DNA of 64,000 bases from Levilactobacillus lanxiensis (GTDB taxonomy: Bacteria > Bacillota > Bacilli > Lactobacillales > Lactobacillaceae): NCBI RefSeq assembly GCF_016861655.1, contig NZ_BOLN01000008.1, positions 62,001 to 126,000 of the forward strand, read 5' to 3'. A program made the translations under genes and the position numbers. Below, piece by piece: positions 1 through 64,000 of this stretch (its first letter is position 1; each line of letters opens with the position of its first letter). A model generated the notes under the pieces. That model saw only the letters and a list, made by a program, of their open reading frames with translations. It had not been told where the DNA came from and did not search any database.

Positions 1-112
1 CGTTGACGATGGTGACTTGGGGCTTTAAGTCCCGCTTTAATTGGGGGAGGTACTCATGAATCATATCCACACCAATATTTCCAACAACGTCACCAACAAA
101 TAAAATACGCAT
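1..112 (-). CDS. ymdB: YmdB-family metallophosphoesterase, N-terminal part only
   Basis: The first 37 residues are visible; the rest lies outside the window. They read MRILFVGDVVGNIGVDM followed by a helix and TIVN, the start of the YmdB/TIGR00282 calcineurin-like phosphoesterase family. The early GDVVG motif carries the first metal-binding Asp. In Bacillus YmdB is a cytosolic 2',3'-cyclic nucleotide phosphodiesterase linked to RNase Y and biofilm regulation, and it lies just downstream of rny as it does here. Between rny and this gene are a terminator and a family A repeat, so ymdB probably has its own promoter. Function is by family only. Confidence 0.85.
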   Translation of the reverse strand, partial: MRILFVGDVVGNIGVDMIHEYLPQLKRDLKPQVTIVN

Positions 113-240
113 CTTCGTTCCCCTATCTAGACCGTTTTGGCCCGCCTGGCTCTTGTGACCAGTTCTCGTAAATAACCTCTATTTTACCATGGTTTTTCTA
201 ATCCTGCGTGAGTTAAATCTGAGCTAATCCCCCGTTCACG

Positions 241-417
241 CACCTCCGGACTGGTGAAAATGGGATTGGAACGCGGTGGGCGGACGTCTGAAGCCTGAGG
301 AGCGGTCTTCAGACTTACTTTGAGCTGCTAAAAACGCATCTCAAAGATACCAATTGTCTAAACGGCCAGCCGTTTAGACAATTCCCACGGCTGAACCCAT
401 TTGCACCAGCCCTGCGG
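241..417 (-). repeat. Family A structured repeat, copy A1
   Basis: Reverse-orientation copy in the rny-ymdB gap, downstream of the rny terminator. The outer arms CTGGTGAAAATGGG (near 251) and CCCATTTGCACCAG (near 397) pair. The inner hairpin at 352-383 has a 14 bp stem, TTGTCTAAACGG against CCGTTTAGACAA. A second hairpin has CTTTGAG/CTCAAAG, and a third carries the conserved GGTCTTCAGAC core. The edge is of the CCTCCGG type, as in A2. Remaining bases of this gap (113-240 and 418-506) show no gene. Confidence 0.85.
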
Positions 418-504
418 TTAACGGCCGCTTAGCCCCTCTGTTTTCAATTTTGTTTAGTTCTCCTATAAGCCAGCTAGTCAATCCCGCTTTCTTTCTACAA
501 AAAC

Positions 505-537
505 GTAAAAAAGCTAGGACCAAATGGCCTAGCTTCT
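505..537 (-). terminator. Intrinsic terminator of rny
   Basis: On the minus strand GAAGCTAGG CCATTTGG TCCTAGCTTTTTT forms a short GC-containing stem followed by a T run, six bases after the rny stop. Ordinary rho-independent terminator. Confidence 0.85.
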
Positions 538-542
538 CTGAC

Positions 543-2102
543 TTATTTCGCATATTCAACTGACCGGACTTCCCGGATGACGGAAACTTTGACGTGGCCT
601 GGGTAATCCAGGTCGCCCTCAATTTGTTTCTTGATGTCGCGTGCCAAGACAACGGCATCCGTGTCGGAAATCTTCTCGGGCCGCACAATAACTCGAACCT
701 CTCGTCCCGCCTGAATGGCAAAGCTGTGGTCGACGCCGTCAAATGCATTGGCAACGGTTTCCAGCTTGTCCAACCGGTGGATGTAACTTTCCAGAGAATC
801 TGAGCGTGCGCCTGGCCGGGTGGCTGAAATAACATCAGCGGTCCCAACCAGTTCCGCAATAACGGATTGCGGTGCCGTTTGATCTGCTTGAGCTGCGATA
901 GCGTTAACCACAACGGAACTTTCACGGTACTTCTTTGCGAGTTCCGTGCCCGTCGTGATGTACGAGCTATCGTCTTCATGCTCTGCAGCGCGGCCAATAT
1001 CATGTAATAATCCTGCACGTTTTGCTAACGTAACATCCTCACCTAATTCAGCAGCCAACACCCCAGTGATCTTGGCAACTTCGATTGAATGGGCCAACGC
1101 GTTTTGCCCATGAGAAATTCGGAAATTCATGCGACCAACCAGTTTGACCATTTCGGGATGCATGGAATGAATCCCCAAGTCAAAGGTTGCTTGCTCGCCA
1201 AGCTCCCGGACATGTTCGTCCAGTTCTTTTTTCGCCTTGGCTACCATTTCTTCAATCCGTGCCGGGTGAATTCGCCCGTCTTGGATTAACTTCTCGAGAG
1301 CAATCTTCGCAACTTCTCGCCGTAACGGGTCAAAGCCACTCAAAACGACGGCTTCTGGCGTATCATCAATGATCAGGTCAATCCCGGTCAGAGTCTCTAA
1401 CGTCCGAATATTCCGTCCTTCACGGCCGATGATTCGGCCCTTCATGTCGTCATTAGGCAACGTCACCACAGTAATTGTGGTTTCCGTAACCATGTCGGCG
1501 GCACTCCGTTGAATGGCGGAGACAATCAGGTCTTTGGCATTTGCCTGAGCTGTCTTCCGCGCCGTTTCTTCGCTTTCTTTAATCATCTTTGCCCGTTCGC
1601 CTGCCAAAGCCTTTTTGGCCTCGGAAATAATCAGGTCCCGTGCATCATCCTGGGATAAAGCAGCTACGTCTTCAACCGCAGCTTGGCGTTTTTCAATCAG
1701 TGAGTCTGCTTGCTGTTGCTTCTTTGCTAAATTCTGCTCTTCAGCACTTAGCTTCTTGTCCCGACGATTCAAAGAGTTTTCGCGTTTTTCCAGAGAATTA
1801 TCTTTCCGGTCTAACGTTTCTTCACGTTGAATCAAGCGATCTTCTTGCTTCTGAACTTCGGCACGACGTTCTTTCAGCTCGGTTTCGACCTCTGCGCGGT
1901 ACTTATGACTGTCTTCCTTGGCCTCTAATAAAGATTCCTTCGTGGCAGTCTCAGCTTGCTTCTTAGCTTCAGCCAGTACACCTTCAGCAGTGTACTTAGC
2001 CGCATCTAGCTTTCGCTCGTGGACAGATTTACGAAAATAATACCCGCCCACAACACCAACAACGATAGCGATGATTGCGAGGATTATAATTGGAACACTC
2101 AT
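543..2102 (-). CDS. rny: Ribonuclease Y
   Basis: Membrane-anchored endoribonuclease that starts decay of many mRNAs in Firmicutes. The 519-residue length is typical. An N-terminal membrane helix (about 4-24) is followed by a long charged coiled coil (about 30-200). Next comes a KH domain ([15 protein letters not shown] near 222) and an HD phosphohydrolase domain with LLHDIGRA near 367, whose His-Asp pair binds the catalytic metal. The ATG follows a GGAGG-like site. It lies downstream of recA, from which a terminator separates it, and upstream of ymdB, the usual Bacillus-type neighbourhood. Confidence 0.97.
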
Positions 2103-2364
2103 GATTCCACCTCCGCATCATCAAAATGACTAATTTAAAATCAGACTTTTTAAGATGTTGATTTAATAACTGACGCAACTTCAATTTTAATGGTTGCCAT
2201 GAACGCTGTCAACTAAACTCACCGGAAACTGGTGGGTCCGTGCGGATTTATTCGTTTCGGGTGATAAACCAGTGTTGCCAGAAAAATCACACGTAGCATG
2301 CGAAGGTAGAATCAAATGCGAGCACTAGCCACTCCCTGCCCTGTTTTCAGTCACGACACCAAAC

Positions 2365-2400
2365 AAAAAACGCCAGCCACCTCACAGGATGACTAGCGTT
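2365..2400 (-). terminator. Intrinsic terminator of recA
   Basis: Read on the minus strand, AACGCTAGTCATC and a complementary arm ending in GGCGTT form a stem followed by a T run, directly after the recA stop codon. The rest of the 2103-2405 gap shows no gene. Confidence 0.85.
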
Positions 2401-2405
2401 TCGTT

Positions 2406-3542
2406 TTATTTACCAGGCTTGTTCTTGTCCGGAATTAATTCACTTTGTTCTGGCTTGCTTTTGTCCTTAGGGGCATCGGCTTTGGCGTCCTTCTTGTCGG
2501 TTGGCTTACTGTCTTTACCAGCAGCCTTCTTACCGTCATCGGCGTCGTCACCTTCGCCAACACCATAAGCTGCCCGAACACGTTGGTTAACTTCAGCCAT
2601 CATGTCTGGATGGTCAGCCAAGTATGCCTTAGCATTCTCACGACCTTGACCAATTCGGTCTTCGCCGTAAGAGTACCAGGACCCACTCTTATCAACAATG
2701 TCCTTTTCAACGGCCATGTCGAGCAATTCACCGGTTTGGGAAATTCCCTTACCATACATGATGTCGACTTCAGCCCGCTTGAATGGCGGCGCAACCTTGT
2801 TCTTAACGACCTTGATTCGTGTCCGGTTACCGATAACATCGGTGCCGTCTTTGATCTGTTCAGCCCGGCGAACTTCCAACCGAACCGTGGCGTAGAACTT
2901 CAACGCACGACCACCAGGCGTAACTTCAGGGTTACCAAACATAACCCCAACTTTTTCACGAATTTGGTTAATGAAGAGTGCAATCGTCTTCGTCTTGTTA
3001 ATCGTCCCGGATAATTTCCGCAATGCTTGAGACATCAGACGGGCTTGCAGACCCACATGGGCATCACCCATTTCCCCTTCGATTTCCGCACGGGGAACCA
3101 AAGCGGCAACGGAATCGACAACCACAATGTCCACGGCCCCACTAGAGATCAAGGCATCTGCAATTTGCAGACCTTGTTCACCCGTATCAGGTTGTGACAA
3201 AAGTAATTGGTCGATGTTAACCCCTAACGCAGTTGCGTAAGCCGGATCCAGAGCGTTTTCTGCATCAATATAAGCTGCAGTCCCGCCCCGCTTTTGAACT
3301 TCCGCTACGGCGTGCAAGGCCACGGTCGTTTTACCTGATGATTCTGGACCGTAAATTTCAACGATTCGTCCACGTGGGTAACCACCAACACCCAAGGCCA
3401 CATCAAGGGCCAACGAGCCAGATGGAACGGTTTCAATGTCCAGGTTACTGTTGTCACCTAGCCGCATGATCGAACCTTTACCGAAATCTTTTTCAATTTT
3501 CTTCAGCGCTTTATCCAACGCCGCTTGTCGTTCGTCAGCCAT
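2406..3542 (-). CDS. recA: Recombinase A
   Basis: RecA forms the ATP-dependent filament on single-stranded DNA that drives homologous recombination and LexA cleavage. I start it at [10 protein letters not shown] (3542), 378 residues, because AAAGGAGG lies eight bases upstream. An upstream in-frame start would add MMQQRRIW, which has no family support. The Walker A motif GPESSGKT is at residues 65-72. The core ends near residue 330 and is followed by a tail of about 50 residues rich in Lys, Asp and Ala, longer than in Bacillus RecA but not unusual for lactobacilli. cinA lies 92 bp upstream, in the classic competence-linked order. Confidence 0.97.
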
Positions 3543-3633
3543 CCAAATCCTCCTTTGTTGCATCAATATTCATGTATCACTATACGGGTTTTGTTCGCAA
3601 AATGCAAGTAAAAATAGAACAAAAGTTCCCCTT

Positions 3634-4884
3634 TTATTTTGACCCGTGTAAGACGCGGCGGAGCCAATCCAAACCGGTCATCACAGACCGCTCACGAATA
3701 GCCGCTCGGGTCCCCGTCAAATGAACCAGACGGGCCCGCGGTTCGTGTCCGCGTTGCGCCAGGCCCAACCAAACGGTCCCAGCTGGGTGACCTTCCAGGG
3801 CATCCGGCCCCGCTACACCGGTAAAACTCAGAGAAAAGTCGGTATCCAATAACGCCCGGGAACGTTCCGCCATCTGCTGAGCCGTGGCCGCACTAACGAC
3901 CCCATCTTCAGCAATGATAGCTTGTGGGATTCCTAACAGGTCATGCTTAGCTGAATTGGCATAGGTCACGAAGCCGCCCGGAAAGATGGCCGAAACCCCG
4001 GGGACATCTCCCAGCGTACTCTGGAACTTCCCCGCCGTTAAACTTTCAGCGCCCGTAATCGTCAGGTGGCGGTCAATCATTTCATTGACCACGACCGCTG
4101 CCAAACTGTTTTCATCCCCATAGCCATAGAGATAATCGCCTACACGGTCCTTGATGGTCGCCGTCATGTCATCCAACAGCTGATTACCGGCAGCCTCATC
4201 CTTTGCCTGGGCCGTCAAACGTAGCGTGACCTCATTTACTTTGGCATACGGGGCAATCGTCGGGTTCGTTTGCCCATCAATCAGGTCACTCAGCAGGGTC
4301 ACCAGTTGCCCTTCACCGATACCAAAGAACCGCAAGACCCGCGATACCAGGTATTCATCCCGATGATAGGTGGCTTTCAGCAAAGGAACCGCCTGTTCCG
4401 CAAACATGGGCTCCGCTTCACTAGGCGGCCCGGGCAATAACATGATGTCAGCCGTGTTAGGGTCCTGATAAAAGGCCCCGACAGCCATCCCAGTCCGGTT
4501 CTTGAGTGGTTGGCTCCCCTCAGGATAAAGTGCCTGTAAGCGATTGTTAGGGGTCATAGGCCGCTCTGCCGTGGCAAAGTGCTTACGAATCTTGACCATC
4601 GCTTCAGGCTCCTCAATCAGCTTCACCCCCAACAAGTGGGCAACGGTCTGTTTTGTCAGATCATCCTTCGTCGGTCCAAGTCCCCCACTGATGATCACCA
4701 AGTCACTCCGCGAACGGGCCTGATTCACCACTGCCGTCAGCCGGTCAGCGTTATCGCCAACCAATGAATGGTAATAAACTTCGATACCAGCCCCGGCCAA
4801 TTCACGGGCAATAAAGGCCGAATTCGTATCAACGATTTGTCCCAATAGAATTTCGGTTCCGACGGCAATGATTTCTGCTTGCAT
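3634..4884 (-). CDS. cinA: CinA, competence/damage-inducible protein (nicotinamide-nucleotide amidase family)
   Basis: The 416-residue protein has the two CinA parts. An N-terminal molybdopterin-binding-like domain (about 1-170) shows the SGGLGPTKDD motif. A C-terminal CinA domain (about 250-410), which in other bacteria deamidates NMN, contains SLSFTGVAGPD. In streptococci CinA is co-expressed with RecA in competence and brings RecA to the membrane. The gene sits directly upstream of recA, so that link may hold here. The start ATG follows AGGAGGGG with normal spacing. Confidence 0.95.
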   Translation of the reverse strand: MQAEIIAVGTEILLGQIVDTNSAFIARELAGAGIEVYYHSLVGDNADRLTAVVNQARSRSDLVIISGGLGPTKDDLTKQTVAHLLGVKLIEEPEAMVKIRKHFATAERPMTPNNRLQALYPEGSQPLKNRTGMAVGAFYQDPNTADIMLLPGPPSEAEPMFAEQAVPLLKATYHRDEYLVSRVLRFFGIGEGQLVTLLSDLIDGQTNPTIAPYAKVNEVTLRLTAQAKDEAAGNQLLDDMTATIKDRVGDYLYGYGDENSLAAVVVNEMIDRHLTITGAESLTAGKFQSTLGDVPGVSAIFPGGFVTYANSAKHDLLGIPQAIIAEDGVVSAATAQQMAERSRALLDTDFSLSFTGVAGPDALEGHPAGTVWLGLAQRGHEPRARLVHLTGTRAAIRERSVMTGLDWLRRVLHGSK

Positions 4885-5101
4885 GCTGACCCCTCCTGGA
4901 TGACTTAAAGTTAACTTCGTAATGAAACGCGATTTATTTTATTTTTTTCAAATTTATTTTCTAATATCAAGCAAAACGCCCACAATACAACGTTCAGCCG
5001 TTTCTTCAACCACATCAAAGAAACGACACCTGTACTAAAATCCTACCACAATCACGCCACAACTGGTTAATATTGCCTCAGAAATCGTGAGAAATCCAAA
5101 C

Positions 5102-5146
5102 AAAAATGGCGACCCCCAGTCGTTAACAACTGGGAATCGCCATCCG
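5102..5146 (-). terminator. Intrinsic terminator downstream of pgsA and repeat A2
   Basis: Minus-strand stem GATGGCGATTCCCAGT / ACTGGGGGTCGCCAT followed by TTTTTG. It is the first clear terminator after pgsA, about 435 bp beyond the stop, so transcription of the pgsA operon would run through repeat A2. Confidence 0.85.
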
Positions 5147-5149
5147 ACT

Positions 5150-5378
5150 ATTTTTAAATTTTGTATCAGCCGAGAATCAGCAAATAACACCTATCACGGT
5201 ACACACACTGCAAACGTGAATAACGGATTAAACTAGTCTTAGCCGCAGAGATGCGGTCTTATAGAAAGGGTCGCACACCAGCGCTAGCTGTCATACGATC
5301 CACAAAATAAATTTAAAGTCATCGTTGCCGCAATACACATTCTGTAAAGAGTAACGCATAACGGGCTAAACCAGTCTT
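5150..5378. other. Intergenic DNA with degenerate left flank of a family A repeat
   Basis: No gene is seen. Bases near 5232-5256 (AACTAGTCTTAGCCGCAGAG) repeat, with changes, the flank that precedes A2 (AACCAGTCTTAGCCGCAGGG, near 5368), and the bases before each also resemble one another. It looks like a partial, decayed duplicate of the element edge. Confidence 0.5.
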
Positions 5379-5556
5379 AGCCGCAGGGCTGGTGAAAATG
5401 GGCTCAGCCGTGGGAGTTACCTTAGCGGCAGAGCCGCTTAGATAACTGCTATCTTTGAGACGTGTTTTCCGGCTCAAAGTAAGTCCGGAGACCGCTTTTC
5501 AGGCTCCGGACGTGCGCCCACCGCGCCACGGCCCAGTTTTCACCAGCCCGGAGGCG
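5379..5556 (+). repeat. Family A structured repeat, copy A2
   Basis: Outer arms GGGCTGGTGAAAATGGGC (from 5386) and GCCCAGTTTTCACCAGCCC (to 5550) pair with one irregularity. Inside lie the hairpin CTTAGCGG/CCGCTTAG (about 5435-5455), a CTTTGAG/CTCAAAG hairpin and a TCCGGAG/CTCCGGA hairpin with the conserved GACCGC loop side. It ends 24 bp from the pgsA stop (minus strand), between that stop and the terminator at 5102. Confidence 0.85.
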
Positions 5557-5580
5557 CAATCAACGACAGGTTTAACCCAG

Positions 5581-6168
5581 TTATTCGGCGGAGGATTCGG
5601 CGAAGACTTGGCGGTTCTGGACAAAGTAATCGATCCCAGAGTAAATCGTGAAGAACAAGCAGATGTAGAAGAAAATCAGCGCCATCGGCACATTGATACT
5701 CCCAAACCCAATGTTGTTCAACAGTAACAGGATAATCCCGACCATTTGCGTCGTGGTCTTGATTTTACCTGGCCAAGCCGCAGCGAGGACCTTGCCCCCA
5801 GTCTCCACAACAATCAGTCGTAACCCCGTGACGGCTAGTTCCCGGCAGACGATGATGGCGACGCCCCAGGCAGGGACGGCATTCATCGATACCAACAGAA
5901 TGAAGGCCGTCATGACGATCATCTTGTCAGCCAGCGGATCGGCAAACTTCCCAAAGTTCGTGACTAAATGGTTGCGCCGCGCAATTTGGCCATCCAAGAA
6001 GTCAGTGATAGACGCCACGGCAAAGACCAGAGCGCCCCAGATTTGGGCAACCGGAATAGCGGTCCCTAGCCAGGTGACCTGGCCCCAGTCTAACGGCAAC
6101 ACTAGTAACAGAATGAAGACCGGGATTAAGATGATCCGGACAATGGTTAAGCGATTTGGTAGATTCAC
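5581..6168 (-). CDS. pgsA: CDP-diacylglycerol--glycerol-3-phosphate 3-phosphatidyltransferase
   Basis: Membrane enzyme making phosphatidylglycerophosphate, the precursor of phosphatidylglycerol and cardiolipin. The CDP-alcohol phosphotransferase motif is complete: DFLDGQIARR, then GKFADPLADK, giving the D-x2-DG-x2-AR-x8-G-x3-D-x3-D pattern. Five to six membrane helices are visible. I start at GTG 6168 (195 residues, mature start NLPNRLTIVRI as in relatives) because AAGGAGG lies about eight bases upstream. A longer frame to 6219 would begin inside the rodZ terminator. Downstream of rodZ, as in Bacillus. Confidence 0.96.
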   Translation of the reverse strand: MNLPNRLTIVRIILIPVFILLLVLPLDWGQVTWLGTAIPVAQIWGALVFAVASITDFLDGQIARRNHLVTNFGKFADPLADKMIVMTAFILLVSMNAVPAWGVAIIVCRELAVTGLRLIVVETGGKVLAAAWPGKIKTTTQMVGIILLLLNNIGFGSINVPMALIFFYICLFFTIYSGIDYFVQNRQVFAESSAE

Positions 6169-6196
6169 GAAAGGTTCCTCCTTAAATTTTCCAACT

Positions 6197-6236
6197 AAAA
6201 AAGGCGCGCCGGTCGCCACGGACCGACCCGCCTTAA
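6197..6236 (-). terminator. Hairpin with T run between rodZ and pgsA
   Basis: Minus-strand AAGGCGGGTCGG ... CGACCGGCGCGCCTTTTTT forms a strong stem with a T run just after the rodZ stop and just before the pgsA ribosome binding site. It is a terminator or partial attenuator that would lower pgsA expression relative to rodZ. Confidence 0.8.
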
Positions 6237-6239
6237 GTC

Positions 6240-7181
6240 TTACTTAAATTCCAACGTCACCGTTTGAACTTGAGAAGACGTCGTCGTGCTTGCGCTAGAC
6301 GTGGTCGTCGTTCCCGAAGTCGTGCTTGAACTGGAAGCACTGCTGGTGCTGGTATCGGAAGTGAAGTCAAACTTCTTCCCGTCAACCTTCACGGACGTTG
6401 CTGGGGCGTTCCCAAATTTCAGGGTCACGCTCGTTGCGGAACTTGGAATGGTCAGTGAATGTGACGTCGAAGCTGACAAGGTGCCTTGCCAAACGGTCGA
6501 GCCACTAACGGTCACGGACATCCAAGCACTGCCAGTTGCGGACAAGCTCATCTTTGGCTTCGAGGAAGCGTTCGTCATTTCCCAAGTTGAGCCTGAGGTC
6601 GTTGAGCTGACCTTCTTAAAGCTTGGCGTCTTGGTCTTCTTTGAGGAAGACTTCTTAGACGAGGACTTTTTGCTACTACTGCTCTTGGTCTTGTTGGAAC
6701 TGCTACCAGAAACACTGACAGAACTGCTGTCCACGTTGTCCTTGGCGGTATTGTTGCCGTTATGTGAAGCGGCGACCCAGATACCCACGAGGATCACGAG
6801 GACGACGATGACAATCCCAATCACAGGAATTGTCCGGCGTAATTTGACATAACGTTCATCGACTTGACGTTGTTGGGAACGGGTCTCCGGATTACTTTCG
6901 TTGACCTTATCCACATACTCCTGCGTCTGCGTGCTCGGCAAAGCACTGTCGAACTGCTTTAACAGTTCCGCGCCATCCAAGTCGACCATATCGGCGTACT
7001 GCTTGATAAATGCCCGCACGTAAAAGTCCCCAGGCAACTCATCAAAGTTTTGATCTTCGATGGCAATCAGATAACGCTTCTGAATCTTCGTCGTCTGTTG
7101 CAGGTCATCCAGGGTGTACCCCTTCGCAATCCGCGCGTCACGCAGCGTTTTTCCCAATGTAATTTTGCTGTTATCACTCAT
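6240..7181 (-). CDS. rodZ: RodZ-like cell-shape protein (HTH, membrane anchor, DUF4115)
   Basis: RodZ links the MreB cytoskeleton to the membrane and is needed for rod shape. The 313 residues show an N-terminal HTH_25 helix-turn-helix domain (about 9-75, LGKTLRDARIAKGYTLDDLQ), a single membrane helix (about 116-138) and a Ser/Lys-rich linker with repeated SSKK units (about 160-190). A beta-rich DUF4115 domain (about 200-275) and a Ser/Thr-only tail follow. The low-complexity outer part is likely exposed in the wall. It sits between ymfH and pgsA, the same place as Bacillus ymfM/rodZ. The mre genes are in this window at 14810-17290. Confidence 0.93.
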   Translation of the reverse strand: MSDNSKITLGKTLRDARIAKGYTLDDLQQTTKIQKRYLIAIEDQNFDELPGDFYVRAFIKQYADMVDLDGAELLKQFDSALPSTQTQEYVDKVNESNPETRSQQRQVDERYVKLRRTIPVIGIVIVVLVILVGIWVAASHNGNNTAKDNVDSSSVSVSGSSSNKTKSSSSKKSSSKKSSSKKTKTPSFKKVSSTTSGSTWEMTNASSKPKMSLSATGSAWMSVTVSGSTVWQGTLSASTSHSLTIPSSATSVTLKFGNAPATSVKVDGKKFDFTSDTSTSSASSSSTTSGTTTTSSASTTTSSQVQTVTLEFK

Positions 7182-7293
7182 GTTTTAATTCTCCACCTGT
7201 TCAAAATTTCTCTATAAGCAGTATAGCATAGGCGCCACCGCATTTTCAGCCACAACTCCCAGAATTCAGGATTTAACGGATTCTTAACCTCCG

Positions 7294-8583
7294 TTAGGGC
7301 AAAATCGTGTAGACCGTTTGCCGGCTGGCATCTGAAAATTGGGCCCAAGCCGCCTGCACATCGGCGAACGTCATGGCCTCTAACACGGCCAACTCATCGA
7401 AGAGTGTTGTTCCGCCAAATAGCGACCCGTCGTACTGGTTGGCAATGGCCTCGACCGAGTTGATGGCCCCAATCGTCCGACCAATCGCCTCGCGTTTAAC
7501 CAGGTCAAATTGCTCCCGGGCAGCCAGTAGTTGTGCGGGTCCATCATTTAAAATCGCAGTTAGTTCACTGACAAAAGATTCTGGCTGATCAGTATCGCCC
7601 GCCAGTTGGCCGAAATGTGCCCCCCGTTGGACTTGGAAATCGTAGCCAAAACTATCATCAATCACGTTGGCATCATACAGCCGTAGGTAATTGTCGCTAC
7701 TATCGTTAAATAACAGGTCCATCGCTAACGAAATGGCATCACTATATGCCAGCCCCGCCTTACCCGCTGGCACTTGATCGTACCCGCGCAGGCCAATGCT
7801 GACCTTAGGCCGGTTGACCGTTAAGTGGCGCGTTGTCGTTGGTACAATTTCCGTGGCTGGTGTTTGCGCAGAAGGAATCCGTTGAATCGGCTCGGCCGGC
7901 GCAAAGGTCTTGCCAGCTTGATTAGCCGTGATCCAGCTTAACGTTTCTTCCGGCTCAAGCTGCCCCACCACGACCAGGCTCATGTTGCTTGGGTGATAGA
8001 ACGTGTTGTAGGCGGCGTACAGGTCGTCCGCAGTGATCTTGTCGATGGAGTCAACGGTCCCCGCAATGTCGATGTGCAAGGGCTCGCGGGGGTACAGTTG
8101 GCCAATCATGCCAAAGTAGCTCTGCCAACCCGGGTCATCATCGTACATCTGAATTTCCTGGCCAATAATCCCCTTTTCCTTGTTGACCGTTTGGGCCGTA
8201 AAGTACGGGTCCTGCACGAAGTCGAGGAGAATATCCAGGTTTTCACGCAGATGGCTAGTCGTCGCAAATAAATAACTGGTCTGGGTGAAGCTGGTAAAGG
8301 CGTTGGCACTTGCCCCGTACTGACCAAATAGGTCAAAAGCGTCGTGGTCCTTTTTCTCAAACAGTTTGTGTTCCAGGAAATGGGCAATCCCATCCGGAAA
8401 ACGAACGGGTTTCTGTTGTCCGCGGGGCACAAATTCATTGTCCGTGGACCCGTAGTCCGTGGTCATCACGGCAAAGGTCTTATGGAAACCGACTTTAGGG
8501 ACCAGAATGACCTTTAAGCCATTGGCCAACGTGGTTTGGTAGACGTTTTCGCCCAACCGGTCGTGCGCTTGTTTATTCAGCAT
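7294..8583 (-). CDS. ymfH: YmfH, M16 family zinc peptidase
   Basis: Predicted cytosolic zinc protease of the pitrilysin family. The inverted zinc motif is intact: HFLEHKLFEK, with the downstream Glu in the NKEKGIIGQE region. I place the start at ATG 8583 (MLNKQAHDRL, 429 residues), since GGAGGTGAT lies seven bases upstream. The frame can be extended to 8598, but that puts the ribosome site inside the gene. It overlaps the end of ymfF by 11 bp, so the two are translationally coupled. The pair resembles the processing peptidases found next to pgsA in Bacillus; the substrate is unknown. Confidence 0.93.
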   Translation of the reverse strand: MLNKQAHDRLGENVYQTTLANGLKVILVPKVGFHKTFAVMTTDYGSTDNEFVPRGQQKPVRFPDGIAHFLEHKLFEKKDHDAFDLFGQYGASANAFTSFTQTSYLFATTSHLRENLDILLDFVQDPYFTAQTVNKEKGIIGQEIQMYDDDPGWQSYFGMIGQLYPREPLHIDIAGTVDSIDKITADDLYAAYNTFYHPSNMSLVVVGQLEPEETLSWITANQAGKTFAPAEPIQRIPSAQTPATEIVPTTTRHLTVNRPKVSIGLRGYDQVPAGKAGLAYSDAISLAMDLLFNDSSDNYLRLYDANVIDDSFGYDFQVQRGAHFGQLAGDTDQPESFVSELTAILNDGPAQLLAAREQFDLVKREAIGRTIGAINSVEAIANQYDGSLFGGTTLFDELAVLEAMTFADVQAAWAQFSDASRQTVYTILP

Positions 8584-9853
8584 CCTGATCACCTCCATGC
8601 AGGCAGTAAGTGGCCTGCAGCGTGACTTGTTGCGCCACGCGCTGCACGTCGGCCACCGTCACCGCCGCTAATTTTTCTTGCCAAGTCTTTAACGGTTCCG
8701 TCAAATGGGTCAATTCACTGTTCAACAACCCCACTAATTTCCGTTGGGGACTGTCCAGTCCAGCCAGACGGGCATTGAGCAGGCTGGCCTTCACTTCGGC
8801 CAGCAAAGATTCACTGAGCTCACCGCGTTGAACGGCGGCCAGTTGTTCGCCAATAATGGCAATCACGCGATCCTGGTTCTGGGCCTGAATACCGCTTTGC
8901 ACGCCCATGGTTCCGGTAAAAGGATTGTACGAGCTGCTGGCATAGTAGGCCAAGCTGGCCTTTTCGCGAACGTTCGTGAACAACAGTGACAACGGTGTGC
9001 CCCCGAAGGCCGCGTTAAAGACAACGGCAGCCATGAAGTCCACATCGTCTCGGTAAATTGGGAGCTGGTAGGCCAGGTTCAATTTGGCTTGCACGACTGG
9101 CGCCAGGTCATCTCCGGACTGCACCTCATCGCGCTTATTCCACCGGTAGTACGGTGAGTCATCGGTAATCGTCCGGTCAGTCAGTGGCCAGGTGGTCAAA
9201 GCTTCCTGCACCCGTTCTGCCGTCACATCACCGACAACGGCCACGTGAATGGCATCGTTGGCTAACATGTCGTGATAGGTGCCCAAAATGTCGGCTGAAC
9301 TGAGCTCACCCAACGTGGTCGTGTCCCCCAAGGCACTCATGGCCTGGGCGGGTTGACCGGTGAACAATAATTCTTGTAAACGCCGGTTGGCCAGGTATTG
9401 TTTATCATCATCTAAGGATTTAATCGCCGTTAATAAATTCTGGCGTTGTTGCGTAAACGTGGTCGGATCAAACTGACCATTTGGCAACAGTGGTTCAAAC
9501 AGGACGGCCTTCAGGAGCGCCATCCCCTGTTCAAAGAGCGGGGTTTGGTCCGCAAATTGGTTCAGGTATTGTTCATCGACAACGGAACAGGTCAACCGAA
9601 TCACATGCTTCGTCCCCAATTTAACGACACTGATGCCGAAACTGGCCCCATACATCTGGGACAGCTTACGGGCCAAGGCCGTCTGCGTGGGGTAAGCGGC
9701 CGTACTGGTCTCTAGAACCTGAGCCAACAAGGCTCGCGCGGTAATCGCCGTGGCCGTCAGTGGTGCAACAAAGTCCACCTTAATGCCAATTGTTTTAAAT
9801 TGTTTTGTGGGTAACAGGTCGAGCGTTACCCCGTCTCGTATGCGAAAATGCAC
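8573..9853 (-). CDS. ymfF: YmfF, M16 family peptidase homologue without zinc motif
   Basis: The 426-residue protein has the two-domain M16 layout but lacks HxxEH: the matching helix reads ALLAQVLETSTAAYP. It is therefore probably the non-catalytic partner of YmfH, as in heterodimeric M16C peptidases. Start: GTG 9853 lies nine bases after GGAGG; a TTG two codons earlier is only three bases away and less likely. Repeat A3 begins about 48 bp upstream of the start codon, so either the promoter lies in that gap or the leader contains the repeat. Confidence 0.9.
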   Translation of the reverse strand: MHFRIRDGVTLDLLPTKQFKTIGIKVDFVAPLTATAITARALLAQVLETSTAAYPTQTALARKLSQMYGASFGISVVKLGTKHVIRLTCSVVDEQYLNQFADQTPLFEQGMALLKAVLFEPLLPNGQFDPTTFTQQRQNLLTAIKSLDDDKQYLANRRLQELLFTGQPAQAMSALGDTTTLGELSSADILGTYHDMLANDAIHVAVVGDVTAERVQEALTTWPLTDRTITDDSPYYRWNKRDEVQSGDDLAPVVQAKLNLAYQLPIYRDDVDFMAAVVFNAAFGGTPLSLLFTNVREKASLAYYASSSYNPFTGTMGVQSGIQAQNQDRVIAIIGEQLAAVQRGELSESLLAEVKASLLNARLAGLDSPQRKLVGLLNSELTHLTEPLKTWQEKLAAVTVADVQRVAQQVTLQATYCLHGGDQDAE

Positions 9854-9900
9854 GCGCAATTGCCTCCTCTAAATATCTGGTTGGTGGGATTAAGGCCATC

Positions 9901-10086
9901 GCCTTACCGGATGGGGAAAATAGGCCGGGACGCTGTGGGCGGACGCCCGAAGCCATAGTGCGGTCTTCGGACTTACTTTGCGCCTCTGTGGTGCGAGTCG
10001 CAAAGATACCAGTTTGCTAAGCGGTAAACCGCTAAGCAAACTCCCACGGCTGAGCCTATTTTACCCATCCTCACGGCTGACACTGG
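9901..10086 (-). repeat. Family A structured repeat, copy A3
   Basis: Reverse-orientation copy. The closing arms GGATGGGGAAAATAGGC (9909) and GCCTATTTTACCCATCC (to 10070) pair along 17 bases with one mismatch. The second stem is GCTGTGGG / CCCACGGC. The inner hairpins are GTTTGCTTAGCGG / CCGCTTAGCAAAC (near 10012-10041), CTTTGCG/CGCAAAG, and CCGAAG/CTTCGG around the conserved GGTCTTCGG. It lies 48 bp upstream of ymfF. No gene is seen in 10087-10350. Confidence 0.9.
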
Positions 10087-10350
10087 CTTAACCCATCAAC
10101 CGCTTATTTATTATTTCTTGATTATACCAACTCTAGGTTTTAGTTGCGTTTGAAATCGTCTCGCACTGGTTACTTTTCACAATGACTCTTTCAGCCATTT
10201 TGCTAGTATCCTAACTAAAACCAAGCGTATCGGTGTTTAATTTTAAGGGAAGCCCGGCATAAATACAAGCAACCGCACGCAAATATGAATTAATTTGTAA
10301 ATGTCTTTCCCCGGGTGTCCCCCTTTGTCGACCGGCCTCACAATTTTTAC

Positions 10351-10391
10351 AAAAAAAATAGCCATCCCCTGAATTTTCTGAGATGACTACC
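10351..10391 (-). terminator. Intrinsic terminator of the amino acid transporter operon
   Basis: Minus-strand TAGTCATCTC, loop, GGGATGGCTA followed by eight T, about 40 bp after the stop of the substrate-binding protein gene. Confidence 0.88.
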
Positions 10392-10432
10392 TAAAAGTTA
10401 ACGCAACCGGTGAACTGAAAGCCCACGACTTT

Positions 10433-11284
10433 TTACTTGCTATCAGGTAAAAGTGGTGTGTCGACGTTTTCGCCGAACCATTTCTTGTTGATCTGACGCA
10501 AGGTCCCATTCGCAGCTAACCGCTTCAAACCGGCATTAATCTTCTTGCGCATGGTCACATCCCCTTTACGTGTCCCCACGGCAAATTTTTCCTTAGGGAA
10601 ACTACCGACCGTGACGCGGTAGTCTTCGGGGTGCGCCTGGTGTTTGATGTAGTAATTGGCGTAGGTACTGTCGATCAACAGCCCCTGAATCCGGCCGACG
10701 TTGAGATCGATGAAAGCGTTGGTAAACGAGTCGTACGTGACGGCTTCGTGATTCTTGATGCGGTTCTTCAACAGCTTCGGGTGGGCATCAATGTCATTGG
10801 CCCCGGAAGACCCGGTTTGGGCGCCCAAGACCTTGCCCGTCATGTCTCGATACGAGGTAATGTGATTTTTCTTCAGCGTGACCAGCACTTGGTCGTTGTT
10901 CAAGTAGGTATCCGAGAAGGCCACCTGCTTGGCTCGTTGCGGCGTGATGGAGAAGCCGTTCCAAATCAAATCAATTGTCCCGTTGTGCAGCTCGGTCACG
11001 TTCATGCTCCAGTCGATTGATTGAAAATCGACCTTGATACCGTAGAGTTTGAACACGGCCCGGGCTAAATCAATATCGTAGCCGACTAGCTTCCCACTCT
11101 TTTGGCGGAAACCCATGGGTACGAAACTATCATCGAGGCCCACGACCACCCGCTTTTTCTTCTGAACGGTCGACCAGGTGTCATCGGTATTGGCGCGTTG
11201 GGTGACATTGTTGCATCCGGCTAACAGCGTGCCGAATCCCGCCACCACGGCTAGAAGAACCCAGAAACGATATACTCTTTTCAT
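10433..11284 (-). CDS. Polar amino acid ABC transporter substrate-binding lipoprotein
   Basis: Type II periplasmic-binding fold protein of 283 residues that captures an amino acid outside the cell. A lipoprotein signal is clear, with lipobox LLAGC and the acylated Cys near residue 23. Family 3 solute-binding features follow: VGLDDSFVPMGF, GYDIDLARAVF and the closing ANGTLRQINKKWFGE. It is the last gene of a three-gene operon (permease, ATPase, binding protein). The upstream T-box leader has a probable CAC (His) specifier, so histidine is the best-supported substrate, but the sequence alone does not fix it. Confidence 0.93.
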   Translation of the reverse strand: MKRVYRFWVLLAVVAGFGTLLAGCNNVTQRANTDDTWSTVQKKKRVVVGLDDSFVPMGFRQKSGKLVGYDIDLARAVFKLYGIKVDFQSIDWSMNVTELHNGTIDLIWNGFSITPQRAKQVAFSDTYLNNDQVLVTLKKNHITSYRDMTGKVLGAQTGSSGANDIDAHPKLLKNRIKNHEAVTYDSFTNAFIDLNVGRIQGLLIDSTYANYYIKHQAHPEDYRVTVGSFPKEKFAVGTRKGDVTMRKKINAGLKRLAANGTLRQINKKWFGENVDTPLLPDSK

Positions 11285-11296
11285 TTCGCGGCCTCC

Positions 11297-11932
11297 TTAG
11301 TTCTTCGGTTCCACGCGGAGCATTTGGTCCGCAATTGCTTCAGCAAAGGGAATATCATGGGTCACGACAATTTGCGTGATACCCTCATCCCGTAATTTAA
11401 CGATGATCTGTTGCACTTCTCGACGTAAGTCAGGGTCCAGCGCGGACGTGGGTTCGTCGTAGCACAACAGTTTGGGATGCATGGCCAGGGCCCGTACGAT
11501 GGCGACCCGCTGCTTCTGGCCCCCGGATAATTCGTAAGGGAACAGGTCCGCCTTGTCGCCCAAATCCAATTGTTTCAGGAGACGTTCGGCTTCTTCATTA
11601 GCGTCCTTAGCGGATTGCTTCAGCACCATCGTGGGTGCCAACGTCACGTTTTGCCGGACGGTTAAATTAGGAAAGAGTTGATAGTCCTGGAAGACGACGC
11701 CAATCACGGCATCGTTGTCCCGGTTAGAGGCAGGATCAAAGGCCTTGCCATCCAGGAGAAATTGGCCACTGTCGACTGAAGCCAACCCACTAATGCACCG
11801 CAGTAACGTCGTTTTCCCGGCGCCGGATGGTCCGACAATGGTTAAAATTTTGCCATCCGTCACGGTCAAATTAATATTATCCAAGATGGTCTTGCCACCA
11901 AATTTTTTCGTAATTCCTTTAAGTTCTAACAT
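11297..11932 (-). CDS. Polar amino acid ABC transporter ATP-binding protein
   Basis: Cytosolic ATPase of 211 residues powering the importer. Walker A is GPSGAGKTT (about 35-43), the signature is LSGGQKQR, Walker B is LLCYDEPTSALD, and the switch His lies in IVVTHD. Slightly shorter than the usual 240-residue GlnQ/HisP type at the C-terminus, but all motifs are present. It lies 12 bp from the binding-protein gene and 18 bp from the permease, so it forms one operon. Confidence 0.94.
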   Translation of the reverse strand: MLELKGITKKFGGKTILDNINLTVTDGKILTIVGPSGAGKTTLLRCISGLASVDSGQFLLDGKAFDPASNRDNDAVIGVVFQDYQLFPNLTVRQNVTLAPTMVLKQSAKDANEEAERLLKQLDLGDKADLFPYELSGGQKQRVAIVRALAMHPKLLCYDEPTSALDPDLRREVQQIIVKLRDEGITQIVVTHDIPFAEAIADQMLRVEPKN

Positions 11933-11950
11933 ATGTTGACCATCCTTTCC

Positions 11951-12592
11951 TTAACGCCAGAAACTGTAGTGCTTTTCCATCCGCTTCAAGACCAACGTGC
12001 AAACGGCCGTCAGCAGCAGGTAAATGACCCCGACTAGCAACATGGGCACCAACGTGACATCGCGCGCCATGGCCACGTTGCCGGCCCGCAACAGGTCGCC
12101 CAACCCGATAACGTAAACTAAGGACGAATCCTTAACCAAGTTAATGACTTCGTTCCCAATGGAAGGTAAGACGATTTTAACCACTTGGGGAATCACAATC
12201 TTCCGTAACGTCTGCCAATTGGTCAGCCGCAGAACCCGGGCACTTTCATACTGCCCTTCTGGAATGGCTTGCAGGCCGCCCCGGAAAATTTCAGCGAAGT
12301 AAGCCGTGTAGTTCAAAATGAAGGCGAATAAGGCAGCGTCATACCGTTGGAACACCACGCCGATGATGGGTAACCCATAAAAAACAAAAATTAATTGCAG
12401 TAACAAGGGCGTTCCCCGCATCAACCACACGTAGATGTTGATCAACCAAGTCAACGGTTTGAAATTCGTGGTCATGCCTAGACCGACCAGAATTCCCAGC
12501 GGAATCGCAATAATAATCGTCCAAAAGAATATCGATAGCGTCATTCCGGTCCCGGAAATTAACGATGGTAAAATCTGACTTACATAGTGCAT
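11951..12592 (-). CDS. Polar amino acid ABC transporter permease
   Basis: Inner-membrane channel of 213 residues with about five helices. The HisM/GlnP family start (ILPSLISGTGMTLSIFFWTI) and the EAA-type loop (EIFRGGLQAIPEGQYESARVL) that contacts the ATPase are clear. It is the only permease in the operon, so it probably acts as a homodimer. First gene after the leader: an AAAGGAGGAG site begins nine bases beyond the second terminator hairpin, so that hairpin directly controls entry into the operon. Confidence 0.94.
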   Translation of the reverse strand: MHYVSQILPSLISGTGMTLSIFFWTIIIAIPLGILVGLGMTTNFKPLTWLINIYVWLMRGTPLLLQLIFVFYGLPIIGVVFQRYDAALFAFILNYTAYFAEIFRGGLQAIPEGQYESARVLRLTNWQTLRKIVIPQVVKIVLPSIGNEVINLVKDSSLVYVIGLGDLLRAGNVAMARDVTLVPMLLVGVIYLLLTAVCTLVLKRMEKHYSFWR

Positions 12593-12615
12593 AACAATTC
12601 TCCTCCTTTAACGAC

Positions 12616-12746
12616 AAAAAGCCCTCTCGAGAAATAACCTTCTCAAGAGGGCGTCTCAACGCTGTGCCACCTCATGTTCTCGACGGGCTCACGCCACGCC
12701 GACTCAACGAGTTGCCGACAAGCGCTGAGAAATTTGGCGGGAAATA
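12616..12746 (-). promoter_or_regulatory. Second T-box unit (antiterminator and terminator) without a stem I
   Basis: On the minus strand a T-box-like GAGGTGGCACAGCG (12661-12674) is followed by a terminator stem GCCCTCTTGAGAAGG / TTCTCGAGAGGGC and TTTTT (12616-12652). Only about 75 bases separate it from the first terminator. That is too short for a complete specifier-bearing stem I; a GC-rich hairpin fills the space. It is either a decayed tandem T-box or a short unit that uses the first stem I. Confidence 0.65.
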
Positions 12747-13006
12747 AAAAACGCCCTCCTAGGTCCAAAGACCTAAGAGGACGATCACATCGTGGTTCCA
12801 CCTCTGTTTGTTTCCGTATCACTACGAAAACCTCAGCGAGTTGCTAGCAACTCCAGCGATAACGGGCTACCCCGGACCTTCTTACTCATTTCAGAAAGCC
12901 AACTCACAGATGTGGTTCGAATCGTTAAGTCCGCCCGTTTCCATCATCGGGGCTTTCTGGAGAACCTTAACCGTTCTACTCTTCCGTTCAACGTTTTTCA
13001 TTCATT
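12747..13006 (-). promoter_or_regulatory. T-box leader of the amino acid transporter operon
   Basis: Complete T-box riboswitch on the minus strand. Stem I carries AGTA (loop E) and the apical GATGATGGAAAC element. The T-box is AGGTGGAACCACG (near 12791), followed by a terminator at 12747-12783. In the valS leader of this window the specifier follows GAAC (GAAC-GTA, Val). The same position here reads GAAC-CAC, His (12912-12914). The T-box variable base (TGGA) would pair with a U discriminator, which does not fit a C73 tRNA-His, so the amino acid is not certain. Confidence 0.85.
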
Positions 13007-13012
13007 GACAGT

Positions 13013-13041
13013 ATACTACGTTTTTTTCACGGCGCTGTCAA
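13013..13041 (-). promoter_or_regulatory. Promoter of the T-box-controlled transporter operon
   Basis: Minus-strand TTGACA (13036-13041), 17 bp spacer, TAGTAT (13013-13018). The leader starts a few bases later. Strong housekeeping-sigma match. Confidence 0.85.
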
Positions 13042-13180
13042 GACCAGTTGTCACAAAATTTATTTTCAGTGGATTGGTTTCATCGACCCAAATAAATTTT
13101 TGCCTAACTCTCCTAACAACAACTCCGTAATAACAATATGCATCACAAAGTTGTTCCACGTGGCTAACCACCACTGTGTA

Positions 13181-13297
13181 AGCCGTGAGGGTAACGAAAA
13201 TGGCTTCAGCCGTGGGAGTTGGATTTCAGCTTCTAAGCTGAAATCCAACTGGCGACTTTGAAACGCGTTCCGAGCCATTTTCGTTACCCGGTAAGGC
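13181..13297 (+). repeat. Family A structured repeat, internally deleted copy A4
   Basis: Perfect closing arms GGGTAACGAAAATGGC and GCCATTTTCGTTACCC enclose the TCAGCCGTGGGAG strand and one hairpin, TTGGATTTCAGCTT / AAGCTGAAATCCAA (13220-13249). The element then breaks in the fourth arm (ACTTTGAAACGCGTTCC). The fifth arm and the second strand of stem 2 are missing, about 60-75 bp less than full copies. It ends 13 bp from the minD stop codon. Confidence 0.85.
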
Positions 13298-13310
13298 GCG
13301 GCAGAGGTGC

Positions 13311-14117
13311 CTAGCCGCGGTGGAACCAGCTGCTGACTTTGTGCCAGAAGCCCGTATCCTCTTGTTCCTCAATCTTCATCAACGGCACCGTTTCGCCCTC
13401 TAAACGCCGAGCAACGTTGCGGTAACCCTGACCAGCGGGATTGTCCGTTTGCATAACCACGGGTTCCCCTTGATTGGAGGTCGTGATAACGGCATCGTCA
13501 TCGAAGATAATGCCCAGCAATTCAATCCCAAGATGATGGGTAATCTCATCGATATCCATCATGGAACCGTCCTGCATCATGTTCCGGCGAATCCGGTTGA
13601 TCAACAGCCGTGGGGCTTCAGTCAAGGGGTGTTGTTCTAGCAGACCAACGACCCGGTCGGCATCCCGAACGGCAGAAATTTCTGGCGTCGTCACCACGAT
13701 AGCGGCATCGGCACCGGAAACGGCGTTGATAAAGCCTTGTTCGATACCGGCTGGGCAATCGATCAAGACGTAATCGTATTCGGGCTTTAACTCGTCAACG
13801 ATTTCCTTAACTTGTTCTGGCTGCAAGGCCGTTTTATCTGTGTTTTGGGCAGCTGGTAACAAGTAGAGCTTGTCATCAAACCGCTTATCCTTAACCAAAG
13901 CTTGTGGTAATTTGGCGCGGCCCTCAGCCACATCCACGATATCGTAGATGATGCGGTTATCGAGGCCTAACACGACGTCTAGGTTCCGCAACCCAATGTC
14001 CAAGTCCATCAGGCAGACCCGCTTGCCCATTAAGGCTAACGCGGTCCCGATGTTGGCACTGGTCGTGGTTTTCCCAACGCCACCCTTACCGGAGGTGATC
14101 ACAATTGCTTTTCCCAT
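13311..14117 (-). CDS. minD: Septum site-determining ATPase MinD
   Basis: MinD is a membrane-associated ParA-type ATPase that recruits MinC and blocks division at the poles. The deviant Walker A GKGGVGKTT is at residues 10-18, Walker B DLDIGLRNLD near 40-49, and the C-terminus ends in an amphipathic segment (DTGFWHKVSSWFHRG) that can bind membrane. 268 residues is typical. It follows minC at 2 bp spacing and closes the mreBCD-minCD operon. Repeat A4 begins right after its stop. Confidence 0.97.
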   Translation of the reverse strand: MGKAIVITSGKGGVGKTTTSANIGTALALMGKRVCLMDLDIGLRNLDVVLGLDNRIIYDIVDVAEGRAKLPQALVKDKRFDDKLYLLPAAQNTDKTALQPEQVKEIVDELKPEYDYVLIDCPAGIEQGFINAVSGADAAIVVTTPEISAVRDADRVVGLLEQHPLTEAPRLLINRIRRNMMQDGSMMDIDEITHHLGIELLGIIFDDDAVITTSNQGEPVVMQTDNPAGQGYRNVARRLEGETVPLMKIEEQEDTGFWHKVSSWFHRG

Positions 14118-14119
14118 TT

Positions 14120-14791
14120 CTAAATTCCTCCAATCTGGTTATACAACTTCGGATTAATCTTCTTCAATTGCCCGAGCTTTCCGTACGACAAGACGTGAAG
14201 GTCATTGACGTAGGCAATCGTTTGCCGTGAGTCGGTCAATTCATCTGACTCAACAATATCAAACTGCTCAGCAATCCGGACCTGTTGCGCGGTCTGAAGA
14301 TTTCCCATAATCAGCTTAGATTCGTCATCGGGATACCCCGCTTGAAGAATTCCAGCGACATCCCCCATGGAAAAGATGTTGCCCGTTGTCCGGAGCTTAC
14401 CACCCTCGTGAATCGTCCCCAAGAACAGGACGTCCCCTTTCATGGCGACCTCCTGCCCGTTACGAATCACTTTACTTAACAGGTGAACGTTCTCCCGCTC
14501 ACGCAATTGGATTGCATCGGCAATCGTCATGACGTTCGCAGCAATCTTGTGGATTTCAAAGCGCGGATACTGGGCCACCATCTGCTCGATGCGACTCTTC
14601 TCATCCGCCGTCAAAATCCGGTCCTCAGTCAGGACGTCCAAAGAAACCTTGGAACTTTCCAAAGCTTGAGGATCCACCTTGAGATTTTCTAACAATGTTT
14701 TTAAGTCAACCAAGATTTGGTCCAGACTCGCTGATTGCTTGAGGACCAAATCATAGCCGTTTTGCGTTCCGCGTAGTACGGCAGCCTGCAT
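14120..14791 (-). CDS. minC: Septum site-determining protein MinC
   Basis: Inhibitor of FtsZ polymerisation, delivered to the membrane by MinD. The 223-residue protein has an N-terminal domain (about 1-100) and a C-terminal beta-helix domain with the family stretch GQEVAMKGDVLFLGTIHEGG and IFSMGDVAGILQAGYPDDE. I prefer ATG 14791 (MQAAVLRGTQ), nine bases after AAGGGA. A GTG six codons earlier directly abuts the mreD stop and lacks a spaced site. Confidence 0.95.
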   Translation of the reverse strand: MQAAVLRGTQNGYDLVLKQSASLDQILVDLKTLLENLKVDPQALESSKVSLDVLTEDRILTADEKSRIEQMVAQYPRFEIHKIAANVMTIADAIQLRERENVHLLSKVIRNGQEVAMKGDVLFLGTIHEGGKLRTTGNIFSMGDVAGILQAGYPDDESKLIMGNLQTAQQVRIAEQFDIVESDELTDSRQTIAYVNDLHVLSYGKLGQLKKINPKLYNQIGGI

Positions 14792-14809
14792 AGCGTTCGT
14801 TCCCTTCAC

Positions 14810-15337
14810 CTATTTTAACCAATTATACACCCAACGAATGGGGAAATATAAAATGACAAACATGGCCAGATTAAAAGCCAATGTTGGTCCCAGCGTGTTC
14901 ACTAGAAACGCGCTCCCAGCGGCATCATTGAGGTGAACGGCGCGACTCGCCAAGTACCCCAATCCTTCAACCACAGCAATATCGATGAAATAAATCAGTA
15001 ACCCACTTAAAAAGTTCGGACTGATCCACGCCACCAACTGCCGGGTCACGTAAATCACTAACGGAAAGATGAAGACGTAAACGCCAAAAATTCCCGTGTA
15101 ATAAAGATCGAAGACTGCGCCGGCGACCGCTGCCCAACGCGCGAGTGGCATATCAAAAGCCCCATCGGCTTCAAAGATGACCCCGCAAACTAACCAGAGC
15201 ACCACCAAATGGCTGATCATGGTCGTTGGGTAACGAAACATTTGAACACTAAAGACTTGGCTCACTGCCCCGTCTAGAAATAAAGCCAAGAACAGGAAGA
15301 CAGGAAAGCCAAAACGTAATTTCGATAAGCGATACAC
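14810..15337 (-). CDS. mreD: Rod shape-determining protein MreD
   Basis: Polytopic membrane protein of the elongasome, 175 residues, with about five hydrophobic helices and the conserved loop LYYTGIFGVYVFIFPLVIY. It works with MreB, MreC and RodA in lateral wall synthesis. It starts with GTG after AGGGGGAACC and lies 13 bp from mreC and directly before minC. Sequence conservation of MreD is always low, and identification rests partly on its position. Confidence 0.94.
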   Translation of the reverse strand: MYRLSKLRFGFPVFLFLALFLDGAVSQVFSVQMFRYPTTMISHLVVLWLVCGVIFEADGAFDMPLARWAAVAGAVFDLYYTGIFGVYVFIFPLVIYVTRQLVAWISPNFLSGLLIYFIDIAVVEGLGYLASRAVHLNDAAGSAFLVNTLGPTLAFNLAMFVILYFPIRWVYNWLK

Positions 15338-15350
15338 GATTGGTTCCCCC

Positions 15351-16202
15351 TTACTGCTTGGTTACGGCAACGGTCACGATATTCAGGTCGCTTAAGTCCG
15401 TTGCTGGCGTAATGTACAGCTTGGTAGACAGACCGTAGTCATCCCCACTGGCCTTCGCAACCGTCCCAACATACAAGCCCTTAGGCGTCACGCCACCTAG
15501 ACCACTCGTGACGACCTTGTCGCCCTTAGTGATCTTAGCTTTGGTGGTGATGTTGTTCATGGTTACCTGACCCGTGTTGGCATTGTAGCCACTCAGGACA
15601 CCGTTGACCGTCTTGCCGGACTTCGTGCTGATTTGCACAGCGAACCGGTTAGCCGTGTCATTGTTATCCGTAATCAGTTCAACTTTCGAGTTGGTCTTGT
15701 TGACCTCGGCCACCCGACCGATTAAACCGGAACCGGACATCACAGGCATGTTCTTCGTGACACCAGCCGAAGCGCCCTTGTTGATCACGACTTGGTTCTG
15801 CCATGACGAAGGCGTCCGGGTAATGACGGAAGCCGTCACGGCCGTGTAGTCCGTTAATGAACTGTTTAAACTAATTTCTTTTTTCAGTTGTTTATTTTCT
15901 TTAGCCAAAGTCTGATCACGCACCTTGGTTTGGGCGAGTTCACTGACCTGCTTTTTTAACTGTTGGTTTTCTTGATACGTATTCAGTAGCTCGGAAATGG
16001 AGCTCACGGAGCCGCTCAACCCGTTCGTTGGAATCGCAACGACGCGGTCGACCAAGCCGACAATGTCGTTACCAAACTGTTGAACTAGGGGTGGCGTTGC
16101 TTTCTTGTTACGAACTGCCACGGACACCGTCATCAAAGCAAAGCTAACAATCACGCAGACAATGATAATGACGAGTCGCCGATTGAGAGAAAATTTCTGC
16201 AT
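15351..16202 (-). CDS. mreC: Rod shape-determining protein MreC
   Basis: MreC has one membrane helix and an outer scaffold domain and activates the cell-wall synthases. The 283 residues show a helix at about 9-29, a coiled coil (about 70-110, NQQLKKQVSELAQTK), then the beta-barrel domain (AVTASVITRTPSSWQNQVVINKGASAGV, GDKVVTSGLGGVTPKGLYVG). ATG follows GGAGGTC. It is separated from mreB by a hairpin at 16252-16279. Confidence 0.95.
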   Translation of the reverse strand: MQKFSLNRRLVIIIVCVIVSFALMTVSVAVRNKKATPPLVQQFGNDIVGLVDRVVAIPTNGLSGSVSSISELLNTYQENQQLKKQVSELAQTKVRDQTLAKENKQLKKEISLNSSLTDYTAVTASVITRTPSSWQNQVVINKGASAGVTKNMPVMSGSGLIGRVAEVNKTNSKVELITDNNDTANRFAVQISTKSGKTVNGVLSGYNANTGQVTMNNITTKAKITKGDKVVTSGLGGVTPKGLYVGTVAKASGDDYGLSTKLYITPATDLSDLNIVTVAVTKQ

Positions 16203-16251
16203 GTTTGACCTCCATCTTGTGGGTCGGGTTTAGTTGGCCCGTACCGTCACA

Positions 16252-16279
16252 ATAAAGAAGCGGGAAGCTGCCTTCCCGC
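16252..16279 (-). terminator. Hairpin between mreB and mreC
   Basis: Minus-strand GCGGGAAG GCAG CTTCCCGC followed by TTCTTTATT, 10 bp after the mreB stop. The stem is strong but the T run is interrupted. It probably acts as a partial terminator or mRNA processing/stability barrier, letting mreB be made in excess over mreC and mreD. Confidence 0.65.
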
Positions 16280-16285
16280 TAGTCC

Positions 16286-17290
16286 CTATTTTTTCTTCAT
16301 GACATCGATACTCTTTAATGATTCACCAGTACCAGCGGCCACACAATCTAATGGGTCGTTTGCAATGGAAACCGGCACCTTGGTTGCGTCGGCGATGACT
16401 TCTGAAAGGTTCTTCAGTAAGGCACCCCCACCAGTCAACACGATACCGTGATCAATCACATCGGCAGCGATTTCTGGTGACGTTTCTTCCAAGGTTTCCT
16501 TGATAGCCGTAATGACGTCTTGAACGGGTTCTTGGATGGCTTTGGCCACATCAACAGCGGAAACTTCCACTGCTTTAGGCAAACCAGTGACTAAATCGCG
16601 GCCCCGAATCGTGGCGCCGTCGATCTTGCTGGCTTCTTCCACGGAAGCGGAACCAATGTCCATCTTCAGCTTTTCAGCCGTCCGTTCACCAATCAACAGG
16701 TTGAAGTTACTCCGAACGTAAGTTGCAATCGCATCGTCCAACTTGTCACCGGCAACCCGGATTGAACGGCTGGACACGATCCCACCTAAGGAAATGGTGG
16801 CAACGTCGGTGGTCCCACCACCCATGTCAACGACCATGCTACCGGTTGGGTCCATAACGGGCAAACCGGCACCAATGGCAGCAGCAAATGGTTCTTCAAT
16901 TACGTAGGCATCGCGCGCACCGGCAACCCGGGTCGCGTCGATCACTGCCCGCTTTTCAACTTCAGTCACACCACTTGGTACACAAACCATGACATATGGC
17001 TTACCACTAGACTTACCAACCGTCTTTTCGATGAAGTATTTCATCATGGCAACAGTTGTATCGTAGTCGGCAATCACGCCGTCTTTCATGGGCCGAATGG
17101 CAACAATACTAGCCGGCGTCCGACCAATCATTGCGCGTGCGTCTTCACCAACGGACACAATTTCCCCAGACTTTGTGTTCTTGGCGACAACGGAAGGTTC
17201 GCGTAGAACGATACCCTTACCGTCAACGTAGACAATTGTATTGGCGGTACCAAGATCGATCCCAATATTTTTCGTTCCTAATCCGAACAC
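16286..17290 (-). CDS. mreB: Rod shape-determining protein MreB
   Basis: Actin-like ATPase whose membrane filaments guide lateral wall growth. The 334 residues open with [20 protein letters not shown], have the phosphate-2 loop [18 protein letters not shown] and end with the adenosine motif [11 protein letters not shown]. The start is GTG after GGGATGAAACACA. First gene of the mreBCD-minCD group. A second MreB-type gene (mbl-like) is at 45573-46577; this copy is assigned mreB because of its mreC/mreD neighbours. Confidence 0.97.
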
Positions 17291-17356
17291 TGTGTTTCAT
17301 CCCTTCATTGTCAACAAAACTTTAATTGATTTTTATTTTTATACATTGATAGACGT

Positions 17357-17366
17357 ATTATAACAT
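17357..17366 (-). promoter_or_regulatory. Candidate promoter of the mreB operon
   Basis: Minus-strand TGTTATAAT is an extended -10 element (perfect TATAAT at 17357-17362). No good -35 is seen at the expected distance. About 70 bp upstream of the mreB start. Confidence 0.55.
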
Positions 17367-17496
17367 ACCTATCAGCGTGAGAACACGTCGTCAATGTCAA
17401 GAATACCGAACTTTTAACGAGAAAGAAATAGCTAAAAGTGATTTTAAACAGTTTTTAATGGTTGGGGCCACTTTACCCGCTTTTCCTGGCAACCAC

Positions 17497-18144
17497 TTAT
17501 CCGGAGACCGCCGTCGTCTCGAGTGGCAAATGCCCCGTTTCCCGCAGACTAAAATAGCTGTGCACGCCGATCACAAAGCCATCCAGCAGCGGAATCCCCA
17601 TGAGCTGGCCGCACTCTGCCAGGCGCATCATGAAGGCCAAATCGTTGTGGGAGGGCTCCGGCAGGCCACTGGGATGGTTATGGGCCACCACGATGGCCGC
17701 GGCGCCATTGAGTACCGCCACCCGGAAGATTTCCCGGGGATGGGCCGGACAGCTATCTAGCGTGCCCTGAAAGACCGTCTGGCGGGCAATAATCTGGTGC
17801 TTGGCATCCAAAGCCAGGACCTCGAGCTGTTCCTGTGGCAAATAACGCAGATCATCCATCAGGCTCTGGCCCAACTGGCTACTGGCCAGGACCTCCCCTA
17901 AAATGGGGCGTGGGGCGCGTTGGACCCACCTTCCCAGCTCGATGGCCGTTAACAGGCTTCGTCGCTGAGGGCGGTTCCCCACGTAGGCCCGACATTGCCG
18001 GTGACTGGCGTAGCGGACATCCGCAATGCTATGGAAATAGTGAAAGAACCGATCACATTCCGCGGCGGCCGGTAAGCCAAGACTCTTTAACACTTGGTTC
18101 AATAACTGACGTTCATTACGTGTCGATAATTTTGGTCGTTGCAT
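17497..18144 (-). CDS. radC: RadC/YsxA family JAMM-domain protein (UPF0758)
   Basis: Carries the JAB1/MPN+ zinc motif AHNHPSGLPEPSHND near the C-terminus, preceded by GAAAIVVA. The N-terminal half has the helix-hairpin-helix-like region of RadC. Despite its name the family is not needed for DNA repair in tested species and its substrate is unknown. Start ATG 18144 (215 residues), eight bases after GAGGGG; a GTG three codons upstream overlaps that site. It lies between folC and mreB, as in Bacillus (folC-comC-maf-radC-mreB). Confidence 0.92.
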   Translation of the reverse strand: MQRPKLSTRNERQLLNQVLKSLGLPAAAECDRFFHYFHSIADVRYASHRQCRAYVGNRPQRRSLLTAIELGRWVQRAPRPILGEVLASSQLGQSLMDDLRYLPQEQLEVLALDAKHQIIARQTVFQGTLDSCPAHPREIFRVAVLNGAAAIVVAHNHPSGLPEPSHNDLAFMMRLAECGQLMGIPLLDGFVIGVHSYFSLRETGHLPLETTAVSG

Positions 18145-18187
18145 GCGTTTCACCCCTCTACGGGTTAACTCCGTAAAAGAAGGCGAA

Positions 18188-19504
18188 TTATTCGTCGGTT
18201 CCTTTAAAATATTGGCGAACCTCGGAAATAAAGTATAACGATCCCGTTAATAAGACTAAGTCATCGGCTGAAATGGTCCCCAGCACCGTCTTCAACGCGG
18301 TCGGCCAATCCGGTGCCATGGTCACCCGCTTGGAAGTCACCGCATCCTCCAAGGCCTGTGGCGTCGCGGCAGCCCGCTTCCCAGGTCCCTGGAATTGCGT
18401 CACAACGATGTGGACGTTGCGGACCTTGAGCAACGTTTGAACCATCTGGTCGTACTGCTTATCGGCTAAGACCGCCAGGATAATGTAAACGTCGTGCTGC
18501 TTAAAATGTTGGCGCAACAGTTGGGTCATTTCGACCATGGCGGGCTCGTTGTGGGCCCCATCAATCGCAATCAACGGTTCGGTATTCAACCGTTCGAACC
18601 GGCCGGGCCAAGCCGTGTGCGCCAGCCCCTGCCGAATCTCAGCAATGTTGACCCGTTGCTTCTTGACCAGATGATACGTGATGAAGGCCGTCAAAGCCGT
18701 CGCCGCGTTATCAATTTGATACGGGCCTAGCAAATCAATCTGGAGATGCCGCCAACGTCGGTCACCCCAAGCATAGGCAAAGCGTTCGCCCCACTCGTCC
18801 TCTGGTTGATTCTTCACCTTGTAATCCCGGTCCAGCGCGCAGACTTGCGTGTGGTTGGCCGTGGCCGTATCGTCCATGACCGCTAAGGCATCCGGCGTCA
18901 ACCGACCTACGACCACGGGAACGTCGGGCTTAATGATGCCCGCCTTTTGTGCCGCAATTTTAGGAATCGTGTCACCCAAAATTTTCATGTGATCCATCCC
19001 AATCGTGGTGATCACCGAGACGACCGGCGTGATAATGTTGGTCGAGTCGTACAAGCCGCCCAGGCCAACTTCAACGACAACGATGTCCACCGGATGACTG
19101 GCAAAGTAACTGAACATCAGAGCCGTATCAATTTCAAATTCAGTAGGTCCCTCGGCCCCTAGCTCCGCGTCCAACTGCGCCACCACCGGTTCGATGCGTT
19201 GAACGTCGGCCAACAGGTCGGCATCACTGATGGGCTCGCCGTCGACACTGATACGCTCATTAAAGCGCGTGATAAATGGCGAGGTAAAGGTCCCAACCGT
19301 GTTGCCCTCCGCCATGAACAGGTCCCGCAAAAAGGCCACGGTGGAGCCCTTGCCATTGGTGCCGGCCACATGAATCATGGTCAGTTGGTCCTGCGGGTTC
19401 CCCAGCAACGCCATGAACTCACGCATCCGGTCCAACGTGGGCTTCTTTTTGAAGCGGTCCCGGCCGTGAATAAATTGTAGTGCTTCGGCGTACGTTTCAA
19501 TCAA
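18188..19504 (-). CDS. folC: Folylpolyglutamate synthase / dihydrofolate synthase
   Basis: Adds glutamate to folates (and dihydropteroate) in an ATP-dependent reaction; Mur-ligase fold. The P-loop is HVAGTNGKGST, the second conserved loop GLGGLYDSTNII, and AIDGAHNEPAM opens the C-terminal domain. I start at TTG 19504 (LIETYAEALQFIHGR, 438 residues), eight bases after GGGAGG. An ATG nine codons earlier has its ribosome site only two bases away and extends past the usual family N-terminus. Repeat A5 begins about 85 bp upstream. Confidence 0.95.
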   Translation of the reverse strand: MIETYAEALQFIHGRDRFKKKPTLDRMREFMALLGNPQDQLTMIHVAGTNGKGSTVAFLRDLFMAEGNTVGTFTSPFITRFNERISVDGEPISDADLLADVQRIEPVVAQLDAELGAEGPTEFEIDTALMFSYFASHPVDIVVVEVGLGGLYDSTNIITPVVSVITTIGMDHMKILGDTIPKIAAQKAGIIKPDVPVVVGRLTPDALAVMDDTATANHTQVCALDRDYKVKNQPEDEWGERFAYAWGDRRWRHLQIDLLGPYQIDNAATALTAFITYHLVKKQRVNIAEIRQGLAHTAWPGRFERLNTEPLIAIDGAHNEPAMVEMTQLLRQHFKQHDVYIILAVLADKQYDQMVQTLLKVRNVHIVVTQFQGPGKRAAATPQALEDAVTSKRVTMAPDWPTALKTVLGTISADDLVLLTGSLYFISEVRQYFKGTDE

Positions 19505-19588
19505 GTTAAAAACCTCCCGAGTAGTAGTCATTGCCTCCCAGTGTAGCAGATTTCCCCGGGGTGTGAACGGTAAATTGTCTGAGTAGTC

Positions 19589-19770
19589 GCCTTACCGGGT
19601 GGCAAAAATGGACCGTGACGCTGTGGGCGGACGCCCGAAGCCAAAGAGCGGTCTTCGGACTTGCTTTGAGCCTCCAAGTTCGAGTCTCAAAGACACCAAT
19701 TCTCTAAACGCCTACGCCGTTAAGAGAATTCCCACGGCTGAGTCCATTTTTGCCACCCTCACGGCTTACA
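19589..19770 (-). repeat. Family A structured repeat, copy A5
   Basis: Reverse-orientation copy. Closing arms GGGTGGCAAAAATGGAC and GTCCATTTTTGCCACCC are perfectly complementary over 17 bp. Stem 2 is GCTGTGGG/CCCACGGC. Inner hairpins: TTCTCTAAACG / CGTTAAGAGAA (near 19710-19731), CTTTGAG/CTCAAAG, and CCGAAG/CTTCGG with the GGTCTTCGG core. Upstream of folC. No gene is seen in 19771-19984. Confidence 0.9.
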
Positions 19771-19984
19771 CAGCAATTTATCCATTCACTGTTTTTTCGC
19801 CCCTTCCAGCTTTAAAAACTCACCTCTCACATCACAAATACACACGAAATGTTCGTCACATAAAATATAAACTCATGACTTTTAGTCAGCATCCGCGCTG
19901 GTTCGCCTGCAAAACACCTAGTCCCTTCACCAGACAACACGGTAAGTTAGTTCACCGTACTTAATCAATTTTACAGAAAACAAA

Positions 19985-20032
19985 AACCGGCACCAACTAC
20001 TCACGAAGAGTCGTTGATGCCGGAAATTTTAG
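19985..20032 (-). terminator. Intrinsic terminator downstream of valS and repeat A6
   Basis: Minus-strand CCGGCATCAACGACTC, loop, GAGTAGTTGGTGCCGG followed by TTTTTG. It lies about 280 bp beyond the valS stop, so the valS transcript would include repeat A6 before ending. Confidence 0.85.
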
Positions 20033-20114
20033 TGATTTAAGAACCGCTCTGAATACAAGAACCCCAGAACAGTCAGTCGATACCAGGAACAACCTAGATG
20101 GGCCTATGCCAGTG

Positions 20115-20290
20115 TCAGCCGTGAGGTCCGCAGAAATGGGCTCAGCCGGGGGATTTTCTAAGTGGTTTCCTTAGAAAATGGCGACTTTGAGACACTTTTT
20201 TGGTGGCTCAAAGCGAGTCTTAAGACCGCTCTTCGGCTTAAGACGTCCTGCCCCCAGCGTTCCGGCCCATTTCTGCGGACCGGTAAGGCG
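20115..20290 (+). repeat. Family A structured repeat, copy A6
   Basis: Best-preserved copy. The closing stem GGTCCGCAGAAATGGGC / GCCCATTTCTGCGGACC is perfect over 17 bp. Stem 2 uses GGGGG/CCCCC. Inner hairpins are ATTTTCTAAG / CTTAGAAAAT (20151-20181), CTTTGAG/CTCAAAG, and GTCTTAAGACC / GGCTTAAGAC (near 20216-20245). It ends 16 bp from the valS stop on the opposite strand. Confidence 0.9.
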
Positions 20291-20306
20291 ACCAGCAAAG
20301 ACCAAT

Positions 20307-22973
20307 CTAGATTTGGGCCTTGATGTCGGCGAGGCGTTGCTTGGTGGCGGCTAACTTTTTCTCGTTATCCGCTTGCTTTTCCCGTTCAGCGTTAACCACG
20401 TCTTCTGGCGCGTTAGCCACGAAACGTTCGTTGCCTAACTTCTTGGTTGCCCGGTCAACTTCGGCCGTGTACTTGGCAACTTCCTTGTCCAGGCGCTTAG
20501 CTTCGTCGTTCAGGTCGACCAATTCGGCCAGTGGGACAGAAACTTCGGCACCCGAGATTACGGAGGTCATGGCCAGCTTTGGTGCGGTCACGTCAGCGCC
20601 CATTTCAAAGCCCTTTGGGTGAACGAACCGGTCAATGTAGTCACGGTTGTTTTCAAAGACACTTTGTAATTGGGTATCGCTGGTCTTGATCTGCAAGTCG
20701 ATTGGCGTGGACATTGGCGCGTTGGCTTCGGCCCGGATGTTCCGGACAGCCTTGATCAAGTCGATCAGGCTCGTCATGTCGTTTTCTGCCGTGGCGTTGT
20801 CAAATTCTGGGTGGTCGACTGGGTAAGCCGCCGTGACCAGGGATTGACCGTCATGTGGCATGGCTTGCCAGATGGCTTCCGTCACGAATGGCATGATTGG
20901 TTGCAGCAGACGTAAGGTTTGGTCTAAGACGTAAGCCAGCATGTCTTGCTTGTTGGCCTTGGCAGCGTCATCGTCGCCGGTCAGGACTTCCTTACTCATT
21001 TCGATATACCAGTCACAGAAGTCGTTCCAGATGAAGTTGTAGAGTGAACGCCCAGCTTCACCGAATTCAAACTTGTCGAACATTTCCGTAACGTGCTTAA
21101 CCGTATCGTTCAAGCGGCTTAAGATCCACTTGTCGGTCAGGTCCCACTTGTCAGCGGCTGGCACAACGGGCTTGGTGTTCTCGCCCAAGTTCATGATCAC
21201 AAATCGGCTGGCGTTCCAGATCTTGTTGATAAAGTTCCAGGCGGCGTCCATCTTGTCGTAACTGAACCGGACATCTTGGCCGGCCGTTGAACCGGTAGAC
21301 AGGAACCACCGCAGGGCATCGGCACCGTACTTGTCGATAACGTCCATTGGATCGATCCCGTTACCCAGGGACTTACTCATCTTGCGACCGTCTTCGGCCC
21401 GAATCAACCCGTGTAAGAGCACGTGCTTGAACGGCTTCTTACCGGTAAATTCAAGACTTTGGAAGATCATCCGGGAAACCCAGAAGAAGATGATGTCGTA
21501 ACCGGTCACCAAGGTGTCGGTTGGGAAGTAGCGTTTGAAATCAGCGCTGTCTTCGTTTGGCCAACCCATCGTGGAGAATGGCCACAGGGCACTGGAGAAC
21601 CAGGTATCTAAGACGTCGGGGTCTTGTTCCCAGTTTTCAATATCCTTAGGGGCTTCTTCATCAACGTAGACTTCACCAGTCTTCTTGTTGTACCAGGCTG
21701 GAATCCGGTGACCCCACCAGAGTTGACGGGAGATAACCCAGTCGTGGACGTTTTCCATCCATTGGGTGAAGGTGTGTTCGAACCGTTCTGGCACGAAATC
21801 AACCGCGTTGTCGCCCTCTTGGTTCTTGATAGCGGCTTCGGCAAGTGGCTTCATCTTCACGAACCATTGGGTAGACAGCCGGGCTTCGACTTGAACCCCA
21901 GTCCGTTCTGAATGCCCAACGGAATGGACGATTGGGTCAATTTTGATCATTAAGCCTTGGTCATCTAAGTCCGCAACCATGGCCTTACGAGCGTCGAAAC
22001 GGTCCATCCCAGCGTACTTGCCGGCGCGGTCGTTCATCGAAGCATCTTCGTTCATGGTGTTGATCCGTTCGAGGTTGTGACGGTTACCCACTAAGAAGTC
22101 ATTTGGATCATGAGCTGGGGTAATCTTAACCATCCCAGTCCCAAAGTTGATATCAACGTATTGGTCAGCGATGATGGGAATTTCACGGTTAGCTAATGGC
22201 AAGATAACCTTCTTGCCCACTAAGTCCTTGTACCGGTCGTCGTCGGGGTTAACGGCAACGGCGGTATCGCCCATCATGGTTTCAGGACGGGTCGTAGCAA
22301 TTTCAATGTAATGCTTGCCGTTAAACGTGTAGTCGGGGTCGGCAAATGGGTATTTCACGTGGTAGAACGCACCCTTGTCATCTTGATGAATCACTTCGAT
22401 ATCAGATAACGCAGTCCGGGCTTGGGGATCCCAGTTGATGATGTATTCGCCCCGGTAGATCAGGCCCTTCTTGTAGAGAGTAACGAAGACCTTCTTAACG
22501 GCGTCAGATAAGCCATCATCCAAGGTAAACCGTTCACGGGAGTAGTCCATGGACAGCCCCATCTTGGCCCATTGCTTGTGGATGGTTGCGGCGTATTCGT
22601 CCTTCCATTCCCAAACCTTGTCGACAAATTTTTCCCGACCTAAGTCGTAACGGGTAATGCCTTGTTCACGTAAGCGGGCTTCCACCTTGGCTTGCGTGGC
22701 GATACCGGCATGGTCCATCCCCGGAATCCAGAGTGTATCAAAACCCTGCATCCGCTTTTGCCGAATGATCATGTCTTGTAAAGTCGTGTCCCAGGCGTGG
22801 CCTAAATGCAGCTTCCCGGTAACATTTGGTGGCGGTAAAACAATGGAATAAGGCGTGGCTTTCTTATCACCACTGGGTTTGAAAACATCTTCATCAAGCC
22901 AAGTTTGGTACCGACCCGCTTCAACGGCGGTTGGATCATACTTGGTTGGCATATCAATTTGCTTGTCAGCCAT
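20307..22973 (-). CDS. valS: Valyl-tRNA synthetase
   Basis: Class I aminoacyl-tRNA synthetase charging tRNA-Val and editing mischarged Thr. The 888-residue length is typical. HIGH motif [12 protein letters not shown] near 46-57, KMSKS motif [14 protein letters not shown] near 530, the editing insert ([12 protein letters not shown]) between them, and the C-terminal coiled coil ([19 protein letters not shown] onward). Preceded by a Val T-box leader, so expression rises when tRNA-Val is uncharged. Confidence 0.98.
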
Positions 22974-23019
22974 TTAAATCAATTCCTTTCTTTCTAGCGA
23001 AGTTAACGTTTGACGGGAC

Positions 23020-23253
23020 AAAAAAATCTCCGTCCTAAAAAATTAGGACGAAGATTCTTCGCGGTACCACCTAAATTGGGCGTTTATGCCCCACTTAACT
23101 TCTTTGTTAACGGAGAGTGCTCCGGTCCGGGCTTACTGTTGGTTCAGCCCGGCAGCTCGCAAGCTACGTTCACGTTTCGTCATCCACCGGTTTCCAGCAA
23201 TTCCGGCTCTCTACGAGAATGTTCTAACGCTACTGACTTGTTCAACGCTACTT
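23020..23253 (-). promoter_or_regulatory. T-box leader of valS
   Basis: Minus-strand leader with stem I (AGTAGCG, GAGAGCCGG, TGCTGGAAACCGGTGGA). The specifier GTA (Val) follows GAAC (23165-23167), and the T-box is AGGTGGTACCGCG (23060-23072). A terminator stem GAATCTTCGTCCTAA / TTAGGACGGAGATT with seven T lies at 23020-23055. The TGGT variable base pairs with A73, as expected for tRNA-Val. Confidence 0.95.
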
Positions 23254-23259
23254 TCACAT

Positions 23260-23287
23260 ATTCTACGCAATTTTAACCTAAAGGTCA
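23260..23287 (-). promoter_or_regulatory. valS promoter, overlapping the end of tpx
   Basis: Minus-strand TTGACC (23282-23287), 17 bp spacer, TAGAAT (23260-23265). The -35 lies inside the last codons of tpx, whose stop is at 23278-23280. Confidence 0.8.
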
Positions 23288-23787
23288 ACACGTGAGACTA
23301 ATTTCTCCAGCGCATCGATGGCAGCCAGGTAATCTGGCTCTTCCGTTTGTTCCTTGACGATTTGACGGTAAACAATCTTGCCGGCGTCGTCGATGATCCA
23401 GATGGACCGTGCCAGGTTCCCCAGGTTCGGAACGTACAGACCCATTTCGTAGCCAAACGACAATTCTTCGTCAGACAACAAATCAACGTTCTCAACGCCC
23501 TGAGCGGCACACCAGCCGGTCTGTTCCGCGATTGAGTTATTTGAAATCGTGGCAAACCGGGCATCTGGATAGTGATCCGCTTGCTGGGTAAACTTCCGCG
23601 TCTGAATCGTGCATACCGGTGTATCCAGGTCAGGCACAACGCTGATCAAAGTAACTTTCCCAACTAAATTAGCCGTCTTAACTTTGTTATTGTCTTGATC
23701 GAATACCTTAAACTTTGGTAACTGATCCCCGACTGCTGGCAAGGTGCCAGACAGTGAGAATGTATCGCCGAGTCGTGTGACTTCCAC
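23278..23787 (-). CDS. tpx: Thiol peroxidase (Tpx), atypical 2-Cys peroxiredoxin
   Basis: Reduces hydrogen and alkyl peroxides using thioredoxin. 169 residues from GTG 23787 (VEVTRLGDTFSLSG), nine bases after AAGGGG; an upstream extension of 18 codons has no family support. The peroxidatic Cys is in VPDLDTPVCTIQT and the resolving Cys in GWCAAQGVENVDLLSD, the Tpx spacing. The C-terminal DYLAAIDALEKL is typical. It lies directly upstream of valS, whose promoter overlaps its end. Confidence 0.95.
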   Translation of the reverse strand: MEVTRLGDTFSLSGTLPAVGDQLPKFKVFDQDNNKVKTANLVGKVTLISVVPDLDTPVCTIQTRKFTQQADHYPDARFATISNNSIAEQTGWCAAQGVENVDLLSDEELSFGYEMGLYVPNLGNLARSIWIIDDAGKIVYRQIVKEQTEEPDYLAAIDALEKLVSRVDL

Positions 23788-23980
23788 GCAGATCAACCCC
23801 TTCAAGTTGTTTATCGGCCTAACGCCGATTGATTGCTTCAATTATCACGCAACATAGGGGGTCCTGACAAGCGATTTGAGTTAAAATCACGAAAAAGACA
23901 AAATTGCGTTTTAACCTATACCGAACCGGGAATATCGTTGCCGTGGCAAGAGCAAAAAATCCATGGTTAGCCGTGATTCG

Positions 23981-24143
23981 CTAACGCTTGCTGAGCCACT
24001 TGAACAGTCCCCACTGAACCACGTAGACCAGTAAGACGATTGCCCAGAACAGGCCGTAATTTCCTTTCACCATAAAAATAGCGACCAGTAAAATCAAAGA
24101 TAGTGTTAGATTAATAAGCCATTTTTGCCGTCTGGTGGTTCAC
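23981..24143 (-). pseudogene. Small membrane protein gene broken by one base in an A run
   Basis: GTG at 24143 follows GGAGGAG and reads VNHQTAK, but the frame closes after MAY. If one A of the five-A run (24122-24126 on the plus strand as T) is skipped, the reading continues into WLINLTLSLILLVAIFM, a loop KGNYG, a second hydrophobic helix and the end WLSKR, a coherent protein of 53 residues with two membrane helices. It may be a real frameshift, a slippage site or a sequence error. No family is recognised. Confidence 0.5.
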
Positions 24144-24313
24144 CGTCGACTCCTCCAAAATTTTCTTTAGATTACTCGTTCAGCTTACCATGCTAACGGC
24201 TTATCTCAAAGTAATTTCGTCTATAAACATAATATAAAGTTAATTATATTTATGGGTGTCACTAACACTGTTGCGTTCTAATCTAAAACGCCCTAAGACT
24301 GTACTCAGAGCAC

Positions 24314-24356
24314 ATCAAAAAAGAGCCATGCCAACTAGCACAGCCCCTCTCAAATT
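24314..24356 (-). terminator. Probable terminator of thiI
   Basis: Minus-strand GAGAGGGGCTGTGC and GGCATGGCTC pair imperfectly (several G-U pairs) and are followed by TTTTTTG, immediately after the thiI stop. Confidence 0.6.
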
Positions 24357-24360
24357 CTGA

Positions 24361-25578
24361 TTAAAGTAATTCTGCGAAGACATCTTCGTTTTGGTTCAGG
24401 TAGTTGTCCCCTGGACGGATCTCCGTTACGGTAATCCCGTCGAGTGCTTCCTGCATCAAGCCTTCTACGTCAATGTACCCTTCGTACTTCCGGGACTTTT
24501 CCAAGTCGGGATGCGTCTTGGGTGCTGGTGGCGTGAAGATGGTACAGCAGTCTTCGTATGGCAAGATGGACAGGTCATAGGTGTCGATATCTTCGGCAAC
24601 CTTAATGATTTCCGTCTTGTCCATGGACAGCAATGGCCGCAAGATTGGCATGGACGTCACATCATTGATGGCCGCCATACTTTCCAACGTTTGTGAAGCC
24701 ACTTGGCCCAGAGACTCCCCGTTAAAGATTCCCTTGGCGTGCCGCTTCTCCGCAATCGCTGCCGTCAGCCGCAACATCAGGCGACGTTGGACCGTCATCA
24801 GGTAACCCTCAGGCACCTTTTCCTTGATGGTCTCTTGGATCTTGGTAAATGGCACCTGGATGAATTGAATTCCCCCAGAGTAACCGGCCAACCGTGCCGT
24901 CAGTTCCTTGGCCTTGGCCAAAGCCTGTTCAGAGGTGTATGGCGGACTGAAGAAGTGCACCATATCAATCTTGACCCCACGACGGAGGGCGTAGTAAGAC
25001 GCAACGGGTGAGTCGATCCCACCAGAAAGCATCATGACGGCCTTACCACCGGTCCCAACGGGCAACCCGCCGGCACCATGAATCGTTTCACCGGACAGGA
25101 AGACCCCGTTCATTCGCACTTCGACCCGTAATTCCAGGTCGGGATGCTTCATTTGCACGGTCAGTCCAGGAACGCCTTCAAGGACGGCATCCCCGAGAAT
25201 CCCGTTCATTTGGTAGGTATCATATTCAAATTCTTTGTCTTGCCGCCGAGTATTGATCTTAAAGGTCATGCCTGGCTTGAAGACTTCTTTGACCATGGCA
25301 ATCGCCGTGGCTTTAATTTCGTCAATATCCTTATCAACCTTGACCGAAGGCGAGAAGTTTTCAATCCCGAAAACACCCTTCAGCCGGTTCATAACGGCTT
25401 CTGAATCCGCCCCGTTTAAGGTAACGTGCAAACGGTCGTGTTGGGCCCGAATTTCCAGACTGTCAAACGTGCTGAGCGCCTTGCGGACGTTTTGCCCCAG
25501 CTGTTTGATAAAGTCTTTCTTGTTCTTCCCTTTCGTTGACAGCTCGCCGTAACGGACCATAATTTCGCTGTATTCCAT
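24361..25578 (-). CDS. thiI: tRNA 4-thiouridine synthase ThiI
   Basis: Puts sulfur on U8 of tRNA (4-thiouridine) using ATP and persulfide from a cysteine desulfurase. The 405 residues comprise a ferredoxin-like/THUMP region (about 1-165) and a PP-loop ATPase with [15 protein letters not shown] near 181-195. There is no C-terminal rhodanese domain, as is usual in Firmicutes; the Cys pair in [10 protein letters not shown] is conserved. It is paired with the desulfurase gene 20 bp upstream, its likely sulfur donor. Confidence 0.96.
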
Positions 25579-25598
25579 TGCGCGACCCCTTTCGTGAT

Positions 25599-26744
25599 TT
25601 AGCTTAACTTGGCAAACTGCGTGTACAGTTCATCAAAGACTTGGTTAAATTTTTCGGCTTCCGCCATGGTGTTGTGTTCGTCTAATGAAATCCGCACGGC
25701 GCTGGTGGCAATCCCATCGTCGACCTTCATGGCCTGCAGCGTGCTGGATTCGACGTGCTTCTTAGAAGAGCAAGCACTGGTCGTGGAAATGTAGATGTCG
25801 TGCTCCTCAAAGGCATGCACGATGGTTTCACCCCGGACACCGGCAATCGCAAAGCACAGAATGTGGGGTGCGAAGACGGGCAAATCCTTAGAGAAAATCG
25901 TCACGTTCGGGAAGCTCTCGACGTGGTGTAAGATGGCCAACCGAATCTCACGTTGACGCTTGACCTTAGCGGATTCGTCGGTCAGTAACAGCCGTAAAGC
26001 CTTGGCCATGGCGGCAATGGCTGGCAAGTTTTCGGTCCCGGAACGCAGATTCCGTTCCTGACCCCCACCGGCCATCAATGGCGTAATGGTCCGGCCTTGG
26101 CGTTTGTACATGAACCCAATACCACGAGGCGCATGGAACTTGTGGCCTGAGAACGTCACAAAGTCGACCCGGTCGTTAAAGATCTTGTCGGCTAAGCCCT
26201 TACCAATCCCCTGAACCGCATCGATATGCCAGTGAATCCGTGGGAAGTCCCGCAGGACATCGGCAATCTCATCGAGGGGTTGGATGGCCCCAATTTCATT
26301 GTTGACGGCCATCGTGGACACCAGAATCGTGGTGGGCTTGATAGCGGCCCGTAAGTCCGCAGCGGACACCCGGCCATTTTCATCAACGGGCAGGTAAGTG
26401 ACTTCAAAGCCTTCCTGCTTCAATTGTTCCATGGAATTGTGCACGGCTGGATGTTCCACTTCGGTGGTGATCAAGTGGTTGCCAAATTCCTTCTTAGCCA
26501 TCGCGGTACCCTTGATGGCCCAGTTGTCGCCTTCGGTACCCCCACTGGTGAAGAGAATTTCACTCAGCTTGGCACCAACCAGGTCAGCGATTTGCTGGCG
26601 GGATTGTTCTAACAGGTTAAATGCCTGTTCACCAAATTTGTGCAAACTTGATGGGTTCCCCCAGTAATTCTGGCTGACCTTCGCGTAAGTATCAACCACT
26701 TCGGGCGCTGCCTTGGTGGTTGCACTGTTATCAAAATAAATCAT
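25599..26744 (-). CDS. Cysteine desulfurase (NifS/IscS-like, ThiI partner)
   Basis: PLP enzyme taking sulfur from cysteine as an enzyme-bound persulfide. 381 residues, beginning [15 protein letters not shown]-binding Lys in [15 protein letters not shown], active Cys in [15 protein letters not shown], and the substrate-binding GTE in LRSGTENLP. Its position just before thiI matches Bacillus nifZ-thiI, so tRNA thiolation is the likely main role. ATG follows AAGAGGG. Confidence 0.95.
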
Positions 26745-26874
26745 GCTGAACCCTCTTATCTTCTTCTATTGGTTCGACTCCGATAGAAATTCTTTCTCAT
26801 TATAAACACAAATCCAACGAACCACAAGCCTTTGCCCCCTGGGCATTTCGTTGAAAGGGGTTTCACTTTGACCC

Positions 26875-26914
26875 AAAAAAGAAGCCTCACCGGATGGGGT
26901 CCGAGTGAGGCTTC
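26875..26914 (-). terminator. Intrinsic terminator of ezrA
   Basis: Minus-strand GAAGCCTCAC, loop, GTGAGGCTTC, then TTTTTT. Perfect 10 bp stem right after the ezrA stop. Confidence 0.92.
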
Positions 26915-26920
26915 CATGTT

Positions 26921-28657
26921 TTAATTGCTTTCTTCGAGCCGCCGTTTGGGCTTGGCCGTTCCCTTACGGTCGTAGTAGGCGTCTTCTAACCGCTTGTATG
27001 ACCCGGGTTCAACTTCGTTCAAGACCGTCGCAATCGTTTCCAGGGCCTGAGCGTATTCGAACTTCTTTTCAAATAAGTTCTCCGCCTTTTGGCTAGCCTC
27101 GGCCACGTTGTCGTGGCTGGTCTGGTAACGGTTGGCATACTGTAACAGTTGTTCGGCTAATTGTGAGCTGTCAATCAAATCATCCGTCTTTTCCTGGAGC
27201 GTGTCCAGGTCCGTTTGGATGATCAATAACTGCTTGGTAATCCGCTCCATATCAATCTGGGGCTGATCCATATCGGTCGCCAGTTGGGCCACTTCATCCC
27301 GCACTACAAAGAAATAATCCAAGTAGGCTTGGGGAATGCCGGGCAGGTTCAGGTTCTCGACCTGCCGCCGCAAACTGTGGAGGTTGAAGTCAAACTGTTG
27401 TAAGGTGTCGCGAGCCTGTCGCTCTTCGTCGGCCAACCCGGCCACACTCTTCAAAATGTCTGCTTGTTGCTCTTCAATCTGCTTGAGTTCTTTTTCCTGT
27501 TGGTTCTGGTGTTCCAGCACCTGGGAGAACGTGGCCGTCTTACCGGTCAACGCCTGAACATCTTGTTGGTAAATGCCATCGATGCCGCGTAACTGTTCAT
27601 TCAACTCCCGGGCCGTTTCCAGCTCCTGGTGGTCCAACGTATAGTTCTGGCTCAACCGATCCAACTCATTTAACAGGGAGTGGCTTTGGTTTTGCGCGTG
27701 GGCAATGAACTTGGCAACGCGGTCCAGATTCGTTTCAACCGGGTCCTTGGCGTCCATTTCCGTTTGCATCAGATCGTAAATCTGATCAATCTGTTTGGCA
27801 ATCCGGTCATTGACGACCTTCGCATCCTCGGGCCGCAAATCATTTAATGTATTTAAATTATCTTTGATATGTTCTTCAGCGTCATGAATCAAGCCGGGAA
27901 CATCTTGATCACCAAATTGATAGTGTTCGTTGCTCAGCTGTTGGAACCCACCGGTTAATTCTTTGATTTGATCCGGGTAAACCACGGTCAGATCCTTATA
28001 TAATGGCGGAATGGCCGCAATCAAGTCTTCCAGGTTGGTCGTATCATCTTGCAGTTGGGTCAACACGTCCGCAGCCCGCTCGTGGTCCCCTTCTTGGGTC
28101 AAGCGGGTAAACGTATCAAAGTTGCCCTCAAGTTGGCCTAAGCGTTCCTCTAAGCCATCAATGCTGGGGCCAAACGCAAAGTTTTTAGCCAACAACGTTT
28201 TCCGCAGGTCTTGGTACTTCTTTTCCAAGTCGCGGACGGCTTCACGGTGTTGCTTATCAACTTCTTGTAAGCTGGCCAGTTTGGCTTGAACGTCTTGCAC
28301 CAACTCGTCAGTCTGGTTAACCAGCAACGTGATTTTGGTCAGACGCTGACGCAGTTGTACCAGGTTCACCCCGCGGGAGTCCTTCAGTAATTGGGTCAAT
28401 TCCTGGTCAATGCGCTTGAAGCGGTTCTCAGTGATGTCCTGATAATCCGCTTGTAGTTGCTGGAACTGCTCCAAAGACTGGCCCGTCAGGCTTAATTGCC
28501 CAACCAGCTTCAGTTCATCCGCCAAGGGAATTGCCACCATCGACGCCTTTTTTGTGGTTAACGCAACAACTTGTTTGCGAATACGCTGCTGGTAAACCAG
28601 CACACCCACGTAGACGACAATCGCAAGTATCACGATTCCAATCAACACACCTACCAT
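26921..28657 (-). CDS. ezrA: Septation ring formation regulator EzrA
   Basis: Membrane-anchored negative regulator of FtsZ ring assembly, also tied to penicillin-binding protein placement in Gram-positives. One N-terminal membrane helix (about 2-22) is followed by some 550 residues of spectrin-like coiled coil (578 total). Start ATG 28657 (MVGVLIGIVI) is chosen because the AAGGA site lies eleven bases away; an ATG four codons earlier directly touches that site. The usual place near thiI and the desulfurase is kept. Confidence 0.93.
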   Translation of the reverse strand: MVGVLIGIVILAIVVYVGVLVYQQRIRKQVVALTTKKASMVAIPLADELKLVGQLSLTGQSLEQFQQLQADYQDITENRFKRIDQELTQLLKDSRGVNLVQLRQRLTKITLLVNQTDELVQDVQAKLASLQEVDKQHREAVRDLEKKYQDLRKTLLAKNFAFGPSIDGLEERLGQLEGNFDTFTRLTQEGDHERAADVLTQLQDDTTNLEDLIAAIPPLYKDLTVVYPDQIKELTGGFQQLSNEHYQFGDQDVPGLIHDAEEHIKDNLNTLNDLRPEDAKVVNDRIAKQIDQIYDLMQTEMDAKDPVETNLDRVAKFIAHAQNQSHSLLNELDRLSQNYTLDHQELETARELNEQLRGIDGIYQQDVQALTGKTATFSQVLEHQNQQEKELKQIEEQQADILKSVAGLADEERQARDTLQQFDFNLHSLRRQVENLNLPGIPQAYLDYFFVVRDEVAQLATDMDQPQIDMERITKQLLIIQTDLDTLQEKTDDLIDSSQLAEQLLQYANRYQTSHDNVAEASQKAENLFEKKFEYAQALETIATVLNEVEPGSYKRLEDAYYDRKGTAKPKRRLEESN

Positions 28658-28844
28658 AATTGACCCCATCCTTCATCAGCATTTCATCATTTAACGAGTT
28701 GCAAAATAACTCGGTTCATTTTACAATTTAATCTAATTTCGATTATAGCATAAGTCACGCCTAGGCTTCACTACGTTTTCACGATTCCCTTAACGTTTTC
28801 CCTATATTCGAACATTTTATTCATTAAACTTTGGAGGCCTTTCT

Positions 28845-29315
28845 ATGAGTGATGCAATTAATCCATTAATCACCGAACAACTTGACGCTTTGTTATATGA
28901 GGAAACGAACCTCGTCGCCAACCTATCCAATGCCGCTGCGCTCCTTAAGCAAACCTTGACGGACGTGAACTGGGCCGGGTTTTACCTGTATCAGGCGGCC
29001 ACGGACGATTTGATTCTCGGCCCCTTTCAGGGCAACGTCGCCTGCGTTCACATTGAAAATAACCACGGCGTGTGTGGCACCGCGTTAGCGACCCAGGAAG
29101 TCCAACGAGTTGCCGATGTCCACAAATTTGCTGGCCACATTGCCTGTGACTCTGCCAGTAATGCCGAGGTCGTCGTTCCCTTAACGTTGGCCGATGGCAC
29201 GAAGCTGGGCGTCATGGACATCGACTCCCCGAGCATCGACCGGTTCAGCGCGGCAGATCAGGCCGTTTTGGAAGAATTCGCCCGGGTTCTGTTGAAACAC
29301 GTTGACAAAGCATAG
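28845..29315 (+). CDS. msrC: Free methionine (R)-sulfoxide reductase, GAF domain
   Basis: Reduces free Met-R-sulfoxide and so repairs oxidative damage. The 156 residues are a single GAF domain with the fRMsr cysteine set in FQGNVACVHIENNHGVCGTAL and VHKFAGHIACDSAS, and the DVHKF segment typical of the family (YtsP in Bacillus). ATG lies seven bases after GGAGG. It is divergent from ezrA and upstream of rpsD, whose promoter starts inside the end of this gene. Confidence 0.93.
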   Translation: MSDAINPLITEQLDALLYEETNLVANLSNAAALLKQTLTDVNWAGFYLYQAATDDLILGPFQGNVACVHIENNHGVCGTALATQEVQRVADVHKFAGHIACDSASNAEVVVPLTLADGTKLGVMDIDSPSIDRFSAADQAVLEEFARVLLKHVDKA

Positions 29316-29331
29316 TCCTTCAGGTTATACT
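29302..29331 (+). promoter_or_regulatory. rpsD promoter overlapping the end of msrC
   Basis: TTGACA (29302-29307), 18 bp spacer, TATACT (29326-29331). Near-consensus promoter whose -35 is in the last codons of msrC. Confidence 0.85.
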
Positions 29332-29337
29332 GCTCGT

Positions 29338-29513
29338 TGTGTAAAATAATGCAGCGATAAGTGGTAAGCTCGTCAACAGATTGTTGCCGTTACATTGGTT
29401 CAGGAAGTAACCTGCGGCTGCATACGGTGAAACCTGCAAAGCAACCTGCACGAATACTAAACTTATATACAGCTTATTTTACTCCAAATAATATTTTATT
29501 GGAGGAACTATCT
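29338..29513 (+). promoter_or_regulatory. Structured rpsD leader (probable S4 autoregulatory RNA)
   Basis: About 175 nt of untranslated leader between the promoter and rpsD. Arms such as GCAGC (29350) and GCTGC (near 29418) can close a folded domain. In Firmicutes S4 represses its own gene by binding such a leader. The assignment rests on position, length and potential pairing, not on a model match. Confidence 0.6.
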
Positions 29514-30119
29514 ATGTCTCGTTACACTGGCCCAAGCTGGCGCCTTTCTCGTCGTTTAGGGGTATCCCTTTCCGGCACTGGTAAAGAATTAAACCGTCGT
29601 CCTTACGCACCTGGTGATCATGGTCAAGGACGTCAAAAGAAGCTTTCTGAATACGGTACGCAATTGCGTGAAAAGCAAAAGCTCCGGTTCACTTACGGCA
29701 TGACTGAACGTCAATTCTACAACTTGTTCAAGCGTGCCGGCAAGATCTCTGAAGGTACCCATGGTACGAACTTCTTAATCTTGCTCGAACGTCGTCTGGA
29801 CAACATGGTTTACCGTTTAGGTTTGGCTACGACTCGTCGTCAAGCTCGTCAATTGGTTAACCATGGTCACATCACCGTTGATGGTAAGCGCGTTGACATC
29901 CCTTCATACGAAGTCGAAGTTGGCCAAATCATCTCCGTTCGTGACAAGTCTAAGGACATGACTATCATCAAGGGCGCTGTTGAAGCCGTTGTTGGTCGTC
30001 CACAATACGTCGAATTCGACGCTGACAAGCTGGAAGGTTCCCTTACCCGCTTCCCTCAACGTGAAGAATTAGATGCAGAACTTGACGAATCTCTTATCGT
30101 TGAATACTACAACCGTTAA
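29514..30119 (+). CDS. rpsD: 30S ribosomal protein S4
   Basis: Primary rRNA-binding protein of the small subunit and translational autoregulator. 201 residues from ATG 29514 ([16 protein letters not shown]), seven bases after GGAGG; the frame is open further upstream but this is the family start. The S4 domain [30 protein letters not shown] is complete. A stand-alone gene with its own promoter, leader and terminator, as in other Firmicutes. Confidence 0.98.
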
Positions 30120-30140
30120 GATTAATTCTGACTGGTTTAA

Positions 30141-30171
30141 AAAAGGTCTCGCCTTTGGCGGGGCCTTTTTA
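30141..30171 (+). terminator. Intrinsic terminator of rpsD
   Basis: GGTCTCGCC TTT GGCGGGGCC TTTTT, starting about 25 bp after the rpsD stop. Confidence 0.93.
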
Positions 30172-30181
30172 TTTTGAAAAT

Positions 30182-30604
30182 TTATTTGTGAGCTGACTGC
30201 CTGTAGACTGGCACATCATCGAATATCCCTTTAATTCCTTTGAGCTGAAAATGATGACCCTTTTTGACCAGTTTGTACATAACATTTCCGCCTAACCACA
30301 AGCCATTCTTCTTTGCGTACCCCTTTAAAAAGTAAGAGTTCTTCGTATGCTTGTAAAATGGATGATAAACCACCACAACTGGCATTCCCATATGTCCAAC
30401 GCTAAAATCATGCTTAGTAGCAGAAAAACCAGTCCATCCGATATTGACATGCTTATTTTGAACGCCCTTGTTATACCAGTCTCCCCGAACCGCTTTGGGC
30501 GTCCCCTTTTTCCAAGCAGATGCATTAACCGTTGTTGGCACGGTTAGTCCCACCCCTAGCAATGGGATAGTTAATGCAATGACCATCTTAGCAATTTTCA
30601 TCAT
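30182..30604 (-). CDS. Small secreted protein of unknown function
   Basis: A 140-residue product with a Sec signal peptide: MKIAKMVIALTIPLLGVG, then cleavage probably after TVNASA. The mature part (about 110 residues) is basic and rich in Lys, His, Gly and aromatic residues, with no cysteine, no wall anchor and no recognised domain. It has its own start (GGAGGAAAG site upstream) and is isolated between convergent rpsD and the AI-2E gene. Similar short basic secreted proteins are common in lactobacilli, but I can assign no function. Confidence 0.7.
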   Translation of the reverse strand: MMKIAKMVIALTIPLLGVGLTVPTTVNASAWKKGTPKAVRGDWYNKGVQNKHVNIGWTGFSATKHDFSVGHMGMPVVVVYHPFYKHTKNSYFLKGYAKKNGLWLGGNVMYKLVKKGHHFQLKGIKGIFDDVPVYRQSAHK

Positions 30605-30682
30605 CTTTCCTCCATCCTGTTATGGGTTAAGTATACTGCTGGTAACACCGTGTTGAAATGATATTTTTCAAAGATAATCAAA

Positions 30683-30725
30683 AAGCGATAACCAGATTTT
30701 TCAATTAAAAATCTGGTTATCGCTT
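30683..30725. terminator. Perfect 19 bp hairpin, terminator of the AI-2E family gene
   Basis: AAGCGATAACCAGATTTTT and its exact complement are separated by five bases. The stem ends in A/T tracts on both sides, so it can end transcription from the minus-strand gene at 30751 and is nearly symmetrical. Confidence 0.85.
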
Positions 30726-30750
30726 ATATGAATTTTATAATCATTTCAAC

Positions 30751-31797
30751 TTATGATTTCTCAGCATCATCTACCGACGTCACCCGTTTCGGCTTCAACT
30801 GCACGTCGAACACGTCCAGGAAGAACGCTACCAGCGGCACCCCGACGATCAGACCCCAGGCGCCAAAGAGTTGTTCACTGACAATCAAGGCAATGAACGT
30901 GACGAAGATCGGCAGGTTCGTGGCGTTGGCCATTAACCGGGGATGCAGGAAGTAGGATTCAAACATGTGAATCAAGATGACCAGCACTAAGACCTCGACG
31001 ACGCAAATCAGCCCACCAGTCAGGAAGGCTACGATGGTCAGTGGAATCAGGGAAATCAGCACCCCGGCAACCGGAATCAGTCCCAGGAAGAAGACCATGA
31101 TCCCTAAAATCAGTAAGCTGGGCATGCCAATGATCCACAAACCCAAGACCATCAGAATCGTGTTGATGGTACAAATAACCAGTTGCGTTTCCAATACCGT
31201 GCCGAAAATATTCACGAATTTTAAAATCAACTGGCCCATCGGCACGAATAGACTGGCGAAGCGACTCTTGGTAAAGGCGTGGACGAAGGTCTGCAGCTGA
31301 AATTTCGTCAGGTTAAAGATAAACCCGAAGAAGAACGCCAACAGAATCGTCTCAACGCCTGAACTGAAGCGAGACAACTGCCCCATCCCACTGGTTAGTA
31401 AGTTTTTCCCATTGCTGATGACCGACGCATTTTGCGACAGGTTCTTGATCAGCCTGGTTACCTCACTCTGCAGCTGGGGATATGTATCAATTAATTTATC
31501 AATCGTGTTCGGTAGGTTCGAGGCCTCCGACACCAGCGGCGGAATAATCTGTGAAAAGGCCGCCACCAAAATCCCCAGGAATAACACGTAAACCAGCAGT
31601 GTCGCCCACAAGTGATGCAAATGCAGGTGTCGCTCGATACCCACGATTGCGGCATTCCCCAGATAAATGAAGATCACCGTAAACAAGGCTAGTGACAAAA
31701 AGGCGTGCGCCTGCCACGCAATAAAGATCAGCAAGATTAACGCGATGTACATCATCGTCAGCGGGTTCTGCCACACCCGTTTTAGAAACGCTACCAC
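30751..31797 (-). CDS. AI-2E family transporter (putative permease)
   Basis: Polytopic membrane protein of 348 residues in the AI-2E/UPF0118 family, whose members export small molecules or act as ion antiporters; the substrate here is unknown. About eight helices, with the family stretch GIMVFFLGLIPVAGVLISLIPLTIVAF and EQLFGAWGLIVGVPLVAFF near the end. Start GTG 31797 (VVAFLKRVWQNPLTM), eight bases after AGGGGGAG; longer frames have no support. Downstream of the DUF1054 gene. Confidence 0.9.
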   Translation of the reverse strand: MVAFLKRVWQNPLTMMYIALILLIFIAWQAHAFLSLALFTVIFIYLGNAAIVGIERHLHLHHLWATLLVYVLFLGILVAAFSQIIPPLVSEASNLPNTIDKLIDTYPQLQSEVTRLIKNLSQNASVISNGKNLLTSGMGQLSRFSSGVETILLAFFFGFIFNLTKFQLQTFVHAFTKSRFASLFVPMGQLILKFVNIFGTVLETQLVICTINTILMVLGLWIIGMPSLLILGIMVFFLGLIPVAGVLISLIPLTIVAFLTGGLICVVEVLVLVILIHMFESYFLHPRLMANATNLPIFVTFIALIVSEQLFGAWGLIVGVPLVAFFLDVFDVQLKPKRVTSVDDAEKS

Positions 31798-31847
31798 AAA
31801 AACTCCCCCTTCAAGCTTGGGCCATGCCGCGAACTGGCGCATCCCCT

Positions 31848-31875
31848 GGTAAGCTCCGATTATTTTGAGCTTACC
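31848..31875. other. Hairpin between the DUF1054 and AI-2E genes
   Basis: GGTAAGCTC and GAGCTTACC form a perfect 9 bp stem with a ten-base loop. No T run follows, so it is not a standard terminator. It may be an mRNA stability element. Confidence 0.5.
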
Positions 31876-31881
31876 GCTAAA

Positions 31882-32481
31882 CTAAATCCGAATCAATTGA
31901 TCATACAGTGGCAACAGTGCGCGCACCGTATCCTGAATCGTCTGAACCTGTTGCGCGGGCGTCCCCGTGAAGAAGTCACTGCCACGCAAGAAGTTGCGAC
32001 CAACCTGCCACTCCGCATGTTTCTGCGGTTGCATCCGCATCAGTTCTTGATAAGTCTCCCGCGTCAACGGCTGCCCACAATTCTTATCCGTGTGGTCCCC
32101 ACCGCATTCAAAACCAGCGGGCAATTGCATCACGGTGTCCTCCTTGAGACTACTCAGTAAGGCCTGACGATTCTTGGCCTCCTGCAACACGGTCAGCCAG
32201 ATGAAGAACCGGTCATCCCAGAACCCCACCTCAATGTGCGGCAACATTTTGTACCCCCGCTTGGACGTGCTAAATGCTACCCAGGTGTCTGGCGGTGGAT
32301 TCTTAGACCGCCGGCGATGTAACGAGATGTGATCGTAGATGGGCACGGCCAGTTCAGCGAAAACGGGCGCGAGGTCCGCCACCGTCGCCGTAAACTTCGG
32401 GTCGATCTGCGCGCGAATCTTGCCCAATCGTCCGGGTAACGTTTGGTCATCCCACACGTGAAAATCTTGGTCCTGATACAT
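31882..32481 (-). CDS. DUF1054 (YktB/UPF0637) family protein
   Basis: Cytosolic protein of 199 residues. Family features include FHVWDDQTLPGRLGKIRAQIDPKF, the basic loop SLHRRRSKNPPPDTWVAF and ALLPLYDQLI at the end. No biochemical role is known for this Bacillota family. Divergent from the DUF1694 gene on the plus strand. Probably co-transcribed with the AI-2E gene. Confidence 0.88.
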   Translation of the reverse strand: MYQDQDFHVWDDQTLPGRLGKIRAQIDPKFTATVADLAPVFAELAVPIYDHISLHRRRSKNPPPDTWVAFSTSKRGYKMLPHIEVGFWDDRFFIWLTVLQEAKNRQALLSSLKEDTVMQLPAGFECGGDHTDKNCGQPLTRETYQELMRMQPQKHAEWQVGRNFLRGSDFFTGTPAQQVQTIQDTVRALLPLYDQLIRI

Positions 32482-32556
32482 GCTGAAGCCCCCTTCCTAA
32501 ACGTCTTTTCTATTCCATGGTATACTTATGGGACTAACTTGAAAAGAGGGAAACCA

Positions 32557-33012
32557 ATGGCTGAGAAGAGTCAAATGGAACAACATTTACAAAATTCTGT
32601 CTACGGGACACCGAAAATCAATCCTGACGAGCAACGCCATTACCTGGGCACCTTCCGTGAGCGGGTCTCACTGGCCATGACGATTGCTGAAGTCACCGAC
32701 CGGCAAAGCCTGGATGCGTTCATCACGGAAATTTCTGCGCACCCGGACTACCAGGTTATTTTTAATGGTCACATTAACCAGACCGACCTCGCGCCCTACC
32801 TCAAGCTGGCGAGTCAACACAACCTCAAATTTACGATCAAACAGGACACCATCTATGGCGTCAACGATACGGACCTTGGCCTAGTAGTGGCCAGCGACGA
32901 GGCCATCAATCAAAATCCAATCAGCCTTGCTAAAAAGTATCCGACCAAAACACCAACCGATTCAACTTCTGCACCTAAGAAAAATTGGTTCGATAAACTA
33001 CTCGGCCACTAA
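32557..33012 (+). CDS. YueI family protein (DUF1694)
   Basis: 151-residue cytosolic protein: MAEKSQMEQHLQNSVYGTPKI, then GTFRERVSLAMT and the compact alpha/beta domain of DUF1694, with a variable Lys/Pro-rich tail. Start ATG 32557 follows AAGAGGGAAACC; the upstream reading frame is antisense to the DUF1054 gene. It is 16 bp before rarA and likely co-transcribed. Function unknown. Confidence 0.88.
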   Translation: MAEKSQMEQHLQNSVYGTPKINPDEQRHYLGTFRERVSLAMTIAEVTDRQSLDAFITEISAHPDYQVIFNGHINQTDLAPYLKLASQHNLKFTIKQDTIYGVNDTDLGLVVASDEAINQNPISLAKKYPTKTPTDSTSAPKKNWFDKLLGH

Positions 33013-33028
33013 GAAAGGAGTCTCGTTT

Positions 33029-34306
33029 TTGGCACAACAACCCTTAGCCTACCGCATGCGGCCCCAACGCCTCGAGGACGTCGTGGGCCAACAGGACTTA
33101 GTCGGTCCCGGCAAAATTATTGCCCGCATGGTCGCGGCTAAACTACTATCCTCTATGATTCTATACGGGCCGCCGGGCACCGGGAAGACCAGCATCGCCA
33201 GCGCGATTGCCGGGTCGACGAAGTATGCCTTTCGCAAATTAAACGCGGCCACCGATTCCAAAAAGGACCTCCAAATCGTGGCCGAGGAAGCCAAGATGAG
33301 CGGCACCGTCATCCTACTCCTGGACGAAATCCACCGACTGGATAAGACCAAGCAGGATTTCCTGTTGCCACACCTGGAGAGCGGCCGCATCATTTTAATC
33401 GGGGCGACCACCGAAAATCCCTACATCAACATCAACCCGGCCATTCGGAGCCGGACACAAATTTTCGAGGTCCATCCCCTATCGCTGGACGACATCAAGA
33501 CGGCGCTGTACCGGGCCATGGCCGACGAGGTCCGCGGACTCGGTAAGCTCAACTTGAACGTTGACGACGAGGCCCTGAACTTCATGGCCGGTGCCACCAA
33601 TGGTGACCTGCGGAGCGCGTTGAACGGTCTCGAACTGGCCGCCCAATCGACACCCCCAGCCGACGATGGCGAGATTCACGTGACACTTGAAGTGGCCGAG
33701 GCCTGTTTTCAACGCAAGGCCCTGGTCGGCGATAAAAATGGTGACGCCCACTACGACGTTATTTCTGCCTTTCAAAAATCCATTCGGGGCAGTGATACCG
33801 ACGCCGCCCTTCACTACTTGGCCCAACTGGTGGCTGCCGGTGACCTCCCGTCTATCTGTCGGCGCCTGATGGTCATTGCCTACGAAGACATTGGCATGGC
33901 TAATTTGCCAGCCGCCGCGCGCACGGTTCAAGCCGTTCAAGCCGCCCAACAATTAGGCCTGCCAGAGGGGCGCATCCCCCTTGCCGACGCGGTGATTGAG
34001 CTCTGTCTGTCACCAAAATCCAATTCCGGGATTGCGGCCGTGGATGCCGCCCTGGCCGATGTGATGAACGGTCACAACGGCGCGGTCCCCGACCGATTGA
34101 AGGATGCACATTACAGCGGCGCGAAAAAATTAGGTCACGGCAATGCTTACCAGTTCCCCCATGACTTTCCGGGTGACTGGGTCAAACAACAATATTTACC
34201 CGATGACCTTAAGCACGCTGAATACTATCACCCCAAGACTAATGGCCGTTTTGAAAGTCAGTTGGCCGAACAATATCGGCGCCTTCTGCAAGCAAACCGA
34301 CAGTGA
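33029..34306 (+). CDS. rarA: Replication-associated recombination protein A (RarA/MgsA)
   Basis: AAA+ ATPase related to clamp loaders that acts at stalled replication forks. 425 residues from TTG 33029 (LAQQPLAYRMRPQRLEDVVGQ), eight bases after GAAAGGAG. Walker A YGPPGTGKTS, Walker B LLLDEIHRLDK, sensor GATTENP, arginine finger region NPAIRSRTQIF, and the C-terminal MgsA tetramer domain (ISAFQKSIRGSDTDAALHYLA onward). A 6S RNA follows. Confidence 0.96.
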   Translation: MAQQPLAYRMRPQRLEDVVGQQDLVGPGKIIARMVAAKLLSSMILYGPPGTGKTSIASAIAGSTKYAFRKLNAATDSKKDLQIVAEEAKMSGTVILLLDEIHRLDKTKQDFLLPHLESGRIILIGATTENPYININPAIRSRTQIFEVHPLSLDDIKTALYRAMADEVRGLGKLNLNVDDEALNFMAGATNGDLRSALNGLELAAQSTPPADDGEIHVTLEVAEACFQRKALVGDKNGDAHYDVISAFQKSIRGSDTDAALHYLAQLVAAGDLPSICRRLMVIAYEDIGMANLPAAARTVQAVQAAQQLGLPEGRIPLADAVIELCLSPKSNSGIAAVDAALADVMNGHNGAVPDRLKDAHYSGAKKLGHGNAYQFPHDFPGDWVKQQYLPDDLKHAEYYHPKTNGRFESQLAEQYRRLLQANRQ

Positions 34307-34310
34307 CTAA

Positions 34311-34339
34311 TTGAAATTTTAATATTTATATGCTACTAT
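34311..34339 (+). promoter_or_regulatory. Promoter of the 6S RNA gene
   Basis: TTGAAA (34311-34316), 17 bp spacer, TACTAT (34334-34339), starting a few bases after the rarA stop. Confidence 0.8.
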
Positions 34340-34342
34340 ACA

Positions 34343-34580
34343 GATGGTTCTAAGGTGTACGCGTTGTCTCACTACAAGTTGCCGATCAAGTAATCTATAA
34401 ACGGGATCGCAAAATGCTGGAAAAGATGACATGCCTTTTCACTTGGAAGTCAGACGTTCTAGCTAGCTTTCCCCCCTGCATTGTCATCGCGGGTCAACAT
34501 GACTAGACAATTAACGGCACCACTTAGATCATCCAAAGCTCTGCTTTGAAGGCCATTCCTTTGAATGGCCTTTTTCTTTT
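34343..34580 (+). ncRNA. ssrS: 6S RNA
   Basis: 6S RNA binds housekeeping RNA polymerase and lowers its use in stationary phase. Evidence: a dedicated promoter, a non-coding stretch of about 230 nt and a closing terminal stem (GATGGTTCTAAG near 34343 against CTTAGATCATC near 34525). A long irregular rod follows, then a strong terminator (GGCCATTC CTTT GAATGGCC TTTTT, 34551-34575). In lactobacilli the 6S gene commonly lies near rarA and a usp gene, as here; the Rfam Lacto-usp motif has been proposed to be the same RNA. Confidence 0.78.
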
Positions 34581-34611
34581 GCCCTTTTTACCTTTTTCTA
34601 CTGGTTCGGTT

Positions 34612-34846
34612 CCAGGTCAGGTGCTGGGGTCCGTTCCACCTGCGGCTGTCAGCCACTCCGCACCTGTGGGGACCGCCTGCGACCTGAGGGGCGGTCCTCC
34701 GGCTTGCCTTTGAGTCACAAGGTTCATGTGTCTCAAAGATCATCCCGTGCTGTAAGCCGGCTCAAAAAACGCCGACTAACACCAACGACACAGGCAGCTG
34801 CGTAACTGACCTCCTCCGGTTACACGGGCCCCAGCACCTGACCAGA
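34612..34846 (-). repeat. Family B structured repeat, divergent copy B1
   Basis: Outer arms GGTCAGGTGCTGGGG (34615-34629) and CCCCAGCACCTGACC (34829-34843) are perfectly complementary. Stem 2 is CCTGTG/CACAGG. Inner hairpins: AGCCGGC / GCCGACT, CTTTGAG(TCACA)/(TGTG)TCTCAAAG, and a GGTC-type arm with the GGGCGGTC core. The outer arms differ entirely from other B copies, yet pair. No gene is seen between 34847 and 35073. Confidence 0.75.
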
Positions 34847-35073
34847 CGAGCGTCGTAACCGTCAAAAAACAGTCGCATCAGACTTTTACTCGGAACGCAT
34901 GTATAATCACCCCTGTTAATCAGCAATATGTAGTATGCCCTCGCATGACATAAGGTTTCATTATCCCATCACGCGAATGTGGTAACCACCCTATCAGTCC
35001 GGAAATTCAGCAACATCAGTTGAGAAACCAACTTACACCGAAGAAAATCCTCACGGTTGCGGCGCTCACAATA

Positions 35074-35250
35074 TCAGCCGTGAGGTCGGCGAAAATGTGC
35101 TCAGCCGTGGGATTCTTCGAGTGAATTTCTCGAAGAATGGCGTCTTTGAAACACGTGTTTTTCGTGGTTCAAAGCGAGCTTCAAGACCGCTCTTTGGCTT
35201 GGAGCGTCCTTCCCCAGCGTTCCGGTACATTTTCGCCGACCGGTAAGGCG
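35074..35250 (+). repeat. Family A structured repeat, copy A7
   Basis: Closing arms GGTCGGCGAAAATGT and ACATTTTCGCCGACC are perfectly complementary. Inner hairpins: ATTCTTCGAG / CTCGAAGAAT (35114-35140), CTTTGAA / TTCAAAG, and CTTCAAGACC / GGCTTGGAG with the conserved GACCGCTCTTTGGCTT core. Edge of the CCGGTAAGGC type. About 100 bp upstream of the small membrane protein gene. Confidence 0.88.
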
Positions 35251-35353
35251 TGGTAAAAAACCAAAGTAATCCCCACAAACCCGTGATGATTTTAAAGGCT
35301 GAATCGGGTATACTTAGTCACACAGAACCGAATTTTTAAGGAGGACCCATCTC

Positions 35354-35641
35354 TTGGCCATTACGATTTTAATGATTTGTTACACCCTGCTCGCCCTTGG
35401 TATCGGCTGGTACTTTTACAGTCACCGGAGCCGCGCTTTCCTAGTTTTTCATCCCGAATCATCCCCAGCACTCAGCCGGGTTCTCAACGTCGGTGGCATC
35501 CTGATGATGTTGATTGGGATTGTCTCCGCCGTTGCCACAATTATGAATAATACCATTTTTATTTCCGGCGTCTTACTGGTGGGGGTCATCGTGGTGATTA
35601 CGCTGCAACTCATCCTCGCCCACTGGCTGCCCAAGGGGTAA
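35354..35641 (+). CDS. Small integral membrane protein, unknown function
   Basis: 95 residues with three predicted membrane helices (about 2-20, 44-64, 68-92) and a short basic loop SHRSRAF. Start TTG follows AAGGAGGACC. No family is recognised with confidence; it looks like the short DUF3784-type membrane proteins of lactobacilli. The stop is about 95 bp from the universal stress gene. Confidence 0.75.
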   Translation: MAITILMICYTLLALGIGWYFYSHRSRAFLVFHPESSPALSRVLNVGGILMMLIGIVSAVATIMNNTIFISGVLLVGVIVVITLQLILAHWLPKG

Positions 35642-35736
35642 CCGGTTACACTTTTCTACGATTTTTCACCATTTCGCTTTTTATTTGCCGGCAAATAACG
35701 TATGATAAGAGTATAAAGTAATGAGAGGTGAACAAT

Positions 35737-36216
35737 ATGTTACAACAATACAAGCACATTTTAGTCCCAGTTGATGGTTCCTACGAAGCCGAATTAGCTT
35801 TCAAGAAAGCGGTCGCTGTGGCTAAGCGTAACGATGCTGATTTACATCTCGTTCACGTTGTTGATACGCGGGCTTTCCAAAACATTTCCAGCTTCGATAC
35901 CAGCATGGTTGAACAAGTCACGGAAACGGCAAAGAAGACGCTGGACAAGTACGTGGCTGATGCGAAGGCTGATGGCCTGCAAAGCATCGACTACGCCATT
36001 GAGTATGGGGCACCTAAGACCATTATCGCACGGGACGTTCCTCGGGATAATGACACTGATTTGATCATGATTGGGGCAACTGGTTTAAACGCCGTTGAAC
36101 GCCTCTTGATTGGTTCCGTTACCGAATACGTTACTCGGACCGCCGTTTGCGACGTTATCGTCGTTCGGACTGACCTGAATAACCAACCAGCTAAGGTTAC
36201 CCACCCCGAAGCTTAA
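35737..36216 (+). CDS. Universal stress protein, UspA family
   Basis: 159-residue alpha/beta protein. It opens with YKHILVPVDGSYEAELAFKKAV and ends with the ATP-binding loop GATGLNAVERLLIGSVTEYV (G-2x-G-9x-G-S/T pattern), so it probably binds ATP. Start ATG 35737 (MLQQYKH), eight bases after AGAGG; a GTG three codons earlier overlaps that site. It has its own terminator. The 6S RNA lies upstream, a typical lactobacillus neighbourhood. Confidence 0.94.
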   Translation: MLQQYKHILVPVDGSYEAELAFKKAVAVAKRNDADLHLVHVVDTRAFQNISSFDTSMVEQVTETAKKTLDKYVADAKADGLQSIDYAIEYGAPKTIIARDVPRDNDTDLIMIGATGLNAVERLLIGSVTEYVTRTAVCDVIVVRTDLNNQPAKVTHPEA

Positions 36217-36236
36217 TTTAATTTTTGATGATTCCT

Positions 36237-36269
36237 CACGTCGCTGTTGATCAGCGGCGTGTTTTTTTT
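36237..36269 (+). terminator. Intrinsic terminator of the usp gene
   Basis: CACGTCGCTG TTGAT CAGCGGCGTG followed by eight T. Confidence 0.93.
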
Positions 36270-36273
36270 GCGC

Positions 36274-36317
36274 AAAAAAAGACCGGCTACCGAAATTTCT
36301 CCGATTGCTGGTCTGCT
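36274..36317 (-). terminator. Intrinsic terminator of the XRE regulator gene
   Basis: Minus-strand GACCAGCAATCGG, loop, CGGTAGCCGGTC followed by seven T, convergent with the usp terminator. Confidence 0.82.
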
Positions 36318-36327
36318 AAATGTGAAC

Positions 36328-37188
36328 TTAATCTGCGAACACGGATGAACCTGCGGCCGGTGCCAACCGTTCCTGTAACGGAATGTTGTGGGTCACCAGG
36401 GCCAACGTCTTGGCAATCATCAGACTGCGTTTGGCGGCCGTCTTGGCCATCAGGGCTTGTTCTGCCTGTCCCTTAACCTCGTACAAGACATCGATCAGAT
36501 AAAGCGAGGCTTGGCGTTTCACGGCCTCTAAGGCGGACTCAACACTTTCAACCACCAATTGGGGCTGTTGGAGCGTCAAATACATTTGGGCAATCTGATA
36601 ACGCGCCCAAACCAGGCGTTTGAAATCAATCTCATCGTGCCACTCGAAATCATCAAGGTAGCTAACGGCCTCACCTAAGTAGTAACGGGCCTTGTCCAGT
36701 TCCTCACGCTTCAAGTACGCAGCGGCCATCCCCACGTTGCCCACGATGGCGTACAGGTCCCAAGGCATCTGGTAAGACCGGTGCAGTAACAGGTTGAAGT
36801 GAAAAATCGCTTCGTCTGGCCGGCCATGTGCCCCGAGTTCAATGAAGCCGCGGTAGTAATGGTACCGTTCGCGATCAAAGGCCGTGGCGACCTCATTCAT
36901 ATCAATCTCTTCTAGGGAATCCGCCGCCGCGGTATAGTCGCTCCGCCGAATCGCCAAGGAGATTTCATCAAATTGTTCGTCCATGCTACTGCCCACTCCG
37001 GCCAACACGTCCGTTAAAGAAACGTTGAGTCGGCGGCAAACCTGCAACATGATCTTAATGCTTGGAATCTTGTTCTTCTTTTCCATCAAGCTTACGGTCG
37101 CCTGCGTACAGATCCCGTCAGCCAGTTCTTGCTGTGACATGTTTTTTTGTTTTCGATATTGCTTAACTTTATTCCCTAATAACCGCAT
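36328..37188 (-). CDS. XRE-family regulator with TPR domain (PlcR/Rgg-like, RNPP type)
   Basis: 286 residues. The N-terminal Cro/C1 helix-turn-helix (about 3-62) reads LGNKVKQYRKQKNMSQQELADGICTQATVSLMEKKNKIPS. The rest (about 75-280) is helical TPR-like, with units such as YLKREELDKARYYLGEAVSYL. This is the layout of RNPP regulators, which often bind short secreted peptides. No convincing pheromone peptide gene was found next to it, so peptide control is unproven. ATG follows GGGAGAG. Confidence 0.88.
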   Translation of the reverse strand: MRLLGNKVKQYRKQKNMSQQELADGICTQATVSLMEKKNKIPSIKIMLQVCRRLNVSLTDVLAGVGSSMDEQFDEISLAIRRSDYTAAADSLEEIDMNEVATAFDRERYHYYRGFIELGAHGRPDEAIFHFNLLLHRSYQMPWDLYAIVGNVGMAAAYLKREELDKARYYLGEAVSYLDDFEWHDEIDFKRLVWARYQIAQMYLTLQQPQLVVESVESALEAVKRQASLYLIDVLYEVKGQAEQALMAKTAAKRSLMIAKTLALVTHNIPLQERLAPAAGSSVFAD

Positions 37189-37322
37189 CTGCTCTCTCCC
37201 TCACGTACTGTAACGCTGGTCAGTTGCCAATTCTGATAAAGCCGAACATTACGTTTGAATCGCGTTGACTGAGAGCTCTAGCCGTCGACGCTCGTTCACT
37301 AGAACTCTTCCCCTGGAAAAAT

Positions 37323-37430
37323 AATGGCCTAGTCCGGTTCCTTTATCATTAATACTAATAATAAGGGATTTATCACGGAATACAAGAAATATGCCAGTTT
37401 ATTAAGGAACTCTAATCTGTCTAGGCCATT
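37323..37430. repeat. Long imperfect inverted repeat upstream of the XRE regulator
   Basis: AATGGCCTAG (37323) and CTAGGCCATT (37421) are exact complements. Inside them GGTTCCTT and AAGGAAC also pair around an AT-rich centre. Both ends are flanked by T/A tracts. It could be a bidirectional terminator or a small RNA. The remaining bases of 37189-37605 show no gene. Confidence 0.6.
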
Positions 37431-37445
37431 TTATCATTCTAATAT

Positions 37446-37486
37446 AAAAAGAATTATAAACGGCAACTTTAGCCGGATATAATTCT
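37446..37486 (-). terminator. Probable terminator of the GDPD gene
   Basis: Minus-strand GAATTATATCCGGC / GCCGTTTATAATTC hairpin followed by TTTTTATA, about 120 bp beyond the GDPD stop. Confidence 0.75.
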
Positions 37487-37605
37487 CTAATTAGTTCATT
37501 TCATTCGTTTATTCATTCATAACTCTTTTTGCGTAATAGTCATTAATCGGCTCAATGCTCACGCTTGTGTACGACACCTGACTAAACCAGAACGAGCCCC
37601 ACCCG

Positions 37606-39210
37606 CTACAAATAACTGAATACAAAGTTCTGCAGGACCGCCCACCAATTCGCTGCGGGCCGCTGCTGGGACACGCCCCGTAGTCGGGACAATTCATTGG
37701 TGATTTGCCCATCGGCACCCAACGCCCACATGCGCGTCATGGTGCTCCGGGAGTCCGGCGTCCACAGGTAGGCCTTCGCCCCCAATTGATGCGCCGCCAA
37801 AATAAATTGTTGGCTGACGGAGATCCGCTGAAAGGAGTAAAAGTCCGCCGGAATCGACGACGGCGCCACCCAGTTAAACGGCGTAATGTAGCCGACGCGT
37901 AACTGTGGCGTGGTCCGCTTCACCTGGGTCACCACCCGGTAATCCAGTGAATGAACCGCCGAGTGATCCGCCGCCAGCCGTGGGCCATACTCTCGGGCAA
38001 ACCGTGCCGCCATCCCCTGGGAATCCGCTGGGGTCGTCTTAATTTCCACCAACAAGGGCTGATGCAGGCGTTCTGCCGTCCTCAGGTAGGTCGACCAACT
38101 CACCAAGTGGTCGTGATAGCCATTTTCGTGGACTGTCAGCCGTTGTAGTTGAGCTAGGGTCAACGAGTGTGGCGTCACGTTACGGCCTGCGAGAGTGGCT
38201 AAATTTTCATCGTGAAGCACCACCCACTGATGATCCCGGGCCTCGTGCAGGTCCATTTCCACGTAGGTCGGATGCTGACGGCTGACATAGCGTAGCGCCC
38301 CCAACGTGTTCTGGACCCCATGACCATGATCCACGCCCCGGTGACTGATCAGGGCCATTGGGGAAAATTGGGGCGTTTGGTAAATAGCTTGGGTGCTGAT
38401 GCAGGCCGCAGCAAACACGATCACGCCCACTAGCGCGCCAAGCTGTCGCCGGGGACTACGGGAACTGGTAACGGACGGCTGCCCGCACCAGCTCCACACC
38501 AACGTGATGATGCTCAAACTGGTGACCAGTAACAAGCCCAATAAAATCAGGCCAAGCGACCCCCAGGCGAGGAAACGCGCACTTCCGGCACCTAGGTGCG
38601 GGCCCCACCACCAATTTAAGCCGACAAACAACTCTGCCCAAATCAGCCAGGCCAGCGTCAACCCCGCGGTGACCAATAGTGCGCCCACCATCTGTCGCCA
38701 AGTTCCGGGATGGCTGATCTGCGGCGTCAACCGGCGAAAATGGCGTGGCCCCCACAGGAGGCAATACCCCGCCACGACCACATAGATAATGGCGACTACG
38801 ATACCCACCGGCCGCCGGTGTAATCCGACAGCGTTGACCCACATGGCGGGCACTGGCAAGCGAACCAGCAGGCGACTGCTCAGGCCCCAGAGACCAAACG
38901 GCAACGTCAGGATGATCAGGCCCAGTTCTACGAACAACCAGGTCCCCTTGTTGCGCCAAACCAGTTGCCAGCTTTGCCAGGCGGCCGGTCGGCGACCAAT
39001 TAGGGTCAGGGTCAGCTGCGTTAATTGCCAGGCACCCACTATCAGCGTCAGTAAGATCAGGGCGATGCCGGCAACGCTCCACCCCGGCACTTGTCCCAGC
39101 AACCGCAACCCGGTGAACAGCAGAACGGCGAGTCCCCACCCCAACGCCAGGTTCGGGCCCTGAATGCCAATTGTCCACGCCCGTTTCAGTTCATTTCGCC
39201 AAGACCGCAC
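37606..39210 (-). CDS. Membrane-anchored glycerophosphodiester phosphodiesterase
   Basis: Hydrolyses glycerophosphodiesters (or polyglycerol-phosphate such as lipoteichoic acid) to glycerol phosphate. The 534 residues split into an N-terminal membrane domain with about seven helices (1-275) and an extracytoplasmic GDPD domain (about 280-520). The latter has the catalytic LISHRGVDHGHGVQNTLGAL, metal-binding VEMDLHEARDHQWVVLHDENL and VEIKTTP. The C-terminus ends in a short hydrophobic stretch. Start GTG with AAGGGG upstream. It lies downstream of ddl, past the ddl terminator. Confidence 0.92.
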   Translation of the reverse strand: MRSWRNELKRAWTIGIQGPNLALGWGLAVLLFTGLRLLGQVPGWSVAGIALILLTLIVGAWQLTQLTLTLIGRRPAAWQSWQLVWRNKGTWLFVELGLIILTLPFGLWGLSSRLLVRLPVPAMWVNAVGLHRRPVGIVVAIIYVVVAGYCLLWGPRHFRRLTPQISHPGTWRQMVGALLVTAGLTLAWLIWAELFVGLNWWWGPHLGAGSARFLAWGSLGLILLGLLLVTSLSIITLVWSWCGQPSVTSSRSPRRQLGALVGVIVFAAACISTQAIYQTPQFSPMALISHRGVDHGHGVQNTLGALRYVSRQHPTYVEMDLHEARDHQWVVLHDENLATLAGRNVTPHSLTLAQLQRLTVHENGYHDHLVSWSTYLRTAERLHQPLLVEIKTTPADSQGMAARFAREYGPRLAADHSAVHSLDYRVVTQVKRTTPQLRVGYITPFNWVAPSSIPADFYSFQRISVSQQFILAAHQLGAKAYLWTPDSRSTMTRMWALGADGQITNELSRLRGVSQQRPAANWWAVLQNFVFSYL

Positions 39211-39230
39211 ACCGGTCCACCCCTTTCCAT

Positions 39231-39270
39231 CAAAAAAAGCCGGTCAGAACGTTTCCGCTCCGCCGACTTT
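39231..39270 (-). terminator. Intrinsic terminator of ddl
   Basis: Minus-strand AGTCGGCGGAGCG GAAA CGTTCTGACCGGCT followed by a T run, between the ddl stop and the GDPD start. Confidence 0.85.
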
Positions 39271-39283
39271 CTCGTAAAATCTG

Positions 39284-40426
39284 TTAGTTCTTTGGCTTGT
39301 AAGTTGATGCCGCTGAATGGTCATCCAACGGAATAAAGTCATAGGCCAATTCGTCTTGGTACTTGAACTCATCTAAGCCCAATTGAATCAGACGGTCGAT
39401 CAAGTCGGCATAACTGATGCCCGTTGCTTGCCACAATTGTGGGTACAGGCTAATGTTGGTGAACCCAGGCAAGGTGTTGACCTCACCGACGTAGGGCACG
39501 CCATCTTTGGAGACCAGGTAATCAATCCGAGCCATCCCCTTCAACCCAAGCGCAGCGTAGGTGTCTAAGCCCATCTGCGTGATTTCAGCGGTCAGGTCAG
39601 CGGATAATTTAACGGGCACTTCAAAGGTCACGCCACTAGCGTCCACGAACTTGTTGTTGTAGTCGTAGAAGACATCTGAATCTGGTACCCGAATGGCCCC
39701 GAGCTTGGAAGCTTGTGGCTTTTCGTTACCCAAAATGGAAATTTCGACTTCTTCAGGACCGTCGATGGTTTGTTCCACTAAGACCTTGTAATCGTACCGG
39801 AAGGCGTCAGCGATACCCTCGTCGAATGCCTTTTCGTTACCTGCCTTGTGAATTCCCACTGATGAACCCTGGTTCGCTGGCTTGATGAAGACGTTGTCGC
39901 CCAATTTTGCTTGAACGGTCGCGTAATCGTAGTCGTCGCGGTTTTCCGGCGTTAAGACCAAGTACTTGGTATTGCGGATGCCGTGCGCGGTCAAGACCTG
40001 CTTCGTCATATCCTTATCAAAGGCCACGGCCGATGCTAAGACGCCACTCCCCACGTAAGGCTTTTTCAGTAACCGGAAAAGCCCCTGGATCGTACCGTCT
40101 TCACCCAAGTTACCATGAATAATTGGGAAGAAAACATCGATGTCCTTTGCTTGAGATAAATTCCAAATGGGTGCCAATGGGTTGGATGCGTCTACTTTGG
40201 TTTGTTCCTCAGCTGCCACCGTTAATTCGTCTTCGCCATCAAAGACGCGACGAGATGCGGCATCGCTCAAAACAAAGCCGTCCCGGGTCAGTAAGAATAA
40301 ACTAACGTCGTAACGGTCCTTGTCCATTGCGTCATAAATATTGTGTGCTGAACGCTTAGAGACGTCATGCTCCGAGGAATTGCCACCGAATAATAGACCT
40401 ACGTGTAACTTGCTTTTCGTTTCCAT
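39284..40426 (-). CDS. ddl: D-alanine--D-alanine/D-lactate ligase
   Basis: ATP-grasp enzyme joining the two terminal residues of the peptidoglycan stem peptide. 380 residues: LHVGLLFGGNSSEHDVS, glycine loop KPANQGSSVG, EEVEISILGNEKP, and EVNTLPGFTNISLYPQLW. The position that is Tyr in D-Ala-D-Ala ligases (DYEAKY-type) is Phe here (FYDYNNKFVD). That is the mark of D-Ala-D-lactate ligases of intrinsically vancomycin-resistant lactobacilli. Start METKSKLH at 40426 is preferred, with AGGATGAG upstream; four more codons are possible. Confidence 0.95.
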   Translation of the reverse strand: METKSKLHVGLLFGGNSSEHDVSKRSAHNIYDAMDKDRYDVSLFLLTRDGFVLSDAASRRVFDGEDELTVAAEEQTKVDASNPLAPIWNLSQAKDIDVFFPIIHGNLGEDGTIQGLFRLLKKPYVGSGVLASAVAFDKDMTKQVLTAHGIRNTKYLVLTPENRDDYDYATVQAKLGDNVFIKPANQGSSVGIHKAGNEKAFDEGIADAFRYDYKVLVEQTIDGPEEVEISILGNEKPQASKLGAIRVPDSDVFYDYNNKFVDASGVTFEVPVKLSADLTAEITQMGLDTYAALGLKGMARIDYLVSKDGVPYVGEVNTLPGFTNISLYPQLWQATGISYADLIDRLIQLGLDEFKYQDELAYDFIPLDDHSAASTYKPKN

Positions 40427-40501
40427 GTTGTCACTCATCCTATTCGTATATATTTCGGTTAGCCTTCAGTATACCATTTCTCGAAATAATTGAGAATCGA
40501 T

Positions 40502-41473
40502 TCAGCCTAAAAAATCGATGGTCGAGTTTAAATATTTTTTAAGCGACTGGGGGAGGCTCTCTTGCAACCGCAAGGAATCCAATAAACGCTTACGGTTAAA
40601 GAACCGATTCCAGCCTGCAATCGTATCCGGCCGGCGATGCAAGGCGACCTGTTGCCGCCAACTCTTGAGTGCCAGCAACAGCGTTTCCTCGTATAAGTCG
40701 TGGCGGTTCGCCAATTCCGTTAAGAACGTGGCGATCCGGTCGTTCTCCCCGTAGATCAGCGGCGTGTTCAGGCGCTTGATTCGTTCAATCAGGGTCATCA
40801 TCAAAAATAATTTGTCGGCTCGCGTCAGATTTTGATTGCCAGCCAGCACGCTCAAGAGGTCCGTGGCAGCGGTAAAGGCGTGCGCCCACCCGTAGTGGTT
40901 CACAAAGCCCCGCGTGTCCGTTTCCAAACAAAGGTAAGCGGCCGCTAAGACGACGGTCGGTTGCAGGTCCGGGTCGACCGGCACCTTGTCCGGCGAGATG
41001 AAGTGCAACAGCACCGCTAACATCGCCACGCGCCCGGCCCGGCCAAACACGGCGGCGTTGGCCGGCTCTAAGATATGGTCAAACAAGGCTTCCGGGTCCC
41101 GCAGCTGTTGGAACAGGTAGGTCAACTGACCGCTGTCCAAGGCATTCTGTTGCAGCGCATCGTATAGCGAGAAATTGATGCCCTGATAACGGAGACCGGG
41201 GTCGAGGGATGACAGGTGGTCGATCAGGTTGGTCATTTGCGCGCGCGACAAGGTGACCGGCACATTATCGTTGAGTTGCGACCGCAGCTCTTCTAAAATG
41301 TCCTGGATATCATCTCCGTCATCTGGCAACTGGACAGCCGTCCGCCGACGCCGGTGAATGTCGTCCATAATCTTCCCCAACCGGGTGCCCAATGACTGGT
41401 ATACCTCGCCATTACGCACCTGCGTATTCAAGTCGCTGAGCTCCTGCAACACCTGTGCTACCTGTTCATCCAT
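40502..41473 (-). CDS. DUF2785 family protein
   Basis: 323-residue soluble, helical protein. The family signature is visible as RGFVNHYGWAHAFTAATDLLSVL near 190-212, with SPDKVPVDPDLQPTVVLAAAYL before it and a C-terminal half of helices. No function is established. Start ATG 41473 (MDEQVAQVLQELS), seven bases after GGAGG. It lies between the SPFH gene and ddl with gaps of about 75-90 bp; no clear terminator separates it from ddl. Confidence 0.85.
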   Translation of the reverse strand: MDEQVAQVLQELSDLNTQVRNGEVYQSLGTRLGKIMDDIHRRRRTAVQLPDDGDDIQDILEELRSQLNDNVPVTLSRAQMTNLIDHLSSLDPGLRYQGINFSLYDALQQNALDSGQLTYLFQQLRDPEALFDHILEPANAAVFGRAGRVAMLAVLLHFISPDKVPVDPDLQPTVVLAAAYLCLETDTRGFVNHYGWAHAFTAATDLLSVLAGNQNLTRADKLFLMMTLIERIKRLNTPLIYGENDRIATFLTELANRHDLYEETLLLALKSWRQQVALHRRPDTIAGWNRFFNRKRLLDSLRLQESLPQSLKKYLNSTIDFLG

Positions 41474-41562
41474 CAAGAAACCTCCATCGTTCAATCTTTT
41501 TGCTACCAGTTACGCTTGCGAGCACCCCCTGCTCAGCAAAATGCTAACTGGGAAAATGCTTG

Positions 41563-42411
41563 CTACTCGACCATTTTCCCAGTATTTATGACGGGCTGAG
41601 AACCCCGTTCGTTAATGATTGTGACCATCATGTTGTTGATCAGTTGAATCTTTTGACTATCGGTTAATTCCAAATTGGTTTCGGCCGCCAACCGTTCGAT
41701 GGCGCCTTCCGTAATGGAGACCGCCCCTTCGACAATGATTTTCCGGGCCGATAGGATGGCCTGGGACTGTTGCCGTTGTAGCATCGCAGACGCAATTTCC
41801 GTGGCGTAAGCCAGGTGCGTCAGCCGTGTCTCCATGATTTCCACCCCGGCCACGTTCAGCCGCGCCTGGAGTTCTTCGGTTAAGTGGTTAGAAACTTCTG
41901 TCGGATTGCTTCGCAGCGTCAGGGCCTTGCCATCGCCAAAATTGTCATAGGCATATTCAGAGGCCACGTGCCGGATAGCCGATTCACTTTGAATTTCCAC
42001 AAATTGTTCGTAATCTTCCACCGCAAACAGGGCTTTACTGGTGTCGACCACCTTAAACACGATGACCGCCGCAATTTCCACGGGATTCCCTTGTAAGTCG
42101 TTAACTTTCAAAATGGCACTGTTAAAGTTGCGGACCCGTAAGGACACCGTTGCCTTGTTGGTCAGCGGCACGGTCAGATACAACCCAGCCTCCCGAATTG
42201 TGCCGATGTACCGGCCAAAGAAGGTCAACACTTTGGATTGGTTAGGACTGATGATCGTTAAACTGCTAGCCCCTAAAACGGCAATGATGACTAACAGCCC
42301 ACCTAAAACGGGCACCCCGGCAACACTGAGGTAGACCCCACCAGCCAAAACAATCAGGACTAAAATCAGACCTAAATAACCGTTAATGTGAAAAACGTTC
42401 TTTTCTTCCAT
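41563..42411 (-). CDS. SPFH/Band 7 domain membrane protein
   Basis: 282 residues. Two adjacent hydrophobic segments (about 9-50) form the N-terminal anchor. The SPFH domain follows (SPNQSKVLTFFGRYIGTIREAGLYLTVPL to LTHLAYATEIASAMLQRQQSQAIL), then a short helix-rich tail. Stomatin/flotillin-type proteins assemble membrane microdomains and protease complexes. The exact role is unknown. Start ATG 42411 is eight bases from GGAG. Confidence 0.92.
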   Translation of the reverse strand: MEEKNVFHINGYLGLILVLIVLAGGVYLSVAGVPVLGGLLVIIAVLGASSLTIISPNQSKVLTFFGRYIGTIREAGLYLTVPLTNKATVSLRVRNFNSAILKVNDLQGNPVEIAAVIVFKVVDTSKALFAVEDYEQFVEIQSESAIRHVASEYAYDNFGDGKALTLRSNPTEVSNHLTEELQARLNVAGVEIMETRLTHLAYATEIASAMLQRQQSQAILSARKIIVEGAVSITEGAIERLAAETNLELTDSQKIQLINNMMVTIINERGSQPVINTGKMVE

Positions 42412-42501
42412 GAAACTCACTCCAATCCCCTTAATAGTTCTATTATACCCGACTAGCCCCTAAACCCCTAAGAAACCGCTAACTTTTAGTTTTAATTGCG
42501 T

Positions 42502-42690
42502 TCCCGACGGCGGGTCCAAGCAGCCCTGCTGTGGGGCACGGTTCCAGCCTGAGGAACGGTCTTCCACCTCGCCTGGAAGCCTAGAAACCCACTAGTCTCC
42601 CAGGTCGTCCCGTGCTCTAAACTGAGAAATTCACTCAGTTAAGACCACCGACACAGCTGGTCAACTTGACCCGCCTCTGGTCACTCACAC
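42502..42690 (-). repeat. Family B structured repeat, copy B2
   Basis: Reverse-orientation copy. Closing arms GGCGGGTCCAAG and CTTGACCCGCC pair with one bulge. Stem 2 is GCTGTGG/CGACACAGC. Inner hairpins: AACTGAG/CTCAGTT (near 42628-42650), a CCTGGAAGCC / CTCCCAGG arm, and the GGTTCCAGCC / GGTCTTCC arm. About 90 bp upstream of the SPFH gene. Confidence 0.85.
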
Positions 42691-42887
42691 TAATTTAGCC
42701 TTTTCTGATGAGTTATCCACGTAATTGTCTCAAGCTAAGTATAATTACATAATTGCTGATTTTACGAATTTTTGCTACATACAACTATTATCCATTTGCC
42801 GCAAACCAAATCAATTGTATCTTCCAAATATGTAACGTAGCTATATCTGAAACTAATTACCGCTAAGGCACAGCCCACCTCTACCAG

Positions 42888-42975
42888 CGAGTGAACCCGT
42901 TTTTTCGGGCCAAACCAATGTCAGCCACAGAATTGGTGAAAATTAGACCACTGAGCCAGTCTTAGTGACCAAGAC
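42888..42975 (+). repeat. Diverged direct duplicate of the B3 left flank
   Basis: Bases from CGAGTGAACCCG through CAGTCTTAGTGACC recur 119 bp later (from 43007) as CGAGTGAACCCG through CAGTGTCAGTGACC, with about 15 percent differences. Only the left edge of the element is present; the folded core is absent. Confidence 0.75.
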
Positions 42976-43042
42976 TAACCTTCTGCCTACCAGCCAAACA
43001 CCCCACCGAGTGAACCCGCTTTTTCACGGGCCAAACCAGTCC

Positions 43043-43308
43043 CAGCCGCAGGGATGGTGAAAATTAGCCCGCTGAGCCAGTGTCAGTGACCAGAGGCGGA
43101 TCAAGCCAGACAGCTGTGTCGATGGTCTTAGCTGAGCGGCTTTCTCAGCTTAGAGCATAGGACGACCTTTGAGACCGCCTTGTGGCTCAAAGTCGAGGTG
43201 GAAGCCCGCCTCTCAGGCTGGAACCGCCCCCACAGCAGGGTGGCTTGAATCCGCCGCCGGGAACGACCAGCCACAGCGCCACGGCCCATTTTCACCATCC
43301 CGGAGGCG
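43043..43308 (+). repeat. Composite repeat B3: family B core inside family A-type outer arms
   Basis: Outer edges GGGATGGTGAAAAT (43051) and ATTTTCACCATCCC (to 43300) are the A-type closing stem, ending CCGGAGGCG. Nested inside is a whole B element: arms GGCGGATCAAGCCA / TGGCTTGAATCCGCC, stem 2 GCTGTG/CACAGC, hairpin AGCTGAG/CTCAGCT, hairpin CGACCTTTGAG / CTCAAAGTCG, and an AGCC/GGCT arm. Located just downstream of the gcvH-like gene and its terminator. Confidence 0.85.
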
Positions 43309-43330
43309 ATGACAACACATATTTTTACAT

Positions 43331-43370
43331 AAAAAAGCCGGTTCAACTCCGTGGGGAGTTGGACCGGCTG
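43331..43370 (-). terminator. Intrinsic terminator of the GcvH-like gene
   Basis: Minus-strand AGCCGGTCCAACTCC, loop, GGAGTTGAACCGGCT followed by TTTTTT. Confidence 0.93.
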
Positions 43371-43385
43371 GTATTTCAGCGAGGA

Positions 43386-43688
43386 TTAGTCTTCTTGAAC
43401 GTCGACAAACCAAGCTGCATCAGTATCGCTACCGTTTAAAGCATCGAAATCGTTGGCCAAAGCATCGTTAACGGCCGTCACCTTACCAGAAACGGGACTA
43501 GGAATGTCAGAAACCGCCTTGTCAGCTTCAACGCTCAACAGGTTTTCACCCTTCTTAACGTCATCGCCAACGGCTGGTAACTTGGCAAACTTGATGGTGC
43601 CTAATTCGTCTTGACCCTCGGTGGTTAACCCAATCCGAGTGCCGTCGTTAACTGCTTTCGTCCAGAAGTACTTTACCATTTCACTCAT
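43386..43688 (-). CDS. GcvH-like lipoyl-domain protein
   Basis: 100-residue protein with the glycine cleavage H fold: GTIKFAKLPAVGDDVKKGENLLSVEADKAVSDIPSPVSGKV. The Lys in EADKAVSD is the lipoylation site. It is shorter than full GcvH (about 125 residues). No gcvP or gcvT lies nearby, so it may serve as a lipoyl carrier or relay rather than in glycine cleavage. Start ATG 43688 after AAGGAG. It is 16 bp downstream of rodA and could share its transcript. Confidence 0.9.
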   Translation of the reverse strand: MSEMVKYFWTKAVNDGTRIGLTTEGQDELGTIKFAKLPAVGDDVKKGENLLSVEADKAVSDIPSPVSGKVTAVNDALANDFDALNGSDTDAAWFVDVQED

Positions 43689-43703
43689 GAAAATAATCTC
43701 CTT

Positions 43704-44909
43704 CTACTTAAACGATTCGTTACGACTAAACATGTAACTCTTATAATGATAACGCATTGACATGATTAAGCCAATACCTATGAGGTTCCCGATCAACGCG
43801 GATCCCCCTTGGCTAACGAATGGCAAAGGAATACCAGTCAATGGTAACAGCCCGATACTCATCCCAATGTTTTCAAACACGTGGAACAGGATCATCATGA
43901 TGACCCCGGTTGAGATGTAGGCGTAGAACACGTTCTTGGTATCAAACGTGACCCGAATCATTTGGTAGATCAACAGGAAGTAGAGGAAAATTAAGATACA
44001 GCCGCCGATGAACCCAAAGTTTTCTCCAATCACTGAGAAAATCATATCGGATTCACGCACGGGTACGTACACGTGTGAGACGTTGAAGCCCGTCCCGGTA
44101 AGGCCCCCGGAACCAATGGCCTTCATACTTTGCCACAATTGATACCCGTTGTTGGAGGTATCTTGCGCGGGATGCAACCAGGTGTCGACCCGGGAGAATT
44201 GGTAGGCCTGGAAGCCAACCTTTTCCAAGATTTTCCGCCCACCATCGGTCGTGACCAGCGCTAACGCGGTCCCCCCGACAACGGCAATCGCGCCAAAGGC
44301 TGGGGCAATGATTTTCCAAGTGATTCCGGAAACCAGGATGACCCCACCTACAATGGCGAAGAACACCAGCATGGTCCCAAAGTCATTTTGCAATTTCAGC
44401 AGGACCGCCACTGGTAATGTCCAGAGAATCAGCTTGCCAATCAGGACCCAGTCGGTGCGCACCGTGTGAATCGGGTTGGCATTGTTGTGCTCCGTCACGA
44501 CCCGTGCCAGCATCAAGATGAACGCTGGCTTCATCACTTCGGATGGTTGGAAGGTCAGCGACCCAATCGCAAACCAACTCCGGGCACCCGTGTTGATATA
44601 GTAAGCCCGACTGTAGAAGACCAGCACCGCCAGCAGTAGGAAAATTCCCAAGCCGTATAAGAGGGGTGCCACTTTCCACAGTTGCTCCGAATCAAATTGC
44701 ATGATAATAATGATGGCGACCGACCCAATCACGTACCAAGCCAATTGGGACACCACCGCAGAAGTAATACTGGTGGCGCTACTATCGTGGGTCGCCGCTA
44801 CGTAGATTGAAGCGACACCAATCAGCGCCAACATGAGGACACAGAAGATAATGCCCCAGTCGATGCGTGATTCCGTCTCGCCCCGTTTTTCTGTCGCATT
44901 CTTTGCCAC
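43704..44909 (-). CDS. rodA: RodA-type SEDS peptidoglycan polymerase
   Basis: Membrane glycosyltransferase of the elongasome that polymerises lipid II in side-wall growth with a class B PBP. 401 residues with about ten helices. SEDS motifs: INTGARSWFAIGSLTFQPSEVMKPAFI, NNGYQLWQSMKAIGSGGLTGTGF, and IGLLPLTGIPLPFVSQGGSAL. Assigned rodA rather than ftsW because mbl is in the same cluster. It is followed by gcvH-like and preceded by a hairpin and DUF2969. Confidence 0.93.
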   Translation of the reverse strand: MAKNATEKRGETESRIDWGIIFCVLMLALIGVASIYVAATHDSSATSITSAVVSQLAWYVIGSVAIIIIMQFDSEQLWKVAPLLYGLGIFLLLAVLVFYSRAYYINTGARSWFAIGSLTFQPSEVMKPAFILMLARVVTEHNNANPIHTVRTDWVLIGKLILWTLPVAVLLKLQNDFGTMLVFFAIVGGVILVSGITWKIIAPAFGAIAVVGGTALALVTTDGGRKILEKVGFQAYQFSRVDTWLHPAQDTSNNGYQLWQSMKAIGSGGLTGTGFNVSHVYVPVRESDMIFSVIGENFGFIGGCILIFLYFLLIYQMIRVTFDTKNVFYAYISTGVIMMILFHVFENIGMSIGLLPLTGIPLPFVSQGGSALIGNLIGIGLIMSMRYHYKSYMFSRNESFK

Positions 44910-44947
44910 AATGATTGCTCCTTAATTCAAACTAGGTTTTGATTTAA

Positions 44948-44988
44948 TTATAAAGGCCGAAGTGAAATTCGACGTTTCACTCCGGCCA
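44948..44988 (-). terminator. Hairpin between DUF2969 and rodA
   Basis: Minus-strand GGCCGGAGTGAAA CGTCGAA TTTCACTTCGGCC then TTTATAATT. Probable terminator of the mbl-yidD-DUF2969 operon, with rodA starting from its own promoter or by read-through. Confidence 0.8.
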
Positions 44989-45004
44989 ACTTTACCAAAA
45001 TTTA

Positions 45005-45229
45005 TTAACCGCGGTGCAGGTGGTAGTCCTTTAATAGCAACTCGACACCCTCATCGACGGATTTAACGCGGTAAACGTCCCCGTCGTTCAGTTGGGCTTC
45101 TAGCCGGTCTTCAACTGGGGTTACCGTGCCGATGGTCTCGTCACCAATCTTTAGCACGGACATGGTGCCACCGTCTGGGAGCTTTTGCTCATCAATGGTT
45201 ACCTGTACAGATTTTTCTCGTTTGCTCAT
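45005..45229 (-). CDS. DUF2969 family protein
   Basis: 74-residue soluble protein restricted to lactobacilli and relatives, of unknown function: KSVQVTIDEQKLPDGGTMSVLKIGDETIGTV, ending in LLKDYHLHRG. ATG lies eight bases after GGAGAG. It is 12 bp after yidD, in the mbl operon. Confidence 0.88.
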   Translation of the reverse strand: MSKREKSVQVTIDEQKLPDGGTMSVLKIGDETIGTVTPVEDRLEAQLNDGDVYRVKSVDEGVELLLKDYHLHRG

Positions 45230-45241
45230 GCCAACTCTCCT

Positions 45242-45544
45242 TTATTTGCTGAGGGATTCTGGGTGTTCCTCGTCTAACTTCATGGCCTGGCGGTAGGCTT
45301 GTTCAGCCGCCACGTTGCGTTTCAGCGTGAAATGGTCCGGCACCGGATCGACGCCACCCCGTACGAACGGATGACAGCGTAAAATCCGGGCAATGCCCAT
45401 CAGACCGCCCTTAAGCGCCCCGTGTTTTGCCAAGGCCTGCAACATATAATTCGAGCACGTCGGGTAATACCGACAGCTCGGCGGAAACAGCGGTGAAATC
45501 CATCGCTGATAACCGCGAACGAGCCAAGTTAGAATATGGCGCAA
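45242..45544 (-). CDS. yidD: Membrane protein insertion efficiency factor YidD
   Basis: 100 residues with the YidD core: [35 protein letters not shown] and [18 protein letters not shown]. The conserved cysteines and amphipathic helix are present. YidD helps YidC-dependent membrane insertion. Start TTG after AAGGGGG. A charged C-terminal extension of about 20 residues is present. Placed between mbl and DUF2969. Confidence 0.94.
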
Positions 45545-45572
45545 CGCCAGGCCCCCTTTGCTTTAAGCGTAA

Positions 45573-46577
45573 TTAGTTATTTTCTTTAGCCGTCTTGGTG
45601 TCCATGTGTTCCAGGAGCACACCAGCACCCTTGGCCACGTTATCCAGTGGGTCTTCTGAAATGATGACGGGGACCGTCAATCGTTCGGAGAAGAGCTTGT
45701 CGATGCCGTCTAACAAGGCACCCCCACCAGTCAACATGATACCGCGGTCGATAATGTCAGCAGCCAATTCTGGGGGTGTCGTTTCCAACACGGCCATTGC
45801 AGCGGACACGATTTGTTCGATTGAATCATGAATGGCAATTTCCACTTCGGCGGCGTTGATGGTCGTCGTGGTTGGCATCCCACTCACGGAGTCCCGGCCA
45901 CGAACTTCCATGGTCTTTTCTTCGTTGCCTGGTTCTGGATAAGCCGTCCCAATCTTGATCTTAATGGTTTCAGCGGTCCGTTCCCCAATGATCAGGTTGT
46001 GGTTATGCTTCAGGTAGTTCACGATTTCCGTGTTCATGCGGTCACCAGCGACACGAATGGAGCGGCTAGCGACGATGTCACCCAAGGAAAGGATGGCAAT
46101 ATCACTAGTCCCACCACCCATGTCGATCACCATGTTACCGCTAGGCTTGAAGATATCCATGCCGGCACCCAAGGCCGCCACTTTAGGTTCTTCTTCGAAG
46201 TAAACCTTGGCACCACCGGATTTTTCGGCAGCCTGAATGATGGCCTTCCGTTCAATCTCGGTAATGTTGGTTGGGGCACAGATCATGATGTTTGGCTTGG
46301 ATAAGAAGCCCTTAACACTTAATTTATTGATGAAATAGGAGAGCATGGCTTCGGTAATGTCGAAATCAGAAATGACCCCATCCTTCAACGGACGAATCGC
46401 CCGGATATTACCAGGTGTCCGACCCACCATCCGGTAGGCTTCGGAGCCCACTGCTAATACCTTGTCAGTCTTCGTGTCGATTGCTACGACTGATGGTTCA
46501 TTTAATACGATTCCTTTGCCGACCACGTAGATTAAAACGTTCGCCGTACCTAGGTCAATGCCAATGTCTTTCGCCAT
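45573..46577 (-). CDS. mbl: MreB-like actin homologue (Mbl type)
   Basis: Second MreB paralogue in the window, 334 residues. It opens with [27 protein letters not shown], has VIDMGGGTSDIAILSLGD and [18 protein letters not shown]. Bacillus Mbl also lies near murA and the atp operon, so mbl is preferred over a second mreB. It organises side-wall synthesis. First gene of a group with yidD, DUF2969 and then rodA. Confidence 0.93.
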   Translation of the reverse strand: MAKDIGIDLGTANVLIYVVGKGIVLNEPSVVAIDTKTDKVLAVGSEAYRMVGRTPGNIRAIRPLKDGVISDFDITEAMLSYFINKLSVKGFLSKPNIMICAPTNITEIERKAIIQAAEKSGGAKVYFEEEPKVAALGAGMDIFKPSGNMVIDMGGGTSDIAILSLGDIVASRSIRVAGDRMNTEIVNYLKHNHNLIIGERTAETIKIKIGTAYPEPGNEEKTMEVRGRDSVSGMPTTTTINAAEVEIAIHDSIEQIVSAAMAVLETTPPELAADIIDRGIMLTGGGALLDGIDKLFSERLTVPVIISEDPLDNVAKGAGVLLEHMDTKTAKENN

Positions 46578-46721
46578 ACTTATGCGTCCTCCTGAATTTT
46601 AATGCCAATTTTCAACATTTCATTATACCATAAACCGCGTGAACTCTAAACGATTTCTCAAAATATCACGGGTGTTCCCCCGTCCCCTGGCCACCAAAAC
46701 TGACGACCTAGCTTCAAGGAT

Positions 46722-46750
46722 AACAAAAGGGTGGCATCACTGCCACCCCC
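46722..46750 (-). terminator. Intrinsic terminator of murA
   Basis: Minus-strand GGGTGGCAGTGATGCCACCC followed by TTTTGTT, right after the murA stop. Confidence 0.88.
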
Positions 46751-46758
46751 GATAATTG

Positions 46759-48066
46759 CTAGTTATTCACGTGCGAGTTCTTTAAGACCACCGCGTCAGT
46801 GTCATCGACAGTGACCCGCTTGACCTCAGCACCCAGCGCCGTCAACTTCTTGTGGAAGTCGTAGTAACCCCGGTCCAGGTACTTCAGGTTCGTGACCTGC
46901 GTGTATCCGTCGGCAACTAAGCCGGCCAGGACTAAGGCTGCGGCCGCCCGTAAATCAGTGGCAGCCACTTCGGCGCCGTTGAAATCGGTTGGTCCATGCA
47001 TCACGACGGTCCGCCCATTCACTTGGTAATTGGCGTTCATCCGGCGTAATTCTTCCAGGTGCATGAAACGGTTTTCAAAGACCGTTTCAGTCATCGTACT
47101 CGTGCCTTCAGCGGCCAACTGCAAAATGGTCATTTGCGGTTGCATGTCCGTTGGGAAGCCCGGGTAAGGCAAGGTCTTGACGTCCGTTGGTTGGAGCTTA
47201 TCTGGGCCGATGACCCGAATACCAGCGGGTTCTTCAGTCACTTGCACACCCATTTCTTGTAATTTAGAAATCAAAGGCTTGTTATGTTCCACGATGCCGT
47301 CTTGAATCAAGACGTTCCCGTGTGTTAACGCAGCACCCACCATGAACGTGCCGGCTTCGATGCGGTCCTGAACCACACTGTGTTCGGTCCCATGCATCTT
47401 CTTAACGCCGTCGATCCGCAACGTTTCGGTCCCGGCACCACGGACGTGCGCACCCATCTTGTTCAGGATGTTAGCAAGGTCCACGATTTCCGGTTCACGG
47501 GCAACGTTATCGATCACAGTCGTGCCTTCAGCCAAGCAGGCCGCCATCAGAATGTTCTGCGTGGCCCCCACACTTGGGAAATCTAAGTAGATATGCGTTC
47601 CCTTGAGGTGATCGGCAAAGGCTTCAACGTACCCATCGTGTTGTTCGATGCGGGCACCCAGGGCCTCCATACCTTTCAAATGCAGATCGATTGGTCGGGT
47701 CCCAATGGCACAGCCACCAGGCAGCGCCACTTTAGCATGACCCAAGCGGGCCAACAGTGGCCCCATCACAACGATTGATGCCCGCATCTTGGAGACGTAT
47801 TCAAACGGCGCCTCGCTAGAAACTTGCTTGGTTGCATCAATCGTGACTTCTCGTTTGGCTTCATCAAAATCGACGCCTAAATTCAAGAAGCGTAAGACTT
47901 TATTCATCGTATAAACATCAGACAAAACCGGAACATTTGCTAAATGAGTGAGTCCATCTTCGGCCAGAATAGATGCTGCCAGGATTGGCAATACAGCATT
48001 CTTGGCCCCTTCAATGTGGACCACACCAGTTAAGCGGTTCCCACCATGAACGATAATTTTTTCCAT
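46759..48066 (-). CDS. murA: UDP-N-acetylglucosamine 1-carboxyvinyltransferase
   Basis: First committed step of peptidoglycan synthesis: transfers enolpyruvate from PEP to UDP-GlcNAc. 435 residues. [31 protein letters not shown] at the start. The catalytic Cys lies in [19 protein letters not shown], the residue attacked by fosfomycin, so the enzyme is of the sensitive type. ATG after GGAGG. It is 27 bp downstream of the DUF1146 gene, as in Bacillus (ywzB-murAA). Confidence 0.97.
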
Positions 48067-48093
48067 GGGATACCTCCAGAGATTTTTATGGGT

Positions 48094-48324
48094 CTACCGT
48101 AACAGATAGCCCAGGTTACGAACGTTATCGATGAAGTCCAAAAAGAATGAGCTACACCCGAAGCCAATGGCAACGGACAGCATCACGATTAAGACCCGTG
48201 ACTGCCGGGGATAGAACGTCATTAATCGTTCAATGTGTAACGCAGAGATTGCCCAAAATGCAATCCCAATAAAAAACAAATGACTAATGATCGTTAAGAT
48301 TCCCTGTAGCCCAATGAGTGACAT
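48094..48324 (-). CDS. DUF1146 (YwzB family) membrane protein
   Basis: 76 residues with two membrane helices (about 8-30 and 44-65), ending FLDFIDNVRNLGYLLR. The family sits between atp genes and murA in many Bacillota; function unknown. Minus-strand GGGATTGAGGGA precedes the ATG. Confidence 0.88.
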   Translation of the reverse strand: MSLIGLQGILTIISHLFFIGIAFWAISALHIERLMTFYPRQSRVLIVMLSVAIGFGCSSFFLDFIDNVRNLGYLLR

Positions 48325-48354
48325 TCCCTCAATCCCTTCTAAACATTCTCACTA

Positions 48355-48363
48355 ACTATAGCA
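48355..48363 (-). promoter_or_regulatory. Candidate promoter of DUF1146-murA
   Basis: Minus-strand TGCTATAGT is an extended -10, about 30 bp upstream of the DUF1146 start. The -35 is poor (GGACAA at 17 bp). Confidence 0.5.
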
Positions 48364-49092
48364 TAAATTTTCGTGCTTGTCCCCGAGATTCCTATAAAAT
48401 CGGCGTTTGTAATATTACAATTCTTTTATTTCATCAATTAAACTGAACAAACCATTTGTTAAATCACCGGATAAACCGTTAAACCGCCAATTTGCTTCAC
48501 TAGCTGAAAGCGCCGCTAGCCACGCCGTACATACTTTAAACTATCTGTGATTTGCATAACCTTTCACAACAAAATCAATCCCGAAATAACTTGGTGAAGG
48601 CCCACAGCTAAAACTGAAAAAGCGTCGGCAAAAAAGATGTCTGCAATTTTCATTGGCTAGTCGTTGAAAATTGACACTCATGCCCAAACTGAGGTCAATT
48701 AGCACAGGTATCAATCGTTTTTTCCTAGTGCTACCAATTTTACCTTGCAACTGAAAACACATTTTCAAGTAAACGCAGGATCTCGTCAGAAAGTCCCCGT
48801 CTTTCTCGGCTATGGTATCTCCGCCCTGCTAATCATCAGTCAATCAAAGATTAATTATTCTCTTTATTTTTCCACGCAGACAAAATATAAAATCATTTTG
48901 GAAGGAAAATTGACGACCGTCCGACAGCAGCAAAACTGAAATCACCCTCTCATTGTTAGTAAACCCAGCACACAAAAGCCAAATTCAACGGCCATTTTCT
49001 TTGACGTGGCGTGCACAATCAAACCACTAGCGGGAACACTAAACGGCAGCCGTAACCATCTCCCACAACGGCAACTAAAACCAGGATAACCA
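48364..49092. other. Intergenic region without a recognisable gene
   Basis: About 700 bp between the DUF1146 promoter and repeat B4. It is AT-rich compared with its surroundings. Short open frames (48541-48768, 48745-48939) lack ribosome sites and family features. The only marked feature is the perfect palindrome TTGTAATATTACAA at 48407-48420, about 45 bp upstream of the candidate -10. Confidence 0.6.
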
Positions 49093-49290
49093 TGTGAGCG
49101 ACCAGAGGCGGCTCAAGGTGCTCAGCTGTGTCGATGGCATTAGCTGAGGTTCCTCACTCAGCTTAGGGCATGGGACGACCTGGGAGACTCGCGCCCTTCG
49201 CGAGGTTTCCAGGCGAGGTGGAAGACCGCCCCTCAGGCTGGAACCGTGCCCCACAGCAGAGCACCTTGAAGCTGCCGCCGGGAGCGCACC
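49093..49290 (+). repeat. Family B structured repeat, copy B4
   Basis: Closing arms GGCGGC-TCAAGGTGCTC and GAGCACCTTGA-AGCTGCCGCC pair with one bulge. Stem 2 is GCTGTG/CACAGC. Inner hairpins: AGCTGAG / CTCAGCT (49138-49168), CGACCTGGGAGACTCGC / GCGAGGTTTCCAGGCG, and GTGGAAGACC / GGCTGGAAC with the GACCGC core. It lies directly beyond the atp operon terminator. Confidence 0.88.
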
Positions 49291-49298
49291 CCAAGCAC

Positions 49299-49336
49299 AA
49301 AAAAAAACGGCCATCGCCGAGGGCGATGGACCGTTC
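49299..49336 (-). terminator. Intrinsic terminator of the atp operon
   Basis: Minus-strand AACGGTCCATCGCC CTC GGCGATGGCCGTT followed by a run of nine T, 22 bp after the atpC stop. Confidence 0.95.
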
Positions 49337-49358
49337 AAACAAGAATTTGTTTAAGAGT

Positions 49359-49778
49359 TTAGTGCTTAGCGACGTTGATCCGGTTAACAGCTCGACGCAA
49401 TGCTACTTCAGCCCGTGCAAGGGAGTCAGCATCATGCGCGGCGTGGGCCTTTTCAATCGTTGCTTGAGCACGTTTACGAGCACTTTCAGCCCGATTGACG
49501 TCAATATCGTCTTGACGTTCCGCACTGTCTGCAACAATGGTCGCCACGTTGTCAGAGAATTCCAAGAAACCACCGTTAACGGCAATTTTATCTTCGTTTT
49601 CGCCTAACTTGATCCGCGTCTCATCAACTTCCAAAGAAGCGATGAGCGGCACGTGGTTATACATAATCCCAAGTTCACCAATCGTGGTCTTCACAACTAA
49701 TAAGTCGCTCTTACCTTCGTAAACTTGGCCATCAGGGGTAACGATACTAACAGATAACACTGATTGATTATCAGCCAA
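49359..49778 (-). CDS. atpC: F1 ATP synthase epsilon subunit
   Basis: 139-residue central-stalk subunit that couples rotation and inhibits ATP hydrolysis. N-terminal beta-sandwich (LSVSIVTPDGQVYEGKSDLLVVKTTIGELGIMYNHVPL) and C-terminal two-helix domain (AESARKRAQATIEKAHA onward). Last gene of the operon, 13 bp from atpD. Confidence 0.97.
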   Translation of the reverse strand: MADNQSVLSVSIVTPDGQVYEGKSDLLVVKTTIGELGIMYNHVPLIASLEVDETRIKLGENEDKIAVNGGFLEFSDNVATIVADSAERQDDIDVNRAESARKRAQATIEKAHAAHDADSLARAEVALRRAVNRINVAKH

Positions 49779-49791
49779 TTAGAATCCCTCC

Positions 49792-51213
<1,422 letters not shown>

Positions 51214-51229
51214 TTAATTCCTCCCGTCA

Positions 51230-52129
51230 TTAATTATTTAAGGCTTCCTGACCACCGGTAATTTCGGTGATTTCAGTCGTAATCTGTGCTTGACGTGCAC
51301 GGTTGTAGTGCAGTTGCAGCGTCGCGATTAAATCATCGGCATTATCAGTAGCAGACTGCATCGCATTGGTACTTGATGCATGTTCGGCCGTCTTTGCGTC
51401 CAAGATCGCACCATAAACCAAGCTTTCCGCGTATTGCGGTAACACAACTTGGAGCACAGCTTCATCAGAAGGCTCCGTATCGTATTCAGCCGTTAAGGGC
51501 GATGCTTGCGTATCGTTTGCCGCATCAGTCGTCATTGTTTCCTTGTCGACTGGCAACATCTTCTCAGCTCGGAAACGAGATGAGATTCGGTTAACAAAAT
51601 GGTTGTAGCACACGAAGAGTTCATCGAACACTTCGTTGTTAAACATCGTGGTTACGGTCTTCACGATTTCCCGAACTTCATTGAATTCAGGCACATCGCT
51701 AACCCCACGATATTCATAGGCCACGTTAACACCCCGGTGCCGATAGAAATCAGCACCCGTACCGCCGACGGCTAAAATCATGTAGTCGTCTTGGTTAGGC
51801 GTCCGTTCTTTAATGAACGCATTGGCATCCCGTAAGACGCTGCTATTATAGCTTCCCACCATACCACGATCGGAGGTGATCACCAAATATGCGGTTTTCT
51901 TTACTGGACGGTTCGACTGTAGGCTACTTGAGGAATTATCCAACAGATGAGACTGCGAAAGATGCATGACGACAGCCTTAACCTTAGAAACATAGTCTTG
52001 GTAGCCGACTGCTTGTTTCTGAATCTTATTTAACTTCGCCGTCGAAACCATGTGCATCGCCGCCGTAATTTGACGGGTTGCTTTCGTGGAATTAATTCGA
52101 CGTTGAACGTCATGAATTGATTCAGCCAT
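51230..52129 (-). CDS. atpG: F1 ATP synthase gamma subunit
   Basis: Rotor shaft. 299 residues with the N-terminal coiled-coil strand ([29 protein letters not shown]) and C-terminal strand ([28 protein letters not shown]). A middle insert rich in Asp/Thr (about 195-220) is longer than in Bacillus. Between atpA and atpD. Confidence 0.97.
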
Positions 52130-52158
52130 TATTTCTCACCATCCTTCCTTCAAGTATC

Positions 52159-53703
<1,545 letters not shown>

Positions 53704-53718
53704 TTATCACCGAATTCG

Positions 53719-54261
53719 TTATGCTAGCAGTTGCTGCCGTAAACGATTAATTTTAGTTCGTAAGCTACCGTCAAGAACCTTATCAGCAGATTTAATCACG
53801 ACGCCACCAATAACGGCGGGGTCAATCTTACTGCTCAAGATCACCTTGTCAGCCCCTACGCGCTTGGCGTAGACGGATTGAATCTGTGACTTCTGATCAG
53901 CCGTCAATTCGACTGCCGTCGTCACTTCAGCATAGACCGTGTTGTGGGCCTCATCATACAGCTTTTGGAAAGCGTCGATGATATCGACTAAGTTTTCCAT
54001 CCGACCGTAGTCGTAAGCCATCTGAATCAGGTTCTTGATGTACGGTGAAGCCTGGTCCAACAATGGTTGGATCAAGGCTTGACGTTCAGCAACCTGCAGG
54101 CTAGCGTCTGAGAGCATCGTGCTCAACTGTGGGTTGTCCTGGAAGATACGCCGAAGTTCTTCGAGCTCTGTGTAGCCTGACTCCAGTTGGTCTTTTTCGG
54201 ACAACAATTCAAATAATGCTTTGGAGTAGCGCTTTGCTACCGTTGCCCTATTAAGACTCAT
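53719..54261 (-). CDS. atpH: F1 ATP synthase delta subunit
   Basis: Peripheral stalk subunit linking F1 to the b dimer. 180 residues from ATG 54261 ([19 protein letters not shown]); longer frames reach back into atpF. The C-terminal motif [39 protein letters not shown] is typical. It overlaps atpF by 11 bp, implying coupled translation. Confidence 0.96.
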
Positions 54262-54766
54262 GTTGCTTCCCCAACCCTTCGATATAAGAATCAATTAATG
54301 CCTTTTGGTCGTCACCTTTTAATTCTCGTTGAATGATCTTGGAAGCAATCTCAATAGATAAATCCGCCACATCGTTCCGGGCATTGGACAAAGCGTCTTG
54401 ACGCTCTTGTTCGATATCCTTTTGGGCATTTTGCTTCATTGTTTGAACATCCGCTTGCGCAGCCGTGACAATTTGTTCACGTTGTTGTTGACCATTGGTC
54501 TTCGCATCGTTCACAATCGTTTGCGCCTCTGAACGAGAATTTGCTAAGGCTGCTTGGCGTTGTTGCACCAAGTCAGCGGCATCGTTACGGGATTGTTCAG
54601 CTGAGTCAATATCATTACTGATCTTGTCAGCCCGATCCTGCATCATCTTCGTCACTGGACCCCAAGCAAAAATCTTAATGATCCACATCAAAAGTAAGAA
54701 CGTAACAATGTAGAAAAGTGAATCTCCAAAATAAAGCGCCTGACCAATCACTAAATGTGAGAGCAT
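54251..54766 (-). CDS. atpF: Fo ATP synthase subunit b
   Basis: 171 residues: one N-terminal membrane helix (about 10-32, [22 protein letters not shown]) and a long helical stalk rich in Ala, Gln and Asp that dimerises. Peripheral stator. Overlaps the start of atpH. Confidence 0.96.
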
Positions 54767-54831
54767 CTATTGACACCTCCTTTTGCTATCAGATAATTAC
54801 AATTTTTACCGGTTGTTCGTTGTGATTGTGA

Positions 54832-55065
<234 letters not shown>

Positions 55066-55076
55066 TTAGATAAAAC

Positions 55077-55796
55077 TTATTCCTCGACTTCAAGCTTTTG
55101 AGAAATATAAACTGATGACAACGTAACGAAAACGAACGCTTGGATAGCCCCTAAGAAAGCAGAGAACCCTTGCCAAGCCATTTCAATTGGCACCGCAACC
55201 ACCATCGTTGCAATACCGTGTGAAGCTGCCAGATCCCAGATTACCCCTAATAGCATTTCACCAGAGAAGATAACCCCGAAAATACGGAGACCCAACGTCA
55301 GGAAGTTCGTGAATTCCTCAAAAATACTGATAGGAAGCCAGAACACGAAAGGTTTCAGGTAGTTTGTGAAGTGTCGCTTGTATCCTAATTTCCAAACACC
55401 TGCGAATTGCGCAACCATCATGGTCATCAACGAGAACGTCAATGTCGCAATTGGGTCAGACGTTGGACTACGAACGATCGTCGCACCCCCACGCGTTGCC
55501 ACTTGGATGAATAATCCCAATTCGTTAGACAGGAAGAGGAAGAAGAATAACGTGAATCCCCACAAGCCAAACTTACCGACATCGTCGGCTGGAATGGACC
55601 CCTTCAAAATTCCATTGGTAAAATCAATCAGCCATTCCAAGAAGTTTTGCCCTTTGGATGGCTTCATGGCCAATTTTCTGGAACAGAAAAAAACAACTGC
55701 AACGATCAGCGCAAAAACAATAAGGCCGGATACAACGTTGGCAGTGCTAAATGTCAGCCCCAAAAATTGGAAGGTCGAAACTGGATCACCATTCAC
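55077..55796 (-). CDS. atpB: Fo ATP synthase subunit a
   Basis: Proton channel subunit, 239 residues with five to six helices. Conserved Arg region LTLGLRIFGVIFSGEMLLGV near 168-187, and the C-terminal AWQGFSAFLGAIQAFVFVTLSSVYISQKLEVEE. First gene of the operon; no atpI precedes it. Confidence 0.97.
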   Translation of the reverse strand: MNGDPVSTFQFLGLTFSTANVVSGLIVFALIVAVVFFCSRKLAMKPSKGQNFLEWLIDFTNGILKGSIPADDVGKFGLWGFTLFFFLFLSNELGLFIQVATRGGATIVRSPTSDPIATLTFSLMTMMVAQFAGVWKLGYKRHFTNYLKPFVFWLPISIFEEFTNFLTLGLRIFGVIFSGEMLLGVIWDLAASHGIATMVVAVPIEMAWQGFSAFLGAIQAFVFVTLSSVYISQKLEVEE

Positions 55797-56559
55797 CGAA
55801 TATCACCTCTTTTCCACACTATATGAACGCATTTCCTCAGCTAAATCCCTCGACAAAGCCGGGTATCTCGCAAGAAACGCGGAATAGTGAACGAAGCGAG
55901 CGCTCCATTCAAATACACTGGAAATGATACCACCAATTCAGATAAAAGACAAAACAATTTTTCATACTCTGAACATTCATGTGAAATAAGCTGTGAGTCA
56001 GACTATAAAAGGATTGATATCGGTTTCACCGTGTAGTTGCGTGCGCACTCGCCAGGATAAAAAAAATTCTGGTTAGACCATTTTTCTCCCAAAACTATTT
56101 GCCAATCAGTCGCTTCAGCGGACCGACTGGATCTAGTCGTTAAATGACTCGCCAAATAAACAATTCTATCACCGTTCTACCATATAAGAAGGCGCAACTT
56201 GTCGCTGAGTCTTCTTAAACTGATGGACATCGTGTCCAGAGCAGTTGTGGGGCTTAACTGACGCTTTTAGCCAGTTTCTTCCATAATGGTAGGTGTTACG
56301 GGTGAAATCGCTTAGCGACGTTCTTAGGGCTATTTGGGTGTGGACCGTTGGCGCTTATTTTAGGCTGTTTGGTTTCTGAGGTGGATTCATTTTGCTGTGA
56401 CCGATGAAACGTGGCCTATGAGCTGGGGACCTAGCCTAGCTAAAAACAGTTCGAGATGTACTGCTTTAGAGCATTAAACTAGTTCTCCGCGCCTACTATC
56501 CTCGGTCCTGGCCTCTTCTGAAACGTGCTACACAAGCCAGATGCCTGCGCTTAACCCAG
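55797..56559. other. Intergenic region upstream of the atp operon, no gene seen
   Basis: About 760 bp between atpB and the hairpin downstream of upp. Apart from the candidate atp promoter it contains no open frame with a ribosome site and no member of the A or B repeats. Confidence 0.6.
55925..55953 (-). promoter_or_regulatory. Candidate promoter of the atp operon
   Basis: Minus-strand TTGTCT (55948-55953), 17 bp spacer, TATCAT (55925-55930), about 130 bp upstream of the atpB start. Confidence 0.6.
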
Positions 56560-56602
56560 CTAAAAAAATAACCCAAGCCCGGGGTTATTCCTTTAGCTAC
56601 GT
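56560..56602. terminator. Second, nearly symmetrical hairpin downstream of upp
   Basis: AGCTAAAGGAATAACCC and GGGTTATTTTTTTAGCT (minus strand) form a stem with an internal T run. It lies about 85-125 bp beyond the upp stop and would back up the first upp terminator, or block transcription from the other side. Confidence 0.7.
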
Positions 56603-56642
56603 TAATGCTCAGCATCTAAGCGGCTCGTTCCGCACTCTTCCA

Positions 56643-56683
56643 AACAAATAAGAGACTCAGCCCAAAAGGCCGAATCTCTTTGA
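56643..56683 (-). terminator. Intrinsic terminator of upp
   Basis: Minus-strand AGAGATTCGGCC TTTTG GGCTGAGTCTCT followed by TATTTGTTT. The T run is interrupted but the stem is strong. Confidence 0.78.
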
Positions 56684-56686
56684 CGT

Positions 56687-57322
56687 TTACTTCGTTCCAA
56701 ACAGGCGGTCACCGGCATCACCGAGACCTGGGACAATATAGCCATCTTCGTTCAGGTGATCATCCAACGCTGCAGCATAGATATCAACGTCTGGGTGAGC
56801 TTCACGTAAGGCTTTGACCCCTTCTGGTGCGGAGACTAAGCACACGAACTTCATGTTCTTAGGATCGGCACCACGCTTTTCCAAAGCTTCAATTGCCATC
56901 ATGGCTGAGCCACCGGTTGCTAACATCGGATCAACGATAAAGATTTGCCGTTGATTGATGTCAGAAGGCATCTTGAAGAAGTATTCATGAGGCTGCAGGG
57001 TCTCTTCGTCACGGTACATCCCGATGTGACCAACCTTAGCAGCTGGAATCAATTCCAAAATTCCATCAACCATCCCGATACCGGCACGTAAGATTGGAAC
57101 AATGGCAACTTTCTTTCCTGAAAGTTCCTTGGCAGTCATCTTGCCCATTGGTGTCTCGATTTCTTTATCCTTCAATGGCATGTCGCGTGACACTTCGTAC
57201 GCCATTAAGGTCGAGATTTCGTTGACAACCTCCCGAAAGCTGCGGGTACCGCAGTCCTTGTTCCGGATAATTGTCAGTTTGTGTTGAATCAACGGGTGGT
57301 CAAGTACTTGAAACTTTCCCAT
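56687..57322 (-). CDS. upp: Uracil phosphoribosyltransferase
   Basis: Salvages uracil to UMP with PRPP. 211 residues. PRPP-binding loop [19 protein letters not shown] near 128-146; C-terminal uracil-binding stretch [20 protein letters not shown]. Located between glyA and the atp operon, the usual Bacillota order. Confidence 0.98.
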
Positions 57323-57392
57323 GAATGAGCGCTCCTTTATGATTTCTTACAATTGTACCATGGATTTCCGCTACCAAAACGCCTAATTTGAA

Positions 57393-57408
57393 ATGAAAAC
57401 GTTTTTAT
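57393..57408. promoter_or_regulatory. Possible cre (CcpA) site upstream of upp
   Basis: ATGAAAACGTTTTTAT matches the catabolite-responsive consensus at all but one fixed position. It lies about 70 bp upstream of upp. Weak call from sequence alone. Confidence 0.3.
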
Positions 57409-57417
57409 TGCATTTTT

Positions 57418-58659
57418 TTAGTCTAAAACTGATAACGGGTGGGCACTGGTCAAAGCGTGAACCTTTTCGCGCACATCCTGCAGGCTGGCTTCATCGTCTG
57501 GATGTAAGACCGTTTGCACGATCAAACGGGCTACCTCGCGGCATTCGTCAGCGTTAAACCCACGGGTCGTCACGGCTGGCGTCCCTAACCGAATCCCGAA
57601 AGTCTTGAATGGACTTAGTTTTTCGTTAGGAATGGCTTCCTTGTTGGTGGTGATCATGACACTATCCAACAATTCTTGTGCCTGCTTCCCGTTCAGTGTG
57701 GTTGCTGAGAGGTCTAGGGTCATCAAATGATTGTCCGTACCCCCAGAAACGACGCGCACCGTTGGGGCCTTGCTGAATTCATCGGCCATGGCATGGGCAT
57801 TTTCGATGATTTGCTTGCCGTAATCGGTAAAGTCTGGTTGGAGGTCTTCAAAGAACGCCGCGGCCTTCCCGGCAATCACGTGTTCCAGCGGACCACCCTG
57901 AGTCCCAGGGAAGACGGCAGAATTGATGCGTTTAGCGTTTTCGGCTTGCGACAAGATCAGTCCCCCACGAGGGCCCCGCAAGGTCTTGTGCGTCGTGGTC
58001 GTCACCACATCGGCAATGCCCACGGGACTCGGGTGCAGGCCAGCAGCGACTAACCCCGCAATATGGGCCATGTCGACCATCAGGTAGGCGCCGACTTCAT
58101 CCGCAATTTCACGGAAAGCGTTCCAGTCAATGATGCGCGAGTAGGCTGAGGCACCGGCCACAATCATCTGTGGCTTCACCTCTTTGGCCAGGTCGCGAAT
58201 CATATCGTAGTCCAGGAGTTCAGTCTCTGGATTGAGGGCATAACTATAGGCGTTGTAAATCTTTCCAGAGAAGTTGACCTTGGCGCCGTGCGTCAAGTGG
58301 CCCCCCGCATCCAGGCCCATCCCCAGAATGGTGTCGCCAGGCTTTAAGAAGGCCGCATAGACGGCTTGGTTGGCCTGGGAACCAGAATGAGGCTGCACGT
58401 TAGCGTATTCAGCATTAAACAACTTCTTCGCACGATCAATGGCTAATTGTTCGACAACATCGATGTACTGTGTGCCACCGTAGTAACGCTTGCCCGGATA
58501 ACCTTCGGCGTACTTGTTGGTCAACACGGAGCCTTGCGCCGTCCGGACGGCCTCACTCACGATGTTTTCGGAAGCAATCAACTCAATGGTATCTTCTTGA
58601 CGTTCTTCTTCCTTCGCAATGGCGCCCCATAATTCTGGATCTTTTTCTTTAAAATTCAA
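57418..58659 (-). CDS. glyA: Serine hydroxymethyltransferase
   Basis: PLP enzyme converting serine and tetrahydrofolate to glycine and methylene-THF, the main one-carbon source. 413 residues. PLP Lys in [20 protein letters not shown]; conserved [12 protein letters not shown] and [18 protein letters not shown] after GGAGG. Upstream of upp, with no clear terminator between the two. Confidence 0.98.
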
Positions 58660-58894
58660 TGGCGTTCCCTCCTGAACTGTGATTGTTTTTATTCTACCAA
58701 ACTTTGACCGCCAGCGGGACTACTTCGCACTATTTATTATTTTATAACGCGGCATTCTGCCCACTGGCAAGTGTGACCTGACTAACGACTTCATTCACCC
58801 GCAACGCCCAATCATCAGCGTAAGCTCTCCCCGCTCAGGAAACAACTGCTCGCTCCTGGTTTTGATAGCCGCCCAACTAACTTAGAAATGTGTA

Positions 58895-58930
58895 CAAAAA
58901 AGGCTCGAAACGTTTATCGCGTCTCGAGCC
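58895..58930 (-). terminator. Intrinsic terminator of the prfA-prmC-tsaC operon
   Basis: Minus-strand GGCTCGAGACGCG, loop, CGTTTCGAGCC followed by TTTTTT, 14 bp after the tsaC stop. Confidence 0.92.
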
Positions 58931-58943
58931 AAGAAATCAAAAT

Positions 58944-59960
58944 TTATTTTTCAAAGTGTTGTTGCCCGGCTGACTTGTTCAACCGGTTCATGTAGGCCGC
59001 ACCCAATCCTTCGGCTGCGAAGCCTTGGGCTAAGATGCCGGTCACGGGTGATTCCAAATCGTAGTGCCGCAGTCCCGCAAACAAGCGGTGGCTGGCACTG
59101 GCCATGTCGGCGCCCAACGAGAAGGCTTCGGTGTTGGCTGGCAATGTTTCGTTAGCCAATGTATGGTCAAGGGCCATAACCCCAATCGTGCCTGGCTGTT
59201 GTGCGGCCCAGGCTAAAGCAGCTGGCCAATCGGCTTCGTCATCCACGATGGTGACCTGTGCGTTTGGCGCGTAGTGCTTGTACTTCATCCCTGGGGCCTT
59301 GGGAATCTCACCCTTGCCGACCTTGTGATGGTTGGATTGCACCGTGCCGATGACGGCCTCCAGCTGTTCCTCGGTCACGCCACCCGGCCGCAAAATAGTG
59401 GGAATGTCCGTGGACATATCCAGCACGGTCGATTCGACCCCGACCTTGGTTGGACCGTCGTCAAGGATACCGGCAATCTTGCCATTCAAGTCGTGATAGA
59501 CGTGCTTAGCTAAGGTTGGACTGGGCTTACCTGACGTGTTAGCGGATGGTCCCACCAAAGGCACACCAGCGGACTTGATCAGGTCTAGCGTGACCTGGTT
59601 CGCGGGATTCCGAAAGGCGGCCGTATTCAAGCCACCCGTGACGGCCTTGGACAAGGCCCCCGGTTGGAGCTTAAAGATCAGCGTCAGTGGACCGGGCCAA
59701 AAGGCTTTGATCAATGCCTCAGCCTTGTCTGACAGTGGTTCGGCATACTTTTTGACCGTGTCTTCACCGGTCACGTGCACAATCAAGGGGTTGTCACTCG
59801 GACGTCCCTTGGCGATGTAGACCTGTTTAACAGCGGCCTCATTGGTCGCATCGGCTCCTAAGCCGTAGACGGTTTCCGTGGGAAAGGCCACTAACTGCCC
59901 CGCCCGAATCGCGGCCGCGGCCTCATCAATTTCGTTTGGTTGAAAAATCTTTGTTTCCAT
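58944..59960 (-). CDS. ywlC: L-threonylcarbamoyladenylate synthase (Sua5/YwlC)
   Basis: Makes the threonylcarbamoyl-AMP used for t6A37 of ANN-decoding tRNAs. 338 residues: YrdC domain (about 10-200: GQLVAFPTETVYGLGADATNEAAVKQVYIAKGRPSDNPLIVHV) plus the C-terminal Sua5 domain (about 235-330), so the long Sua5 form. Downstream of prmC and prfA as in Bacillus. Confidence 0.95.
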   Translation of the reverse strand: METKIFQPNEIDEAAAAIRAGQLVAFPTETVYGLGADATNEAAVKQVYIAKGRPSDNPLIVHVTGEDTVKKYAEPLSDKAEALIKAFWPGPLTLIFKLQPGALSKAVTGGLNTAAFRNPANQVTLDLIKSAGVPLVGPSANTSGKPSPTLAKHVYHDLNGKIAGILDDGPTKVGVESTVLDMSTDIPTILRPGGVTEEQLEAVIGTVQSNHHKVGKGEIPKAPGMKYKHYAPNAQVTIVDDEADWPAALAWAAQQPGTIGVMALDHTLANETLPANTEAFSLGADMASASHRLFAGLRHYDLESPVTGILAQGFAAEGLGAAYMNRLNKSAGQQHFEK

Positions 59961-59987
59961 ACTGATTTCTACGCTCCCATCCTAAAT

Positions 59988-60827
59988 TCACAATTGCACG
60001 CGCACCATCCGGTCGTGACCGTTGATGTCCGCCTTAATGGTTACCGTGGCTTGCGGGTAGGCCGTCGTGAAGATTGCCTTGACGGCCGGTCCCTGTTGAT
60101 AGCCAATCTCAGCGAAGAACTGGCCATGCGGGACTAAAAAGTCACCGATACTAGCCGCAAATCGTCGGTAAAAGGCCAAGCCGTGGTCCGCCGCAAATAA
60201 CGCCCCTTGGGGTTCAAACCGTTTCACGGACTCATCCATCTCTGGCAATTCCGAGTGGTCAATGTAGGGAGGATTTGACACGATCACGTCAAACCGTTGC
60301 CCACTGACTGGTGCCAACAGGTCGCCCACCGCAAACGTTACCGGGGCCGCCAGCGCTTGTGCATTGGCCCGGGCGACATCGACCGCCGCGGCGGAAATAT
60401 CCGTCGCCGTCACGGTCCAGTCGGGTTGTTCAGCCTTTAACGACACCGCAATGGCACCGCTCCCGGTTCCCACGTCTAGCAGACGAATGGGTGTCGTCAC
60501 GGATGCTAAGATCCATTCGACCAGCTCCTCCGTCTCCTGGCGGGGAATCAGTGTGGCCGCAGTCACCTGAAACTCCCGGCCAAAGAACGGTGCGTGACCT
60601 AGCACATACTGGGCCGGTTCTCCCGCACAGACACGGTCCACCTGTGCCTGATATGTCGCTAGGAACACTGGAGTAGCCGGTTCACGGTAGTGTTGGACCA
60701 GTTCGGTAAAGGACCAGCCTTGCCCCTCTTGTAGTAAATACTGGGCAACGCTGGTCGCTTGGCCGGCCACCGCTAACTGTTGCTCGGCAGCCCGTAACGC
60801 CATCAAAATGGTGGTCGTTTTAGCCAT
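59988..60827 (-). CDS. prmC: Peptide chain release factor N5-glutamine methyltransferase
   Basis: Methylates the GGQ glutamine of release factors. 279 residues: N-terminal helical domain, SAM-binding [15 protein letters not shown], and the catalytic NPPY ([13 protein letters not shown]). It overlaps prfA, its substrate gene, by 8 bp. Confidence 0.97.
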
Positions 60828-61905
60828 TATTCTTTAAATTTTCAAGCTTGGCGGCCTGATCGGACAGAATCAGAGCATCAATGATATCGTCCAATTCTCC
60901 GTTCATCACGCGGTCTAACTTGTTTAACGTCAAACCGATACGGTGATCAGTGACCCGGTTTTGCGGGTAGTTGTAGGTCCGGATTCGTTCGGAACGATCC
61001 CCGGTCCCCACGGCTGACTTCCGTTCGGCGTTGTAGGCGTCTTCTTCTTGGGTCTTGTAGTAATCGTAGACCCGGGCCCGTAAGATGGTCATGGCCTTGG
61101 CGCGGTTTTGCTGTTGTGACCGTTCATCTTGCATGGCAACCACGATACCGGTTGGCAAGTGGGTCATCCGCACGGCAGAAGAGGTCTTGTTAATATGTTG
61201 GCCACCGGCACCAGATGACCGGTACACGTCGGTCCGAATATCCTTCGGGTCGATATCGATGTCCACGTCTTCTTCTTCAGGCATGACCCCCACCGTGGCG
61301 GTACTGGTGTGGACCCGGCCAGCAGATTCCGTGGCGGGTACCCGTTGAACCCGGTGCGCGCCGTTTTCATACTTCAGCTTGGAATAAACCTTGTCACCGG
61401 TGATCATCAGAACGATTTCCTTGAACCCACCAACTTCGGTGGCATTCTCGTCAACGATTTCAATCTTCCAGCCCTGGCGTTCAGCGTACTTGGAGTACAT
61501 GCTAAAGAGGTCCGCCGCAAATAAACTGGCTTCGTCCCCACCAGCGGCCCCGTGGATTTCCATGATGATGTTCTTGTCATCGTTGGGGTCTTTAGGCAAC
61601 AGTAAGACTTTGATGTCGTCTTCCAGCTGTTCCTTTTGCGTGGTCAGGTCCTTCAATTCTTCCTTAACCATCGCATCCATGTCGTCGTCGAGCTTTTCAC
61701 GTAACATTTCATCGTCATCGGCGATTTGTTGGGTCACGTCTTGGTATTGGTGGTATTTGTCCACCGTTTCCCGCAGTTCCCCTTCTTCTTTGGAAAGCTT
61801 CATAAATTTTTGCGTATCGGCAATGACTTCAGGGTCACTGATCAATTCGTTCAGCTCGTCGTAACGGTCGGCCACGGCCTGGAGCTTGTCAAACATTTCA
61901 TCCAT
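60820..61905 (-). CDS. prfA: Peptide chain release factor 1
   Basis: Reads UAA and UAG stop codons and triggers peptide release. 361 residues. The codon-reading PAT tripeptide is in [17 protein letters not shown] and the catalytic GGQ in [19 protein letters not shown]. First gene of the prfA-prmC-ywlC operon. ATG after GAGG. Confidence 0.98.
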
Positions 61906-62120
61906 TCGATATTAACCTCGTTTCAAATTAGCGTGCGCGTTTAATTGGTGCTGTTGACCGGTTGTTTTGAAAAAACACCGTTGCCTTACCGATATCGTGC
62001 GAAACACACATCAGCCAACACCATTTCAGTTTAAATTAAAGTTCCCAGTCATTTCTCGACCAGAACTTACAGTGTACCATAGCTAGCGGTCACTGTAACG
62101 GGTTAGTGCTGACCAGGTCG

Positions 62121-62717
62121 CTACTTTGGCCGGGACTTCCCAATCTGATCCAATGGCGGATTAAAGTAATGGCGCCGACAAACGGGGTAATAGGCCTCGT
62201 TACCGCCGATTTGGACCTGTTCGCCCTCGTAGACCGGCTTGTTGTCATGGAACCGCAAGTTCATGATGGCCTTCTTGGTACAGAACCAGCAGATGGTCTT
62301 CATTTCCTCAATCTTGTCCGCGTACAGCAAAAGGTACTTAGAACCCTCAAACAGTTCGTTACGGAAATCATTTTTCAGTCCAAACGTCATCACGGGAATG
62401 TGCAGCTCATCCACGACCTTGGCCAATTGGAACACGTGGTCCTTGGTCATGAACTGGGCCTCGTCAATCAGTACACAGTTTGCCTGGGCATCCAAGCGTT
62501 GAATCTCATCGTACAAGTTCATGTCTTTATAAATTGGGTGCGCCGTGCGCTTGAGCCCAATGCGGCTAGCAACTTGGCCCACCCCGTCACGCGTATCCAA
62601 ACCACTGGTCATAATGATGACTCGCTTGCCTTGTTCCTCATAGTTATGGGCGACCTTTAAAATTTCAATGGTCTTCCCGCTATTCATTGCGCCGTACCGA
62701 AAAAATAGCTGCGCCAC
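62121..62717 (-). CDS. tdk: Thymidine kinase
   Basis: Type II thymidine kinase for thymidine salvage. 198 residues. P-loop [14 protein letters not shown] at 8-21, [11 protein letters not shown] with the catalytic Glu, and the zinc ribbon CWFCTKKA ... YYPVCRRHY. Start GTG 62717, four bases after GGTGGGAG. Lies just upstream of prfA, a conserved pair; no terminator is seen between them. Confidence 0.97.
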
Positions 62718-62748
62718 GTTACTCCCACCTTTTTGACAGTTTCTATCT

Positions 62749-62754
62749 ATTATA
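62749..62754 (-). promoter_or_regulatory. Candidate -10 of the tdk promoter
   Basis: Minus-strand TATAAT about 32 bp upstream of the tdk start; the -35 region (TTTAAT at 17 bp) is weak. Confidence 0.5.
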
Positions 62755-62789
62755 GCCGATTCCCCTAGAAAATTAAACAGTCGTTGTCA

Positions 62790-63017
62790 GCGCCTCCGGG
62801 ATGGTTTACTTCGGTGATTCCGTCCCGTTCCCGGCGGCGGATTCAAAGCGCCCTGCTGTGGGGACCGCTTCCAGCCTGAGAAGCGGTCTTCCAGCTCGAC
62901 TTTGAGCCCCAAGACCGGTCTCAAAGATCGTCCCGTGGTCTAGGTTGGGAAAGAACCCCAACCAAGACCACCGACACAGCTGTCCACTTTGATCCGCCTC
63001 TGGTCACTAACACTGAC
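62790..63017 (-). repeat. Family B structured repeat, copy B5, with relic of an A-type edge
   Basis: Core 62828-63017: arms GGCGGATTCAAAG and CTTTGATCCGCC, stem 2 GCTGTGG/CGACACAGC, hairpin GGTTGGG/CCCAACC (62943-62964), CTTTGAG/CTCAAAG and the GGTCTTCC arm. Bases 62790-62804 (GCGCCTCCGGGATGG) match the outer A-type edge of B3, but the partner edge is missing. Confidence 0.83.
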
Positions 63018-63149
63018 CACGAATGAAAACATCCGCTCGGAGCGACACGCTGTTTAAATTCACGTGGGGTTTTCTGCCTCATATTCTAGTGTCACACACA
63101 AGCAACAAGTTGCAACGCAGTATGACCAACACTGTGGTTGCCTGCTCCC

Positions 63150-63370
63150 CCACCAACTTAGTGGTCGACCCGCAATCTAGAGCCGGAGGAAGCCAGGGCG
63201 GAGACGGCTGTGTCGATTCTGTTAGTCGGCGTTTCTTGCCGGCCTACAGAATGGGACAACCTTTGAGACCTGCGCTTCTCAGCAGGGCTTAAAGGTGAGG
63301 TGGGAGCCCGCCCTTCGGCGGAAACCGGCCCCACAGCAGGCGCAACCCTGGAAGCCGCAGGCGGCAAATC
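63150..63370 (+). repeat. Family B-like structured repeat, copy B6 (tandem with B7)
   Basis: Begins CACCAACTTAGTGGTCGA and carries AGCCGGAGGAAGCCAGG. Stem 2 is GCTGTG/CACAGC, an inner hairpin is GTCGGC/GCCGGC, and CCTTTGAG/CTTAAAGG and GGAGCCC/GGCGG arms are present. The right side is CCCTGGAAGCCGCAGGCGG. The two edges pair only in part (CCAGG/CCTGG). Confidence 0.78.
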
Positions 63371-63437
63371 ATCCACAATCCAAATCACCAAGACAATATA
63401 ACCAGCGCAAATCAACACTGAGGTTGACCGCTCCCTC

Positions 63438-63660
63438 ACCAACTTAGTGGTCGATCCGCAACCTAGAGCCGGAGGAAGCCAGGACGGAGACGGCTGTGTC
63501 GGTGGCGTTAGACCGAGTGGGCTTCTCGGCCTTACACCACGGGACGACTTTGGAAACTCGCGACCCTCAGCGAGGTTTCAAAGCGAGGTGGAGGACCGCT
63601 CCTCAGACCGGAGCCGTGCCCCACAGCAGGCGTAGCCCTGGAAGCCGCAGGCGGCAAATC
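63438..63660 (+). repeat. Family B-like structured repeat, copy B7 (tandem with B6)
   Basis: Direct repeat of B6 with a period of 286 bp; same edges (AGCCGGAGGAAGCCAGG, CCCTGGAAGCCGCAGGCGG). The internal hairpin has changed together on both arms: CCGAG/CTCGG (B7) in place of GTCGGC/GCCGGC (B6). The GACCGCTCCTCAG core is kept. It lies about 110 bp upstream of the murT promoter. Confidence 0.8.
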
Positions 63661-63767
63661 ACCCGCAACCCCATCACTAAGACAGCATAAAACCGAGCGG
63701 CCAACCCCCAGTGTTCCTTGCGTTTTGGGAAAGATGGGGCGTTGGACTCCCCTAAACGCTTAAAAAA

Positions 63768-63776
63768 TGCTAAAAT
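63768..63776 (+). promoter_or_regulatory. Candidate promoter of murT
   Basis: TGCTAAAAT is an extended -10; no -35 at proper spacing. 65 bp upstream of the murT start. Confidence 0.5.
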
Positions 63777-63840
63777 TAAGGCTTGAATATTCAGGAAACC
63801 GACATTAAAAAAATCTTGTCGCGATTAAGGAGCGAATTGC

Positions 63841-64000
63841 ATGTCATTCAGAAGCGGCGTTGCCACCTTCGCGGGGAAATCCTCTTACTGGTTTCTCCAC
63901 ACGTTTCTACACGGGGGAAGTTCTCTCCCCGGAAAAATTACGTTAAAGCTCGACCCCAACATTTTACGCACGTTAGGCGCCAAGTATGACGTCATTGTCA
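63841..64000 (+). CDS. murT: Lipid II isoglutaminyl synthase, MurT subunit (N-terminal part)
   Basis: Only 53 residues are in the window: SGVATFAGKSSYWFLHTF, then GGSSLPGKITLKLDPN and LGAKYDVIV. This is the start of the MurT Mur-ligase-like protein. With GatD it amidates the D-Glu of lipid II and is usually followed by gatD, expected just outside the window. ATG lies eight bases after AAGGAG. Confidence 0.9.
   Translation, partial: MSFRSGVATFAGKSSYWFLHTFLHGGSSLPGKITLKLDPNILRTLGAKYDVIV

Follow-up and report, generated by a model that had tools for sequence, protein, structure and literature searches.

Cloverleaf-topped hairpin repeats of Lactobacillaceae keep their fold while their sequence changes and are probably MITE-like DNA elements

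A sequence-only reading of Levilactobacillus lanxiensis DNA reported seven copies of a roughly 180-bp intergenic repeat in the window (the whole stretch of 64,000 nucleotides analysed here), with closing arms that change from copy to copy and still pair, and the question raised by such a locus is what kind of element it is and whether its fold is kept as RNA or as DNA. Using a covariance model of 36 copies, six of them from the window's seven (the short copy at 13182 was left out of the model), cmsearch placed all seven. The copy at the locus itself, an A copy, occupies 20118..20288 (+; 170.7 bits), and its 3' end faces valS, 24 bp (profile end) from the stop codon of that gene. The other A copies lie at 242..418 (−; 170.9 bits), 5380..5555 (+; 170.3 bits), 9902..10077 (−; 186.1 bits), 19590..19765 (−; 186.4 bits; head to head with the 20118 copy) and 35077..35248 (+; 160.9 bits), and the short copy at 13182..13296 (+; 67.9 bits) consists, over about 115 bp, of the closing stem and one hairpin.

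The earlier observation was right and understated. Two features had escaped it. Beyond the closing stem runs an extra inverted-repeat layer with the own-family consensus GGGTTAAAC...GTTTAACCC; around the 20118 copy we infer its limits to be approximately 20100..20320 (+), and with this layer the whole element would measure about 216 bp in consensus. The window also contains a related B core (about 175-185 nt; the A core measures about 175 nt) and A/B composites, B cores surrounded by an outer stem of the A-like type. These comprise a B-like related copy at 34631..34828 (−; 33.1 bits), head to head with the 35077 copy; B-core copies at 42502..42682 (−; 38.5 bits), 49098..49285 (+; 37.9 bits) and 62829..63005 (−; 51.5 bits); an A/B composite at 43045..43307 (+; 39.8 bits), head to head with the 42502 copy; a related copy at 63189..63355 (+; 27.6 bits); and a weaker related copy at 63492..63628 (+), which scored 54.0 bits with a profile HMM and was absent from the cmsearch list. 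Two MreB/Mbl paralogues are encoded in the window at 16289-17290(−) and 45576-46577(−), and no tRNA or tmRNA gene was found in it.

We found the fold to be well supported. RNAalifold recovered the described plan, in which the closing stem is long, the second stem short and the number of hairpins three, with 59 consensus pairs, 35 of which carried at least one compensated double change, and positions 20100-20300 of the window folded at −99 kcal/mol (z −7.67), with none of 200 shuffles as low. Arms vary yet stay paired: the share of pair cells that were paired was 97.4% (shuffles 83.1%), double-change cells numbered 323 (shuffles 79.4) and the covariation score was 0.451 (shuffles 0.159). None of 500 shuffles matched any of the five covariation measures, an outcome that kinship among the copies can also produce; when the structure was slid along the alignment as a control, paired cells dropped to 34-49%. 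Five loci from four other genera, inspected singly, had closing stems very different in sequence and two or three inner hairpins, and they folded as well. A covarying structure of the kind expected of cis-regulatory or small RNAs is present, and this trait is not specific to RNA.

The family proved to be large. Iterated profile searches gave 103 matches in 464 kb of the window's own genome (one copy appears as two pieces), and 110 copies once a second profile was added; another 400 kb held 114 more, giving 224 copies of A core, B core and A/B composites in 864 kb, of which the A model alone recovered 76 at E up to 1e-20. Extrapolated to the whole genome, these counts suggest a total that may come close to 800, all kinds included. 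In the first sample the elements made up about 4% of the DNA (19,278 of 464,000 bp). With rough E-values throughout, and with up to 78 places per genome scored within the genus, matches occurred in 33 of the 35 genomes of the genus (E up to 1e-6; G013 and G025 were the only two without and might serve as negative controls), in 35 of 151 genomes and 10 of 40 genera of Lactobacillaceae at E up to 1e-3, and in 3 of 148 genomes of the order at E up to 1e-5, all three of them Lactobacillaceae. The distribution in Lactobacillaceae is family-wide but uneven.

Despite this abundance and spread, the literature searched on known repeat elements yielded no description of such a Lactobacillus element, and the statement that no named element has this plan stands as far as Rfam, plasmid and phage records and the literature were searched. 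The comparison with Rfam that had been proposed alongside that statement found no fitting family at gathering or permissive thresholds. The window's two matches at gathering score were T-boxes lying away from the repeats, namely T-box leaders at 23041-23254(−), just upstream of valS (123.8 bits), and at 12774-13000(−) (103.6 bits). Ocean-VII was rejected as a candidate at 43077-43111(+), the start of the B core in the composite copy, where it reached 20.7 bits as against a gathering score of 53.5. Plasmid and phage records returned no copy with A and B queries of the own species (B on plasmids only), a result that may miss distant copies because of the origin of the queries; the G026 unit described below matched nothing in plasmid records. 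Among the papers, PMC12306157 does not contain the word 'Lactobacill', and those Lactobacillales motifs named in the relevant part of PMC2864571 that are in Rfam were covered by the Rfam comparison.

The copies are intergenic. Gene calls came from a simple script based on codon usage, and their borders are therefore approximate. Overlap of more than 60 bp with a predicted gene was seen in 0 of 110 copies in the 464-kb sample and 3 of 114 in the other 400 kb, or 3 of 224 in all. The 3' end was the one closer to the gene: in the two samples its median distance was 37 and 47.5 bp to stop codons and 104 and 95 bp to start codons, and for the 5' end the medians ranged from 346.5 to 488.5 bp. Neighbours within one gap were head to head in 20 + 25 cases (first and second sample), in the same direction in 10 + 12 and tail to tail in 0 + 0, so that the 5' ends faced each other in 45 of 45 opposed pairs. 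This polarity may reflect insertion preference or selection. In 21 head-to-head spacers, shared sequence was limited to short stretches of 18-37 bp at copy ends, and terminator-like hairpins, read by eye and uncounted, were present in several; the idea that a head-to-head pair is one mobile unit in the window's species was for these reasons not supported. One such hairpin with a T run (minus-strand sequence CCGGCATCAACGACTC...GAGTAGTTGGTGCCGGTTTTTG, read by eye) lies at 19980..20025(−) in the spacer that separates the 19590 copy from the 20118 copy, on the far side of the element as seen from valS.

For 50 stop-facing copies, scanning 900 bp placed an intrinsic terminator beyond the element in 36, before it in 6 and inside it in 6, with none in 9 (the categories overlap). 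At control stop codons without a copy, a terminator occurred within 150 bp in 117 of 285 cases, with a median distance of 16 bp to the first. From the positions of terminators relative to copies, those near stop codons are probably mostly located in 3' UTRs, in antisense orientation, and those near start codons may lie in 5' UTRs, in sense orientation.

We compared orthologous sites with L. wangkuiensis (G030), which shares mostly 91-96% identity with the window's genome over longer collinear blocks and as little as 80% over lower ones, and with genome G017. Differences amounted to 0.110 in elements (a figure that includes misaligned A/B swaps), 0.152 in their 30-bp borders, 0.094 in other intergenic DNA and 0.162 at third codon positions; to judge from these values, the copies diverge near-neutrally. 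Site differences inspected among the three genomes consisted of internal deletions, duplications, A/B swaps and other sequence, and no clean empty site was recognised among them by eye. A stem-loop of 105 bp at window position 13182 is missing from L. wangkuiensis, and some orthologous sites carry A in one species and an A/B composite in the other, as does the site of the 5380 copy, which is a composite in L. wangkuiensis.

The fold was kept during this divergence even within single orthologous copies. We located 45 ortholog site pairs, dropped 22 for a length difference above 30 or an identity below 0.8, and analysed 23, in which change amounted to 0.049 at paired and 0.086 at unpaired bases. 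Both sides had changed in 29 base pairs, compared with 3.6 expected if the sides were independent, and 25 of the 29 still pair. Single changes (n = 89) left 36 G-U, 23 A-C and 30 other combinations, 53 of the 89 thus mismatching. Kept doubles were clustered, 7 having a close neighbour as against a mean of 2.0 and a maximum of 8 in 1000 shuffles; the clustered ones came mainly from two copies and the rest were scattered. In one own copy, C1:71798-71970, both closing-stem arms differ en bloc from those in G017, with core and flanks kept. Doubles that restore pairing could be explained by arm-to-arm copying or by compensatory selection.

A sister genome, G026, offered a view of these modules within a larger unit. 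It carries an insertion of 633 bp that includes both an A-like and a B-like module and is missing at that site from G031 and G004, a filled and empty site at one locus whose border is not clean because these species are only 84-91% alike. The left flank of the insertion matched at least 40 places in G026, many starting at the identical point, and the 20 places that were compared have a common left end. The common unit measures about 640 bp, is often internally deleted and bears ACTGAAGGTTGAAA inverted repeats at its ends; with up to 1 mismatch this sequence had 80 matches, and the reversed pattern had 0. Both ends were found at up to 4 mismatches in 15 of 21 units, several right ends being doubtful. 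Direct repeats (6-9 bp) were detected in 6 of these 15 by a loose test and in 4 by a strict one that found none among 210 crossed pairs. The T run of a terminator starts 8-16 bp outside the left end of 7 of the 21 units, as against 0 of 21 for a control stretch. Flanking and middle parts of the unit match G004 too and have no match in the sample of the window's genome, so the link between the G026 unit and the window's copies rests on the cloverleaf modules. Inspection by eye revealed no partner transposase at the 80 ACTGAAGGTTGAAA end matches and no inverted pair of such ends 0.8-3 kb apart.

The window's own A copies share part of these traits. They are short, non-coding and intergenic in many copies, and have terminal inverted repeats, with arms that vary between copies; ends like GGGTTAAAC and GTTTAACCC (up to 3 and 4 mismatches) were found in 38 of 47 A copies. 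A high direct-repeat score occurred in 0 of these 38, and at pairing-defined borders (n = 79, A and B) repeats of 3-4 bp were no commoner than in crossed pairs. Inverted complementarity beyond the ends of own copies exceeded that of crossed pairs (z 6.5). Y1_Tnp, the one transposase searched by family, was not associated with the A copies. The sequence-only reading had named a match to a known MITE or insertion sequence as counting against it; no known one was matched, and the objection does hold in so far as the modules of G026 (with parts in G004) sit within an inverted-repeat-bounded unit.

Could the fold instead be kept because the copies act as RNA? They would then be transcribed in UTRs and affect mRNA stability or expression in cis, as is reported of ERIC in Yersinia, with RNA selection keeping the stems. 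The strong covariation, the position of 36 of the 50 stop-facing copies, with the stop codon on one side and the terminator on the other, and the lower rate of change at paired than at unpaired bases in orthologous copies all favour this, as does the wobble count over all pairs on the plus strand, where G-U outnumbered A-C by 53:20 (A1) and 102:34 (the model-fitted set A2); a structure predicted on the minus strand gave 61:42 in plus-strand terms. Among the firmly paired columns, however, the excess vanished in A1 (24:19, 20:18 and 3:9 at 85, 90 and 95%), although A2 retained 61:30, 50:27 and 19:15 at the same levels. An RNA role would put opposite strands of the element into 5' and 3' UTRs, yet start- and stop-facing copies did not differ significantly (53:12 vs 48:22; pooled p 0.11; p 0.064 in the first sample, the 36-copy set, and p 1.0 in the new sample alone), and a moderate plus-strand preference, untied to which strand the adjacent gene's mRNA represents, is possible. 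Single mismatches are common, and the copies diverge about as much as other intergenic DNA does. Of the earlier claim that the fold is kept, as RNA or as a DNA cruciform, conservation of the fold was borne out; an argument from covariation to RNA does not follow, since the wobble excess is lost in firm A1 columns and the start/stop contrast is not significant, and since common single mismatches with doubles that mostly restore pairing are likewise produced by arm copying. Altogether, we regard a functional RNA as rather unlikely.

The polarity lends itself to another account, in which the host uses the copies as one-way boundaries, kept at gene borders to stop or insulate transcription in one direction, and their orientation is thereby fixed. 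The excess of head-to-head over tail-to-tail neighbours (45 to 0) and the approach of the 3' end to starts and stops alike fit this. Most stop-facing copies (36 of 50) have, however, an ordinary intrinsic terminator on their far side, so that the copy need not terminate; the element itself has, by eye, no obvious T run after its stem, and copies vary between sister species and decay by deletion, so that such a boundary seems quite improbable to us. We give hardly any credence to a single-strand hairpin element moved by a Y1 transposase (IS200/IS605 or RAYT) in the manner of REPINs. It would agree with the keeping of fold rather than sequence and with the lack of direct repeats at the window's own copies, but Y1_Tnp, present in 23 of 35 genus genomes, is absent from the copy-rich L. 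wangkuiensis, G013 and G025 have it yet contain no element matches, and inverted-repeat ends as well as direct repeats are seen in the G026 unit.

The reading that we favour as probable is that the copies form a large family of small, non-coding, non-autonomous, MITE-like DNA elements of Lactobacillaceae, whose DNA can form a long hairpin topped by a cloverleaf (A core) or by a related B core. Copy number, intergenic placement, the uneven spread through the family, lineage differences, A/B swaps, deletions, near-neutral divergence, the joint change of arms and the G026 unit speak for mobile elements; against them stand the lack of direct repeats at own A copies, the finding of no transposase with matching ends, of no clean empty site between own, L. 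wangkuiensis and G017 and of no copy in the plasmid and phage records searched, and also the strict polarity (45 to 0), which simple insertion does not explain. The simplest account is that modules occur singly in the window's lineage and are paired within an inverted-repeat unit in G026. A putative, perhaps lost, transposase would have moved such units or single cloverleaves, and copies would persist where coding sequence was spared and terminators usually stayed intact, that is, mostly in UTRs. The arms would stay complementary through copying of arm from arm by template switching, through the spread of only those copies that fold well, or through both.

A bolder version, put forward tentatively and judged unlikely, is a family-wide DNA element that inherits shape rather than sequence, in which arms are rewritten arm onto arm, covariation arises without RNA selection, and polarity is absolute, making the element a one-way boundary between a gene and its promoter or terminator region. 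The elements would allow two questions to be put to the test: by what means small hairpin elements that encode no enzyme themselves can spread, and how frequently arm-to-arm copying of DNA lies behind covariation that is read as RNA function.

Known stem-loop families, among them ERIC, YPAL and RUP, are described in parts of PMC2229807 and PMC2267715, and the likenesses drawn here are limited to those parts. ERIC (IRU, RU-1; 127 bp, enterobacteria) is likewise small, intergenic, a long imperfect palindrome found in transcribed regions, and without a protein of its own. It is described as a single long stem-loop with a TA motif and target duplications, whereas the window's repeats have a three-hairpin cloverleaf, another sequence, no duplication at own copies, far more copies and a fixed polarity. 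YPAL (RU-2; 168 bp, Yersinia and Erwinia) is of similar size, palindromic and not A+T-rich, and is said to target sites at or next to dyad symmetry (PMC2229807), which recalls the flanks here that are more complementary beyond the ends than crossed pairs; unlike the present copies it makes target duplications of 3-26 bp, and the comparison covers size, palindromic form, base composition and target sites. RUP (107 bp, Streptococcus pneumoniae) resembles them as a non-autonomous intergenic Firmicute repeat with inverted-repeat ends but is tied to IS630-Spn1 and TA targets (PMC2229807), and no partner insertion sequence was found here. REP and REPIN elements with RAYT also occur, in the passages cited, as hundreds of palindromic extragenic copies (PMC2817692, PMC3116915). 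REP elements are only 20-40 bp long (PMC3733652) and the Y1 transposase is unassociated with the window's repeats; this candidate was rejected for want of co-occurrence. Template switching between inverted-repeat arms, in which arm is copied from arm and clustered changes keep complementarity, is a known mutational process in the part of PMC8604942 drawn upon, and its role in the cloverleaf family is our proposal.

Two side observations follow. At G001 C9:57370-57690 and 108330-108950, inserted element DNA has the same flank of about 30-40 bp to its left and right, an arrangement resembling a tandem duplication at a palindrome. A separate family of palindromic repeats, GGCGAGCATTAA...TTAAGCGGAACTGG...GCACGTTTCAG, was recognised by eye at G000:C1:84330-84413, at G001 C9:57420-57632 and at L162 (G026), and in G026 it occurs once inside an A-like cloverleaf.
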